64,000 nt of DNA, taken from the NCBI GenBank assembly GCA_009617715.1, contig VTFK01000328.1, positions 62,001 through 126,000 on the forward strand, written 5' to 3'. Under the pieces are notes generated by a model. The model had not been told where the DNA came from, made no database searches, and saw only the letters and a program-made list of their open reading frames with translations. This document shows positions 1-64,000 of this stretch, one piece after another. Both the position numbers and the translations under genes were made by a program. Numbering within the stretch: position 1 is the first letter of the stretch; every line of letters begins with the position of its first letter. This DNA is from Plectrocnemia conspersa. Lineage: Eukaryota > Arthropoda > Insecta > Trichoptera > Polycentropodidae.

Positions 1-1030
1 TCTGAGAGAAACGAAAGAAAATTAATTACAAACTGTGTCTCAATCAAAATTAATTATCTCTATCAATTCAGGATGGCAATAAAGTAGTGAACAAATACGT
101 TTTCCATGGTACGATAGTTGCTGAGATGGATTTGAGGTTTAGTGGCGAAATCAAAATATTGTAGAATTAAAATGTAAAGCTATACATAGTAATATAAGGT
201 AAAAAACTTAATTTACATATTAATTTATAGCTAATAGTGGATGCGAAGAGAGAAGCGGTGACTTGTGCGATCATCGCTTAGCTTCCTCTTGGTTGTAATC
301 CAAGTTGAAAAGCTCTTAAAGATGCCTAAAAATTTCTAAGTAGCTGTTCAAGTGTCAATTCTATTAGAAGTAGACTCAGAATAGTTTTTAGAAAAAAATT
401 CCAAGAATAAGTCCTCAGAGAAAGTAGTTCTTGGTTACTTGCGTTCCCTCTTAATGTGAGATTTTGGTGGTACGATAAACTACAATAAGATGGCGAGTAT
501 ATTTTCAAAAAAAAATTCTATTAGCCACTTAAGTAGATTACGAACGGGCGTTTTAAGGGCTAACTAGAATGCACGAGTATGTTTTTTTAAAACAACGAAT
601 ATTTTAATTCTTTCTAAATAATAACGTGTACTTTGTAACTTAAGCTGTTACAATTTTGCCCACGGTGGTGTCCCATTTTAACTAGGAAACGCATTTTTTC
701 TTAAAATGTTAAAACGCTTTATTACAATTTGACTTGTTCTCTTTTATAATTAAATAGCATGAGTTAATCCCTTTAAATGTAAACAAAAAAACCCAACAAA
801 ACTTATCCTAAGAATAAATTAATGTTATTCTATTGTTGTGAACGATTTTTTGCACGCTAAAATTCAATCAAACAATTAATTAAAAATTTCACAGTATATG
901 TAAATTATATTTTTTTTATTTTTTTTACGGATAACCTAATACGTTTATTTTCACACAAATTTAAGGATCTTAGTCTCAAAACTTGTGTTGATTTACTGTG
1001 ACCAAAATGATCATCCAACTTTTTTAGATT
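1..1030. other. AT-rich stretch, no gene seen
   Basis: No open frame here resembles a known family. The only long minus-strand frame, near 326-508, has no homology I can recognise. I see no splice-bounded exon and no clear repeat. Confidence 0.5.
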
Positions 1031-1039
1031 TAGACTACA

Positions 1040-1500
1040 TAAAAAGCCCTCGTTAAGAACACATAAATAACACGAGTTTTGTCCTTACTACAAATATTAT
1101 ATGTCATTAAGAGAATATTTCTTTGTTGCGAAATGGTCACGGATATAAAAAATCACTGAATTCAAAAGTCTTCCGCTACAGCATACGACCTTGGACAATG
1201 CCCATCGGGCAAACGTCGCTTTGTAAAGGCGTTTATCTATTACACCGTTCTAAGAAGCGATTGGCTGGATAATCGCTGCATAATTACAATTAGTCAGCAT
1301 GCTTTGCAGCCCTGAATACTTAAGCCTGGACTCCGATGAGGAGATGCGAAAATACGACCTAAGACTCCCAAACCCGATCATCGCAGCACGAGGAAATGCT
1401 TACTAAATAAGACCTTAGAGAACCTTCCGAACATCATCTCGCGCCTGCTTCTCCACCACCGCTCGAAGTACACATCATCTGACGCAATTGTAATATAAAC
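1040..1500 (-). repeat. Dispersed repeat family A, copy 1
   Basis: This moderately GC-rich block matches, in reverse orientation, blocks at about 34660-35070 and 62230-62810, and partly 46655-46940 in the same orientation. Shared landmarks are a run reading CTCCACCACCGCTCG (near 1450), a CTCCGATGAGGAG stretch (near 1334), GACAATGCCCATC (near 1195) and a GGTCACGGATATA stretch (near 1135). I see no open reading frame and no clear terminal inverted repeat. It could be a solo LTR or a non-autonomous element; the superfamily is not resolved. Edges are approximate. Confidence 0.6.
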
Positions 1501-1993
1501 TAATAAAAACTCATACTAGAATCCACTCTGAATCTCACTGGCTACTAAATCATCATCCCCTAGGTTTTTCAAACTTTAAAATCACATTGTTTTACAAAAC
1601 ACTACAATATTTTAAATACTTTAAAACATAACAAAGTTACCATATGAAAGATGTACAACTATAATAAAAAAAAAATCTAGAAAATACCAACTTATGATGA
1701 TTGATCAGAATTATAATTATACAATAATTATTAATTTAGATCTTTCAGACACAGAAATGCTAGAGTGCATATGGAATTTAAACTCTAAGAATATAATATA
1801 ATTGTCATTGGTCTATTGTGCTTTTGTATATGTTACAGTGAATGTGTTTTTTTACAAGTATAATTATAATCTCACTGTTCTAGTCAAATCATATCTGAAT
1901 ACATTTTTAATGGTTGATATATTTCTACTAGTGAATATTTAATTTAAATTTTATGCTGCTCTTACATATTTTTGAAACTATGTAAATAGTATA

Positions 1994-2170
1994 TTTGACA
2001 GTTGCAAAACATCCATTTGCTGTTTAAACTTAAACATAGCTTAAACAAATTAACACAATAAAAGTTAAAAAACTGTAGGTAGTCTTATAACTTTTTAACC
2101 CAAAGTTTAGTTAATTCGCTTAAGTTAGATTAGGGTTTAAACAGCAAATGGACGTTTCGCTACTGTCAAA
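1994..2170. mobile_element. 177-bp MITE with terminal inverted repeats
   Basis: The left end TTTGACAGT plus TCCATTTGCTGTTTAAAC is mirrored at the right end by GTTTAAACAGCAAATGGA plus ACTGTCAAA. The inverted repeats are about 40 bp with a few mismatches. A TA dinucleotide lies on both sides, which would fit a Tc1/mariner-type target duplication. It has no coding capacity. Confidence 0.65.
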
Positions 2171-3000
2171 TAAACTTTCAATGACAGCTTAGAGCAATAT
2201 ATAATTTCACCTATCGCTTAAAATTATTTTTTGCATAAAAATATACCCTCACTAGTAATATATATTTTCTGTTACATCACAATTAATCATGTAATTATTT
2301 TTTCTTAAAAACTTTTTATAATAAAATAAAAATTGTGTGACAAACATCAAAGAAGTAGCTTCATACTAAAAACATTTCTACCTAAAGCGCATTCTAAGAA
2401 ATACATTATATAATATATAGATCATCGTCTTCTAGGTAAATGTTCTAGGGAAATTAAGTTATAAGGAAAAGCGGATAAAAAGAGCGAAATACAAAAACTT
2501 TTGTATATATGTATACACATTCTTATACATACATATGATTCACTTTTGCGCCTGTGAAAATACTGTATTGAATATACATTTCTTATCTATTTTATATTCC
2601 CATTCAGTAGATGACACATGTCTAAACATCCATTCACTTCCATCTGATAGATAATCAAACAACGCCACCCCAAGAATAATTTTTATATACACACAGATTT
2701 TGAGTGACGTTTTGACACTCCTCCCGTGCAAATGTTCAAATGAGAAGATTTTATATGTGAATAGTCAAGCCTGAAAAGTGCTGCGCTTGTATAGTCTATT
2801 GTAGTTAAAAATACATAAAATAAAGTAGGTATTTATTATTGTATCGTACTTTTATTTAATATTTTATTAGGAATAAAATAATATATATTTGTAAGTAAAT
2901 ATGTTTGAATATTTTTGAGGATGACTTAAATATTTCTCAAAAGCTAGACTGAAATTTTAGATCTACCTCAAAGCCAATGCGTATAATATAATTAAGCTCG
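2171..3000. other. AT-rich stretch, nothing recognised
   Basis: Short A/T runs only. The 63-codon minus-strand frame near 2540-2731 has no family resemblance and no splice context. Confidence 0.45.
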
Positions 3001-3020
3001 CGATTATAACTAAAAGTCAA

Positions 3021-3235
3021 ATGTGGTCTGCGGGGCTTAAAAGTTGCCCACTTCTGGTTTATACCATGTGGTCGCCGGCGAGCAATCTACTAATGAACTG
3101 TCAAAATTGCTGGAAAAACCTCTGCCGGTCCTGGAAAATTAAAGCAGATCGATCTTCGCAACTCATTTATCACGCGATCCAACTTTACATTGCTCGGGGA
3201 CAGGGATGACCCGAAAGGTTTTATGCTAGATTTGT
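3021..3235 (+). pseudogene. Possible decayed LINE reverse-transcriptase fragment
   Basis: This block is richer in GC than its surroundings. In plus-strand frames it gives scraps such as WKIK followed by a KADRSS-like segment. Many Jockey-group reverse transcriptases have a W-x-x-x-W-[KR]-[IM]-K-[IL]-N segment followed by K-S/T and a T/F-T-R stretch at this point. Stops and frame changes are frequent and no catalytic box is present, so this is a weak call. Confidence 0.3.
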
Positions 3236-3239
3236 TTTT

Positions 3240-4890
3240 TTAGAGGGCCACATTTATGTTCGATTCAAAGGCTCGTGTTCAATCAAAACAAAGCTTTAAA
3301 TCAATATGCAAAGGAAGTTTACTGAATTAGTATTTGTGCTACAAAAGGGAAAACCATATACATTACTTAAAAAAAGAGTGTATATATTTCTACACAAATA
3401 AATTAATTGCTGTGTTTTAAAATGCTTATTATGATTTATAGTTTAATTATCTATATAGTTTAATTGGAGCATAAAGCGTAAAATTATGAGCGTAAAGGGG
3501 TGAAATATTGTTTTAATGAAAATTACATTAAATAAGGAATAAACTAACATATATTATTGTCAAATAAATTACAAATAAATACACGCGAGTGCAATATTAA
3601 ATATTTATTATTCGACTTCAAAGTTAATTAAATGTATTTTTTTGCAAGTTAAAAAATTTAAAAAAGTTATATAATAAATAATATTTTAATTTTATAATAT
3701 CTAATTTGATAAAACACATTATTCTTGTTCGTCATTATAATAAGACTGTTTTAAAATAATTAAACAGTATTTTTAATAATTAAAATTAGCTAATATTTAT
3801 TTTCATTAAGGTATACACTATGAACTTTAAATTACAAATCAACTAAAATTATTTATGATACATTTTTATTATTTTTAATATTTAAAAACTTTATTATACA
3901 TAATAATTACTAATGAATAAAGGACATTTTCTACAATAGAAAGTACTATTGAAAGATTTTGTACTTGCAAATTAAGCATCTAATTTTTATTAGATATAAT
4001 AAATAGTTTAAAATCATTTCTAAAATAATTTGAACATTTTTGTTAAATAAAAAATACACAAAAATATTAATACCACAATAACCAAAGATCTAATTAAAAT
4101 AATAATAAACACATAAATTCGTTATTAATTTTGGTTAATTAAACTAATTAGTTTTTAGAAATCAGAATTAAAATAAAATAAACGTTTTATAAAAATAATA
4201 TGATACAAATAAACTTTATTTTCATGGTTATATAAATATATTAGGCATAGAGTTGATAGGATTTATTTCTATGTGTTTTTCGCTGAGTAATGAAAGTAAT
4301 TATATCAAATTGTATATTATGATAATTTATAATTAAAAAAATTAAACTTTTTTAAGAAATTTTATCTCAGACAATAAGATATAAGATACATACGATTATA
4401 TCGAAAATATAAAAGTTCTTATTTAATATATTGTAAATGTAAGCTTATTTCAAGTATTGATTTTATTTTGTGATATCGCTAATATAATAAAACAAAACTC
4501 TTTTATAAGAAAAAAATACACAACCCATAAAATAAATATTCTGCCAGAGCATTTTTATTGAAAGAAAAAGTTTTTAATATGGGTTGAATAAAAGGGGTTG
4601 ATGGTGGTAGTCATATATGTTTTATTGTTATCAATTGAAAAAGTTTAAACTAAACTTTATTTTTATTGTATTAGCAGTTTACGATATATAATATTTTTGG
4701 ATCATCCTTAATATATAAATATGATATGAATATTGGGCGAAACAAAGTTTTACAGAAATTAAATTAGTTTGTTAATATTCAGGGGAAAACAATATTAACA
4801 CTTAATATTTAAGCTTTTATTTTACCTTTACAATATATTTTAATAATAAAACGTAATAATTAGTGAAATTATATATACATATATATTATT
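3240..4890. other. Very AT-rich stretch without genes
   Basis: Low-complexity A/T sequence. I see no coding potential, no splice-bounded exon and no strong repeat, apart from the LINE-related end that follows at 4905. Confidence 0.5.
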
Positions 4891-4904
4891 ATTTGACAGG
4901 TTAT

Positions 4905-5205
4905 CCTAATGCGGCATGATGGATACTATAAAAATAATATAAAAATTGAATAAAAAATGAAAAACCAGTTATTGTGCACACTTAAAATATATAAGCACCA
5001 TCATATATACATTTTGACAGCTCCTCATAGCTATCGCCGAAAGCATCCTTGTGTTTGGCAAGCTAGTTGAGAAGTTAGATGGCTGGATGGGCAAAAGGAG
5101 TATTCTTTAGCGCTGAGGTGCTATCCGCAATGGGCAAGAATTAGGAACGCGATCGTGACTCTCTAGGGCACTCTAAAGCGCACAGGCGAAAGTATTGACG
5201 GGCTA
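4905..5205 (-). mobile_element. LINE B, 5'-truncated 3' end, copy 2
   Basis: On the plus strand this copy starts with an ACAGGTTATCCTAATGCGGCATGATGGA-type segment related to the 3' hairpin of LINE B at 44289-44333. After an A-rich spacer comes CAGCTCCTCATAGCT and a tract that ends in GATCGTGACTCTC. The same order appears at 44300-44620 and 32640-32850. Only the end of the element is present, as expected for 5' truncation during target-primed reverse transcription. Confidence 0.65.
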
Positions 5206-5269
5206 TTGATTTTTATATTTTTTTCATAAAAGATCATAAATATTCTTAATCTGACATAATAAAAAATTT

Positions 5270-5350
5270 AAATTAATGCATATAGACATCTATTGATTTT
5301 AAGCTGTAATAATTGTCTATAACTAATAAATATCAGTCTGGTAGCTCACA
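5270..5350 (+). repeat. SINE 1 body fragment
   Basis: The GACATCTATTGATT...AAGCTGTAATAATT motif matches the body of the SINEs at 19606-19905 and 55280-55563. Neither the tRNA-like head nor the 3' tail is present. Confidence 0.5.
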
Positions 5351-7960
5351 ATTTAGTTAGTAGTTGTTAATTGTGTTTACCTAGTTAAAATGCAAACGAA
5401 AGATTTACAATAAATTATTATATTTAATAACATTTACTAAAAGATTTCTTAACTCACTCTATAATGTAAATTATTTAAAATGATAAATCATAATCATTTT
5501 TGTTATTATTATTATTTAAAAACTTCAAAATTCAAATCTATCGAAATATTTTGTAAAATCAAACAAACTAACTTGTTTTTGTACATTGTAAATTTTCATA
5601 GGAACACAATTTTTAGTTAATTAATTTTAATAACTCTATGTGTTATAAGTGGATAAAAAAAAAACAAAGTTTATAGTATACTATTGCAGTAATTATACGT
5701 ATAAATAAGTCACTATTTATGTGGTAAAGTACAAAACTTAGCAATCCATTTTATATATAAAACAAAAAAAATTATTTAATGTCTTCTCAAGTTCTTCATC
5801 CATTATTTTTTCAGTCATAACTTTACACTTTCACGTCATGTCCGAGCAATATAAAAATAACTCTCACAATAACAGACACTAATAGTAACAACTCACGCCT
5901 CGGTCTAATTTTTCCAATTACCATTCTTCGGCGTTATTGCGAATAAAATAAAACATCTCGAAGAGAATAAGTACTTTCACAACCACCTAGGATAATGCTA
6001 CCCTTCTCCCTTATAGACCCTGGAGAATTGGAGGGGGGGGGGCGATCGATTAAAAGCTTGTTCATAAAATTACAATTTGCACTTCTGTTTGGTCATAAAT
6101 TAAGCAGCCCGTAACAAACTTCTGATGTTTCACGCTTTTAACCCATTTTTTTATTCGCTGCCGGTCTGCTAAAAGTTTCAAAGCTTCGGCTTGTGTTTAA
6201 TCTTTACAGGTTGTAGTTGAATTTTGTACATGTGTTCAATGAAAAGCCTTTTGTTAACTAACTAACTAGTAATTGGACCAGAGCCGGCCCCGAAGCGATT
6301 CAAAATGTGCAGTTGCACTGAATAACGAGCTTGAGAATACAACCCAAATATTTCAAGAGTTGTAATTCTATTATACTAATACGATCAAAATAACTAGTAT
6401 ATGTTGTAACATATATTTGTGGCAAAACATCGATTTTTCGTACAGTTATCAAATTCATTATATTGTTTGAATTATTCTTATATAATTATCGGACGGATGC
6501 CAAAGAAAAGAGATATTTACTAGGTTTTACTAAAGAGGATGATTTTCAGATGTGATTGGCTTCCATTTGTCTTTTATTTTCCAAGCTTCCTCAAAGAACC
6601 ATTATAAAATATATGACACTCGGTCACACCAATAATTACTGGAAATCAAAGACGACCACGGTACCTACTCTCATACGAATTGCAGTTAATCAATTGACAA
6701 TCACTGGAACGACTCCTAAATCTACTTTTATCTGTATGAATACTCAGTAAATATTTCATATTTTAAGTGTTTTAAAAAATAATACGCAAAATAAATAAAT
6801 CCATTAACTTGTTAGTTACTTATTTATTTAAATAATATTTTTAGGGACTATGAAAAAGATAGAATCAAAGAGCAAAACTATTAAAACTACACTGTGATAA
6901 AAAAAAAATATTGCGAGATCTTCCAATCTTTCTAAGAAGTCAAAACTATTTTTTTTTAAATATTTTGCTAAAAAATATTTATTCTTATGCTTATTAAAAA
7001 AAAGGATATTTATATATTATTTAAAGCTTCTTATTCATATTTGTATGATGTGCTATGTCAAACTGTTAAAGTTAGGTTCATATTTTTAAAAATAAAAGGA
7101 CTAATTGAGTTCATTTTTAAAAAAAATAAAAAGCACTATGTAAAAACTAAAAAATTAAATTTCCTGATTCAAACCAAATTTTGGTCAATAGGAGAGTGCA
7201 AAACAGTTATATATTTCCTCAGAAGTCAAAAATTTACGTCAAAAGCAATAAAATCGTGTCGGCTTCGTCACAGTGGGAACGCTCGGTAACGAGCTTATTT
7301 AATTTATTTTTTTAAATTTGAATAAATGGTATAATAAGAAAAAAACTTTCATTTCATATAATAAAATTTTGCTTTCATGTAAATAATTTCTTTAGAAAAT
7401 AATACAAATAAATTAAAGAGCTTAAAATAAATGAATATAAACAAAAATAAAGTTGAATATTATATAAAAAAAAATGTAAAATAATTTACCGATATTTAAT
7501 AATAAAAAGTGTTGAAGTAAATTATTAAAATTTACTAATAAAAAATAGTACAATAAATCAAAGCAATAAAATGTTGAGAGTCACTGATTTGTTTCTATAA
7601 ATTACAATTAAAGCAATATAAAATAATAATAAATAAATAACAACAGAAATAATTATGGAAAACACTTCCAGGTATGTATATACAGATGTGTATAAATTAA
7701 CTCACTACTCGGTTAACGGTAAATAAGTACCATAAGGAAACTCCGGAAAATATTTAGGAATTTATCTAGCCAGTAACCATACATAGAAAATTAATATTTG
7801 GAACGAAATGAAACATCTGGGATTTTAACTTTGCAGCCTGTACTGTCTCACAGGACCTAATTTAGGCTTCTCTATCATAAAACTTGTGAGGTCTTATGTA
7901 ACGCATATTTGAGGTGTGACCTCCATATATATGTTGTATATGTTGTCCTCCATATATATA
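5351..7960. other. AT-rich stretch, no gene recognised
   Basis: The block includes a G9-10 run near 6029-6038 and a slightly GC-richer patch at 6250-6350. The 100-codon plus-strand frame at 6987-7289 is lysine-rich and compositionally biased, with no family motif. I regard it as a chance frame. Confidence 0.45.
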
Positions 7961-7965
7961 TTTAC

Positions 7966-8207
7966 TTGTAACATTGTCTTTTAGTAGATTACTTGGCTAG
8001 ATACGTTTGGGTGAGTTCTTTATCTGTTTCAATATTATTCACTTATACTTTTAATCGTTTCTTTTACATTGGCACAGTTGAAGTTATTTAATTTATTAGA
8101 CACAAAAATAAAAGAAACGATTAAAAATATAAGTGAACAATATTGAAACAGGTTAAGAACTCATACCAATATAATGGCAAGTAATCTACTAAAAGACAAT
8201 GTTACAA
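7966..8207. repeat. Long imperfect inverted repeat
   Basis: The left arm at 7966-8066 pairs with the right arm at 8109-8207 across a spacer of about 42 nt. Long exact blocks include TTGTAACATTGTC with its mirror GACAATGTTACAA, and TTTAATCGTTTCTTTTA with its mirror. The arms are roughly 100 bp. It could be a foldback transposon or MITE, or a hairpin RNA source; there is no coding sequence. Confidence 0.75.
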
Positions 8208-10290
8208 CTAAACATATACTTAAGCGTGTAAATATAAGCTAACAAATAGATTTAATTAACATAAGCAATATAATGATCATTAACGAAAGTACTACCAACC
8301 AACCTATAATACAATAAAGATAAGACTATAAATTAGCTTAATTAAACACACTGTAAGTTTATGTTAATTATTTAAAGGAAGCCTCCAGCGGAAGACTTTC
8401 TATGTGTTATTTTTCTTTTTCCTCTCAGGGGCTAAATACTGATTGCATTTAAATTAAGAAAAAAATTACAACATTCAAAGAAAGAAAAACGGTATTTTTA
8501 ATTATGGTACAATTTTTTAACATGATAACTGTTTAGCGTCTAGTTGAATTATATAATATTGTATTTTATACTCAGACCTTTACCAAAATATAATAATATA
8601 AAACAAAGAAGAAATATGTAAGATATGGAGAATTGTCTCTTTCAATAGATAAAATATAAGCCTTTATATGTGATGTGTCAGACAGCCTCAGATGCTAATC
8701 AAATAAGTGTTTTCTTATTTTTTCATTTCAGCGTCCATTTTTGTATCTCATAAAAGACCGAATGGCACAATATCTTTCAGGAATGCAGAATGTGTCGTGG
8801 TTATTTAAACCCTTTAAAAATATGATCTTGTAATATTCTTACCAATTTTTTTAATGAAAAAATACATTCTAACTTATATAGGTTAAAATTTAGCCTAAAG
8901 CAGAAATGAATATTTAAAATCATATTTTTATTTTTGCATATCCTCCAAATTAATGAGTTAAAAAATCGGCTCGGAGCATAAATATTTAAACGTCCCTGGC
9001 CGTTACCCCAGAATGGCGAAGTTGCTCCAACCCAAGACAAATAAACCTCACTCTTTTCACTGGATGAATGTTAACTTCGCTAATTAAACCGACACACGCA
9101 AACACCTTTTGTGCAGACATACACATACATACGAGTTTATTCACTTTGAAGCATACGGCGAACGTAATTATATATAGGAATTTTCGCCCAATCGAGCTTT
9201 TCAACTTTCAGCGCTATAAGTTTAATATACATTTCTTTAATATTAACGAAATAAAAGCAGAGCTACGAAATTTATACACAAAATCAATCGATACTAAAAC
9301 CGCGACCTTTTTTCTCACTGTTCTTTAGAGGTATTGAACGTAAAGTGTTTGTTTGGCATTTTTTTTTAAGCAGATCGTAAAATTTGGTATATGAACGTAT
9401 AAATCTAATTTTAATATTTTTAGCGCTGTCGTAAAAAAGCTTTGTGATGTATAGCTTTCTATTAAAATATAATAAAATAAGAGGGCGTAATAAAGTTATC
9501 TTAAAATTCATAAAAGGATATTTTCATTGAAATATTATTTCTATATCATATGACTTAGCTTCAAGTCAACTTTAATCTATTTGTGCTTAAAGTTGAGTTT
9601 CATGCTACAACACAGTTATGTTACGAATGCAAAATATTATATTACAGTTGTGAAAAGTGTCAATATTAAGGGAGAGAGCCATTTCAAAATCTTATTTGCT
9701 ATACACGCTTTCCTCCTGTCGACCTTTGCAAAGTTGTGGGCATACCTGCTGGGAGCGGCAGAGGTAAAAATCACGCTTTTTGTAATAAGAAAAGTTTGTC
9801 CAAAGTTTCAAGAAAGCTAAACGCCACTTGAGGTTTGAAGCTTATTTTCTTACACAACTTGAAACGAACACAAAACTCCACTTTTTACCCCGATCGCGTA
9901 TCGTGGAATTAACGAAAACAATATTTAGGTTGTTAAGTTTTCTTATAAATTTAGCTCCCTAACTGAGCTTCATATTTTTTATTAACAAATGTATAAATTC
10001 TGTGTCCTAAATAATATTTATTATTTTAAATTAAAAAACTATTAAAAAGATAAACATAATCCATTATTATTAATTTTGTTTTAAATACAAGTAAGGTTAA
10101 TTAGCAATAAACATAAACGAATTACCTAAATATAGATATTAATATATATTTAAAATGGCGTGCTTATTTAATAACATTTTTTTATATTGCCATCATATTA
10201 GGACTTAATATAATGGCAATATAATAATAAATAGGACCTAATATTATGGTTGCATAATTTTTCCATCTAATGTTACATTTTTAATTCCAC
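8208..10290. other. AT-rich stretch with a GC-richer patch at 8995-9210
   Basis: Mostly low-complexity DNA. The 8995-9210 patch has near-normal base composition and no frame I recognise; it may be conserved noncoding sequence. Frames near 9068-9328 and 9581-9820 have no family resemblance. Confidence 0.4.
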
Positions 10291-10292
10291 CC

Positions 10293-10620
10293 ATGGATTA
10301 TCTTCTTTGTAGCAAAGATGACAATTTGCTTAAATTCTGGAAAGAAATGACAATACTGGAGGCGATAAATAGATTAACTCGATCTTGGTTCAAAATAAAG
10401 CAAATAACACTCGTTCGATCATGGAGAAAAATTCTACCAAATGATTGTTTAGATTCTATCGATCCTGAAACAAGGGAAATATCTGAACTATGTGAGCTAA
10501 TGTTAAAGTGATTAGAATATGATTTATGTCATCCAGGTTTTCAAATAATAAGTGACGCGGATATTATTTCCAATATTATTCAACCAGAAATGAAAAAAGT
10601 AATGCCTGACTTACACTTTC
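10293..10620 (+). pseudogene. Jerky/Tigger-type transposase fragment
   Basis: The frame carries FWKEMTILEAIN, then a conserved-looking tryptophan and TLVRSWRKILP. This is the signature seen downstream of the catalytic core in jerky/Tigger (pogo-group) transposases, where F-W-K ... A-W ... S-W-R-K-L-x-P is typical. A TGA at 10509 interrupts it, but the same frame continues for about 35 codons (YDLCHPGFQ, then a D-A-D-I-I segment). The catalytic aspartates and the DNA-binding domain are absent. It differs in sequence from the Tigger relic at 26111-27299. Confidence 0.6.
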
Positions 10621-10624
10621 TGGA

Positions 10625-10800
10625 AGTTGTCCGAACCGAAGTTACAACTGAAGTCGGCTAAGACCTTCGACTTCGAATGAGCGACCACACTGCCACAAAT
10701 TTTATATGTCGTCCGGACGGCGGCCGTGAATGACGTTCGGACGGCGGCTACTGTCACGTACAACTGGCATATTTGCGCGCGATCGAAAAATGTACCAAAT
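10625..10800. other. GC-rich segment with two ~24-bp tandem units
   Basis: GTCCGGACGGCGGC and GTTCGGACGGCGGC begin two adjacent units of about 24 bp near 10714-10760. On the minus strand a TATAAAA box (near 10701-10707) follows the units, which would suit a promoter or LTR. No coding frame is supported. Confidence 0.35.
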
Positions 10801-11219
10801 AATCGCAATTCTTAAATTGTCATTTTTTTTAAGTTTGTGTGGGCACTCACCAATACAATATCAGTGAAAACTATCCGGTCGTAAATATTCAATTTACGCA
10901 AAATCTTTGTCGGCTTTTGCAAAATGCCATAAGACATAAAAATGATACTTCAGAATACGAACACCACATCTGTGACTATCCTTGAATTTTTTGCCATCGA
11001 TTCTAAATAAGAATTCGTTATGGTGTGACATTTGTATAAACAAATCTAGGAAAATACATAAGGATATTCGAAACGATTTTTTTTAAGAAAATCAATTACC
11101 TCTAATTCTTTTTTAATTATTTAATTTTATATATAAAAAAAATTAATAACGATATCTGTTAGAATAATATACAATCAAAAATATAAATAATCCTTTTTTG
11201 TGCCCTAAAATATTCAAAG

Positions 11220-11655
11220 ATGTCAGTAAGAGTCTGTTGAAGTCCCCGATAAGCATGTGGTAATATAACTTGACCACGTGACCACGATGCAGCGCTCGAC
11301 GTGCGTGTTAATAGGACGCCCACGCGCATACTGAAATTAAACCGAGATACTTCTTCTACATCAGTTTGCGAAAAACCATGTCTTTATCTCTCTCACTGTC
11401 GTCACTTAACACGCGAGAGAGCGAAAGGGGAAGTATCTCACCGCTCGCGCTCGAAAGAGCAGCTCCGACTTCGGTCCGTTTGCCGACAATGTTCGGAAGC
11501 GCTCGAAGCTGACCAAGTCGACTGATTTACCCCCACTTTACCTCCTGTTCTCGGTAACCTCGGACAACTTCCGAGAGATTTTAGAGCGGGCAGAACCAAA
11601 CTCAACCGAATTAACCCACTATATTCTTCGTCCTTGGCCAACCTTGGCCAACATC
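11220..11655. promoter_or_regulatory. GC-rich island with GAGA-like motifs
   Basis: This block is clearly GC-richer than the surrounding DNA. It contains CTCTCTCAC and GAGAGAGCGAAAG (GAGA-factor-like), a GACCACGTGACC palindrome near 11273, and a tandem CCTTGGCCAA pair near 11633. Short open frames occur on both strands, as expected from composition alone. It may be a host promoter or a transposon regulatory end; I cannot separate the two. Confidence 0.35.
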
Positions 11656-11896
11656 CAGAGAGTGTAGTACAGGTATAAGACTGAAAGTGAAGAAGATATG
11701 ATCAATCGCACTCTGTATGCAGCTGTGATTTTAACGGACTTCTTAGAAGTACCGAATTTGGTTGCCCGGAAGGGTTTAACTAATCTCTAAATCGGTTTTG
11801 CAAAATATAAAAAAATACGGAGAATTTTTCTTCTTCAAAATCGTGTGACAACAGATGTTTAATCAAAAAAAAATAAACATTACATATATTGATATG

Positions 11897-12271
11897 GGCG
11901 GCCGGTCAAAAGAGCGTGCGTCAAATGAGTGCTGCATTATAAGCGCTGCGTTATGAGAGCGTTTACCAAAGTAGCGCTGTAACAAAATAGCATACGTCAA
12001 ATGCGCACAGTCATATGAGCGCTTGACAAAAGAGAGCACGTCATAAGAGCGCAAAAATACTTGGAGAAAATCGAGTAATGAATATTTTAGGAATTGGGTA
12101 TGCAAAATTTAAGTAAATTGTGAGAAATTTACAAAGAATAAAAATTCACGAGATATAGGCGGTAAAATTAGTATTTTATGTGCCAAAGCGTAATGATGGA
12201 TAAAAATATTAAACAATGAAAATATTATTATTTATTAATTATTACATACATACGAAAGTATGGCTCCCCAT
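11897..12271 (+). repeat. Left terminal inverted repeat with subrepeats
   Basis: The outer ~170 bp is built from short alternating modules around AGAGCG, CGTCATAAGAGCG, CGTCAAATG and GACAAAAGAG. The inner ~200 bp is unique AT-rich sequence. A related module string is found alone at 61030-61130. Confidence 0.7.
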
Positions 12272-12287
12272 CCCATATAATATACAT

Positions 12288-12400
12288 CAGTGGCGTGCGA
12301 TGACTGAAAAGGGCATGCGGTTAGGGGGGATGGGAACAAAAACTATATATTTTTTAATTTATTTTCTTTATTTTATAAACATATGTATTTATTTTTGAAA
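12288..12400 (-). mobile_element. hAT element 3'-end fragment
   Basis: This fragment starts CAGTGGCGTGCGATG and continues through GGCATGCGGTTAGGGGG to a TTTATTTTCTTTATTTTATAAACATA-like tail. It matches the reverse complement of the 3' end of the hAT element at 17685-18708. Only one end is present, just inside the left terminal repeat, so it is probably a truncated insertion. Confidence 0.6.
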
Positions 12401-13521
12401 ATTATATTAAAAATTGTAGAATTTACCATTTTAAAAGGGGACCATATATGATATAAACTTGTTTTAGAAACAATATTTTTATTAGCTTACAAATAATAAT
12501 AATAAACTATTACGCTAATTTCTCTTAGTAAATTGATTAGTGTTATTATAAATCGATATATTATTCTATAATTTCGGACAGCAAATGGATCTCTTGGTGC
12601 AGAGGTATTATATTAGGTTAACAATATTTACTTGGCGCACCATGCCAATTAATAGTCTTAATATTTAAGATTATAATAAGATTCGTATTCATTATTTGCA
12701 TCAAATATTGGCATAATCCATATTGTTTTAAGTGGTTAGATCTACTACTATTACTGTCACAGTAATAATAACACGGTTAATATCAAATTCATCGTCACTT
12801 CCTTAAACATCCATTATTATTCGTAATTATATGGATAATTTCTAAAAGTAAATCAATATATGTATTTATAAATAATTAAAACACAGATTACTAATTGTTA
12901 GTAATTTACTAGCTCGAAAAGACTAATATTATTATTTGAGTTGCCGCTAAAAATGTCGATACCCAGGTCGATGGTTGTCGAGCGAGATAGCGAGCTCTGC
13001 TTGCATCTCGATCTTTTTTTTCGTCATACTAAAATCGTTTTTATTTGATAACAGACACACAATATTAAGTAAGAATTATGCACAATTAGAGCATATAATC
13101 CCGTTTCATCCCATATCATAAAAATATAGATACCCTTTGAAGGAAAAAATCAGTTTAAGACCAATAATTGATAACTGTCATGTATCACGCGATTCAGTCT
13201 TAACACAGCACGATTCGTCCATGTGCGATGAAAATTTTTTAATAAACTTACACTCGTAAATTAAGGATTATTGAGTTATTTGCGTGAGTTACAAATTCAA
13301 TATTAGTGAAATGTGTTTATTAGAAGTTTTTTTACCATTAATAAATTGAAATTGGCAAAATTAGCTTGAACACAAAGCCAATAAATGCATTTCAAGTTTT
13401 GTCGACGTACGAGTGCAACGCTTGGAATACGATGTCGACACATTGTCGACTTACTAGCACAAAGGATTAACTATATGACACAGACACAATTTGAAATATC
13501 CGAAAATTACAAAGACATTAC

Positions 13522-13623
13522 CTTGTAAACCGCATGATTGTTAATACAATTGTTAATAGCCTCGGCGTCACTCTCGCGAGGCCCGCGGAAGAAGGGACGC
13601 TCGGTTATGGACGGCGTGTCACA
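13522..13623 (-). other. Exon-like GC-rich insert, unit 1
   Basis: Read on the minus strand, a TAG acceptor precedes 102 nt without stops (34 codons) and a GTAATGTC donor follows immediately. The intron-like flanks are shared with unit 2 but the insert is not. GC content is far above that of the flanks. This could be a captured host exon or a chance open frame. I do not recognise the peptide. Confidence 0.35.
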
Positions 13624-14262
13624 CTAGCACGTAACACTAATTTCAATTATACACTGCTTAATTCTAACACATACACTAAATTACACTATCACTTTATAAT
13701 TAAAAACATCGAAAGGGATATTATTATAAACGAAAACACTTATTCGACAAAAATGTAACGAAACAATGTAACGCGCCCGATGACGCATAGCTACTGATTT
13801 TTTAAAAAATATTTCGAGATGCATAAACAAGTACAAACGAGTTCAAGGTTATGCTTCGTGTTATGTTCATATAAACCATAACGATTAAAATGTCGTGCAT
13901 CTCAGATTACAAAAAAAAATTTTTTATCAAAGGTTGACAATTTGTCTATTTTTAAAATATTTATCTCTAATTCGAATTATTTGAATGCAAGTTGTCTGCT
14001 TATTTTTAGAAAATCTATCTCTCATTCGATTTATTTTAATGAGAAAGTGACACGAAGGTCAGTCACCCTTGTAATAATGTTGACCTTCTAAACGTCGATG
14101 ATTTGAAGTTTATTTATACATATGAAAAATATTATTTAAATCTAATTTACATGTGCCAAAATTACGAACGTATCAAATGACGTTCTTCCGTTGAAAATAG
14201 TGAAAAAAATATATTTTTATTACATTTCGATTATAAGACACAGAAAATTACAACGACATTAC

Positions 14263-14360
14263 CGTGTCCTTCGGGGTGACGGGTGGGGTAGTGGGGTTAG
14301 TGGGGGCGCATCGGCGCGGCGATCTTACCGACGCTAGCGCCACGCGCCGCGCCGGTGCGA
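14263..14360 (-). other. Exon-like GC-rich insert, unit 2
   Basis: The insert occupies the same position as that of unit 1: a TTTAG acceptor, 98 nt open in one frame (2 nt plus 32 codons), then GTAATGTC. The predicted peptide is Ala/Arg/Pro-rich and unlike the unit 1 peptide. The other two frames contain stops. Both inserts end in phase 0 at the shared donor. Confidence 0.35.
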
Positions 14361-14932
14361 CTAAACACTATTATAAACACTACACTAATTTCAATTATAC
14401 ACTGCTTAATTGTAACACATACACTTAATTACACCATCACTTTATAATTAAAAAACATCGAAAGGGATATTATTATAAACAAAAACACTTATTCGACAAA
14501 AATGTAACGAAACAGTTTACGCGTCCGACGTCACATAGCTACTGATTTTTTAAAAAATATTTCGAGATGCATAAACAAGTTCAAACGAGTTCAAGGTTAT
14601 GCTTCGTGTTATGTTCATATAAATCATAACGATTAAAATGTCGTGCATCTCAGATTACAAAAAAAAAATTTTTTATCAAAGGTTGACAATTTGTCTAGTT
14701 TTAAAATATTTATCTCTAATTCGAATTATTTTAATGCAAGTTATTTGTTTATTTTTAGAATATCTATCTCTCATTCGATTTATTTTAATGCGAGAGTGAC
14801 ACGAAGTTCTAAAAGTATAATGTCGATGATTTGAAGTTTTATGTTATATAAATCTAATTTATATGTGACAAATTTACATTTTCAAATGACGTTCTTCCGT
14901 TGAAAATAGTGTAAAAAATATATAATGTTTTT

Positions 14933-15294
14933 TGGGGAGCCATACTTTCGTATGTATGGAATAATTAATAAATAATAATGTTTTCATTGCCTAATCATTA
15001 CGCTCTGCAAATAAAATACTAATTTTACCGCCTATTTCTCGTGAATTTTTATTCATTGTAAATTTCTCACAATTAACTTATATAATATTTTTTATACCTA
15101 ATTTCTAAAATATTCATTACTTGATTTTCTCCAAGTATTTTTGCGCTCTTATGACGCGCTCTTTTTTGACAAACGCTCTTATGACTGTCTGCGCATTTGA
15201 CGTACGCTATTTTGTTACAGCGCTACTTTAGTAAACGCTCTTATGACGCACGCTTATTTGTCCGCGCTCATTTGTGACGTTGTTAAAATTGCCC
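14933..15294 (-). repeat. Right terminal inverted repeat
   Basis: Mirror of 11897-12271. Three copies of GCTCTTATGACG-type modules are visible between 15147 and 15250, alternating with TTTGAC and AGCGCTAC modules. Confidence 0.7.
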
Positions 15295-17676
15295 GGTTCT
15301 CGGTTTATTTAAAACCCCGCGGGTACCCGGTTCCAGTTCTTACCCAGTTTGGAAGCCCTAGTTATTATCTATTTAATTTTTAAAACCATATTTAGCATTT
15401 GCAGATTCAAAAATACATTTATAAACCATACAACTTTGCATAAATTGTCAACTTGATAAAAGTTCTGCAATCGTAAATTTTGCCCAATTTATTTTTATAT
15501 ATCGGAATATGAAATTCAGATGTGAATCAATACAGATATATCAACATACGTACTTTGGTTTAAACAGCAAAAAAAAAATTGACTATTAAAACATTGATTA
15601 CAAAAAAACGATAGTCATTTTGAGATTATCTAATTATATATTTTTTTAAAAATTCATAATCTAATGCTTAGAACTATGCCTAAGTTTATTTGAATGTGTA
15701 TTGTATATACAAATATACTATATTTATGGTGTATTATTTTCTATAAAATTATTTAATAACAACTAATACTTTGTACTAATACTAAAAATCAATGAGGTTT
15801 TATTTTTATGTCAAAAATCTTTTATATTTAAATTAAAAAATATATAGTAATTTTACCAAAGCAAAATAAATATTAAATGAGTATATATTATTTGTTACGT
15901 AAATTAGTTCAGTTTTATAAGTTATTAATTTTGAAGTGTACAATATAATCACAGAAGTTAAACCAATTAACTGTATAAATTCTGAATTAATGTTATTTTT
16001 ATTAAGTCATTACAATATATATTGTTCTAATTCTTAGTATCCTATAATGATAATATAGGTGGAATAATTAGCTTTGACAGATCAAGAGAAAATCCGACCC
16101 AAAGGTAAATTGTCAATGGGCTCAATTTGCCGGCTCAATGAAACATTATCAAGAATTTCAATAATTAAAGGGAAGGTTTGAGTTTTGAAAACTTGACGTC
16201 TAAGAATATAATTATGTCGGCTATTTGGTTTTTGGGGGAGTTAAGCAAGTTATGAGTTTTGTGCAAATTTGAATTACCCTTTTTGTAAATAAGTTATATT
16301 TAAATATATACGTATGGATATATTTTCATGAGCTTATCCGCAAAATACTGCAGATTTTTAATATGCTAAAAGCATAAAAAATCTCAACGCTTAATGCTTT
16401 GTCAATAAGCATTAAGTGCTTCGATACTGTTATAGTTATAGCCTTTACCTTGTCGGCGTAAAGCGATTTTCTTCACATAAAACACGCCTTTTGAACAGTA
16501 AAATCTGGTTTAATAGGGCGACTATAAAAGACCGTCACTTAGAAACATTTTTATGTATGTACATATAGGTTGACCCTTATTAAAAAATGTTTTTATAAAT
16601 TGCGGATCAACGTTTACAAATAATTGTCTCGCTTTGATACTATTGCTTCGTTATTTTTATTGTACCAACTGGTTTGCAAGTTTAAAACTAAACTAGGCGT
16701 GTGAGAATTTGCAATCAGCCGAAATTGCGAAAGCACCGTTAAAGTCTAAACTTATATATTTTACGTATTCATTAGTATAAAGTTCAAAAAGCGGAAATAC
16801 TACGGTGCAACGCAGTAATTTCATTTTGTAATTCCCATACAATTTTGGATAAAGTTGCCCAAATGTAGTGTTCTATATTAATATATTTAGGCAAAATTAG
16901 TTCATTAGTTATTTAAGTAATATAAAAGATCCAGATAAAATAAAGTAAATTTCAAAATAGCTTAATAATACTTTGAACATTTATATAATATTAAAAATAT
17001 ACAATTTCATAACCTAAAAATATTAGGAATTTGTTAAATTTAATTGAATTGTTTAAAAAAAATATACAAAATTTTTTAATTAGTTATGTTTGGAATTGAG
17101 TAAGAAAATTACATTAAATACATTAAATTGTATGTTAAATAAAATAAAATCATTAGGCATATTCAGAAAATTAATACAAAATATCAGCTCTGTATTTAAT
17201 ACCCTTATATAGTAATTAAAGCTATGATAATATTAATATTACAATATTAAACTAAACAGATAAATAACTGCTGTTTTTATGTAATGTTTAAACGATACAT
17301 TTGAAAGCAAGACTTTTTATCAAAAGGCTGAAATTAATTTGCTTTGTAAATATTTTGATGGCAACCTAAGCTATAAAACCATTTTATTTTTAATAATTAA
17401 AAAAATATAGCCATATATATAAGTGTCAGTTATTTTTGACTTTATGTGTTACTTAAGCTCAGATAAAGTACGGATTTACCACAATTTATGTAGAAATCTT
17501 AAGAAGAAGAAATTAGTTTATAAGCAATAGTAAACAATAATTTTATAACATATCATATTTAACACTCTGCACTCTAAAGACATTTTCAAACGTTTTTCAG
17601 CAACTCCAAGTCATTTTCAGTAAATTTGTCAATAATTATGTTTGAAAAAGGAAAAAAAACAGATTTTAATATATAC
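15295..17676. other. AT-rich stretch with small noncoding islands
   Basis: 15300-15355 is GC-rich (CCCGCGGGTACCCGG) with no frame. 16075-16160 and 16430-16530 are moderately complex and could be conserved noncoding DNA. No gene or transposon motif is recognised. Confidence 0.4.
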
Positions 17677-17684
17677 ATATGTAT

Positions 17685-18708
17685 CAGTGGCGTCTGGTAC
17701 ATACATGCGGTAGATGCGGCGCATGCCTTGAGATTGTATAACGATTCAAAAAGTGAAATATTTGTATCACTTATAAATTTATTATTTTACGTAATTATTA
17801 AACGTAATTGCTCAGAAAATCGGCTACAGACAACCATACCAAGGAAGCGGCTCAAGCCGACTGCAGCGCGGGCGGGCTGGCTGACCAGCTGTTAGGCGCA
17901 GTCGATACGCGTACGCCATGAATTACTTATTGGGAATTGAATTGTTCGCGCATGTGCACTAGAACCTCAGTCGTTACTTATGCTCGTGTACAGTTGCCCG
18001 TCATCAACCGTTCATGCGGTTGACGTTTTGAATCTGTTTATTTCCCCGGCATTTAGGCCTTAATGTCTCGCAGTGGGAGCTGCCGGCTTCCCATACCAAT
18101 AGACAGGCAGATGTGAACTCTATCGTACACTTTAAATCCCTACGATTTTGTTTTAAATTTAAGGAATACGAAAATAATTTTCCAGAACCGCTTTTTATAT
18201 CACTTCAACGCTCGTATGGAATTTTTTTTGATTTAATGAAATTAAAAAGTGTACTTATTTATAAATATTTGTCACCAGAATTCTATTTAAAATCTATAAA
18301 TTGCATAAATAATGTGAGTATCAAAAATGTACTAAAATATATTTATGAAAGTATTCAATTTAATAAAAATAATTTTTATCATACCGGTGACAAGTGCTTC
18401 TGCAGAAAAATCATTTTCTACAATGAAAAAAATGAATTTATTCACTAGAAATAGTCAAAGTGAGAATGAATTGTCAGCTCTTGCATTAATATCAATCGAA
18501 AATTTTTTTTAAGACAAATTAATGAAAGACAATATATTGTATGATTTGGGTATTGATGATTTTTGTTAAGAGGAGCGTCAAATAAAATTAATTAGAAAAA
18601 TATAAAAACATAGTATGTTTATAAAATAAAGAAAATAAGTTTTAAAATATAGTTTTTGTTACCCCCCATGACCTCACGCCCTGTTTCAAAAATCACCGCA
18701 TGCCACTG
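17685..18708 (+). mobile_element. hAT transposon, internally decayed, perfect 8-bp TSD
   Basis: The left end is CAGTGGCGTCTGG and the right end is the mirror of CAGTGGCATGCGGTG. The flanking octamer ATATGTAT is present at 17677-17684 and again at 18709-18716. An 8-bp duplication and CAG-type ends are standard for the hAT superfamily. The element is only 1024 bp, so most of the transposase gene is missing. Confidence 0.85.
18113..18512 (+). pseudogene. hAT transposase C-terminal (dimerisation) remnant
   Basis: The last 45 codons, up to the TAA at about 18510, read as SASAEKSFSTMKKM, TRNSQSENELSALALISIE in one frame. This is the hAT C-terminal dimerisation region, normally S-A-S-x-E-R-x-F-S ... 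L-x-x-L-x-x-I. The preceding ~80 codons are open in a different frame and probably encode the end of the RNase-H-like domain, so at least one frameshift separates them. The BED zinc finger and catalytic residues are absent. It cannot make active transposase. Confidence 0.75.
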
Positions 18709-19212
18709 ATATGTATGTATATAAAAGGGGGTTTAAATTACAGTGACTCTTTAATGTGTATATTGCACATTTATTTGACAATTATTTTTTTTTAAATTAT
18801 CTAGATATTTTTTCACAAATTTTGCAATAATACGACGTTTTTTATTTTCCTTAGCAACTTTGGGGTCCTAGTCCTCAAATTTTGATTATAATATTTTAAA
18901 TATATATTTTAAATAAATACCCAGAATATTTAAAAGGAAAACCTTCACGGAAATAAAATATTTTATCAAAAAAAGCAATCTGGAATAAAAAGCCCATAAC
19001 CAAAATGTATAGCTATATTTAAAAGCTATATTTATAATATCCCTAAGAAATAACATTTTTATCCTAATTGTTTTTAAAATATTTATTTTTTGCACTCACC
19101 AAATTTTTTGGCGTCCTTTTTCTGCATACAACTGTCACAAACACATTTTTTTTTATAATTACACTTATACACTACACTACACTATATCCTCATTTTTATT
19201 TATTTTTATTAT

Positions 19213-19585
19213 TTACACTTTCCTATCTATTTAAATATTTTTTGATATGAATTTCACCACTTCTGCAAATGTATGCTGTACCTTTCCCTATTCCACTTGC
19301 AGAACAAGCACGACATTTTCTTCTCACATATTTTACCCACTTTTTAGTTTTTTTGGCAGATGATTTTTTAGCTTATCCGAAAGCCTTTATGGTGGATCGT
19401 AAGCACGGGCACGACAAGATAAAATGTCTTTAGAATCGATAGATTCCATTGAATTCTTTAGCCTTACTCAAAATAAAATCTTTGAATTTAATTTTGCTGT
19501 TAGGATTCAAATTTTGATAGACACGAAACGAATTAAACAATGAGCACGGAGATAAATAAAACAACTGAATTTTTTTATCCACTCC
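19213..19585 (-). pseudogene. piggyBac-type transposase C-terminus, decayed
   Basis: One minus-strand frame carries KWVKYVRRKCRACSASG followed by a threonine/tyrosine and a cysteine. This resembles the cysteine-rich C-terminal zinc-binding region of piggyBac transposases (R-R-C-x-x-C ... T-x-Y-x-C). Upstream, NPNSKIKFKDFIL, then ARAYDPP-stop-RLSDKLKNHLPKK, match the preceding region across a frame change and one stop. The normal second C-x-x-C group is missing. SINE 1 begins at about 19606, just beyond the upstream edge. Confidence 0.6.
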
Positions 19586-19605
19586 TTTGTTTTTTGAAAT
19601 ATAAC

Positions 19606-19905
19606 TTCTCAGACTATTAACTCTGAGGTCGCAGTTTCGAATCCCGGCAGTGACAATTAAATTTTTATTTGTAACAAATAATACGCTCTTATTAAAAAAA
19701 AACGGTCCAGATGCAGTGACATCTATTGATTATAAATTGCATTACACATAATAATTTATTATTATTAATAAATAATATATAGATGTCACCGATTTACATA
19801 CTCATTATATCTGATTGACTGACTCAGTTGGTATAAATTTATTCCGTTATAGCGCATTGGGCTTACACTTGTGTGCAGATAATAATCAAAACCAATTTTC
19901 TATAT
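19606..19905 (+). repeat. SINE 1 copy, tRNA-Lys-like head
   Basis: CTCAGACTATTAACTCTGAG forms an anticodon-arm-like unit. It is followed by GGTCGCAGTTTCGAATCCCGG, which contains a B-box-like element and resembles insect tRNA-Lys. The body contains GTGACATCTATTGATTATAAATTG, a TGTCACCGATTT segment and a GCGCATTGGGCTTAC 3' region. The upstream A-box part is lost here. Confidence 0.7.
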
Positions 19906-19944
19906 TTATTTAGATAAGGTAAGCACATCTGCGCTATTCAATTA

Positions 19945-20140
19945 TTTAGATTAAAAAAAACCATCGTAATCTAACAAGTTACCCCAATGCGTCACGATGG
20001 TCGTATTATATTATTACAGATAAAATATATACATATTTACATAATTAAAATAATACACTTAAAATAATAAAATTAAATTAAAAATCATAAAATACCAAAA
20101 GTAAATGATACGAACCAGGCCACGTCTTATTAAAATATAT
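19945..20140 (-). mobile_element. LINE B 3' end, copy 4
   Basis: ACCATCGTAATCTAACAAGTTACCCCAATGCGTCACGATGGTC-type sequence at 19963-20003 is the LINE B terminal hairpin with several changes. It lies after the GATTAAA-type tail and before an A/T-rich spacer. It is severely 5'-truncated. Confidence 0.6.
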
Positions 20141-20391
20141 TATATCAAGGATATAGATATTTTAATATTAAATTGAGAGAAGTCCACCATCATTCAAACG
20201 ATTTTTTTAAACTTATAAAAAGGGAAGAACGAACCGTTTTGGCTAAAGGCTAATTAAAAATAAGATAAAACTTAATACCATATTTATTGCTCAAAAGCAC
20301 AATAAAAACTACCTTTTTGTGCGTAAAAATGCAATTGACAATGCTTCAGTTTTGTGTAAAAACCACTATTTTATTCTACCACTTGCTTTAA

Positions 20392-20652
20392 AAATTCCTA
20401 AGGTGTACTTTGGTTGAAGAATATGCAAGCGATGCAATTGGCCCAGAAACATCTGCATCTGTGATTCAGCAGGGACGTATCGCAGACGATTTAACGATTC
20501 GAGCAGACAATCCAGTGATTCTAGAGTAGACGTTTAAGAGGTTCGAAACAATCAACTGGTTTAAGATGGCAGACAACAGGAACGAAACAACAAACATGAG
20601 CAGGACTGGTTTAGATTTTGGGATTTCAAGATTTCAAGAGGCGAAGCATTAA
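20392..20652 (+). pseudogene. Unrecognised 87-codon reading frame with one stop
   Basis: The frame is open from 20392 to a TAG at 20527 and then from there to TAA at 20650. It has balanced composition, unlike the surrounding A/T-rich DNA. It contains EEYASDAIGPETSASVIQQG and, after the stop, FKRFETINWFKMADN. I do not recognise it. It could be a retroposed gene piece or an unknown transposon domain; a chance frame is also possible. Confidence 0.25.
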
Positions 20653-21639
20653 TGTAATTAATGATTATTTCTACTTTAAGTCGCAAAATACTGGCAACCG
20701 TGAACACAAGAGATTTTAACGAATCATCCAGAGGACACCATTTCTCTACCAGTACTCAGTCTACGAAATACAAATCAACACCATTTCTCTATGGTAAATT
20801 ATACAATACCAAAAAACTGCTACCAGATTTTTTTTAGGTCTATTTTGGCTGCAAAGTCACACCCTTTTGGCCGCAAAAGTCACTAGAAAATTAAAGGGAC
20901 ACTGATATATAATTTTTGTTCAAAAAATATGTATAAAAATGTTGAAATATTAGGTTATTTGAAAAATAAATATTGTATGATATACTTTCATCGTTTTCAT
21001 GTTACTAATATTTTAAAATATATTTTTGGTTACATCGAATTTTTAATTAATTTATCAAAATAAAGATTGAAAAAAAATACCAAATTTAGATTTATTTATA
21101 ATTTTGCTCAAACTAAAATATTGAATAAAATAATTTAAATAAACAAATAGTAGTGTCAGATCCACCCGTTAATTGTGAAAAAATTGTTAAAAGCAACTCA
21201 TAAAACTTACTTATTATTTGTGTCTAACGGACTTTCTAAGAACAAAGTTTTTTCTTGTTGGCGTTATAAAAAGGATCATGTTTTTGAGCAGCTATCCAAT
21301 AAACGATATTTATTAACAGTTTAAAATTATTTTTAAAACAAGCAAAAAACATGAAAGGGCAATAATATTCCTCGGATAATCTACAAAAATAAATGTAAAG
21401 GTTTCCTGAATGAAAAAGCACCTTCGTGCATTAAGAAATAAATTATTACATCTAAGTATTTTTTTATATTCTATTTATGTTTATATTATATTTTAAATAA
21501 ATGTTTTTAACATATTTCTTTAGTGTATAAACAATAAGCTATTTTAGTTAAATAAATAGCTTTGTTCTACGATGCTTTTATTTAAATGTACTACAAAAAA
21601 AGTAGATCGTTCACAACAATAAAAAGCGGTCTTTACAAT

Positions 21640-21960
21640 GGTTGGGCAAAATTAAAGCCTCAAAGTTATGTACACTGTCGTTTGGGTTTGGACCTCGGAA
21701 TAATTTTCTATAATTTCTTAATCTTAGCGAAATTATTACAAACAAGTTATTGTAAACTTTTCGACAATATACACTAAGTATACAAAAACTGTGGCGTTTA
21801 GTGCTCGCACATTTTAATTTAAAAGGTACAATTCTCTTGCAAGACAATGCGCAACCACACATTAAACGATAAACACTGTATGATATATTGCTTCATCTCT
21901 AATACTCACCAGGCATCTTATTGACAGATTATAATTTTTTAAGTATTTCTATATATAATA
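21640..21960 (+). pseudogene. mariner transposase fragment
   Basis: Three blocks in plus-strand frames follow mariner order. GIIFYNFL with a downstream SYCKLFDNI matches the G-V-x-Y-Y-E-L-L ... Y-C-x-Q-L region. LLQDNAQPHI carries the second catalytic aspartate. YSPGILLTDYNFL carries the third (mariner D34D). Stops occur between the blocks, and the N-terminal DNA-binding region is absent. Confidence 0.7.
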
Positions 21961-22149
21961 TTAAAATATAAGGTCTTTAACAATGAAGTTAAAAATAAAC
22001 ACCGCTGATATTATTAAACTTATAATTTTGATGACACATGTATTTTATTTTTGCAATTATAAACCACTTTTTTTCTGTAAAATTTAATATCTTATAATGA
22101 ATAAGCATTCTGTTGTTTCGACCAATAAAAAATTAGCACTCAAATATAA

Positions 22150-22383
22150 AACAAGATGGCCGACAGTACCGTGACAACAGTTTTAAATAATTATTATTTA
22201 TTAATAAAATTTTGCTACGCGACAATAATTTTCATTAATTCATCATTTGACTGAATATAAATAATCGGATTGCAAATTAAATAGGTGTGTTATAACTATA
22301 AAAATAAATATATACATAATGTGTTGAGGATTGTAAGAATACATTGATTAAACTAGATAAACATTGATAAAACAATCTTCGTA
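22150..22383 (+). promoter_or_regulatory. Candidate promoter/5' leader
   Basis: AAGATGGCCGAC at about 22154-22165 resembles a YY1/Pleiohomeotic site. It sits 220 bp upstream of the possible first coding exon at 22384. The rest of the segment is A/T-rich. Support is indirect. Confidence 0.25.
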
Positions 22384-22433
22384 ATGAAATCTTCAAATTT
22401 TGAATTCCCGGCGATAGGCTCCGAGGCCGAAAA
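22384..22433 (+). CDS. Candidate first coding exon, product unknown
   Basis: An ATG opens 16 codons (beginning MKSSNFEFPAIGSEAE) and ends with AA|GTGAGT, a strong 5' splice site, in phase 2. The exon is clearly richer in GC than its surroundings. I found no convincing second exon within the next few kilobases, so the call rests on the start codon, composition and donor only. I do not recognise the peptide. Confidence 0.3.
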
Positions 22434-23699
22434 GTGAGTTTTTCCTTTTATATTACATAAACATTATCATTGCAACCGATTTAATGCACATATACGTTAG
22501 ATTTTAAAAATTTCAAATAAACCAGGTATGTTTTAAACGTGAACGTGTAATATATCCTTAGTATGTATGAGAAGTAGTAACGAAGATTGATTTCAGTATA
22601 ACGAAATATTTTGATCCGAATTTAAGAATGACGTTACAACTTGACACAATATTTCTTTGAATTCAGTTCGTCTTTAACTTGACGTGTGCCAGATGTGTTT
22701 AAAAGCGACATTACAGGTGTTTCGCTGACCCTCAAACTTTTCTTATAAAACATTTTTGTCACAAATTTTATTGTGTTTCATAGAGTATTTTTTAAAATAG
22801 ACTAAAAACGATCTGTCAACCTTATAAGATGTTATTTCGATGCTGTAGTAATATGGTAATTAAAAATTAAAAATTTATATCAACTTACTTACATTTAATA
22901 TAACGAATTTTTAGTAAACCGAAGTTTATTCAATTGTTCCGTGAGCTTTGCTACATTGAGATTTCACTGTACAATGTTTAATTTATTATTATCTAGCTTT
23001 AAACCTTGATTAGGTAATTAATTTTTCTGTTGGAAACAATTTTTTATCAAAAATTCAAAGTTCAATGAAATATGAAACACTAGAGGCATTGCTATTTTTT
23101 ATTATTATTTTAAAAAAAAAAAAATACAAAAATCAAATAGTTTAATTTCAATATAAGTATGAAATATATATAACCAAGTACCAGGCTAACTAATAGAAAA
23201 CATCACTAAGCGGATCATTCCACATCATCACACGAACACAGCCAACAATAATACAACTTTACACGCCAGCGAAGATTTTGACTTTCAAGACCTGTCATTA
23301 TAACTTCACAGCCTGATAACGGCATATTAATTTAAATGTAGTAAATTATACATTTTTATAAAATAAAATAGTACCAGTTTTGGCTGCTAAGTCATATCCA
23401 TTTGCCCTTAAAACATTAAAATATTATGTTAATATATAAAAAATAAGCAATATTTTGGTATTGTATTTAAAGATTAGCAAGTATAGGATTTATTGGTTTA
23501 GTTTAATAACTTTCAGAGGGATAATTCATTATAAAATTATTAAAATTGAATTTGTATACTTTTTGAACGATCCACTTATGTTACGAAATCCATTGTTTTT
23601 TTGTATAACTTATTGTTATAATCTCCATTGTCTTAATCCCCTGCGTAAAACAAGTCCCATATACTGTTTCCTTATCGTCGCCGACGAACCTATTTAATA

Positions 23700-23900
23700 A
23701 CAAAACAGTCCAGGAATAACTGTCCAGTTTGGGGCGGATTATTGCATTTCATAATTCCTCAAAGCCTCAATCCGGCTCTGGGGAAGCAAGTTTATTATTT
23801 CTGCAAAAGCTCTCGCAGAAAGGTCGATAGAGATAGCGCTATCTGCCCACTCCCGGGAAAAGCTTCCTGTTTCCTTTTCCATTGTACCTAACCTAGCACA
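23700..23900. other. GC-richer noncoding island
   Basis: Balanced-composition DNA (TTTGGGGCGGATTATTGC, AGCGCTATCTGCCCACTCCCG) inside A/T-rich sequence. There is no long frame and no transposon motif; it could be a conserved regulatory element. Confidence 0.3.
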
Positions 23901-24534
23901 ACACTAATCCGATTTATATAAAGAGCCGACGCAAGGGTTGAAATAATTTGCATAATAATCATTTGCAAGGATATTGAATCGTTAATCCTTTTTTTCGTAT
24001 AAATCGGATCGCTTGAATAAATTCTGATCGACATAAATATTTGCAAATCATTCGGGAAATTTAAGTGGAAAAAAAATATTATTATCATCGATACTTTTCT
24101 GTTTTGAAATTTGTTTTATTTCAATAATTTGATCACAAAAATATAATATATATCAAACTGTGTATTGAAAAGCATATTTTAGTTAAAGTTGACTGATACT
24201 TAAATTGGGAATAGTTGTGAACTTTTTTTCGTAGCACGAAATGATCAAATGCTCTTTTACGATTTTAAAAATATTTTTTAATATTATTTTTTGGATTGTA
24301 TTGGTTATTTGGAATTTTTATCGTTGTTCTAAAGCTTCATAAAGTTGTTTATACTAGGATAAAATAGCAATGTTGTAAATTATGCTTATTAAGTTATAAG
24401 TTGTGGTTTTAATACAGAACTAACCCATGATGTTTTTTTATTTTTATATTTTCTGTGATACTGATATGATTGTCTTGATACAAAAAAAATAAAATAAAGT
24501 CGATTAGAAACTGCACTGTGAAGGCACCTTAAGA

Positions 24535-24650
24535 ATTTGCTTAACGAGTCAAAACGGCGGCCGGGCGCCTTTTAGTATAATTATGAGTCAAATTTAATCG
24601 CGGGCACATTTTGCAGCCATCGTTCGATCAGCGTAGGTCGTGCTCAGTAT
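24535..24650. other. GC-richer noncoding island
   Basis: GGCGGCCGGGCGCC is followed by an AT-rich homeobox-like stretch (AATTATGAGTC, TTTAATCG) and CAGCCATCG. No coding frame is seen. It may be a cis-regulatory element. Confidence 0.3.
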
Positions 24651-25804
24651 GTATGTTTTAAAAAGACATCTCTATTTATAAAAAAATACTTTTATTAATC
24701 ATTGCTTTTGTGTTACACAGAAATATGGATACTCGACCGATTGTATATATTTTTGCGAAGCGATATCTTTTTGTGGGCGAAGGGCTCCGTGACTTCACGA
24801 TGTATATGATTCAACGACTCATAAGATACATACCGTTGAACTATGATAGAGCATTTTGTCAATCTGCAGTGGAGCACAATTGTGCCTACATTATTATAAA
24901 ATGTGTACCAACCTAATAATTTTATGTACATTTAAAAAAATGTTTTAAAATAAAATCAATATTTTTTACTTTGTTTTATTTTATTTGTTGATCTATTGAT
25001 AACACAGCATTATTTAATTGTTGTATAAATTATGAATCATATTTTATGATTGACAAACACTACCACTCAGGCATTATGACTAAGACTAAAACAATGTACT
25101 GCAAGCTGTAAATAATGGGGCGATTTCAAGGAGCAATCTTGAAAAAATCATATCAGCAGGTAATTTAACAGAATCGTATTTGTAAAAGACAGACAACAAA
25201 TATTTGCAGCAATATATTAATAAGCAATGGCATTAGAATAAAATAACATCATCAATTGTTGAACCAAACCAATGATTCATATTGCTCAGCTGCGAATAAA
25301 TAAAGCCGAGTCAAAGAGATTGTGTCACCAATATTTCGTCAAACAGAAAAATTTCATGTATTTAGAAATCTGCAGGTAGAACCTAAATTAATCATATGAG
25401 CTTTTCTATATAATTTATCTACTACTTGTGACGATTTACGTCAATATTTTACCGATCTTCACTTTAACAAAGTCGCTTAACTATAAATTTATATTAAATA
25501 CAGATTTTATAATGGTGTAATACTATTTTTTCAATCGTCATTATAACACTCCATCTCTCTTTATCATGTTTTCTGCAATATGCGTTATTTAAGCAAGCTC
25601 GAATTACGTCTTATTAGGGCAGACTAGTAAGTGTCAAGTTTAATACATATATTTATAAAAGTGCAATATGAAATTCATAATAGAACACTACACTATCTGG
25701 TTCTCAAATATCTACTTTTAGATTTATTCGACCAAGCAGAAAATAATTAATCACTTATTGTTAAATATGAATTTCATGCATGTATTTTTGGCATTATACT
25801 ATAA

Positions 25805-25880
25805 GGTCGGAATAGCGTAATCCGTAAGGTCTAGATTGGTAGTCAAGATGCCACAGGTTCAAGTCAAGTCAAAAACATTT
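25805..25880 (+). repeat. SINE 1 head fragment
   Basis: GGAATAGCGTAATCCGTAAG matches the A-box region of SINE 1 at 63765-63785 (reverse strand), followed by a degraded anticodon arm and a GGTTCAAG B-box-like stretch. The body is absent. Confidence 0.5.
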
Positions 25881-26110
25881 TAAACTCTCGTTTAAAACCG
25901 AAAAAAAACCAGATCTTGTCTTAAGTTATATTATTATTTCTCATGAAAAAGGGCGATTATTATGTCTTTAAATTGATCATGTAATAAGAGTATGTTCATT
26001 TATAAATTAATATTTAAATTCAAGTTATAAGTGTCTCAAAAATTGTCTGAAATATTTTTAGAAAACTTTTTAAAAAATTTAAAAATATATTAAATTTGCA
26101 TAATTTTAAA

Positions 26111-27299
26111 ATGAAAGATGAAGCAGCTAGCGCCGATGAGGCCGCATCTAAAGAATATCCCAACATTTTAAAGGGAATTATTGAAAGAGGTGGTCATAAA
26201 CGTGAACAAGTGCTTAACGTAGACGAAACAGGGCTTTATTGGAAGCGAATACCTGATTGCACGTAGTACATTTCAAAAACCGAAAAATCTGCGCCTGGTT
26301 ACAAGGTGTCTAAAGAACGATTAACTTTGCTACTTGGTGCAAATGCCGCGGGTGATTTTAAGCTAAGACCACTTTTAATATATTTGTCCGAAAATCCAAG
26401 GCCTCTTAAAGAACTAAATAAAAATCAATTACCCGTCATATGGAGATCCAACAAGAAAGCTCGGATGACTAAAGCTACTTTAGAGGATTGGTTCAAAAAT
26501 CACTTTTGCACAGAAGTGAAAAAATATTTGCGAGACAATAACTTAAGCAACAAGGCTTTGCTAATTTTGGATAATGCACCAGGGCATCCTACTAATTTAT
26601 CCGAACTATCTGAAGATGTCATGATTGAGTACCTTCCGAAAAATACAACAGCTTTGATCCAACCAATGGATCAGGGTGCAATAGCTACTTTTAAGGCATA
26701 TCACCTACGCCGTAAATCTTCAATTAAAACATTTTGGCAAAACTATAACATCAAGGATGCTGTTGACAGCATCAGTGAATCATGGAAGGAATTAAAATTA
26801 ACAACAATGAACCATCCTTGGAAAAGAATATGGCCAGAATGTGTAAAAAGTACTGGTGCAGAAGTTAATTGCCTTCCTGAAATTAGGCAAAACATTTTGG
26901 ATCTAGCACATGATTTCGGCTTTGAAGGTTTGAACGAACGTGATGTGCTTGATCTACTTGAAGCTGATAGGGAGCCCCTTTCATATAAGGAACTCATTCA
27001 GTTGCAAGCATAACCGGCATTTGATAAAGAGACAGAGCCTGTTGTATTATGTAAAATTGTCAAAAGCTTTTTCCTATTTCGAACAAGGAATCAACATCTT
27101 CCTTGAAAACGATCCTGACGTCGAGCGTAGCGCTAAAGTTTCTTGAGGAATTAACTCAGCCATTAGCTGTTATTAATCACTGAAGAACGAAAGAGACAAA
27201 AAGGCAAGACAAACAACGTTGGACAATTTTTTTAAGCCAGGCCCATCCTTACCAGCGAAAAATGAGAACGACAGTGATCTGCAGGTTACCATTTTTTGA
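26111..27299 (+). pseudogene. Tigger (pogo-group) DDE transposase, truncated
   Basis: The frame encodes the catalytic core of a Tigger/jerky transposase: LNVDETGLYW (first D at 26222), LLILDNAPGHP (second D at 26570) and LIQPMDQGAI (third D at 26669, 32 residues on). All three aspartates are present. A TAG at 26264 interrupts the frame near the start; from 26306 it is open to 27013. A frameshift near 27013-27060 and two stops (27144, about 27168) precede a C-terminal segment with QTTLDNFFKPG (from 27210), a good PCNA-interacting-peptide match. The N-terminal helix-turn-helix/CENP-B-type domains and left terminal repeat are missing. It is dead as an autonomous element. Confidence 0.85.
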
Positions 27300-27578
27300 T
27301 CGTCTTCAGATTAAAGCCATTTTAAAAAAAATTATATATGTATTCATACACATATTTTATGTAACATGAAGTTGTTTCATTTTTGTTTATGGATTATTGT
27401 TGGTTTTTGGAGTCTGTTATTATTTTATGTACAAATGTATGTACTTGTTATGTATGTATTTCTGATTTAAATGAAATAAAAATATAAAATGCATTTTAAA
27501 TGATAAACCAGGTTACATATTTAAAAAATTTGGAACCCATTGAATTTGTATGAATTTGTATTAGAATAATTGATTCGT

Positions 27579-27656
27579 TATACGGCTTTTCGCTTTGCGG
27601 CCAAGTTTCGTGGAACGTATCTAGGCCGTAAAGCGAGGTATGGGTGTATTGTACTG
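27579..27656 (+). mobile_element. Tigger right terminal region
   Basis: TTCGTTATACGGCTTTTCGC, then GTGGAACGTATCTAGG and GTAAAGCGAGGTATGGGTG, ending in TGTATTGTACTG. This is the characteristic Tigger end, read outward as CAGTACAATACACCC. The next bases are AT rather than a clear TA duplication. It lies 280 bp beyond the transposase stop, as expected. Confidence 0.8.
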
Positions 27657-27707
27657 ATTTGAACAGTTTTAACTATATAACCTGCACTATACAAAGCATG
27701 GTTTTTA

Positions 27708-27730
27708 ACAAGCTATATACCATTGCATTA
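27708..27730. repeat. Target-site duplication of the Jockey-like LINE (left)
   Basis: The 23-bp segment beginning AACAAGCTATATACC recurs at 30154-30176, right after the poly-A tail, with one mismatch (A to T at the 16th base). Confidence 0.9.
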
Positions 27731-30153
27731 CCCTTCCAATCACATGACGCCGTCAATTCTGGATATTGCTTTGGTCAAGGGTAACTTAAATACGTCAGAA
27801 ATGTATTGCAGAGGCGTCTTCTGACCAAAGTTATTCTCGCTGGAGGGTTCAGCGGAGGTAGTCTCTGAAACGCTTTTGACTATTTAAAAGCTGACTGGAA
27901 AAAGTTTAAAGATATAGTCGAGTCTCGTTTGCAAGATGAGCGACAGAATTATACCCGCATAACATTAAACAAATTGACGATGATATCAGTTATTTAACAT
28001 CCGTTATCGAAGAAGCTAAAATATCATCAATACCGACGCGTAAAAATCATAATAATAAAAAAATCAACTTACTCCACAACTTATCGAAATAATAAAATCA
28101 AAATAAACTAAGAAAACAGTGGCAAAATAATAAATCTCCGCGACTTAAAATCTGTAATAAACCGCGTAACTAGTTATATTCGCGATAAAATTCAGCAAAT
28201 AAAAAAACGAATCGTGGACGCGTAAACTAAAAAAAATCTAAACCCGGCAGATAATTCTTATGGAAAATAACTAAATCACTTAAATATAAACATTCGGAAA
28301 TACCCCATTAAAAAAAATGGAAAATTCATCGCATGCACGAACAAGGATAAGGCAGAAAATTTAGCCAGCGCTTTCTCCACATCTTATTCGCTTAGTGTAA
28401 ATTACTTAGATTCAAAAAATAGACAACAAAGTCGCCCGTGCGATACGAAATATTAATTCATCTAGCGTAGATATTAGTTTAGTGAACAAAGTTGGTTTTC
28501 AGAAGTTAATAAACATCATAAAAAAAATTTAAAGAATAGAAAAGTCCCGGTATAGATAAATTAGATAACGTTACGATAAAACAACTTCAAGAATTAGCAT
28601 CAATTATCTAACAAATATTTTTTAATGCCTGCTTAACATTTGGAAAACCGCAAAGATCCACCCAATTAAAAAGCCAGGAAAGGATAACACTATCGCAATT
28701 AATTATAAATGATTACCGTCATTCAGTAAACTATTTGAAAAAAATAATTTTATCACGTTTAAAGGATCTTTTGGGAATAAAATTATCAATGAACAATTTG
28801 GCTTCCGCGAAAACCAACGACTCATCAGCTCAATAGGTTAACAGAACACATCTCTGCTAATTTTAACATGAAAAAATCAACGGGACTCTTAATGTTAGAT
28901 GTGGAAAAAGCGTTTGATACTGTGTGGCATGATGGATTGATTTACAAACTCCACAAATATAAAACCCCTAACTATCTGCTACACTTGTTACGCTCCTACC
29001 TTGATCGTCGAAGTTATGTTGTTTCAGTAAATAATGAACAATCGATACCGCGTAATATCCCAGCTGGTGTTCCTCAGGGGAGTTTACTTGGACCGTTCCT
29101 TTTCATTTTGTACACAAATGATATACCTATTTTAAAAAATACTTGTCTTTCAATGTATGCCGATGATACGGCGATAATGAGTAGCTCTTACGGTCTTAAG
29201 CCTATTTCAATAAAATTGCAAAAATCCTTAACTCTCTTAAGTAATTATTTCAAAAAAGTGAAAAAAATAAAAATAAATCAGGACAAAACGGAGGCTATTT
29301 TTTTACAACTCGAAGACAACCTTTGCCCCCCGACTATTATAAGCGAGCAGGGAAAGTGTATAGAATGGAAGGCGAGCTACCTCGGAATTCACCTGGACTC
29401 CAAGCTTAAATTTAATAAACATATAACCGAACTTAAATCTAAAGGGCTCGCAGCCATTGCGGCGTTAAAACCAATTTTTTAATCGAAAAAAAGTGCGCTA
29501 AATACTAAAAATAAAATTCTATTATATAAGCAATTAATCAGACCGGCAATGACTTACGCCTGCCCAGTGTGGAGTAATACGTGTAATACTAACTTTTCTA
29601 AGCTACAAGTTGTTCAAAATAAAGCTATAAAATAATTTATAATACACCTTTTTTATACTAACCTCAAAAAAAACTTCATAATAAATATTTATTTAATTCC
29701 AACTATTAAAGAACATGTTCACCACCATACTAATAATTATTATAAAAAAAATACCGCGAAATCATACTAACCCGTTAATCTCAAGAATCGGTGATTACGA
29801 CAAAAAACAAACTCAAATTTAAATATAAACACAAAATGCCAAAGCACATCTTGCTCTGACGCATAAATTTTATCTATTAATTTAACATCCAGGTCCACGA
29901 GTTTTATATTAAAAATATATAATTTATAATTTTTTTTTTTTTTTTTTGTTAAAGGTGTTTATGTACTTTGACCTAAACTTAACGTATTTTATGTTCTTTT
30001 ATTATTCCTATTTTTTGTAATTCCTCTTAATTTAGCTAATCAATCGTAAATTGTGATAATGGTAATTAACCAGCAACCAATGAAATGTAAATATATATGT
30101 TTATAAAAATGTATTATTTAATTATGTAATAAACAAAAATTAAAAAAAAAAAA
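27731..30153 (+). mobile_element. Jockey-like non-LTR retrotransposon, 5'-truncated
   Basis: The insertion is bounded by a 23-bp target duplication and ends in a run of 12 A. It begins inside the endonuclease domain: SILDIALVKG is visible near 27759-27788, the C-terminal end of the APE-type endonuclease. The linker follows (ADWKKFKDIVESRLQ, SYLTSVIEEAKISS), then reverse transcriptase and a degraded C-terminal region (IRPAMTYACPVWSN). An internal T-rich run lies near 29930-29947. Truncation with TSD and poly-A is the hallmark of target-primed reverse transcription. Confidence 0.9.
28868..29482 (+). CDS. Reverse transcriptase domain of the Jockey-like LINE
   Basis: This is 204 uninterrupted codons. 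Motif A is LLMLDVEKAFDTVWHDGL, motif B is AGVPQGSLLGPFLFILYTND, motif C is MYADDTAIM (catalytic YADD), then TEAIFL and YLGIHLDSKLKF. The fingers region upstream (FSKLF, NEQFGF) is broken by frame changes, and the frame ends in TAA at 29480. The palm is therefore readable, but the polyprotein is not intact. It would copy LINE RNA at a nicked target; this copy is almost certainly inactive. Confidence 0.85.
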   Translation: MKKSTGLLMLDVEKAFDTVWHDGLIYKLHKYKTPNYLLHLLRSYLDRRSYVVSVNNEQSIPRNIPAGVPQGSLLGPFLFILYTNDIPILKNTCLSMYADDTAIMSSSYGLKPISIKLQKSLTLLSNYFKKVKKIKINQDKTEAIFLQLEDNLCPPTIISEQGKCIEWKASYLGIHLDSKLKFNKHITELKSKGLAAIAALKPIF

Positions 30154-30176
30154 AACAAGCTATATACCTTTGCATT
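30154..30176. repeat. Target-site duplication (right)
   Basis: Matches 27708-27730 at 22 of 23 positions. Confidence 0.9.
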
Positions 30177-31490
30177 GTTATGGAGTAAGAATTCAGCTTA
30201 TAGTTAAATAGTCATGTTATAGATGAAGGCTTTTAAAAAATATATTATATATAACAACACAACTGCACGAATAAAATCTATTTTTAACTGAGAGCTTTTA
30301 ATATCGCGTTCGAAATAAATACCTGATGATACTTGGAAATACATTCGCACAAACCGTCACACGCTTCGTTTTTATCAAAGCGATATCGCGCTGACGGGCG
30401 GCCATTTTGACCAAAGGTAGGCGTCGAGCAGCCATACAACCGAATATAAATATGGTGAAAAAAAGCGTATAATATTGACGGGATTGTGGGCCCAAAAACG
30501 GATTATCTGATGTTTAACCCTTAACTGCTACCATATTATTTTGTAGCGTAACTAATATGTACGTAACATGTCAAATAAAAAAAATCTTTTGTGAAATATT
30601 TTTTGGGCTTTTCTGAAACGCTTTATTTGATATAATAGAATCATTTAGATTTATCTATAAAATAAAACTAAAATTTTGTAAAAAATTATGTACTTAAGCA
30701 ATGTGCATTTTTTAATGAATTTATAAGTGAACGCAATTTTAACAAAATAATATGTTTCAAAGTACTTCAAGTGTTTCTTAAATTTAAAATAAAATGCCAG
30801 TTGTAGCTCGATCATTATATTCAATTAGATGTTTTTCTGCAGAAAGTTAAGAACCACTTAGTACCTTCCAAACACATTTTTCTAATTGCAATTATAATAA
30901 AAGTATAAGTTAAATCAAGCATATATTTAGAATTTTATTTGTTATATCAAACATGACCATATTTGGATATCTGTATGTAACGAATATTTGTATATTTTAG
31001 CGATTAATTGAAATCGAGCTTGTTTTTCGAAGTATTAAACTAGTTCGTAACGCTCTCGAATCTTGTTCCTTTGTCTGAAATCTCTAAGGTACTTTATGTT
31101 GTTAATTCAGAGTAAATGTATCTGTATCTTAGCGGTGTTTAGTTTTAGGAGCGTTCGAGTTCAATACATTGTATTCTCGACGTAGTGTATACTCAATAAA
31201 GCCTTATCTGAAGTTGTTAAATGATAGTAGCTGCTCTACATATCTATTATCGCTTCCCATATTCAAAGACGCCAGCGAAAAAACCCAATAAAACCAACTA
31301 TATTTAAGGTCGCTACGAAATAACGTATCATACAGAGCAAAAACGCTAATAAATATCTATTGATATAAATCAGTGACACATGGATCCTGGTGTTTTTTAA
31401 TTTATATTGTGTCTTAGAGATCGGATTTAGTAATTATTATATATATAATATTTTTGATCAACCATCACTAGTTTTCTTAGATTTTCCTAA
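30177..31490. other. No gene seen; small island at 30340-30480
   Basis: 30340-30480 has balanced composition and a GGGCGGCCATTTTG segment that contains a YY1/Pho-type GCCAT core. The remainder is AT-rich with no recognised feature. Confidence 0.35.
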
Positions 31491-31569
31491 TCTCGCGAAT
31501 AAACATCATGATGAATAATTAATTTTTAACTGAAAATTCTTGATAAATCACAAAATAATAATAGTTTGT

Positions 31570-31680
31570 AATTAATAAAATAAATGTCACTGATTTAAAC
31601 ATTGATTTTAGAATCGCATTGTTTTTGCCCCGTCGTAACGCATTGGGCTACAACCAAAAATGTTTAAGTGACACGTAATC
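31570..31680 (+). repeat. SINE 1 3' part
   Basis: AATGTCACTGATTT and CGTCGTAACGCATTGGGCTAC match the 3' half of SINE 1, including the terminal hairpin's left stem. The head is missing. Confidence 0.55.
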
Positions 31681-32140
31681 CACATGAAAAACCTTCTTGT
31701 AAAGGCAGAAATTCTGCATTTGTGTTTATAAGAAGCATGACAAACATTGACAAATGCTGTTGAAAGGTTTATTTCATAAACCTGCATTTAAAAATCTAAA
31801 AAAATTGTCATCGCCTTCGAGAGGATGAAAACTGTGTTGTTGGTCCACTAGAGCCTGTCAACATCAGTTATTATAGTATTTGTAAATAATTATAATACAC
31901 ATTTTGGTATGTGCCTAAAGAATAGCGATTAATTAATATTTTTTATGACTTAGAAACATCTTCGAGCAAAAAAGTATGGTTAGGTTCATAATATTTTTTT
32001 ATGTGAATAACGTAAGGAGCAGGTTAGACAGCACAATATGGTATTGTGTTGAAAGATGACAGATATATGATTAAAACAGAAAAACGTGAGTGGTCTGACA
32101 GGCCTCTGATAGTATTTAAGGGTTAAAAAGGGGGACGTAC

Positions 32141-32244
32141 CTTCGGATGGTCTCTGACGGGCACTACGACTCTAACAGCCACTTTTATCGGCTTGTCCCT
32201 CGTGATGTCCACCATTCGCCTCTCGCAACCCCCTCGGCTGGTAT
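32141..32244 (-). CDS. Exon of a STAR/KH RNA-binding protein (Sam68/qkr58E-like)
   Basis: Bounded on the minus strand by TTTTCACAG and GTACGT, this 104-nt exon enters in phase 1 (two bases complete a codon) and leaves in phase 0. It encodes MVDITRDKPIKVAVRVVVPV followed by RDHPK. That is the start of the maxi-KH domain of Sam68/KHDRBS and Drosophila quaking-related 58E proteins, whose next residues are normally F-N-F-V-G-K-L-L-G-P. Those proteins bind U/A-rich pre-mRNA and regulate splicing. The exon is GC-rich with no stops, so it looks functional. I could not find the next (lower-coordinate) or preceding exon in the window. The upstream residues (RGGCERR) are less conserved. Confidence 0.8.
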
Positions 32245-32639
32245 CTGTGAAAATAAACAATAAAACAACATATAATACTCATGAGTGAAATACACATTTT
32301 TTGCTGTATAATATTCGGTTGGGAAAAATATTTTTTATGTGCGAAACTGACCAAGCGATAAAACCGTGTTGACGCCATTATCTGTGTGAGCCTAAAAATG
32401 GGACGGTGAATAAAAATATCGTACATTGCTGACATCTGAAGCGCGTTTGGAAAATGTCAGATTTAATCTGGCATATAATGTGTTCATATTTTTATTTTTT
32501 ACGCTATAATTATGAAAGACTTGGTATTTTTGTCGACATCTACATATAAAATAATTCATATTTTATATGGTAAAAAGATGGTTATTACATAAATCAGGAA
32601 AGTTTTTATTAAAAATCTGAGCATTATAACAGATTTCCA

Positions 32640-32850
32640 TAAAGTGTCATGATGGACATAATACAAATAAACATTAAAAATCACATCTAAAATAAATAAA
32701 CACCATCCCACATACATTTTATCAGCTCTTCATAGCTATCGCCAACAACATCCTTATGCAAGAGGAGCGTTCTTAATTGCTGACGTTCTGGCCGCAACGG
32801 TCAAGAATAAGGGACGCAATCGTGACTATCTAAAGCGCTCTAAAGTATGC
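32640..32850 (-). mobile_element. LINE B 3' end, copy 3
   Basis: GTGTCATGATGGAC, an A-rich spacer, CATTTTATCAGCTCTTCATAGC and GGACGCAATCGTGAC follow the order seen at 4905-5205 and 44300-44620. 5'-truncated. Confidence 0.6.
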
Positions 32851-33116
32851 GTATCCAACTTTTTTCATATTCTAGATCGCATTACTCGATTTGTCAAGGA
32901 CTGCATATAGTTTAATATATTTTTTTACAGTGTAACCTGTATTACCAATGGGTGGATTACAACTTTACTTGTTACACAAAAGATAAAAACATATTATTTT
33001 GAATGTGAACACTAAGATTATTTTTGCGTCATCAGTGCATCATTATAAGGCTTAATAATGGAAGTAGCGGCGCAAAGAGTATTTTAAAAATGCTTGTTTA
33101 AAAATTTGTTTTCATT

Positions 33117-33262
33117 TTACTTTTTGTGTGCTTCATACGCTTCATTACCAGAGTATATTTTTAAAGTGCAGGGTATTTTTTATTACATTTAACTTTTTGT
33201 GTGCTTCATATGCTTCATTACCAGAGTATATTTTTAAAGTGCAGGGAATTTTTTATTATGCA
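33117..33262. repeat. Tandem duplication of ~73 bp
   Basis: Two adjacent copies of a unit containing TTTTTGTGTGCTTCATA and TTACCAGAGTATATTTTT, differing at only a few bases. No coding role is apparent. Confidence 0.8.
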
Positions 33263-33523
33263 GTTATAAACTAATGAAATTTTGGTAAAGACACTAGAAT
33301 ATCGTTTATAATATTGTCCATTTATAACGTCGTTTAATTAATGTATAATATTAGAAATCAGTTATACTTTATAAAATGCGTACTAACGATTTAATTTTTT
33401 ATCGTCGTTTACTATATCTCATTTGCGTTAACACAGTCAGTTCGGAGATATTTATTTCATCATTATTTATTATTAAAAAAGAGATGGCAAGCTTGGGTTT
33501 ACGTTCCTACTATCAGCTCTAAA

Positions 33524-34071
33524 CAGGGCTGTGGTGTCGTTGGAAATTGATCCCGATTCCGACTCCGAATTTAAAATTTCGATAAGATAATCTTAAAATA
33601 TAAAATGTATTTTAATTTTATTTTTATTTATTTTCATTTTTATAACAACAAAAAACAAAAAATAATGAATAATTTTTGGTATACAATTTATCATGATATT
33701 GGAAATGTTCAATGATAGGATGTGAGTCAGATAATGTGTTAGCGAATTAGGTGTGAAAGTCATTAGTAAATACATATTATTCCTAATGTCATATGTAAAT
33801 ATGACTAGTGCAGAAACATGACCCTGGATGTCATTCGATTGGATTAGTGCCGCGCCATTGTATGTGTCTACGTATGACCACTCCGGCCGGTGACCGGTCA
33901 GCTGTTGTTGGGTATTTAATTAAGTGCATATTAACTTTTGTTATACCGACTCAAAACGCATGGCGCACGACGAACAATTAAAAAATATTGGTCGGGGTGG
34001 AAAGGGTTAAAATGAAGTCGGAGTCTTTAGATTTTTTACGACTCTGACACCAGCTCCGATCCACAGCCCTG
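33524..34071. mobile_element. Non-autonomous hAT element (MITE), 548 bp
   Basis: The ends are CAGGGCTGTGGTGTCG and its mirror CTCCGATCCACAGCCCTG; internal GAATCGGGA/GTCGGAGTC tracts match the widespread CAGGGCTGTGGAGTCGGAG-type hAT ends. Flanking octamers GCTCTAAA (33516-33523) and CCTCTAAA (34072-34079) agree at 7 of 8 positions. It contains no transposase frame. Confidence 0.85.
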
Positions 34072-34659
34072 CCTCTAAAGCAAACGATACGCCAACACGC
34101 AAAGACGCCAACATCTACCATCCTTCAGTTCTCTGTAAATTTTATTACTTTCCGTAAGAAAAAAATGGTCTAAGCCGTCGCACTAAGTTATCTAAAATAA
34201 TGTTTTAATTACTGTCCATTTCTTCCAAAAGACTTCCAATATAATTCACTATATTTATAATAGTTTTCATCACAGCATATACTTCGCGATGGAAGTACGT
34301 GCTGCTAAATCTTTTAGGTGTAATATGCAGTGAAATAATAAGAGGTTTGTTAAATTGTATTTCTACTTTAATAGCGAAATAAATTTGTTTACAGATATAG
34401 GACATTAATCAGTGCAGCATTATTATTTTATTGAAAAGTACTAATACAATCGAGATAATCTGTGTTATTGGTTTGCTTCTTTATAAATAGGGATTTCAAA
34501 AAAAATTATATATTAAATTCTTTTTAACGCAATATCTAATGAAAACGGAACACTCATGTTGCTTAAATGTCGGTACTTAAACCCAAGGCCAGTATAATAT
34601 TGCAAATTTAGGTTTGAGAGCCCTAGGGGTGTGACTTCGTAGCCAGTGAGACGCTTGGT

Positions 34660-35070
34660 GAAATATAGTTAGAGTTTTATTAAATAATACAACTGTGACA
34701 GACGATAAATGGCGAGATGTTTTCTCCGAGCGGTGGTGGAGAAGATGGCGCAGGGATGATGTCCATGGGTGGTCCTCGGCTTAGCAGCGACAGTATAGTG
34801 GAGGATGATACTTTTATGCTCGTATGGAGGAATCATGTCTCTGAGTGGCTGCTTGTGCCCTTTCCTCATCGGAGTCCAGGCTTAAGTATTCAGGGGTGCA
34901 AAGCTTGCTGACCAACAACCATCACGCAGCCATTATCCAGCCAATGGATGTACTCGTTTCTTAGAACAGGGAAATAGGTATACGCCTTTAGAAAGCAACA
35001 TTAGCTTGATATGCATTGTCCAAGATCGTATGATGTAACGGAAAATTTTTATTGAATTTATCAAACAATA
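34660..35070 (+). repeat. Dispersed repeat family A, copy 2
   Basis: It contains GATAAATGGCGAGATGTTTTC, GAGCGGTGGTGGAGAAG, CTCATCGGAGTCCAGG, CAAAGCTTGCTGACCAA and GCATTGTCCAAGATCGTA in the same order as the copy at 62230. It sits directly beside the truncated LINE fragment at 35098-35250. The two short overlapping frames on opposite strands are compositional. Confidence 0.65.
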
Positions 35071-35084
35071 TTTTAGACACATTA

Positions 35085-35255
35085 ATAAAACATTTTTAGG
35101 TCGTCAGCATACAATAAATATTCAGAGTTATTAATTGTCACGTGTATGTCGTTATTAAAAAGCAAAAAGAGCAGAGGAAATTGAAAATCTGTGGTATTCC
35201 AGAATGAGAAAATTACTCATTCGAGTGACGATATCAGTAGCTCATTGAGAGATTT
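35085..35255 (-). pseudogene. LINE reverse transcriptase scrap (motifs B-C)
   Basis: Minus-strand reading gives SGIPQ, a frame change, then LLFLLFNNDIHVTINNSE and LLYADD, which are motifs B and C of a non-LTR reverse transcriptase. It stops at YADDL, where repeat A begins. It resembles LINE B at 45193-45423 in arrangement. Confidence 0.7.
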
Positions 35256-35259
35256 TTCC

Positions 35260-36015
35260 CCGCTTTCGAAAGACACAAGAAATTAGTGATGATGTAGATA
35301 AAATTATTGTGTATATATCTGTGAAGAATTATTAAAAGAACTTATCAATATGGAGTTTTTGATAAACGATTTATCACTTTTTTATGGATCGTACGTCTCT
35401 ACAAATCAGGAAACGATGAACTTTAAGTGACAAATTGAAAATTATTTGAAGTGAAAGAAGGAGAATAACATGACAGCCTTGCAATATTATTAGAGCTACG
35501 CGATTTAAGCTTATCAAAATCGTACTTCATGTTTAAAATGTAGCTGAATAGTGAGTTCAGTTGATCAAGAGATAAGTATGATTCTTTATAAACGGGATAA
35601 AAATAAACGATATCTTAATACCCATCGAAAATATGAAATACTTTCGTTTATGTAATATATCATAATCGCAAACCATCTGATTTTATAAAATACAACAATA
35701 TTATTATTGCAAATTTGTTTTTCGAATATCTTAAATTTTTTTATAGCACAACTAATTATTTTTAAATTTTATTATATGCTTTAATAAATTATATTTTTTA
35801 TGTGTAATATGTATTAAATACTTTCGGTAAATTTACATAATTAGTATTATTTATACTAATATATTTATAATACACACAAAAACCTTTTTTAATTAAATAA
35901 TAAATAGTTAGATGTCTAATGATACATATTCTATATGTTGTGTATAGTGCAAACTACATAAATGTAGCTTGATTACGGCGCATAATGTCACAATTAAACG
36001 GGTTAAACATCAAAG
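35260..36015. other. AT-rich, nothing recognised
   Basis: Low-complexity DNA without frames, splice-bounded exons or repeats that I can identify. Confidence 0.4.
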
Positions 36016-36020
36016 GAGTC

Positions 36021-36060
36021 ACAGTGGCGGCTCGTGCACGACACACAGGGGTGGCGTATA
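36021..36060 (+). mobile_element. hAT-like terminal sequence
   Basis: CAGTGGCGGCTCGTGCACG followed by CACACAGGGGTGGCG is typical of a hAT end (CAGTGGCG start). I could not find the matching right end or transposase, so the extent of the element is unknown. Confidence 0.45.
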
Positions 36061-37600
36061 TGTTATGAATAAGTAATTACAAATAATAATAAATCTTCCA
36101 GAATTTGCACCAGCAATGTTTAATATCGCCTAACGCGTACAGTTTTGCGTTCTTAGCATTTCAAACTTTGCGAAGAACCCTCGTCACGAACACGTAGGGG
36201 GAAACTTTCTAAAAAATACATATTGAAAAAAAAAACTTATCTAACGTATTAAATTATTATTATTGTAAAACGAGTATCGATAACGTTTCAATATTACTGA
36301 AGTAATATAATCGCTGTAACAAATATATAAAAAATGTTAGAAGCTTTAGACATTGATTTAATAATATGTTATGACTTTCAAAATTTAAGAACACAGTCAA
36401 GTTGTCACTAAAAGCTGTTTTTTTTGGCATTGTTATTATGAAGTGCTACAGAAGCAAATTTAATTTATGCAGTGCAAATATATCTGTTTATAAATTAAGT
36501 CCTAAATCAAAATTTATTAAGGATTAGTAAGCACATATTAATAAAAACTTTATCACTAGCCTAGAATAGATTCCGATTCAATGAGTATACATGTTATAAG
36601 GTTAGACTAGACAGAAAAATTGTAGGGCCGAGGGCAAACTTTCTACATTGATTAATCTAATTTATCAACTTGATTTGCCGAACTATATATTATATTATAT
36701 GAGCCATAAAATAATAATATAGTGCATTAAAAAATAGCTTCCAATATGGCGTAGAAAAAATAACTGTAAAATATTACAAATATAATTATTTTTTGTCATT
36801 GGCTCATAATAAGTATAGTCCATCCAAGATGTTAGCGCTCATCATCGTTGTGTTGGAAATAATGGTGCGTGTACGCATGCATGCATACATATACAGTTTT
36901 CCGCGAATTTGTTTACACCGATAAGAGAACGTTACCAATACTAAATCAGGACTGTTTTAAGAGTAGGGTGACCATAGGTTGGAAATTTAATTAAAAATTG
37001 AAATGTTTATATTTTTATTATAAATTATTGTCATATTGTGGTATTTTGTAATCAATAAAATAATTCCTGTAATATTCTATTGGTATTTAAAAAAATAATA
37101 TATTAAACAGATATTCAACCTGGAGAGTGATACCAAAACTGCTCTCATTTTTGAGTTAAATATGTATATAAATAAACAAAATAAGTAAGAAAGTGATATT
37201 TTACACTTTCCTCAACACATTAAATTAAAAAAGTAAAAATTAATTGCACTTGTAATTTCACATGGTCACCCTATTATATTTTCTCATCAATACTGTGATG
37301 ATGAGCGTTCATATCTTGAACGGACTTGTTCAATCTATTTGTGCAATAACATAATATACAATCGATGCAAAGAATTGCAATAGTTGTAGTTGTGTGAGTT
37401 AAATTTAAAACAATGTACACTTGATAAACGTTTTATTAAAAAAATCAAACTCCTTTTGCATAACCTTAAATTTATTTATATTAAGTCAATTTAAATATTT
37501 GTGTATTTAAAAATATCAGAATAACAGCAGTTGGTTTACTTGTATACAACACAGGTAAATTCAAATTTAATTATTAAAAATATTTCCACACGCAATTGCG
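36061..37600. other. AT-rich, no gene recognised
   Basis: It may include the body of the hAT-like element that starts at 36021. No frames with family resemblance are present. Confidence 0.35.
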
Positions 37601-37835
37601 TAACGTTATAATCACCCAGCGCGTAAAACCACACCGAGTGTAAAGTGTTAACTGTGCACTTTCACGGGGGGTGAAAAAAATAATAACAATAATAGTAAAT
37701 AATAATAATAACCGTAAAGGCAGCGCTGGCAAACCGTCCGAGTGTAAAAGTTTATGAACTAAAATTAAATTAATGAAAGTGAAGCGAAATGAAAAGAATG
37801 CGTAATAAAGTTGCGGCGAATATGTCTATGTGCGC
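37600..37835. other. Noncoding island upstream of hAT-like end
   Basis: Balanced composition (CACCCAGCGCGTAAAACC, GGCAGCGCTGGCAAACCG) with an imperfect GTAATAAT-type microsatellite near 37680-37720. Possibly regulatory; no coding frame. Confidence 0.3.
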
Positions 37836-37846
37836 TTTTACAGTCA

Positions 37847-37885
37847 GGGGCGCTCAACCAGCGGCCAGTGGAATTCATAATCGCT
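37847..37885 (+). mobile_element. Second hAT-like terminal sequence
   Basis: CAGGGGCGCTCAACCAGCGGCCAGTGG resembles the CAGGGGT-C-AACC-TGCGGCC type of hAT end. No partner end was found. Confidence 0.35.
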
Positions 37886-38133
37886 ATAACGGCTTTTAAA
37901 AAAATTGCAAATCTTCCACTTTAAACTTTGACGCGGCTGTATATTTTTAACGAACGGCATAAAGTTATCGTTGGTGGCTTTGGTTTGCAAGGGAGTAGAA
38001 GATAAGTTTATATGTATTAGTTCAGTTAATATATAGTAGCTGTTATAAGTAGTTATACAAGAAAACAATCTTTAAAGTTATTAATAAACATTGAATAAGC
38101 TTTTGACACTATTTTGTAATAATGAAACTTCAA

Positions 38134-38157
38134 TTTATTTAAAAAAATAAATTTATT
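38134..38157 (-). terminator. Poly-A signals of the ten-exon gene
   Basis: Two AATAAA hexamers on the minus strand, at 38152-38157 and 38134-38139, lie 16 and 34 nt beyond the stop codon at 38173-38175. Confidence 0.55.
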
Positions 38158-38172
38158 ATAAAATTCTTTAAA

Positions 38173-40235
38173 TTATTCTACGTTACGATACATAAACTTA
38201 TGGGTTCTAATCATTGTTGTCATCATATCATGTACTGTTTTGATGCAATTTTTGTAATGTTTACACACTTTAAATAAATTTAAAAGTTTTTCTTCCAGCG
38301 CCTGTTTAGCGATTAACTTTTCTCTTTTGAGTTCACTTGAGGTTTCAATACCTTCTTCGAAAATAAATTCTTCTTTTATATTGATATTTTCTTTAGGTTC
38401 TTCATTTTTTCAATGTAGTATTTTCATTATAATCGTATTCAATGAAATCAGAATCACTGTAATATAAATATTTATTACAAAGTTTATTAACATTATTGTC
38501 AACTGTATTTTTTTTAAATAAAGTCATACTCAAAATATTCTCGATATTCTTCGTTAATCTCTATAAATTTATCGTTGTTATTTTTTTCCTTCTAAGTAAT
38601 GACGAGAACTTATTGGTTCTGGAATTATGCTTTCATTTTTTATGGCAACTTCTTCATTTTTTATGACAACTTTTTCATTTTGTATGGCAGCTTCTTCTTT
38701 TTTTATAAGACTATAAATAACACAATAATAGATTAAATACTAATTTAATGTTATTATTATTTTAAATACAAATATATAAATATTACCTTAAATATTTTAA
38801 ATTACTTAGTTTTCGCTGTTCTCTCTGTTTATTAAAAATCGTATTTTCAGTCATATTAGTTTTTCTTTTATTTCTTTTTCTACGTTGCTCTTTTTTTCTA
38901 TTTGAAATTTTTCTGTAAATAGTTTGATTTAACGTTTGATATTTAACATATATGATTCAAAATACATTACTTAAAATGTTTCGTATCCTCTAGTTTCCTA
39001 TGCTCCTTTTTTACTTTATTTTCAGTCCATTTATAATTCATTTTTACGTCTTTTTCAGATTCTTCAGTATTTGTATCGGCAGTCATATTCGACATTTCGC
39101 TGTAAATCGTTTATTAATTTTTTTTATTAAGATATTGGATAATATTTAGATGTACTCAAAATATATTTTTACCCAAAAAGCTCTAAATTCCTTTGTCTTT
39201 GGCGCTCTTTCTGTAGATATGGGTTTTTTTTATTTTTTTCTATTTTATGCCTTTTCTTTACTACTTTCTCAGGTTCCTCGATTTTTATTGTGCACTCTGT
39301 ACTAGTATCACTATTTGACGGTAATCTGCAAATAACGTTAAATAAATTTTATATTAATTTAATAATTATATTTTTACTCAAAGTACTCTGAATTTTCAAG
39401 TCCTTGATGCTTTTTCTGTAGATGAGAGTCTATTTTATTTTCACTTTTTTGATACTTTCTCTTAACTACTATTTTAGGTTCCCTGATTTGAATTAAAAAT
39501 ATCGTATTAGCGTCAATGCATTATTTAAATATTTATTAACTTGAATTTAAAAAATATATATTCTTACTTATTATATCTTTCATGATGAATTACTGTTTTT
39601 TTAGATCCTTTGGTTTTTATAATGCACTTGTTACTGTCATCTTTATTTATGATTTCTCTGCAAATCACTCATAAAATTATTTTTTAAAAAACGCTTAAGA
39701 GTTATTAAAATTAATATTTTTACCTCAAATAATCATCTTGATGACAGGATGGTCTTTTATTTTCAGTCCTTTGATAATTTCCCATGATTTCTTTTTGTTG
39801 CACCTTGGATTTTAAAGGATATTTTCTAATAAAATCCTCATTTTTTATTTTTCTATAAATTTTCCAATAAATTAATAATTATGACGCTTAAAAGATTTTG
39901 TGTATGTCTTACTTAAAATATTTCGAATTGTTCAGTGAAAAGTTTTCACTTTCATGATGCTTTTTGGGGTATGTTATTTTTTCAGTCTTTTCCTCTTTTA
40001 TCTTGAATTCTCTTTCACGTTTCTCTTTGTTTATTACATTTTTTTCATCATAACCGCATTCATTTGAATATATCTTTGAACTTCTGCACCGTTTATGCTT
40101 TTCACTACAAAATAAACATAACACGTATTAATCCATTAGATTATAATAATAAACATAATTAAATATATTGACTCACTGGTACTTTGACTCCTTTTCTTTA
40201 TCTTCATAGTGAGCACTTCTATTATGTTTTGGCAT
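38173..40235 (-). CDS. Novel ten-exon gene with symmetric phase-2 exons
   Basis: Exons (minus, coding): 40177-40235, 39913-40104, 39724-39852, 39568-39657, 39378-39482, 39173-39325, 38971-39099, 38787-38912, 38530-38710, 38173-38456. Every junction is GT-AG, all nine introns are 52-85 nt and all are phase 2. The frame begins MPKHNRSAHYEDKEK and would give about 481 residues. Exons 2, 3 and 5-9 end in related tails (KYFK, DYLR, EYFE, ELFG, KHFK, KYLR, EYFE), and several carry a TENK or SENK motif and a Q-K-x-H/E-R block, so they look duplicated from one ancestor. The protein is K/E/N-rich, has a basic cluster in exon 8 (KKEQRRKRNKRK, possible nuclear signal) and no visible signal peptide or membrane segment. 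The last exon ends in a more ordinary helical segment (LLNLFKVCKHYKNC). One extra A at 38581-38587 and one at 38405-38410 break the frame. I do not recognise the family. Confidence 0.72.
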
Positions 40236-40358
40236 TTATTCGAGAAGGAAATACGTTTAACTATAACAAGGCAAGAATCGCGTAGAGCAGACGAAAGCAC
40301 TAATAATAAAAACCCTGACGTCCACTATTCACAAAGATAGTGTAGAAATGGTGCATTT

Positions 40359-40364
40359 TTTATA
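40359..40364 (-). promoter_or_regulatory. TATA box candidate of the ten-exon gene
   Basis: TATAAA on the minus strand lies about 124 nt upstream of the ATG at 40235, which leaves room for a ~90-nt leader. AT-rich background makes chance occurrence easy. Confidence 0.35.
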
Positions 40365-40369
40365 AGTGA

Positions 40370-41900
40370 TTTTTAATTATTGTTTTAGACAATGGAAGCA
40401 ACATTGCATAAATAATTTTTGCAATCTCTGACGCAGGTGGTGACCGAGTTATAAATACAGTGATGATTCATGATAAGTAGATGACTCAGATTTTATCAAT
40501 AAGCAGTGCAAAAAATAAAGAGATATATATTATAAAAATAAATGTAGGTGCGAATTTATTTCTTTATTTAATATAAATATCTTTGTATTGTTTACAGCTC
40601 TTATTTCATACAAGAAGCGCGACTTTATTTAATGACATTTAATAAAAACTATTTTTTAATCGAACATAACATTTTTGTCTATTTTTAAATAAAAAAATAG
40701 ATCACGTATACAAAAAGTACATGTATTAATTATTAATATAATGAAACTTCTATTTAATGCTAATTTTACAGGATGTTTATTTTTTTTAATCAGTGTGATC
40801 ACTACATGCTAAAAATAAACTAGTTTTTTATTCACGATTTTTCATTAAGTTTATCCAAAAGATTAGCATATCATTTCAAGATAATCATTAAAAAATATTC
40901 AATTATATTATTTTTTACAAAAATGTTTTTTTAATTTGAAATTATAGAAATCCTTTTTGTTTCATGAAAAATGTAACTAAAAAAAAATTCTTGGAGATAA
41001 AGTAAAATCGCTATACTTTCAATGTTTTGAGTAAATTTCTGTTCAATAATAAACAATGATTTAATTATTAGTTATTTAAAATGATAAAAATAGGGTAGCT
41101 CGAAATAAAATAAAGCGAGTATAAAAGAAGAGGTATAACAACTTTGTTATTTTCTGTTCAAAATTAATAGGGTATTAGTAAAACATAAAAATCGAATAGT
41201 AAATACTTATGTAAATATATTTATTTAAACATATTTGCTAACTCTGCTTTTTATGCATATAAAACTAAAACCATATTTGATTACAGAAAAAAATATTTAG
41301 ACATATGAATTTTATTATATGATTGCTCGTGGTGGAGTAACATAAATAAAAAAAAACTTTAAAACAGTCATAAAAATACTATTCACTATGGCATTCGAAA
41401 ACTTTGCAATTAGCAACATTTATATCATAATTTTATTCACTTTGCTATTCACAACTGCTTCACTATGCAATAAAAATATAAATAATAAAATTCTATTAAA
41501 TCTATCTAGCCCAACATTTCCATACTAAAGATAAACCAAAACTGCTTAAAGGAAATTTGAAAGTCAATTTATCAATAAAAAACAAACTCCTAATGCGAGA
41601 CAATACTTTTACAGTTAAACACTAAATTGGCTTACTATTTCTTTTCATTTGCTCTGTTATCGTTGAGAATCCAATTTTAAGCTTATGTAACCAAATAGTC
41701 ATTTAAAGATTGGAGATCTCTCTAAGCTTTTCAGTTCGAATCTGATCCTTATTATATAAAATATTCTTAAATAAAACGCGACAATTGCGATTCACTCCAC
41801 GTTTTTTGAACTATTAAATACATTTAGAGCTTTTAAGTTTATCTGTCAATTATAGCAAGAAAGGCTTTGTTATGTCTCTATCATTATCAATATTTTTTTA
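40370..41900. other. AT-rich region upstream of the ten-exon gene
   Basis: No gene seen. Imperfect direct repeats based on ATTCACT-TGGC/GCTATTC occur near 41385-41470. Presumably intergenic or intronic. Confidence 0.4.
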
Positions 41901-41979
41901 CTCACTACATCCGAACTTTTATGAAGTGGAAGGATATTCGCGAAACTTGCTTTCACGGTCGGTAGCCGCGTGATACGAT

Positions 41980-42420
41980 AATGGCATTCGTCGGCGATTT
42001 AGTGCCAAAGTTCACAACAATCTGTTGGTCATCTGACAGAGGGCTTTTGTGGGAGGCGACGCCCCCAGCGGACAATGGGGGCGCTGGGGCACAAAGAAGC
42101 CCCGATCCTTTTAGGCGTCGTCAGGGCATCGCATCACGTGCAATTTGCCTCAGTCGAACACGACGCCATTGTGCCTCCGGACAGAGTTTATTGGCCGGAA
42201 GGGTCATTTGCTAAAGTTTTACAAAAGGACACCGATAAAAGAAAAAAAAACATTTTTCTGAACTATTTCGGATTAAGGAGTTTGTCGCCGGCGCACATAA
42301 AGTTGTACGAAAGAATGGCGCAAAAAAATCAACGACCCGCCTTAAAATATTATTATGCGGGTGGTGTAAAGGGTAGACCCTTTTCGAATGTCTTGATCGT
42401 ACTTTGCTTTATTACTTAAA
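41980..42420. promoter_or_regulatory. GC-rich island with CTCF-like core and hairpin
   Basis: CCCCAGCG (42063-42070) and CGCTGGGG (42082-42089) form an inverted repeat around AATGGGGGCG. The GGGGGCGCTGGGG string resembles the CTCF core. A plus-strand frame is open from 42003 to 42419 (ATG at 42075), but a second overlapping frame is open too, as expected in GC-rich DNA. The first frame encodes DRVYWPEGSFAKVL and LYERMAQKNQRP, which I do not recognise. It may be an insulator, promoter or unknown small gene. Confidence 0.35.
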
Positions 42421-42779
42421 TTGAAAAACGTAGAAGCGAATGAATCAATCGATATTTTTTATAAGAGCTGTTTGAAATGTAGACAAACTGATACATCATT
42501 GCGGGTAAAGTGATTCATCATAAATGTGGCGTTGAATATGTGCTTCGAAAATTACTTTATAAGAATATATAGTAGTTTAAAGTATCTGATATATTTTAGC
42601 GTCTGAAGGAAACAATTTTGTTTTAGTCATAAAATGCCTTGGTAAGTTTCACACTCACGCACATATGGTAGATATACAATAATACATTTTAGTATTTTTT
42701 CTCTAGGAGGTAAATATCTTGTGTCTTTCTTTGACATAGCATATATATAAATATATTAATTACCTTTCGGCGAAGGGTA

Positions 42780-42925
42780 GAAATTTCGTAAATAAGGGGC
42801 AGGTAGACCGCGGCGCGTCATAAATCAGACAATACGTAGAGTGGCGCTTTTATAAATTTGCCCTTTATTAATTCAAGTTGATTAAGCGTGGCCATTTGCC
42901 CTGAGAGCTACGAAGAAGAAGAAAA
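42780..42925. promoter_or_regulatory. Noncoding island with homeobox-type motifs
   Basis: GCGTCATAAATCAG, GCTTTTATAAATTTG, TTATTAATTC and GATTAAGCG are clustered in a block of normal composition flanked by AT-rich DNA. ATTA and TTTAT cores are typical of homeodomain sites but common by chance here. Confidence 0.3.
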
Positions 42926-43317
42926 AAAAAACAAGAGCAACAACCGGAGGAAAAGTCGATGATTAATTGGCGGTGAGATACAAAGCTTGAGGGGAAAGAC
43001 GAATGATGCTTTGCTTACTGCTTACGCTTACAAAACATCATTTATGTATAAGTTTATAAACAAAGCATCGTTATGAATTTAAAAAAATATATTTACCCAT
43101 ATTCCCGGAAAAATACAACAGATGTAATGCATTAAATATTTTAAACGTTAATATTACCAATCGCTTAAGTTGAACTTAATAAAACATTTTATAGGGTTCT
43201 GTTTCTGAGAATTTTTTTTTCACATTAGGCTCAGTGCCTTTATTCTTTCTTGAACTTTTTGTTTTTGTTGATCATCAAAATTATTAAATAAAACTCAGAT
43301 CTTCCATATAGCTTTAA

Positions 43318-43400
43318 CACATTGCGTACGGTGTGCACAAATTTGTGCGTTTCGTCATTTTAAAACCCACGTTAACTGCGTATTTACTGTAACGTATTTA
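43318..43400 (+). mobile_element. Element end (TTAA-flanked), piggyBac-like MITE family
   Basis: After TTAA, CACATTGCGTACGGTGTG repeats the left end of the MITE at 45731-45991. The right end is not found in this orientation. Confidence 0.45.
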
Positions 43401-43647
43401 TTTAGGGATTTACCAACAGATGTTACTTATATCATATTAACTAAAAATAGTTCAAAAAAGTAGAAATTCTAAATTTCAGAGGCTCAAAACTCGGGTAAAA
43501 TAAATTCGTTTCAAGATGTATGCTTACATATATTTATACAATTTTTTTCTATGGAATTATCTCACATATTATTTATTAGAAATAGTAAAACCACTCAACA
43601 CCAAATTGCGAATCAATAATATATAAATATATTTAATTCATTTTTAA

Positions 43648-43760
43648 CACTTAACGGTCGATTTACGCGGCGATATTCGCAAGACACGCAACCGTCCAAT
43701 TTCGAACAAATGTAACGTTTCCGTTAGGCTAAACGCACGCTGTTATAAGAATGTTACCGA
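43648..43760 (-). mobile_element. Right-end fragment of the same MITE family
   Basis: After TTAA, CACTTAACGGTCGATTTACG and GTCCAATTTCGAACAAATG match the reverse complement of 45900-45991. Only this end is present. Confidence 0.5.
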
Positions 43761-44153
43761 AAAACCCCACCTTATCGGTTTGATTCAGGTAAAGATGGTA
43801 ATTTTTTAGATATATGTTTCTTGAAATTCTTATCTATAAAATTACAAAAAACCTAAAATATTCAAAGGTAACCGCATAAAAAAACGAAATGTTGAGCCAG
43901 ACCGAATATCTAAGTACATATTATAAACCCGAAGCATTATAACAAAATAATCAGTGATTCTCAACTTTTAATTGCGTTAATTTATTTTACAACTTTTTGC
44001 ATTATTATATTTTGTTAAGTTTACAATATATTTTTGTAATGCTTATTTATTTCGTACTCCTTCATTTATTGATACTATTTTCTAAGAAATAAATTACAGT
44101 AAATCAAATTCAAAATTTTATAATATAAAATATAATGTTTTTTATTATTTTTG

Positions 44154-44154
<1 letters not shown>

Positions 44155-44245
<91 letters not shown>
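44155..44245. repeat. (TA)n microsatellite, 91 bp
   Basis: Uninterrupted TA repeats, followed by TTTA-type repeats to about 44276 that lead into the 3' end of LINE B. Confidence 0.95.
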
Positions 44246-44249
<4 letters not shown>

Positions 44250-44288
44250 TTATTTATTTTTTTATTTATTTATTTTAGATTAAATTAA

Positions 44289-44333
44289 GACCATCGTGGC
44301 CTAACAGGTTACCCCTAATGCGCCACGATGGTC
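44289..44333 (-). other. LINE B 3'-terminal hairpin
   Basis: GACCATCGTGGC (44289-44300) pairs perfectly with GCCACGATGGTC (44322-44333) around a 21-nt loop containing AACAGGTTACCCC. It is the last feature before the A-rich tail, where 3'-end recognition structures occur in some LINEs. Confidence 0.85.
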
Positions 44334-45470
44334 GAAAACAAATTTTAAATTTATAAAACATAAAAAAAAAAAGTATATATACATAAATATAAAAATACTT
44401 AAACATAACAAAAAAATTATAAAATATTAAAATTAAATGAAATAAACCGGATCAGCTCCTCGTAGCTGACATTAAATAGGTCAATATGTAATGCCAGCGT
44501 ATTAAGGAGCCGGATGGCCACAGCCATAGGCGAGTCGGCAAGTGCGGATGTCTAGCCCTAACGGTCATCAAAGAGGTCTCGATCGTGATTCTCGAAAATG
44601 TTCAGGAACCCAAAACTGGAATTCCTCGAGAATAGCTGGATTGTCGACAGCACCTTTTAGTAATTTAAAAAAATGCTTAGCGATATACAGCTTTCTGCGA
44701 GAACTCAGCGAATCATATCCCAACGCTCCTAAAAGAAAGGCGCTGGGATATAAGTACGGATAATAACCAAATGTCCTTTTGTAAAGGTATCTTAAATGTC
44801 TTTTCGTAAAGGTTTGAATTTTTTTTACTAAAATGGAATATTTGGCTATTCGGGGGATTCCAAATTATATATCCCGATTCAAGAATGCTACGAACTAAGG
44901 TGTCATAGAGGATGCGAATAACTGACGGATCGTCAAAGTGAAAGGCATTCCTCATAACAAAGCCGAGCATCTTGGAAGATTTATCACAGACGTCGTGTAT
45001 GTGTAGAGAGAACCTCCATTTGCTCTCGAAAGTGATTCCGAGATCTTTAATGGAAGTTTCTCTAGTCAAAATGTTACCACCGAGATGGTAGAAATAAGCT
45101 GATGGCGAACGGGATCGAGAAAAATGACACAGTATGGCACTTTCCGACACTAAAGGGCAGACGGTTAACGGAAGCCCATCTCCACAGAGAGTCTAAATCA
45201 CTTTGTAGAGAAGGAGTCCGCAACAGATCGAATGCATTTTATATAATTTTAAATCATCTGCGTACAGAAGAAAACTTGAATGTTTAATTGCAGTATTTAT
45301 GTCATTAATAAATAACACAAAAAGCAGAGGTCCCAGATTGGATCCTTGAGGAACCCCCGAAGGGGTAAAATATTCCTTTGACAATCGGCCACCATACGTT
45401 ACAAACTGTCTACGATCGCTCAAAATGTAGAGGTATCGTGGACACTTAAATGCAGATTCATCAATCCCAA
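44289..45470 (-). mobile_element. LINE B, longest copy (CR1/Jockey-group)
   Basis: On the minus strand the fragment starts within the reverse transcriptase: TPSGVPQGSNLGPLLFVLFI (motif B) and LLYADDLKLY (motif C) are at 45423-45220. After frame changes the rest of the palm and thumb follows: KDLGITFESKWRFSLHIHDV, LVRSILESGYIIWNPP and YPSAFLLGALGYDSLSSRR. It continues through a 3' UTR to a hairpin at 44289-44333 and a (TAAA)-like tail. The 5' two thirds (endonuclease, fingers) are absent. Two or more frameshifts inactivate it. The exact clade is not resolvable by eye. Confidence 0.8.
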
Positions 45471-45601
45471 ATGTGATATTTTATAATATTATAATATTTA
45501 GACCTGAAATGATCCCGATCTGTTCAAAGTAAATAAACTGTTCTCAACATGTTTTCAATTACCAACACATTGAATAGCGGGCATTATTCCTAAAAATGAA
45601 G

Positions 45602-46327
45602 CGTGCGGCGGGGATTATTTGCGAAAATTAAGATTTTAATTAATTTTGTGTAACTATCCAAGCACATTGGTGGTTCGAGTCCTTATTGGATGCGAAGTAT
45701 ACAGTAAGTGTGTGTTTTTCATTATTTTAACACATTGCGTACCGTGTGGTAAAAATACAAAAAGTGGTAAATATATAATATTAACGCAATAAAATGTTTA
45801 GAATCACTGATAATTTTTAATTATATTAAATATACTATATAAAATAATAATACATAAATTATAACAGACATATAAAATAATAATACATAAACAATAAAGA
45901 TTGCATTTAGCCATAGGCAAACGTTACGTTTGTTCGAAATTGGACAGTTGGGTGTCGTGCAAATTTCGCTGCGTAACTTGACCGTCAAGTGTTAAAATTT
46001 TGAATTGATTGTATAGGTCACAAAATTAGATATTTTCGGTTTTTATTATAAACAACAGTATTTTATCATCATTTTATTATTATCTTTATTGTTTTTATTC
46101 AAAAATATATATATTTGGTTATTCTAAACTAAAAATTATATTTTATTTTATTGGTACGCGATCCACAGTTTGACGTTTACTGATTTGATCATTGCGAATA
46201 CAAAAAAACGATCATCATGAATCTGTTTTTTAAATTTGACGTTAAAACGTTGACTAATTAAAGAGTAACGATGTTTTAAAAAAAATAAGTTTGTATCCTA
46301 ATTTTCGCAAATAATCCCCGCCGCACG
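45602..46327. mobile_element. 726-bp TIR element carrying a nested MITE
   Basis: CGTGCGGCGGGGATTATTTG with GCGAAAATTA at the left end is mirrored at 46298-46327. The perfect part is about 29 bp. No transposase is present, and the superfamily is unknown. The nested 261-bp MITE at 45731-45991 accounts for a third of its length. Confidence 0.7.
45731..45991 (+). mobile_element. 261-bp MITE flanked by TTAA
   Basis: TTAA occurs at 45727-45730 and 45992-45995. Ends CACATTGCGTACCG and (mirrored) CACTTGACGGTCAAG are similar but imperfect. TTAA duplication is typical of piggyBac-group elements. Confidence 0.55.
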
Positions 46328-46475
46328 GCTCCAATTTAATTTTGAGAGTCAGTTTCACTGCTTCTCTGAAGCACATCTGATTCTTAAGATATCATGAATT
46401 AACAAATTTGGCTTATTAGAAGCTCTCAGTATTGTTACATGATTATCGAATAGAAAGGCTCCACAAGTAAATAAA

Positions 46476-47720
46476 TTGATTAAAAACCTTCCTTTTGTAT
46501 GCTTTAATTACCAAACTAAAATATTTAATTCATGCTTATCTTTTGGATATTTCTCAATTATCTGGAAAACGGCAAAAAATTATCAGATAAAAAAACTAAT
46601 TGCCCGATCAGCTTATTGCCTACATTTAGCAAAGTATTTAAAAAAGTCATATTGTAGCGAACACACAGATGACCATATTTGAAAGGGTCATTGTTGCAAA
46701 CCCTTAAACTCGCGTTAATTACTGTGACTAAAAACGATAATTTATTAACAATGGAGACAAACATAATAGCGTAACGAAAACGTATTGTGACGAAACGGTC
46801 ACGGGTATCATAAATCACTACATCCGTGACTGTTGTCGAAAAATGCAATACGACCTTGAACGAGTCGCTTTCTAAAGGCGTAGACGTATTTCGCCTTTCT
46901 AGGAAGCGACTGCAGCGATTGGCTGGAAGATCGTAAAAATGTAAAAAAAAAATATTGTGCTAAAGTGTAAAATACATCTGTTTGCGGACGACTCATTAAT
47001 GTATTGCATAACTAATACTAATAAAGAAGTAATAGATAATTTAAATAATGAATTAAGTATTATAGAAATATGAAAAAAATTATGTACTTAACTAAATGTT
47101 TGTTTAATAAATATAAATATATGTTAGGTAATAATATTAAAATAAATAAAAACCTCTAATTGTAGATACAATATTAAATTTTAAAGAACATTGTATTAAC
47201 ATATTATATTTAAAAAAAATAGTGGGAATATAGATATATTATATAGAATTAAAAATATGTTATAATAATAATTTACAATAGTATCATATTGCCCCATTTT
47301 ACTTATTGTGCGACAATGTTAGATATGTTTAATAAATGATAAACAAATGTTGCAAAAATTAGAAAATGGGGCAATAAAAGTATTTTAAACAAAAATAGAT
47401 TTACTAGTTGTAGACGTATGATTGATAATTGGAATGCTTACATATTTAGGAAATAATTTTAGATGAATGTTTTAGTATTTATATATAAGATGGAAAATAA
47501 TATGTTATAAGAGTATTTAATAAGAAGTGAAGATGTACATAAATTTAATATTAAAAATAGAGAAAATTTAAGGATAGTTAGGTATAAAAAAAACGAGTAC
47601 GGCTAGGGGAATTATATACGGAAGTGTGAATTTATATAATAATATTCCTAAAATAATCCACAAAAATAAAACTGGAATAAAAAAACACATTCGTGTGTTA
47701 AGAAGTATTTTTTATTTTCT
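46476..47720 (+). pseudogene. LINE C reverse transcriptase, split by repeat A
   Basis: NCPISLLPTFSKVFKKVI at about 46600-46655 is the fingers motif (normally N-Y-R-P-I-S-L-L-P-x-x-S-K-x-x-E-K). After repeat A the frame resumes with KCKIHLFADDSLMYCITNTN (motif C, FADD, at 46955-47010). Further downstream are MLQKLENGAIKVF and KTSTARGIIYGSVNLYNNIPKII, typical of the C-terminal half. Stops and frameshifts are many. Roughly 390 bp expected between the fingers and FADD are missing, so the repeat A insertion was accompanied by a deletion. Confidence 0.7.
46655..46940 (-). repeat. Dispersed repeat family A, copy 3 (partial)
   Basis: Shares GTGACGAAACGGTCACGG, AATACGACCTTG and GTCGCTTTCTAAAGGCG with copies 1 and 4. 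It lies between two parts of LINE C. Confidence 0.6.
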
Positions 47721-47729
47721 GCTTATGTT

Positions 47730-48540
47730 ATATATGTATGTTTAGTTGAAATTTGTTTGATGTAAAAATTAGTTATAAAAGTAAATAAATTAATAAATGA
47801 TATACACATTTTTTCGATTTTTTTAATACAATTGAACTAAATTAGTACGAGCCCGTTTTTACTGTAATTCTAAAGAAATATTATATAAATTTATCTTAAT
47901 GTAAATCTATTATTGAAGTAATCAATCAATAACTTTTTATTGGATTAATTGCATAGAAATCATTTAAAAGCGTGGAACTAAATAAACTAGATTAAGGGAA
48001 GATTTTCTTAGATGTTGAAGAATTAGAAAACAAATTTAGTTAAATCTGAAATAATAATAAATAAAATCAACGATTGTTTTTATTATATTAAAAAAATGCG
48101 TGTTTAACAATATGATAATAATAATTAGCATACGATTGTATGTTTATTTTTTTATTAATGAGTAAAGTACATTATTAAAAAAAGTGCTTGCACCTCTCTC
48201 ATTGTTTAATTGATTACAATGATATCAATAATTCATCAATATTTTTGCAAGATTGTTTATTCAAAGCGACAGCAAAATAATGTCTTATCGACTGTTTATA
48301 TAAAAATACACAATGAAAATGCTATATATGAAATATTTGTATCGTATTCAAAAAAAAAAAAAATAATATGTATCTTATATTTAATTATATTGTTTATTAT
48401 TCATTTAAATATTATATATTTTAGAATTTTAATAATAATAATGTAATAGGTATAAATAATTATAAAAAAATATTTAATGATGAAAAAATATAAATTAATA
48501 TAGATACAACATACAATAAATAATAAACAAAATTACATAC
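47730..48540. other. Very AT-rich, no gene
   Basis: The 78-codon plus-strand frame near 48210-48446 is isoleucine/tyrosine-rich and compositional. Nothing else is recognised. Confidence 0.45.
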
Positions 48541-48544
48541 TGAT

Positions 48545-48725
48545 TTATGACGAGCTAGTTCGATTTTAATTAATCATTACGATATTTATATAAAAATCTA
48601 ATAAACCTAAATTATAATTATAGAATAATCATTAAATCCGATTAAAAAATAAAATGGTTCATATAAGATTCGAACACAGGTTCTTTAAGTCAATAGTCAG
48701 AGACGACGATAAAAATTATAAAAAA
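48545..48725 (-). repeat. SINE 2, degraded copy
   Basis: GACGAGCTAGTTCGATTTTAATT, a central ATTAAATCCGATTAAA tract and a TTCATATAAGATTCGAACAC (mirror of a B-box) followed by GTCAATAGTCAGAGAC parallel the copy at 55745-55977. The tRNA-like head is at the high-coordinate end. Confidence 0.55.
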
Positions 48726-49640
48726 AATCTTGAAAAGCGTAACTCAAATGTCGATCTTGCTATTGTAGAAAAAATTTTTTTTCTTTTTCTTTATTAATCA
48801 ATAAATATCATCAATCGTGATATACAGCTTTTAACACATCTAATTTGTAGTATGTATAATAAATACATAAAAATATTTTATATTACATAATATAAATGTA
48901 TCTGAAAATTCTTTATGTAAAAAAAAAAAAACATACCCATGAAAATATTTTTCTTGCAAAATAAATTAAATACGTACAATATATTATATAAGAATATTAT
49001 CTAGTCAAAACAGAATTTTGTTAAAATAACAACTCTTGTGAAATATGATCATGCAGGAAACATATCGCCGAACTCGTATTTCAAACATGTACATACTATG
49101 TTGTAAACAATATGCAAAGCATAACAGTATGGTTTAAATGACAAATAAATTCATGTAAAAAAATTATAATATAAAAAAAATATTATGATAATTATTGAAT
49201 ATATAAAAAATATCAATTTTTCATGCAATTTATATATTTGTAAAAAATTGGAAACAGATTTAAGCTCGTCGCAATGAAAGAAATATAACATAATTTACGT
49301 GTATTTAATAAATTATGGGGTGGGTGTAAGAAATGAAAGGTTTTTTAAGGAATCCTATAAATAACGAGAGTGCAGATTGAAAGAGAGTTTTTTTTATGAA
49401 TGGAACAAATAATTCCAAATATATATTCTGAATTTATTAAGAGGCAATTGCGGAGCTTCGGTGATTTACGTTTTTCAATATAATATATAAATTATTATAC
49501 AAAATTTCGTTAAATTTTAATGTAGCAAAATGTTCTTTTTGTGTTTTTAAGTATATATTATAATATTTATTATGGCTTTAAAAATGTTCCAATAAATTAT
49601 TTTGCCTTAAAAAAAGTATATTTTGGAATTATGTTTGTTT
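48726..49640. other. AT-rich, nothing recognised
   Basis: No coding frames or repeats identified. Confidence 0.4.
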
Positions 49641-49641
49641 G

Positions 49642-49712
49642 ATAAATATACAAATAGTTTTATTAATCTAAGGTTTATTATTAATAAATATACAAATAGT
49701 TTTATTAATCTA
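49642..49712. repeat. 29-bp direct repeat pair
   Basis: ATAAATATACAAATAGTTTT plus ATTAATCTA occurs at 49642-49670 and again at 49684-49712, separated by 13 bp. Confidence 0.85.
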
Positions 49713-49904
49713 GTATTTATATCAATGATATAAATATGTATTTATATCAATATATATTTGTATATATTTATAATATTTATTTTTTATTCATATAATATTA
49801 ATATTGATCGATCATTACAAATAATTTTTTTTTAGATGTTTCTTATTGAAGTGTTAATTATCGTAGGAAATAATTAAAATAAAATCGAACTTGGTTAGAC
49901 TTAA

Positions 49905-49985
49905 TGACATCTATTGACTATAAGCTGTAACAATAATTGATAATTATTAAAATAGTTGTCACTGATTTCTTGAACTTTGATTTGA
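49905..49985 (+). repeat. SINE 1 body fragment
   Basis: AATGACATCTATTGACTATAAGCTGTAA and GTTGTCACTGATTTC match the SINE 1 body; head and tail are lost. Confidence 0.5.
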
Positions 49986-50769
49986 ACTTGTACTTACTAC
50001 TTACTTAGTAATTTAATTTTTCGATAATCGAGAATCAATATTTTCACTTTTCGATTTTCTCGAGAAATTTTAAGGAATGAAAAAAATATTTAATATAAAG
50101 TTTATGATTATAATAAATTAGTATATTACTGTAGATATTCTCATATTATAATACACTTCGAAAATTGAACGAATAATCAACTTAAACTGATTACAAAGCC
50201 TCTAGTTAAGAACGAATTTTGGGTTACCGTATTTATATCTGAATCCTGAATAAAATTATTAATTTACCTGTTGCCACTAAAAATGTACATACTTCAAACA
50301 TCGTTATATTATAAAAAAAAAAATTTTAAATTTCGCCGACAGACAAATGTGATCGCTATACATTTCTGCAATCTGTGGATTCCCAACCGGATTAATTTTA
50401 ATAGTGTAATTTTTAGATTACACTATAAATCAAATTTTAAGCATTTTGCACTGATCCACCCTTGATTATGCAGCTGTATATAAAAATGCAGCGGTGATAA
50501 AATATTAAATAATATTCATACAAATTTAATTTTTACCAAAAAAAAGCTCAATGAAAGCTCTCGAGTAATCAGCAAATTTTCGAAATAAAACACTACGACT
50601 TACACATCATTTTGGATCAAATACATGGTATTCGTAGCATACAAAGGCATAAAGGTGTATCAAAAATATATAATTTTATAGAAGTTTTATTAAAGCTCTA
50701 AGCGTTTTCAACGCAACAATCGACAATGTATCTTTCATTTTAACACCTTTCGGACGTCTGTCGTTATAA

Positions 50770-51120
50770 ATTAATTAATTAATTATACGCCTGAAGGGTT
50801 CAGTTAAATATTTTATTGTGTTTGTCGCACGTATAACTCACGGCTGGGAAAACGGCAATTTATTCGCTGATTTCAATCGGGATGATTTACGGCGGAACGG
50901 TGTCGGCTTCGATTCTGTAATTAATTTCCGACCGAAGCTGTTTATCAAATTGGTAGCAGGTAGCGACAATACCTATGTATGTATTATATGTACTTGTAGC
51001 ATAACTATTAGAATTTTCCAATAAGTAGGTATATCCTCACGCACAATACCCGTTGGATGTTCAGCCGCTCTAGCGCGTAATTTTATCGGCGAACGTTGAA
51101 TATTTGTTGTCGCAGATATA
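50770..51120. promoter_or_regulatory. Noncoding island of balanced composition
   Basis: CTCACGGCTGGGAAAACGG, CGATTCTGTAATTAATTTCC and TTCAGCCGCTCTAGCGC stand out from AT-rich flanks. The 68-codon plus-strand frame at 50818-51024 has no ATG in good context and no recognised motif. Candidate conserved noncoding element. Confidence 0.3.
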
Positions 51121-51239
51121 AAGTTTTGTGAATTTATATTAAATTATAAATTTAATCATTTATAAAATATATCGATGCCATTTTGTTCGTTGGTTCAACT
51201 CAATCAGCTTCCAATCCATAATTAGTTGCAAATATTACA

Positions 51240-51305
51240 ATAAACAAGTGGTATAGTCGATGACTAATACATAAAAGGCAATGGTTCGAATCTCATATTA
51301 ATCGT
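51240..51305 (+). repeat. SINE 2 tRNA-like head
   Basis: AAGTGGTATAGTCGATGACTAA (A-box region) and AATGGTTCGAATCTC (B-box) are arranged as in the head of SINE 2 at 55745-55977. Confidence 0.5.
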
Positions 51306-51419
51306 ATGAAAAAGATCAAAATTAGTGAAAATTAATAATTATAAATCTGATACATTATTACAGGTTCGATTTAATTTTTAATTTTTAGCAAAATTTTTAT
51401 TTATTTTTTTTAAATACTG

Positions 51420-51800
51420 CTTATCCGTATTTTCAGATATAACTCAAGCTTATGACAAAGCGTAAACTACTTTACAAATTTAAGAAAGTACTTTAACAAA
51501 ACATATTCTTAATAATTTAATTTTACCTGAAAAATTTCTTCGGATAAAATGATTGTTATCGAATCAAATAGTATTGTTTATAAAATATATTTGCTACTTA
51601 TAAGCAATTAAAACAAGGAAAACCATGAACTTTATTATTCCAAATAAAAACCCAACTAATTTATAAATAGCTTACTGAAAGTTTCCTACAATTTTTATTT
51701 CATTATCTTATGTTGTGGTTTTCCCTTGCATATTACATTGAGAGGAAAGTTAGACAGACTTGAAATATATAGTAGTTTCCTAATTTATTTTTAATGAAAA
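51420..51800 (+). pseudogene. Decayed Jockey-like reverse transcriptase scrap
   Basis: SVFSDITQAYDKA matches motif A (normally F-L-D-x-x-x-A-F-D-x-V-W). After a frame change LLYKFKKVL and LPEKFLRIK fit the next helices. Frames break repeatedly and motifs B and C are not visible. Confidence 0.45.
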
Positions 51801-52370
51801 TAATAATTAAGCAAATTGTATATTTTTTTTTTTATTATTGATAGACATCTATTGGCCACATTTATAGCAATTATTTATTGTATTAATTAAAAAAGTTCAT
51901 TATTTTATAAAAATATTGTACAATACAAATTCGTAGTATTTATTTCATTCTATAATAATATAATACAAAATATGTATAATTTTCCATTAAAATTAAATTT
52001 AATAGATCTTACATCATATTTTCACCAAAAAGTTGTTAAAAAGTTTAAATAATTAAATTTTTATTTAGATAATGTTACATTGAAAAAATATTAAATACAT
52101 CTTTCACTATTGATTATAGCAAATTAAAAATTAAAAAATCTTTGATCGATGATTTACACAAAAATAAAACATTTTATTAAAAACACAGAGATTTTGCATA
52201 TTTATAGTATATCAATGGCTTAATTAAATTTGGTATTTAATAAAAAAAAATTAAAATGATATTATTATAAAAAATAGTAATTAATTCAATCTTAGAATGT
52301 ATTAGTTAAGAAACATTGTATCTTAAAATATTTTTTCTTATACATTGACATTTTTTTTTGTAGGTGATGG
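51801..52370. other. AT-rich; small SINE 1 scrap
   Basis: TAGACATCTATTGGCCACATTT at about 51842 recalls the SINE 1 body. Otherwise nothing is recognised. Confidence 0.35.
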
Positions 52371-52374
52371 GTGA

Positions 52375-52500
52375 CATTAAGACAGATTGAGCCGGTGCAG
52401 TAGTATTTTTATTGACTTTTATTATAGTTACGGTGCACGGGCTCGCACTGGCATGCGAGCCCGCCAGAGTTGCCACAAGAAGAGTGTCCGTCACGATAAA
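52375..52500. promoter_or_regulatory. Noncoding island with a perfect hairpin
   Basis: GGGCTCGC (52439-52446) pairs with GCGAGCCC (52455-52462) across an 8-nt loop ACTGGCAT. The surrounding 120 bp is GC-rich in an AT-rich region. A short minus-strand frame spans it, but no splice or family evidence supports coding. Confidence 0.35.
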
Positions 52501-52509
52501 TACGTATAT

Positions 52510-53900
52510 AGATAGGACTCATACAGTATCTTTAACACTAGAATTCCTAATGTTATTTGTTGAAATTATGATTTTTTGGTAATTAAAAACATATTTTGTA
52601 ATAAACTGTATTGTTTTAAGTTATTTTGCATTTATTTTTATTTGTATTAAATGACTCATTGGAAATCGTTGATTTAATTTTTTTGTAAAACCCATCGTTT
52701 TTGACACTTTTGCCTTAACCAAATAATTTTTGGTTAAATATATTACAGACATACAATGAGTTAAAGTAATAAAGTAATAATATTTATATTTTTATAAAAT
52801 AATACATATTTTTACATATAGTTTAAGAATAATATAGTACAAAAAAGTAAGATGTAATTTACTGATATACCACAAATCAAGAACCAATTAAAAAATACTT
52901 GAAAAAACAAATGTCTTGAGAAACTATAAATTCGCTGTAAAATATTCTTCATACAAATCGACGGTCTATTAAAATCTACATACAGTTAAACTATCTAGAT
53001 TTAATGATTGAACATTGTGAAAAATTTATAAAAAAATGCACAGTACCAATCAAAATAATAACATATATTTGTGGAACTTATAGGAGAATAACACTTATCA
53101 AGTTTAGTCAAAATTCTTATAAATTGCTTTTTTCTTCATCAGAAGAATAATAATATCACCTTTTAGACCATTTTTCCAAACATCTGACGTTCTGGCGTTG
53201 ATGGATAGGAGAGGTATATACATACATATATATGTATTATATGAATATGAAAGATTTTTTTTATTTATTTTCGTCTATAAATTTGTCAAACTAAACACCG
53301 GTTCGTTGTTGAGACATTGTAAAATGTTTGTATTTACAGACAATTACGCTACTATTACCGCGTGATTACAGAGCAAGAAGTTTAGACGGGCACTAAAGTA
53401 TACCAAAAGCAATTAAGAAGCTGGGACCGAGCTATTATTATACGAGGGGCTTTATACAAATTATGCTGGAATACAAGGAATTAATATTCAGTATGCATTA
53501 TACATGCACAATATGATATTAATATTAAAGCATGTATTTTACAGTGTTTTCAATAACTGGTTATTATTATATAAATAAAAATCTTGGCATTGCATGTTAA
53601 GATATATTCAATAATCTTTATTGATACGATGCAACCCTTGATGAAAGCTATTACAGCTTTTAGTATCTTGTTCATTCATATATTACAACAAAATAATTAC
53701 TTATTGAATTGTTTAACTAGCTTTGACATAACTTATTTCGTCATTCAGATTATTTTTTATTTCAAGTACACAAAAGTTTGAATATATTTTGGTGGGCTTG
53801 TGTTTAATGCACCACAATGTGTTTAAATTGTGTAATGTTTAACCCCAGTTTTTAGTCAAAAACAATAGGAAAGCATAGACAAAGGGACACTTTTCATGGC
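52510..53900. other. AT-rich, no gene recognised
   Basis: 53330-53460 has somewhat more balanced composition. Nothing else is identified. Confidence 0.35.
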
Positions 53901-54030
53901 ATAAAACTGCGTCAAGGCATGTTTGGGTTATTCAATGGAGTGTTTTAGACAGGCGTCTGTCTTTGTGCTAGGAATTGAATATTTTACAATTGCATTCCCC
54001 GGGTGGAAAAGGATCTTTTATATCGTATTC
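53900..54030. other. Noncoding island
   Basis: TTTTAGACAGGCGTCTGTC (containing the palindrome GACAGGCGTCTGTC) and CATTCCCCGGGTGG lie in AT-rich DNA. No coding frame. Confidence 0.3.
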
Positions 54031-55275
54031 AAAACGATTTCAAAGTAACAGTGACATGCATTATTTAGTAACGGTATTGCGAAATTTACGTACAATTAAA
54101 ATTTTCATTTTGCAGCTCGCTTTTATAATCAGAAAATATTTTTAGCGATGCTTTACTGAATGTAAATAATTTATATGGAATAAAATAAATATTGTTCCAC
54201 ATATATTTACAAAGAAAACTCTGATTTGTATTAAAATAAAATGTTTCAAAATTCATATAACATCAGTTTGAAAGTACAATAGCACGAGTCTCACTATCTA
54301 ATAATCGGAAATTCTTTATTGGTATTTCGTAATATTCTATAGTTCCCATCTACGTCAATAGAGTTGTTTGTGTTGTTTTCCACCTTTAGGACAAGGATAA
54401 GGTTAAGGATAAGGCTCAAAGTGCTATTTTTTTAAAACCGCGAAACTAGTCATTTGGGATGTTTGGTAAAACAAGTTTATACAGATCATTTTATCACACA
54501 CCACAACTTAATTGCGATTGTTATGTAGATACTTTTACCACATCCTTTATAACGCTTGTAATATGCAAAATACCGAACGTAAGCCTTTTTTCTATTAATA
54601 GACATAAAAGGAAAACCACAAATTTTTGGTGTGTTCAAGCCGAGTCAATGGGATATACCACTAGTAATTATTTTGCAAGTAAACATTTATAGTTTAATAT
54701 GTATTTCATTTATATTTTACCTTTGTAAATATTAAATCATATCGATTACTAGTGGTTGGTTTTTATTATATATTTGCATAGCATTAAAAAAAGCTCATAT
54801 TTTATTCGGTATGATATTAAAATTACTATTGATATTAAAATGAATATTATCTATTTGAAACATATAGGCCTGAAGAAGTAACGCATGTGTCTAAAACCTA
54901 AGCGGCTGGTTCACCGGCCTCAATAGCTATCCAATTGTTGTTTTTGCATTGAGTTATGATGTGTACCATCCTAAGATTGAATTTTAGCAATAAATTAATT
55001 TTTATAATTAACCTATTATATTATAATATTTTAAAACGCAAAATTGTTTCTCTAAATTCATTTTTTTTGAGCTGCAAAAGGTGTGCAATTATCAGTAAAT
55101 AAATTGTAAAAAAAAATTAAAAAAAAGTTTTAAAACAAAAATGGATTTCTTGTCGAAATTGTTTTTTTTTTGGCAAATATTCTTTTTGTGTGTAAAATAA
55201 CTAGAGAAGTCAGGGTTTATTGGTTGTTCAATTATTAAAAAAAAATATATTATGCAAAATAATATATTTAAGTAA
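54031..55275. other. AT-rich, no gene recognised
   Basis: The frame at 54459-54692 has no recognisable motif. No repeats were identified. Confidence 0.35.
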
Positions 55276-55279
55276 CAAA

Positions 55280-55563
55280 AAAATCCGTAAAAAAGACTAT
55301 TACCTCTGAGGTTAGAGGTTCGAGCTCCGGCAGCGGCACTTGAAATTTTATTTATAAAAATGCGCTATTAATAAAAAAATCCGGCTCTTGTTGCAGTGAC
55401 ATCTATTGATTATAAATTGTATAGCATATCATACTTTATAATTAATATTAATGACACCGGTTCACCGGTCAGTATTAACCACCAGTACAGATTTGCCCAT
55501 TGTAACGCATTGGGCTTACGTCTGTTTGGTTACTACGAAAGATTAAATAAAAAAATAAATAAA
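55280..55563 (+). repeat. SINE 1 copy with 3' hairpin and A-rich tail
   Basis: The head keeps CTCTGAGGTTAGAGGTTCGAG and CTCCGGCAGCGGCAC. The body has GTGACATCTATTGATTATAA. The 3' end carries GTAAC (55502-55506) and GTTAC (55529-55533) around GCATTGGGCTTACGTCTG, then an AATAAAAAAATAAATAAA tail. The A-box half is decayed. Confidence 0.75.
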
Positions 55564-55570
55564 AAGTATC

Positions 55571-56475
55571 AAGAATAGTGCTGAATGCGGAAGATCAGCA
55601 AAGATAAACGATGATAGTTCTATTTAAACTATCCATCAGCTGGCTGAGAAGCTAAACACATGCATCAGATTCGGAAGGCTTGGATACATAAATATTATCT
55701 ATAAGCTGAAGAAGCGCATAATAACTTAGGATCATATTATATAAGACCTAGCTCGATTTTAATTTAACATCACGATATTCATCCGTGAGATGAGGAAAAT
55801 TTGGGTGAACCTATTATAAAATTATAAATCGATCAGAATTATATTTATTTAATTACTTATTAATTCTGATTTCCAAGAAACGATAAGAATTAAAAAAGAC
55901 TAAGGTCCATATAGGATTCAAACCTAGGTCTTTCAGGTCCATAGTCAGCGACTTATACCACTCGTCTATCGGGCTGGTTTGAAAAATTGAGCAAAGAAGT
56001 CGGTGGGTATCTGCATATCCTAAGAGCTACTGGATCTTGAAGCTAAGTCGTATTTTTCGATTTGAAAACAGTCTATAGAAAAAATATCAAAACTCACTGC
56101 AAAAAATGTTAATTTGTGTGAATGGTGGGGTTGTAAACGGATTGTGAATTATAAAAGCTGGCCAAACAATAACAGCAAGTTATGTTTGCATACGGAAGTA
56201 AATAAATGCGTGCAATTTCCATAATAAGTCGAATAGACTTACAACAGGAAAAAGCGTGTTCCCAAGTGGCAAAATAGGCTCTTGATAAAATTATAGAACT
56301 TTTCTGAAAGGTTTCATCTAATTCACCTTATTCTACAGACTTATTTATTTCGATTGATGCAACACTTGCTAGATGGATAAAAATCAAAAAGCATTTTATG
56401 TAAAAAAGGAGCTATCGTAATATTTTAAACCATAACCTCCAAAATTGTATGCTAATGGAAATAAAAAAATAGACC
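55571..56475 (+). pseudogene. mariner transposase relic 1, split by SINE 2
   Basis: TIHQLAEKLNTC at about 55621-55660 matches the second helix-turn-helix of mariner transposases and the same place in relic 2 (59745-60535). After SINE 2 the frame resumes with scraps of the linker, CVWWGCKRIV and, further on, FRLMQHLLDG, which corresponds to the region just after the third catalytic aspartate. Stops are frequent and catalytic residues cannot be placed reliably. Confidence 0.6.
55745..55977 (-). repeat. SINE 2, best copy, inserted in mariner relic
   Basis: On the minus strand CCCGATAGACGAGTGGTATA (A-box-like) is followed by GACTATGGACCTGAAAGACC, then GGTTTGAATCC (B-box). The body ends in an AAATCGAGCTAGGTC segment. 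The A-box and variable-arm layout recalls a Ser/Leu-type tRNA. Confidence 0.7.
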
Positions 56476-56479
56476 GAGA

Positions 56480-57140
56480 GGTCGGAAAATGTTATATCTT
56501 TAGAGTTAAATTGTATTTTGAATCATTCAAATGTAAATCTACATTGAAAAGTATTATTTCTGATTTAATAATGAAACGACATTTATTTATAATACTATTT
56601 TAATATGTTAGTAAATGATATGAAAAAGCAATGTTTATACATCATTTTAAGAAATAGGGCGAATATATGTTACGACTAAAAATATACTCAACAAGCTACC
56701 TATATTTTACCTTTGATATTTTTTGTTAATTTAAGCCTCAATTTAAATAATTTGAAAAGTAATAAATGCTAATATATAATAATAGTCCGACACCCGTATC
56801 CTCATGCTAGCTGCGGTACCTCGCAGCAGTGAGCTACATATAATAATAAATTTCTGGCCTCGAAAAAAATAAATTAATGTATGTAAGAATATAATAAAAA
56901 AATCTCAAACGCAGTAAGGAATTCTCTTGAAGGCTTATAATTAATACTGGGAATTCCCACAATTGCTACATATGGTTAAATCCCTTTTAATACATTTATT
57001 ACCTTATTAATTAAAGGTGTACTAAGGCGCAATAAATAACCTACATATGTATATGTTATAATGTGAATATGTATTATTCACTATATGCACGATTGTAAAT
57101 GGTCGTTAAAAAACAGTAGATTAAAAATAAATTCCCCCAA
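56480..57140. other. AT-rich, nothing recognised
   Basis: CCGACACCCGTATCCTCATGCTAGC near 56787 is a small GC-richer patch. No frame or repeat. Confidence 0.35.
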
Positions 57141-57149
57141 TCGATGTTC

Positions 57150-57300
57150 ATTACCGGTTGACTAATTGTCTATGGTCGCGCCCGCCATTGTCTATGCCCC
57201 CCGGGCTATCTATGTCTACCGCCATTTTCCCCGACTGCAACCGCAGCGCTGAAAAATGTTTCCGCGGCTTTATCGTAGTTTTTCTGGACAATTAAGTAGG
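57150..57300. promoter_or_regulatory. GC-rich island with SOX-type motif cluster
   Basis: ATTGTCTATGG, CCATTGTCTATG and CTATCTATGTCTACC recur within 60 bp, followed by GCCATTTTCC and CGCAGCGC. CCATTGT is the complement of the SOX core ACAATGG. No coding frame spans the block. It is a strong candidate for an enhancer or promoter by composition alone. Confidence 0.4.
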
Positions 57301-57794
57301 AATTGATGACAACCGAATATTTGTTTCCTGGCTGTTTTTATCTCAATATGTGCCACATCACACTAAAATATCTTTAGTTGTGTAGTTAAACATAATATTC
57401 TGTTTTAAGTGCAAAGTTTTGTAATATAACTTCTTAACTTTTGTTAGTCAAATGTAAGATAATACTTGGAATATACGTATGTACATCTCTACTTTAAGTA
57501 GCGCAACAATATAAAAGGGTAGTGCATTAAACTTGATAAGCTAAAGACCGAACTAAAATAATGCATATAAGCTTTTTTGGAATAACTTATTTTTGAATAA
57601 ATAATGCTAGGAAGGAATAAACAGTTAAACAACTAAAACGTACGAAGATTTCCGAAACAAAACGTAAGCCAAACGTTCTCTTATTATTATTTTAATTTAA
57701 AAAAATGACATTATTTTGACAATTTCTTGATTTGTTTTTTAGATCACTCAAATGGTTTAAATTGATATTTAAAAAAAATTATAAAAATATTTTT

Positions 57795-58080
57795 ATTAAT
57801 TAAATAGCAATGGTCCCAATTTAAGACCCCTGTGGTACAGCATGAGATATTATTTTCTTTTTGAAATATGCACAATTTATTTTATAAATTTTTGCTTTCT
57901 TTTAAATAATTATTAAACCATCTTAAAACTATTTCACTTAAATCGATACTCTCTAATTCCTTTTACATTTTTTTTCTGTATATTGCCCCAATGATTTTGT
58001 TTGTATGTTTGGCTAACAACCGATTTTTTATAACAACTTATGTATAGAAATATTTTTCTCTAAGTCCCGGTTATTTTTTA
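57795..58080 (-). pseudogene. LINE reverse transcriptase scrap
   Basis: On the minus strand LESIDLSEIVLRWFNNYLKE and, further on, HAVPQGS then a stop and IGTI correspond to the region before and at motif B (V-P-Q-G-S-x-L-G-P). No motif C is visible. Frame changes are present. Confidence 0.6.
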
Positions 58081-58084
58081 CATA

Positions 58085-59740
58085 GAATATTTTAAGAAAT
58101 AATAAAATCCTTTAATTTTAATGGTATCTTAAAAAAAAAATCTCAGGTTTTCAAAAATATTGTGGAGATTTTTAATTTAAGATGTTCTTATATGGATTTA
58201 TATTTAAATCACGCTTTGTTTATCATAGTATTATGTAGGATCTCTTACAGAGATGTTATCATATTGATCAGGGTTAAAGACTTGTTTGGTATGAAGCAAA
58301 ATGTTATGAGACACTAATGAAATTAAAATCTGGTTCTAGCAGACCATTTGGAAGATCGCGATTATGCTTCGGAATAATATCATTAAATTTGAGGTTGTGG
58401 GAAGATGATTATATAAACATTAAGCTCTGATAAAAGTTCAAATGCTGCACCTAAATAGTTATATAAATATACTAATTCTAATTTTACGTGCAAATATATT
58501 TATACGGCACATTTTTAAATGCGAGATCCGGATCATATTTCAAAGGTTTCAAAAAGGTTGAACCCTTTCGTTTTCAAGCCCTTCGGGCACAGAATATATT
58601 TCTCAAATTTACAAGTGATATCCATCTTTCACTCACTTAATTAAAGAACCTTTAAAATCGTTGTCTACTGTTACCATATAGAATTTCAAAAACAATTCGG
58701 TAACTTTAGTAATTGCAAAAAAGCTCGAACAAATTTATAAAAAAAATACAAAACCTAAGCTTAAATAAATCACGTCTTACATGCGCCCTTATTAACGTGA
58801 GAAAATATAAAGGCAGATGTATTTTTATCTTAATAAAAAAAGTTATTTATTTAGAGCAGATGCTGCAAGCTCTCTTTGATGAAACGGATAAAAACTTACA
58901 TTCGTTATCCTGAGCTAATGGATTTTTCTAAATGGCCTTTATATCTTTCTGAACGATACTGAGTCTATACTTGTTGCGTATTTATTTTATTTCCGACGTA
59001 TGAACGAATTGATAATGATACTTTTATAACTCGCTTTTAGATTTATTGAATTTAAATAAAATTTATGTTTGATTTTAAGAATTTACGCTATTTAATATCT
59101 TGGCTCACCTGTGTAAAGATTCCAGAGTGACTTTATTATTTAAATACAAGTTAAGTTTAATTAATACGAAATGGGAGATCAAAGGAAGATATTAAAGTTT
59201 AAATTTAAATTAAAAGGAGTTTTGATGTTTAAATATTTTTAGTGTATGTTTTGGTAATATATATTTTTAAATGGTCAATTAAAGAAAAAATGCACAAATT
59301 TATTAAAATCCTAAAATAATTTAATTGACTAGCTTTTTGAATAAATAAATTGTTAAAACTAATGTCTCTAAAAAAATCAATCTTAAACGAATAAGTAATA
59401 TAAATGAATAATAAGGGTGGTGTAATATAGTTTATTTAAGTGAGTACTAAAACTTTTGGTTAAATATAAGGTAATCCCAAAATACATTTAAAGTTTTAAC
59501 TGACAGATTTGCTTTGGTCGTTGATACCCGGGTATGTATTTTATTACAGTATATATGTGTTGAAGCGTATCTATACTACCCATTCCAAAGTTTAAGAAAA
59601 TGGACTACAAAATTTACGATGCTTAAATTTTTACCAAGTAAACAGTTTATATAAAAATTGCACGTTATATGAATTTCTTCAAAAACAGTGGCAAATATGG
59701 TCAATAAAATATTTGTGAAATGGTAAGTGATTTAAAATAA
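58085..59740. other. AT-rich, no gene recognised
   Basis: Frames near 58310-58430 and 58713-58913 have mixed composition but no motif that I recognise. Confidence 0.35.
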
Positions 59741-59744
59741 AAAA

Positions 59745-60535
59745 TATAAGATATGGCTTGCTATCAAGGAACGTGCTGGAGGTGATAAATCAGCAAATAT
59801 AGATGATTATGTCCTGACTGCAGAAATGGAAGAAAAATCCTACTCAAACTATCCATCAACTGGCCGAGAAACTGTTCCACTCTGATTCAATAGTGCATAG
59901 AAGATTAGAAAAACTTGGAGACAAGGTCGCGAGTATACGCATATTCAAAGAGCTTCTGGATTTTGAATCTGGTCGCCTTTTCTCGATAATTTGATAACCA
60001 GAGATCATGATTAGGTGTTGTATGACAACAATCGTCGTAGAAGACAGTGGTTTTTTATAGGTTAGGTAGCAAAAGGTACATTGAAGCTCGAGCCCACTAT
60101 AAGAAAAAAACAATTTGTGGGTATGGTGAAATTGCTAAAAAATTGTGTATTACGAAACTCTTAAATCTGGTCAAACAAGCTTCTATTATGATCAGATGAA
60201 AAATACAAAGAAATAAAATAATGGTCTGGTACACAAAGAAGTGAATAAAAAGGTCAGGACCTTAACAAAAGTCGAATAGTTCTCACCATGTGGGGAAATA
60301 TATTATCCGCAAAGGTTTTTATCTTATTCATCTCATTCTCCAGAACTTACTCTTTTTAACTACTGTTTTATTAGATTGATTTATAGATAAATTTATAAAT
60401 AAATAAAAAAAAGCAGACAATGTAAAACAGCGGCTATCAGAATATTTTGCATCAAAGCCTTTAACATTTTTTGCCAATGGAATTAAATATTGATTTATTT
60501 GCCTCATTAAAAAACGACATTCATTTTGTGATTAC
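59745..60535 (+). pseudogene. mariner transposase relic 2
   Basis: In order: TIHQLAEKL and HRRLEKLGDKV (helix-turn-helix region), VLYDNNRRRRQWF (the segment after the first catalytic D), YETLKSGQT, SHSPELTLFNYCF (the third catalytic region, where N replaces the expected D), and KQRLSEYFASKPLTFFANGI (C-terminal helix). The second catalytic block is not recognisable. Several stops and shifts separate blocks. It belongs to the same family as relic 1. Confidence 0.75.
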
Positions 60536-60539
60536 CTAA

Positions 60540-61025
60540 TATTATATACAAAAGATTATGATCATGTTTTTAAAATTAACAAAGATCTAAGAGAAAGTTC
60601 GACAACCTTATTAACAATTTTTAATGAGTCAAAAGCTGCAAGTTTAAATAAATGTCATTTATAAAATAATTCGGAGGTAAAAAAATCTTTCAAACTTTAA
60701 AATAAATTTATAATTCATCTGTGAGTCTAATCCTCTAGTGGGCAGTGGATGTCGATCCATAATTAAAGCAGTGTTTTTCAATCGGGAGACCGCAAGGTAT
60801 TGTGACGAAAATATACACCTTGAGCCAAAACATGCGTTGTTACATTTAAAAGAATTTTTATTTATCAAAATAAAATAATTTTATTTATAAAAATATTCAT
60901 AATTTTAATTAACAAGTCTTGAGAATTCCTAGATATTCCTAAGATTAAATATTTTGTAATCAAAAGCATATTATCATTATATAATTACCAAGTCAATATT
61001 AATTTGAATGTTTATAAGTAGATAA
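60540..61025. other. AT-rich, nothing recognised
   Basis: No features identified apart from short A/T runs. Confidence 0.35.
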
Positions 61026-61029
61026 TGTA

Positions 61030-61130
61030 AAAAAAATAGTGTTGCGTCAAAACGATTTAGAACAAAATAACGCTGACAAAACAACGCGGCGTCCAAACAG
61101 CGCAAAAAATACAAAATATTCCAAAAAATA
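61030..61130. repeat. Solo copy related to the 11.9/15.3-kb terminal repeats
   Basis: The string GTTGCGTCAAAACG, AACAAAATAACGCTGAC, AAAACAACGCGGCGTCC and AAACAGCGCAAAAAATAC has the same alternating module layout as 11897-12060, including the GCGCAAAAATAC border. No partner repeat is seen nearby. Confidence 0.45.
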
Positions 61131-62225
61131 TATATATATTTACATTCAAAGACTTTGCTAGTAAGTGTCTTACTTTTTGTTAAATACCATTTAAAAATAG
61201 TTACTACAACATAAATCACGTGAAATAATACAACTTTTTATTATTGATTAAAAAAAATATGATTTATTAGTGTGGTTTTGTTAGGCGAAAATCTTAAAAA
61301 AAAATCGCACAATTCTTAATTACACTAACCAATTTACAGCTATGATTAAATATCTCTTGAACGGAAAATATTGTCTTTAAAGCATTATTTTATTGTTTAC
61401 ATATAAAATTTTTGCTAGATTATTAAATCTTGTGTCAAAAACTTTCAGGGCAAAAAATACCACAAACGAGTAGCAATATACATTTTAAATATTGGCAAAA
61501 TTATTATATGAGCTATAGTTGCACACTTGATAATAAAGTCTAAATAAGATATTTTAAATCATTCCCCTTTAAACTCACTGTGTGTATTAGAAATTGCCAA
61601 CTACTATCGCTTTAGTCACCAAAATATTATATTAAATATCTTTGCGAACAAATATAACCTTTTTCGATAAGACATGATCATTATTCTACACGCGCACCTG
61701 ATAATCTTGCGTCACTAAGAGGGGCAGTCCCGTGGGAACAGGAAGCATGAAAAGTAACGTCTTTCTTAGTATAAATAAATATATAAATTATTCATTAAAT
61801 AAAACAAAGGAAAAATAAAATCACACAAATTATAAGTCACAGATTTTGCTAAATTAGGGAAATTAAAACCGTGCGAAAAATGACGTTTACGCAAGGGAAA
61901 ACATATCAAAAGTGCTATAAAATAATTAGAGCTCACATACTGTTAAATTTATTTACTCAAGCTTACAATCTTTAAGGTACACTAAACATTAAATAGACTT
62001 GTACGATAATCGACAACTGATTAAACTTCTCGTCGACCGACCTCAAGAGTAAATCTGTTCTGGGGGTATGAACTTTTACTTTATTAACATTATAGGCAGT
62101 AAATTAAAAAACTATAGCTGATTTTTCGTTTATTTTACATTATCTCAAAGAGTAATTTAAGCGTTCGAAAGAGCAGAAAAATAGCACACAAAGTCAATAG
62201 AGGCACATAAAAAACGACGTAACAA
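61131..62225. other. AT-rich; small island at 61670-61760
   Basis: 61670-61760 has balanced composition (GCGTCACTAAGAGGGGCAG) with no coding frame. Nothing else recognised. Confidence 0.35.
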
Positions 62226-62229
62226 TGTG

Positions 62230-62810
62230 ATTATATTTATAATTATTGCGACAGGCGATAAATGGCGAGATGTTTTCTCCGAGCGGTGGTGGAGAAGCTG
62301 GTGCAGGGATGATGTCCGTGGGAGGTCCTTGGAGGGCAAGTAGGTGGCGTGGTAGCGAGTGTACAGCGGAAGTTGATTCTTCTATTCTACGATGGTGCTC
62401 GGTATGAAGGAGTTACTCTTAGGATGTAAGCGCCCATGAGAGTATGTTTTCCGCGGGTGGCGGGCGTCTGCTGGTCTCTTCGAGTGACTGCTGGTGACTG
62501 CCTGACTACCTTCTCCTCATCAAAGTCCAAGTTTAACTATCCAGAGCTTCAAAGCTTGCTGACCAATAGCAATTATGCAGCGATTATTCATCCAAACGCT
62601 GTAGTCGAAATGAGTATACGATTTTAGAAAGCGACGTTCGCTTGATGGGCATTGTCCAAGGTCGTATTGAATTCCAACGGGAATCTTGTGGATCTGGTGA
62701 TTTATTATATCCGTGACCGTTTCACAACAAAGACATATTCTTTCAATGACGGAGAATATTTACAGTAAGAACAAAACTCGTGTTATTACAAGATTTTTTC
62801 TGGATGTAAC
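62230..62810 (+). repeat. Dispersed repeat family A, longest copy
   Basis: It contains GATAAATGGCGAGATGTTTTC, GAGCGGTGGTGGAGAAG, CAAAGCTTGCTGACCAA, GCATTGTCCAAGGTCGTA, CCGTGACCGTTTCAC and ends near AACAAAACTCGTGTTATTAC. A 100-bp segment near 62340-62460 is absent from copy 2. There are no long frames. Confidence 0.65.
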
Positions 62811-62884
62811 GAAAGCTGTGTGGTCCAAATCGTTTACACTATTTTCTTGTTTCCTTGTTTTTGGTTGAAAAAAAAATCTTCCAA

Positions 62885-63225
62885 AATATGTGTGGTCACC
62901 ACAAAATATTTATTTTTACTTCAAAATCCTGTGACGTCAGTAAATCAGAAGTATCAATCTGTTATTTGATCTCTTGGTTCCCTTCACACCATTGGAACAC
63001 TAATTTATTGACACCGTTCTTCCTTTTCCATGCAACCACTGAGTTCGGCTTATCTTACAAGATGTGCAGCAAACATGAGGAGCGCATGATTTGTCTTGAT
63101 CACCAATATGACACCCGAAGTAGTGAAAATATGCAGTTTTAATCTTTGGAGTTATATTATTTTTCTGTTTGACAGATATGTTCCACATATACGACAAAAA
63201 CTGTAAATCGCGGTCTTGCAATGTC
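62885..63225 (-). pseudogene. Decayed member of a Cys-rich insect repeat protein family
   Basis: Reading on the minus strand: CRICGTYLSNRK in one frame, then TPKIKTAYFHYFGCHIGDQD and APHVCCTSCK in a second, then VPMV-stop-REPRDQITD, a stop and YF in a third. The order C-R-x-C-G ... Y-F-G-C-x-x-G-D-Q-D-K ... P-H-x-C-C ... W-L-x-G-K ... P-M-V-W-R-E-P ... D-C-Y-F-C matches an uncharacterised cysteine-rich protein type I recall as repetitive in arthropod genomes; I cannot name it precisely. Stops fall at the expected W and C positions, so it is dead. It may be a relic of a transposon accessory gene. Confidence 0.55.
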
Positions 63226-63420
63226 TTGAGCTGCCCTTGATTATTTTACTGATTTTATGTATTTTTTTGAGGCTTTCAATCAATCACGAGGTATCTGTCA
63301 GTTGACAGCAGTGTTGCCAATGTAAAAAAGTGTTGTAAACATAAATAAAATAGTTAATAAAAATATAGCATGATTGCTGCAAAACGTAAAATTCTGCCTT
63401 CATATATATTTATAACCTAT

Positions 63421-63785
63421 ATTTATTTATTTTTATTAAATCTTTCGTTGTAACCTAACAGGCGTAAGCCCAATGCGTTACAATGAACAAATCTGTACTA
63501 GCTGAGTAAGTCAGTCAGATATAATAAATATCTACAAGTAAGTATTAACCACCAGACGGAAAGTCTATGAATCGATGACATCTATATATTATTAATTATA
63601 AATTAATATGTGCTATATAATTTATAATCAATGGATGTTAATGCAGCTGGGGCCGGTTTTTTTTAACAAGAGCGCATTTTTAATAAATGAAAATTCAAGT
63701 GCCGCTGCCGGAGCTAGAACCCGCAACCTCAAAGTTACTAGTCTGAGACGTTACGGACTACGCTATTCCGTCCTTAATATACATA
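63421..63785 (-). repeat. SINE 1, most complete copy
   Basis: From the high-coordinate end: GGACGGAATAGCGTAGTCCG (A-box), CTCAGACTAGTAACTTTGAG (anticodon-arm-like), GGTTGCGGGTTCTAGCTCCG (B-box-like), the TGACATCTAT body, then TTGTAAC/GTTACAA (63477-63483 with 63448-63454) and an A/T-rich tail. The head closely resembles tRNA-Lys but lacks an intact fold. Confidence 0.8.
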
Positions 63786-63789
63786 TCTT

Positions 63790-64000
63790 TAACTGAAAAA
63801 AAAGATTTTTTGTTTTCGAATTTAAATTTAGCTTTGCATAATGCGTCAAGATCATGTATTGTTATTCAAGTTATAAAAAAAGTTGAAAAATGTTGGTCAG
63901 TATAATTGGAGGTAATTAATGTCCATTCAGATTAGACGGAATTACAATAAAGTCTAGCATATGCAGGTAAAGCATTTCTATTACCAGAGGATAATAAAAA
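63790..64000. other. AT-rich window edge, no feature
   Basis: No coding or repeat signal identified. Confidence 0.4.

What the first reader, a model, noticed from the sequence alone, without database searches (positions are those of the whole stretch)
38173..40235. Undescribed ten-exon gene built from repeated symmetric phase-2 exons
Nine consecutive GT-AG introns, all 52-85 nt and all phase 2, join ten minus-strand exons into one frame. Exons 2, 3 and 5-9 end in related tails (KYFK, DYLR, EYFE, ELFG, KHFK, KYLR, EYFE), and several contain TENK/SENK plus a Q-K-x-H/E-R block. Donors (GTAA[AGT]AT) and acceptors (TTTGCAG, TTTACAG, TTTATAG) are also alike, as if exon-plus-intron units were duplicated. 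Uniform phase-2 internal exons are reported for some fast-evolving insect effector families, but no signal peptide or cysteine motif is seen here. The basic cluster in exon 8 suggests a nuclear role. Function is unknown.
Basis: partly seen in the sequence, partly recalled or inferred. Interest (0 to 1): 0.9.

Follow-up and report, generated by a model that had tools for sequence, protein, structure and literature searches.

The report
Orphan insect gene of duplicated exons
This looks like a real insect gene that grew by copying one exon several times, but the assembled copy has two breaks near its end, no relatives were found, and nothing shows that it is a secreted effector.

Summary
On the minus strand, exons 1-8 (40235-38787) join through GT-AG introns of 52-85 nt, all phase 2. 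The seven internal exons (2-8) are all multiples of 3 and all open. Under fixed rules no other chain in the window exceeds three exons, and 3,000 Markov surrogates reached at most four. Exons 5, 6 and 7 are true duplicates (blastn E 1.5e-13 for 5/6; 0 of 500 shuffles for each pair); exon 8 is related, exon 3 weakly so. Two statements fail. First, the ten exons do not form one frame: exon 9 (181 nt) has an in-frame stop at 38580 and exon 10 one at 38404, with coding-like sequence continuing in other frames. Second, exons 2, 4 and 9 are not demonstrably repeat copies. No paralogue was detected in the 393-Mb genome and no homologue at E <= 10 among 5.8 billion proteins. No Pfam match reached a cut-off; no signal peptide was seen. 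Best reading: a lineage-restricted orphan gene, extended by tandem duplication of a symmetric phase-2 exon, encoding a basic, probably disordered, probably nuclear protein. The bicycle-type effector reading rests on intron phase alone.

The parts
40177..40235 (-). exon 1 (59 nt): ATG preceded directly by TAA; ends phase 2; donor GTGAGT
39913..40104 (-). exon 2 (192 nt), symmetric 2-2, tail KYFK; repeat membership weak
   Evidence: 71 of 1000 shuffles as good
39724..39852 (-). exon 3 (129 nt), symmetric 2-2, tail DYLR; weak repeat copy
   Evidence: 10 of 1000 shuffles as good
39568..39657 (-). exon 4 (90 nt), symmetric 2-2; not matched by the repeat profile
39378..39482 (-). exon 5 (105 nt), repeat unit copy
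39173..39325 (-). exon 6 (153 nt), repeat unit copy; DNA 72% identical to exon 5 over 126 nt
38971..39099 (-). exon 7 (129 nt), repeat unit copy
38787..38912 (-). exon 8 (126 nt), repeat-related, with basic cluster (RKK, RRKR, KRK)
   Evidence: 0 of 1000 shuffles as good
38530..38710 (-). exon 9 as drawn (181 nt): contains a 21-nt (7-codon) tandem repeat at 38632-38706; entering frame ends at TAA 38580; EYFE tail in another frame
38174..38456 (-). exon 10 as drawn: entering frame ends at TGA 38404 after 17 codons; a 78-codon open frame (38409-38176) in another frame ends the gene
38176..38409 (-). 78-codon C-terminal open frame; residues 25-77 predicted as one helix, block pLDDT 73-98
38134..38157 (-). 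two AATAAA polyadenylation-type signals (first bases 38157 and 38139)

Best explanation
This is a real, lineage-restricted insect gene with no second copy detected. It grew by tandem duplication of an intron-flanked exon whose two ends are both in phase 2, so that each extra copy kept the reading frame (shown for exons 5-7, likely for 8, weak for 3). The product of exons 1-8 is a lysine- and glutamate-rich chain with no hydrophobic stretch, probably disordered, carrying a repeated [S/T]ENK ... QK.[H/E]R ... Y[F/L] unit and a basic cluster. It is most likely a nuclear, nucleic-acid- or chromatin-binding scaffold, with the repeats acting as several weak binding sites and the C-terminal helix as a pairing or anchoring element (inferred, not shown). 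The assembled copy is interrupted in exons 9 and 10, either by assembly errors at short A-runs or because the gene is decaying.
For: Chain length against window and Markov controls. Exons 1-8 are 28% G+C against 18% for the seven introns between them, with exons A-rich (51% A, 21% T) and introns balanced (41/41). Seven of seven internal exons fit their predicted frame best (these exons trained the test), and so do four of four later segments, 9a, 9b, 10a and 10b, that did not train it, the margin for 9b being small. An open frame of 78 codons or more appears in 16 of 2,000 surrogates of 38100-38530. Exon duplicates 5/6/7 and 8. No hydrophobic N-terminus: best 15-residue mean hydropathy -0.87 in the first 30 windows, -0.21 anywhere in exons 1-8. 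C-terminal helix with pLDDT of 90 or more in 44 of 78 residues, pTM 0.52, single sequence.
Against: No transcript evidence. Two frame breaks. No homologue or paralogue found, so no test of selection between species. Exon 5 against 6 gives dN 0.37, dS 0.51 (NG86) but dN 0.41, dS 0.35 (LWL85) over only 34 codons (a third method failed), compatible with weak constraint or none. Looser chain rules give longer chains elsewhere on the contig. The nuclear role rests on composition and one basic cluster.
Confidence: 0.5

Rival explanations
1. A recently dead or dying copy: the gene was real until lately and the breaks in exons 9 and 10 are inactivating changes.
For: Exon 9 is 181 nt, not a multiple of 3, and the entering frames stop at 38580 and 38404. 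The four segments around the breaks still show coding-like composition in their own frames. Long open frames of 298-610 codons survive in the flanks (15 frames, 19.7 kb), so the assembly is not error-ridden.
Against: Exons 1-8 are fully open over 983 nt despite 9 A-runs of 6-8. Both breaks lie near short A-runs, where assemblies also err. The 15 long frames hold only 10 A/T runs of 6 or more and were chosen for being open, so they hardly test this. For exon 9, short introns with weak donors (none GTR) could remove the break (17 candidates, open frame not required).
Confidence: 0.3
2. A divergent member of the bicycle-type effector family, defined by many phase-2 exons, that has lost its cysteines.
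For: Exons 2-8 are all phase 2, a telling structural feature of bicycle genes (PMC9168663, sections read). A cysteine-free member, g2703, exists (PMC13041983, passages). dN/dS between exons 5 and 6 is high.
Against: No signal peptide at the first ATG. Of seven hydrophobic ATG starts within 4.3 kb upstream, four have no phase-2 GTR donor and the other three (44406, 44384, 42737) have one of poor consensus. The product is hydrophilic and K/E-rich. Internal exons average 132 nt. No second family member was detected in the genome, whereas the paper reports from 2 (Ericerus pela) to 653 (Hormaphis cornu) candidates in genomes where any were found (other species' counts were not seen). Putative homologues are reported from aphids, phylloxerids and coccids only, and the species here is not identified.
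Confidence: 0.05
3. A conserved insect gene (for example a kinetochore, chromatin or splicing factor) whose relatives are too diverged for word-based search.
For: The protein search needs shared 5-residue words, and K/E/N-rich disordered chains lose them quickly. Basic, repeat-bearing chain with a C-terminal helix.
Against: 2,151 candidates shared words and none scored E <= 10, although the same collection holds insects. The C-terminal part, searched on its own, gave 83 candidates and none at E <= 10. No Pfam match at E <= 1 for exons 1-9a.
Confidence: 0.12
4. Chance open frames or a decayed transposable element read as a gene.
For: The window holds element fragments: a DDE_1 transposase and two reverse transcriptases among eight proteins scanned.
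Against: Chain statistics, composition and frame tests. One place in the genome by DNA (exon 3) and by protein, though both searches score only their best candidates.
Confidence: 0.03

Closest known systems
Bicycle / megacycle genes of aphids, phylloxerids and coccids (PMC9168663, PMC13041983)
   Same: Runs of internal exons all in phase 2; size changes by internal tandem duplication (megacycle); fast divergence; no similarity to known proteins.
   Different: [quoted passage not shown] Here: no signal seen, hydrophilic basic chain, no second member detected, internal exons of 90-192 nt.
KQY / KHI cassette effector families of the pea aphid (PMC7495047)
   Same: Several small exons, no known domain.
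   Different: KQY/KHI share a conserved signal peptide and spread over about 9-88 kb with introns up to 43 kb; in KQY1a 33 of 37 exons are 15 nt or less (abstract and section 7). Here the whole gene is 2.1 kb with introns of 52-85 nt.
Proteins extended by tandem duplication of symmetric exons (general class; recalled)
   Same: Frame-preserving copies of one exon with its intron ends.
   Different: This sequence matched no described family in Pfam at its cut-off.

Membership tests
Bicycle genes | nearly all internal exons begin in phase 2 | tested here: met
   exons 2-8; exons 9 and 10 only if parts of them are read in other frames
Bicycle genes | many unusually small internal exons (about 17 exons on average, minimum 5) | tested here: inconclusive
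   10 exons, mean of exons 2-8 132 nt; the paper's numeric exon sizes were not seen and its classifier was not run
Bicycle genes | N-terminal secretion signal | tested here: not met
   no hydrophobic stretch in exons 1-8; seven hydrophobic ATG starts in 4.3 kb upstream, four without any phase-2 GTR donor and three with one of poor consensus; tested by hydropathy only, so a distant signal exon is not excluded
Bicycle genes | CYC motifs (absent in some members such as g2703) | tested here: not met
   cysteine 1.6% of 320 residues, none arranged as a repeat; judged by eye
Bicycle genes | saposin-like helical bundles | not testable with these tools
   only contiguous window pieces can be folded; the 78-residue end gives a single helix
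Bicycle genes | enriched in salivary glands | not testable with these tools
   no expression data
KQY/KHI cassette effectors | shared conserved signal peptide | tested here: not met
   (hydropathy only)
KQY/KHI cassette effectors | miniature exons in a gene of many kb | tested here: not met
   exons 59-283 nt, gene 2.1 kb
Tandem exon-duplication genes (general class) | adjacent exons with DNA similarity that includes a splice site | tested here: met
   exons 5 and 6, 72% over 126 nt running across the donor, E 1.5e-13
Tandem exon-duplication genes (general class) | symmetric exon phase | tested here: met
   exons 2-8

The most novel reading that the evidence does not exclude
A non-secreted, nuclear, cysteine-poor phase-2 exon-array gene that arose and expanded within one insect lineage, possibly sharing the exon module from which bicycle-type secreted genes were built, so that one frame-preserving exon cassette gave both intracellular and secreted orphan proteins.
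Probability: 0.04. Interest if true: 0.7.

Novelty: new member of a known kind. Interest (0 to 1): 0.3.

Why it matters
If expressed, it is a compact case of an orphan gene caught while growing by symmetric-exon duplication, with one pair (exons 5 and 6) still alignable as DNA into the intron. It also warns that uniform phase-2 exons alone do not identify bicycle-type effectors: a gene can have that structure with no secretion signal in sight and no family detected around it.

Tried and rejected
Searches without result: protein collection with exons 1-9a and with the C-terminal part; Pfam; solved structures, none at E <= 1 for exons 1-9a and only chance-level matches (best E 1.1) for the C-terminal part; Rfam at gathering scores (no match in the window); viral contigs with exons 5-7 (13 pattern matches, none confirmed). 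The single weak genome match to the C-terminal part (C739, E 3.53; locus L012) lies in a 70-codon open frame with no exon chain on either strand of that locus (at most 2 exons; the translation printed is of the wrong strand, the right one is). I took it as chance. tblastn of nine exon pieces (exons 1-8 and the 78-codon end) over 29 fetched loci (244 kb, 22 of them flanks of this contig), with composition correction off, gave as best that same L012 match (E 2.6e-4 in this small set) and one of E 4.0e-4 for exon 8 that crosses a stop in a lysine run.

Against the chain test: with looser rules (introns 45-120, exons from 30) chains of 9, 8 and 7 appear in flank loci L039 and L033. At the rules the best in the 22 flank loci is 5. 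The loci concerned hold open frames of 336-542 codons, so I take those chains as threading through long frames. The window gene was not re-scored under the looser rules.

Considered and dropped: GroEL as a symbiont marker to name the host. Of nine matches, four lie in one host Hsp60 gene with short introns and five are weak matches on five other contigs; no symbiont gene was seen. The species stays unknown; that it is an insect is inferred from elements (best named hit Ranatra chinensis), Hsp60 (read by eye) and gd-type serine proteases.

Full report
What is there. The window is positions 62001-126000 of contig C327 of a 393-Mb, 959-contig genome. Introns are 72, 60, 66, 85, 52, 73, 58, 76 and 73 nt, all GT-AG. 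Exon 1 (59 nt) leaves two bases of a codon and exons 2-8 are 192, 129, 90, 105, 153, 129 and 126 nt, all multiples of 3, all open. Donors begin GTAA in 7 of 9 and acceptors read TTTNYAG in 7 of 9.

Is it more than chance? I asked for the longest chain of internal exons in one phase under fixed rules. The gene gives 7 exons and 924 nt. The other five strand/phase combinations in 64 kb give 2 or 3, and 3,000 Markov surrogates of the region gave at most 4 (one of 3,000; 27 gave 3). In 22 flanking loci of 10 kb each the same rules gave at most 5, in a locus with a 468-codon open frame. Looser rules gave longer chains (9, 8 and 7) in two flank loci with long open frames, so the test should be read at the stated rules only. 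Exons 1-8 are 28% G+C against 18% for the seven introns between them and are strongly A-rich on the coding strand (51% A, 21% T), while these introns are even (41/41). All seven internal exons prefer their predicted frame in a codon-position test that they trained themselves; four later segments that did not train it (9a, 9b, 10a, 10b) also prefer theirs, 9b by a small margin.

Where the finding is wrong. The ten exons are not one frame. Exon 9 is 181 nt; the entering frame stops at TAA 38580, yet the EYFE tail lies in another frame. Exon 10's entering frame stops at TGA 38404 after 17 codons, while a 78-codon open frame in another frame runs to the end; an open frame that long arises in 16 of 2,000 surrogates. 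Short introns inside exon 9 could remove the first break, but none of the 17 candidates has a GTR donor. Assembly error at A-runs and true decay are both open. Exons 1-8 hold nine A-runs of 6-8 and stay open. Fifteen open frames of 298-610 codons in the flanks show that the assembly is not generally broken, but they contain only 10 A/T runs of 6 or more and were selected for being open.

Repeats. Exons 5 and 6 share 72% DNA identity over 126 nt, E 1.5e-13, reaching past the donor. Protein scores for pairs 5-6, 5-7 and 6-7 beat all 500 shuffles; pairs 3-7 and 4-6 beat 497 of 500; the 16 other pairs among exons 2-8 are weaker. A profile of exons 5-7 finds exon 8 (0 of 1,000 shuffles as good) and exon 3 (10 of 1,000), hardly exon 2 (71 of 1,000), and not exons 1, 4, 9 or 10. 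Y two codons before the split codon occurs in 6 of 8 exons (2-9), P about 3e-7. So duplication is shown for the middle of the gene and only suggested, by the tails, for the rest. Between exons 5 and 6, dN/dS is 0.72 by one method and 1.17 by another over 34 codons; a third method failed. No strong constraint is visible.

Relatives. The protein search with exons 1-9a drew 2,151 candidates and none at E <= 10; the C-terminal part drew 83 and none. A control with a jockey-like reverse transcriptase from the same window found 226 proteins, including named insects (Ranatra chinensis, Acyrthosiphon), so insects are represented. In the own genome the protein finds only its own locus (9 matches) and the C-terminal part finds itself plus a chance-level match at E 3.53. 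These searches score only their best candidates. No Pfam family matched exons 1-9a at E <= 1, and the C-terminal part gave only a sub-threshold match (PF02246, E 0.036, 14.5 bits against a cut-off of 25).

What it most likely does. Exons 1-8 give 320 whole residues with 19.7% K, 12.5% E and 9.1% N and no hydrophobic stretch. Exon 8 holds RKK, RRKR and KRK clusters. The 78-residue end is predicted as one helix, residues 25-77 (single sequence, pTM 0.52). I infer a disordered, basic, multivalent nuclear protein with a helical end for pairing. The gene anatomy is shown; disorder, the nuclear role and the binding mechanism are inferred. Overall confidence 0.5.

Comparison with known kinds. One bicycle protein without cysteines but with a secretion signal has saposin-like folds (PMC13041983, passages). 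The present gene meets the phase feature and fails the secretion signal. The upstream scan listed seven hydrophobic ATG starts within 4.3 kb: four have no phase-2 GTR donor and three (44406, 44384, 42737) have one of poor consensus, so a signal exon there is unlikely but not excluded. I do not file it as a bicycle gene. The KQY/KHI genes (PMC7495047, abstract and section 7) are far larger with conserved signal peptides. My searches for other printed cases (listings only) showed none that I recognised as matching; this is not proof that none is in print.

Verdict. A real gene of an ordinary kind: an orphan extended by symmetric-exon duplication, possibly broken, with no support for an effector role. 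Interest 0.3.

Noticed in passing
window 12007-12284 and 14919-15188: Long inverted repeats (arms of 77-102 nt, 87-94% complementary) around about 2.6-3 kb that contains a 748-749-nt direct duplication (13634-14809): looks like a DNA transposon with long terminal inverted repeats.
   Followed up: no
window 26267-27010: Open frame of 248 codons matching DDE_1 (PF03184, E 9e-37): transposase of a Tigger/pogo-like element (the name is recalled).
   Followed up: partly
window 28793-29479 and 45196-45480: Fragments of reverse transcriptase (PF00078, E 5e-27 and 5e-10); the first is jockey-like, best named relative from Ranatra chinensis, 43% identity.
   Followed up: partly
L034-L039 (C327:216001-276000): A cluster of serine-protease-like open frames; of four scanned, all have Trypsin and three also GD_N (PF16030, as in gastrulation defective), about 90-150 kb downstream of the window end.
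   Followed up: partly
window 38632-38706: A 21-nt tandem repeat, 3.6 copies, inside exon 9: a 7-codon repeat in frame, separate from the exon repeat.
   Followed up: no
window 34694-34956, 62247-62607, 1256-1344: Dispersed repeat, pieces 77-92% alike, in both orientations.
   Followed up: no
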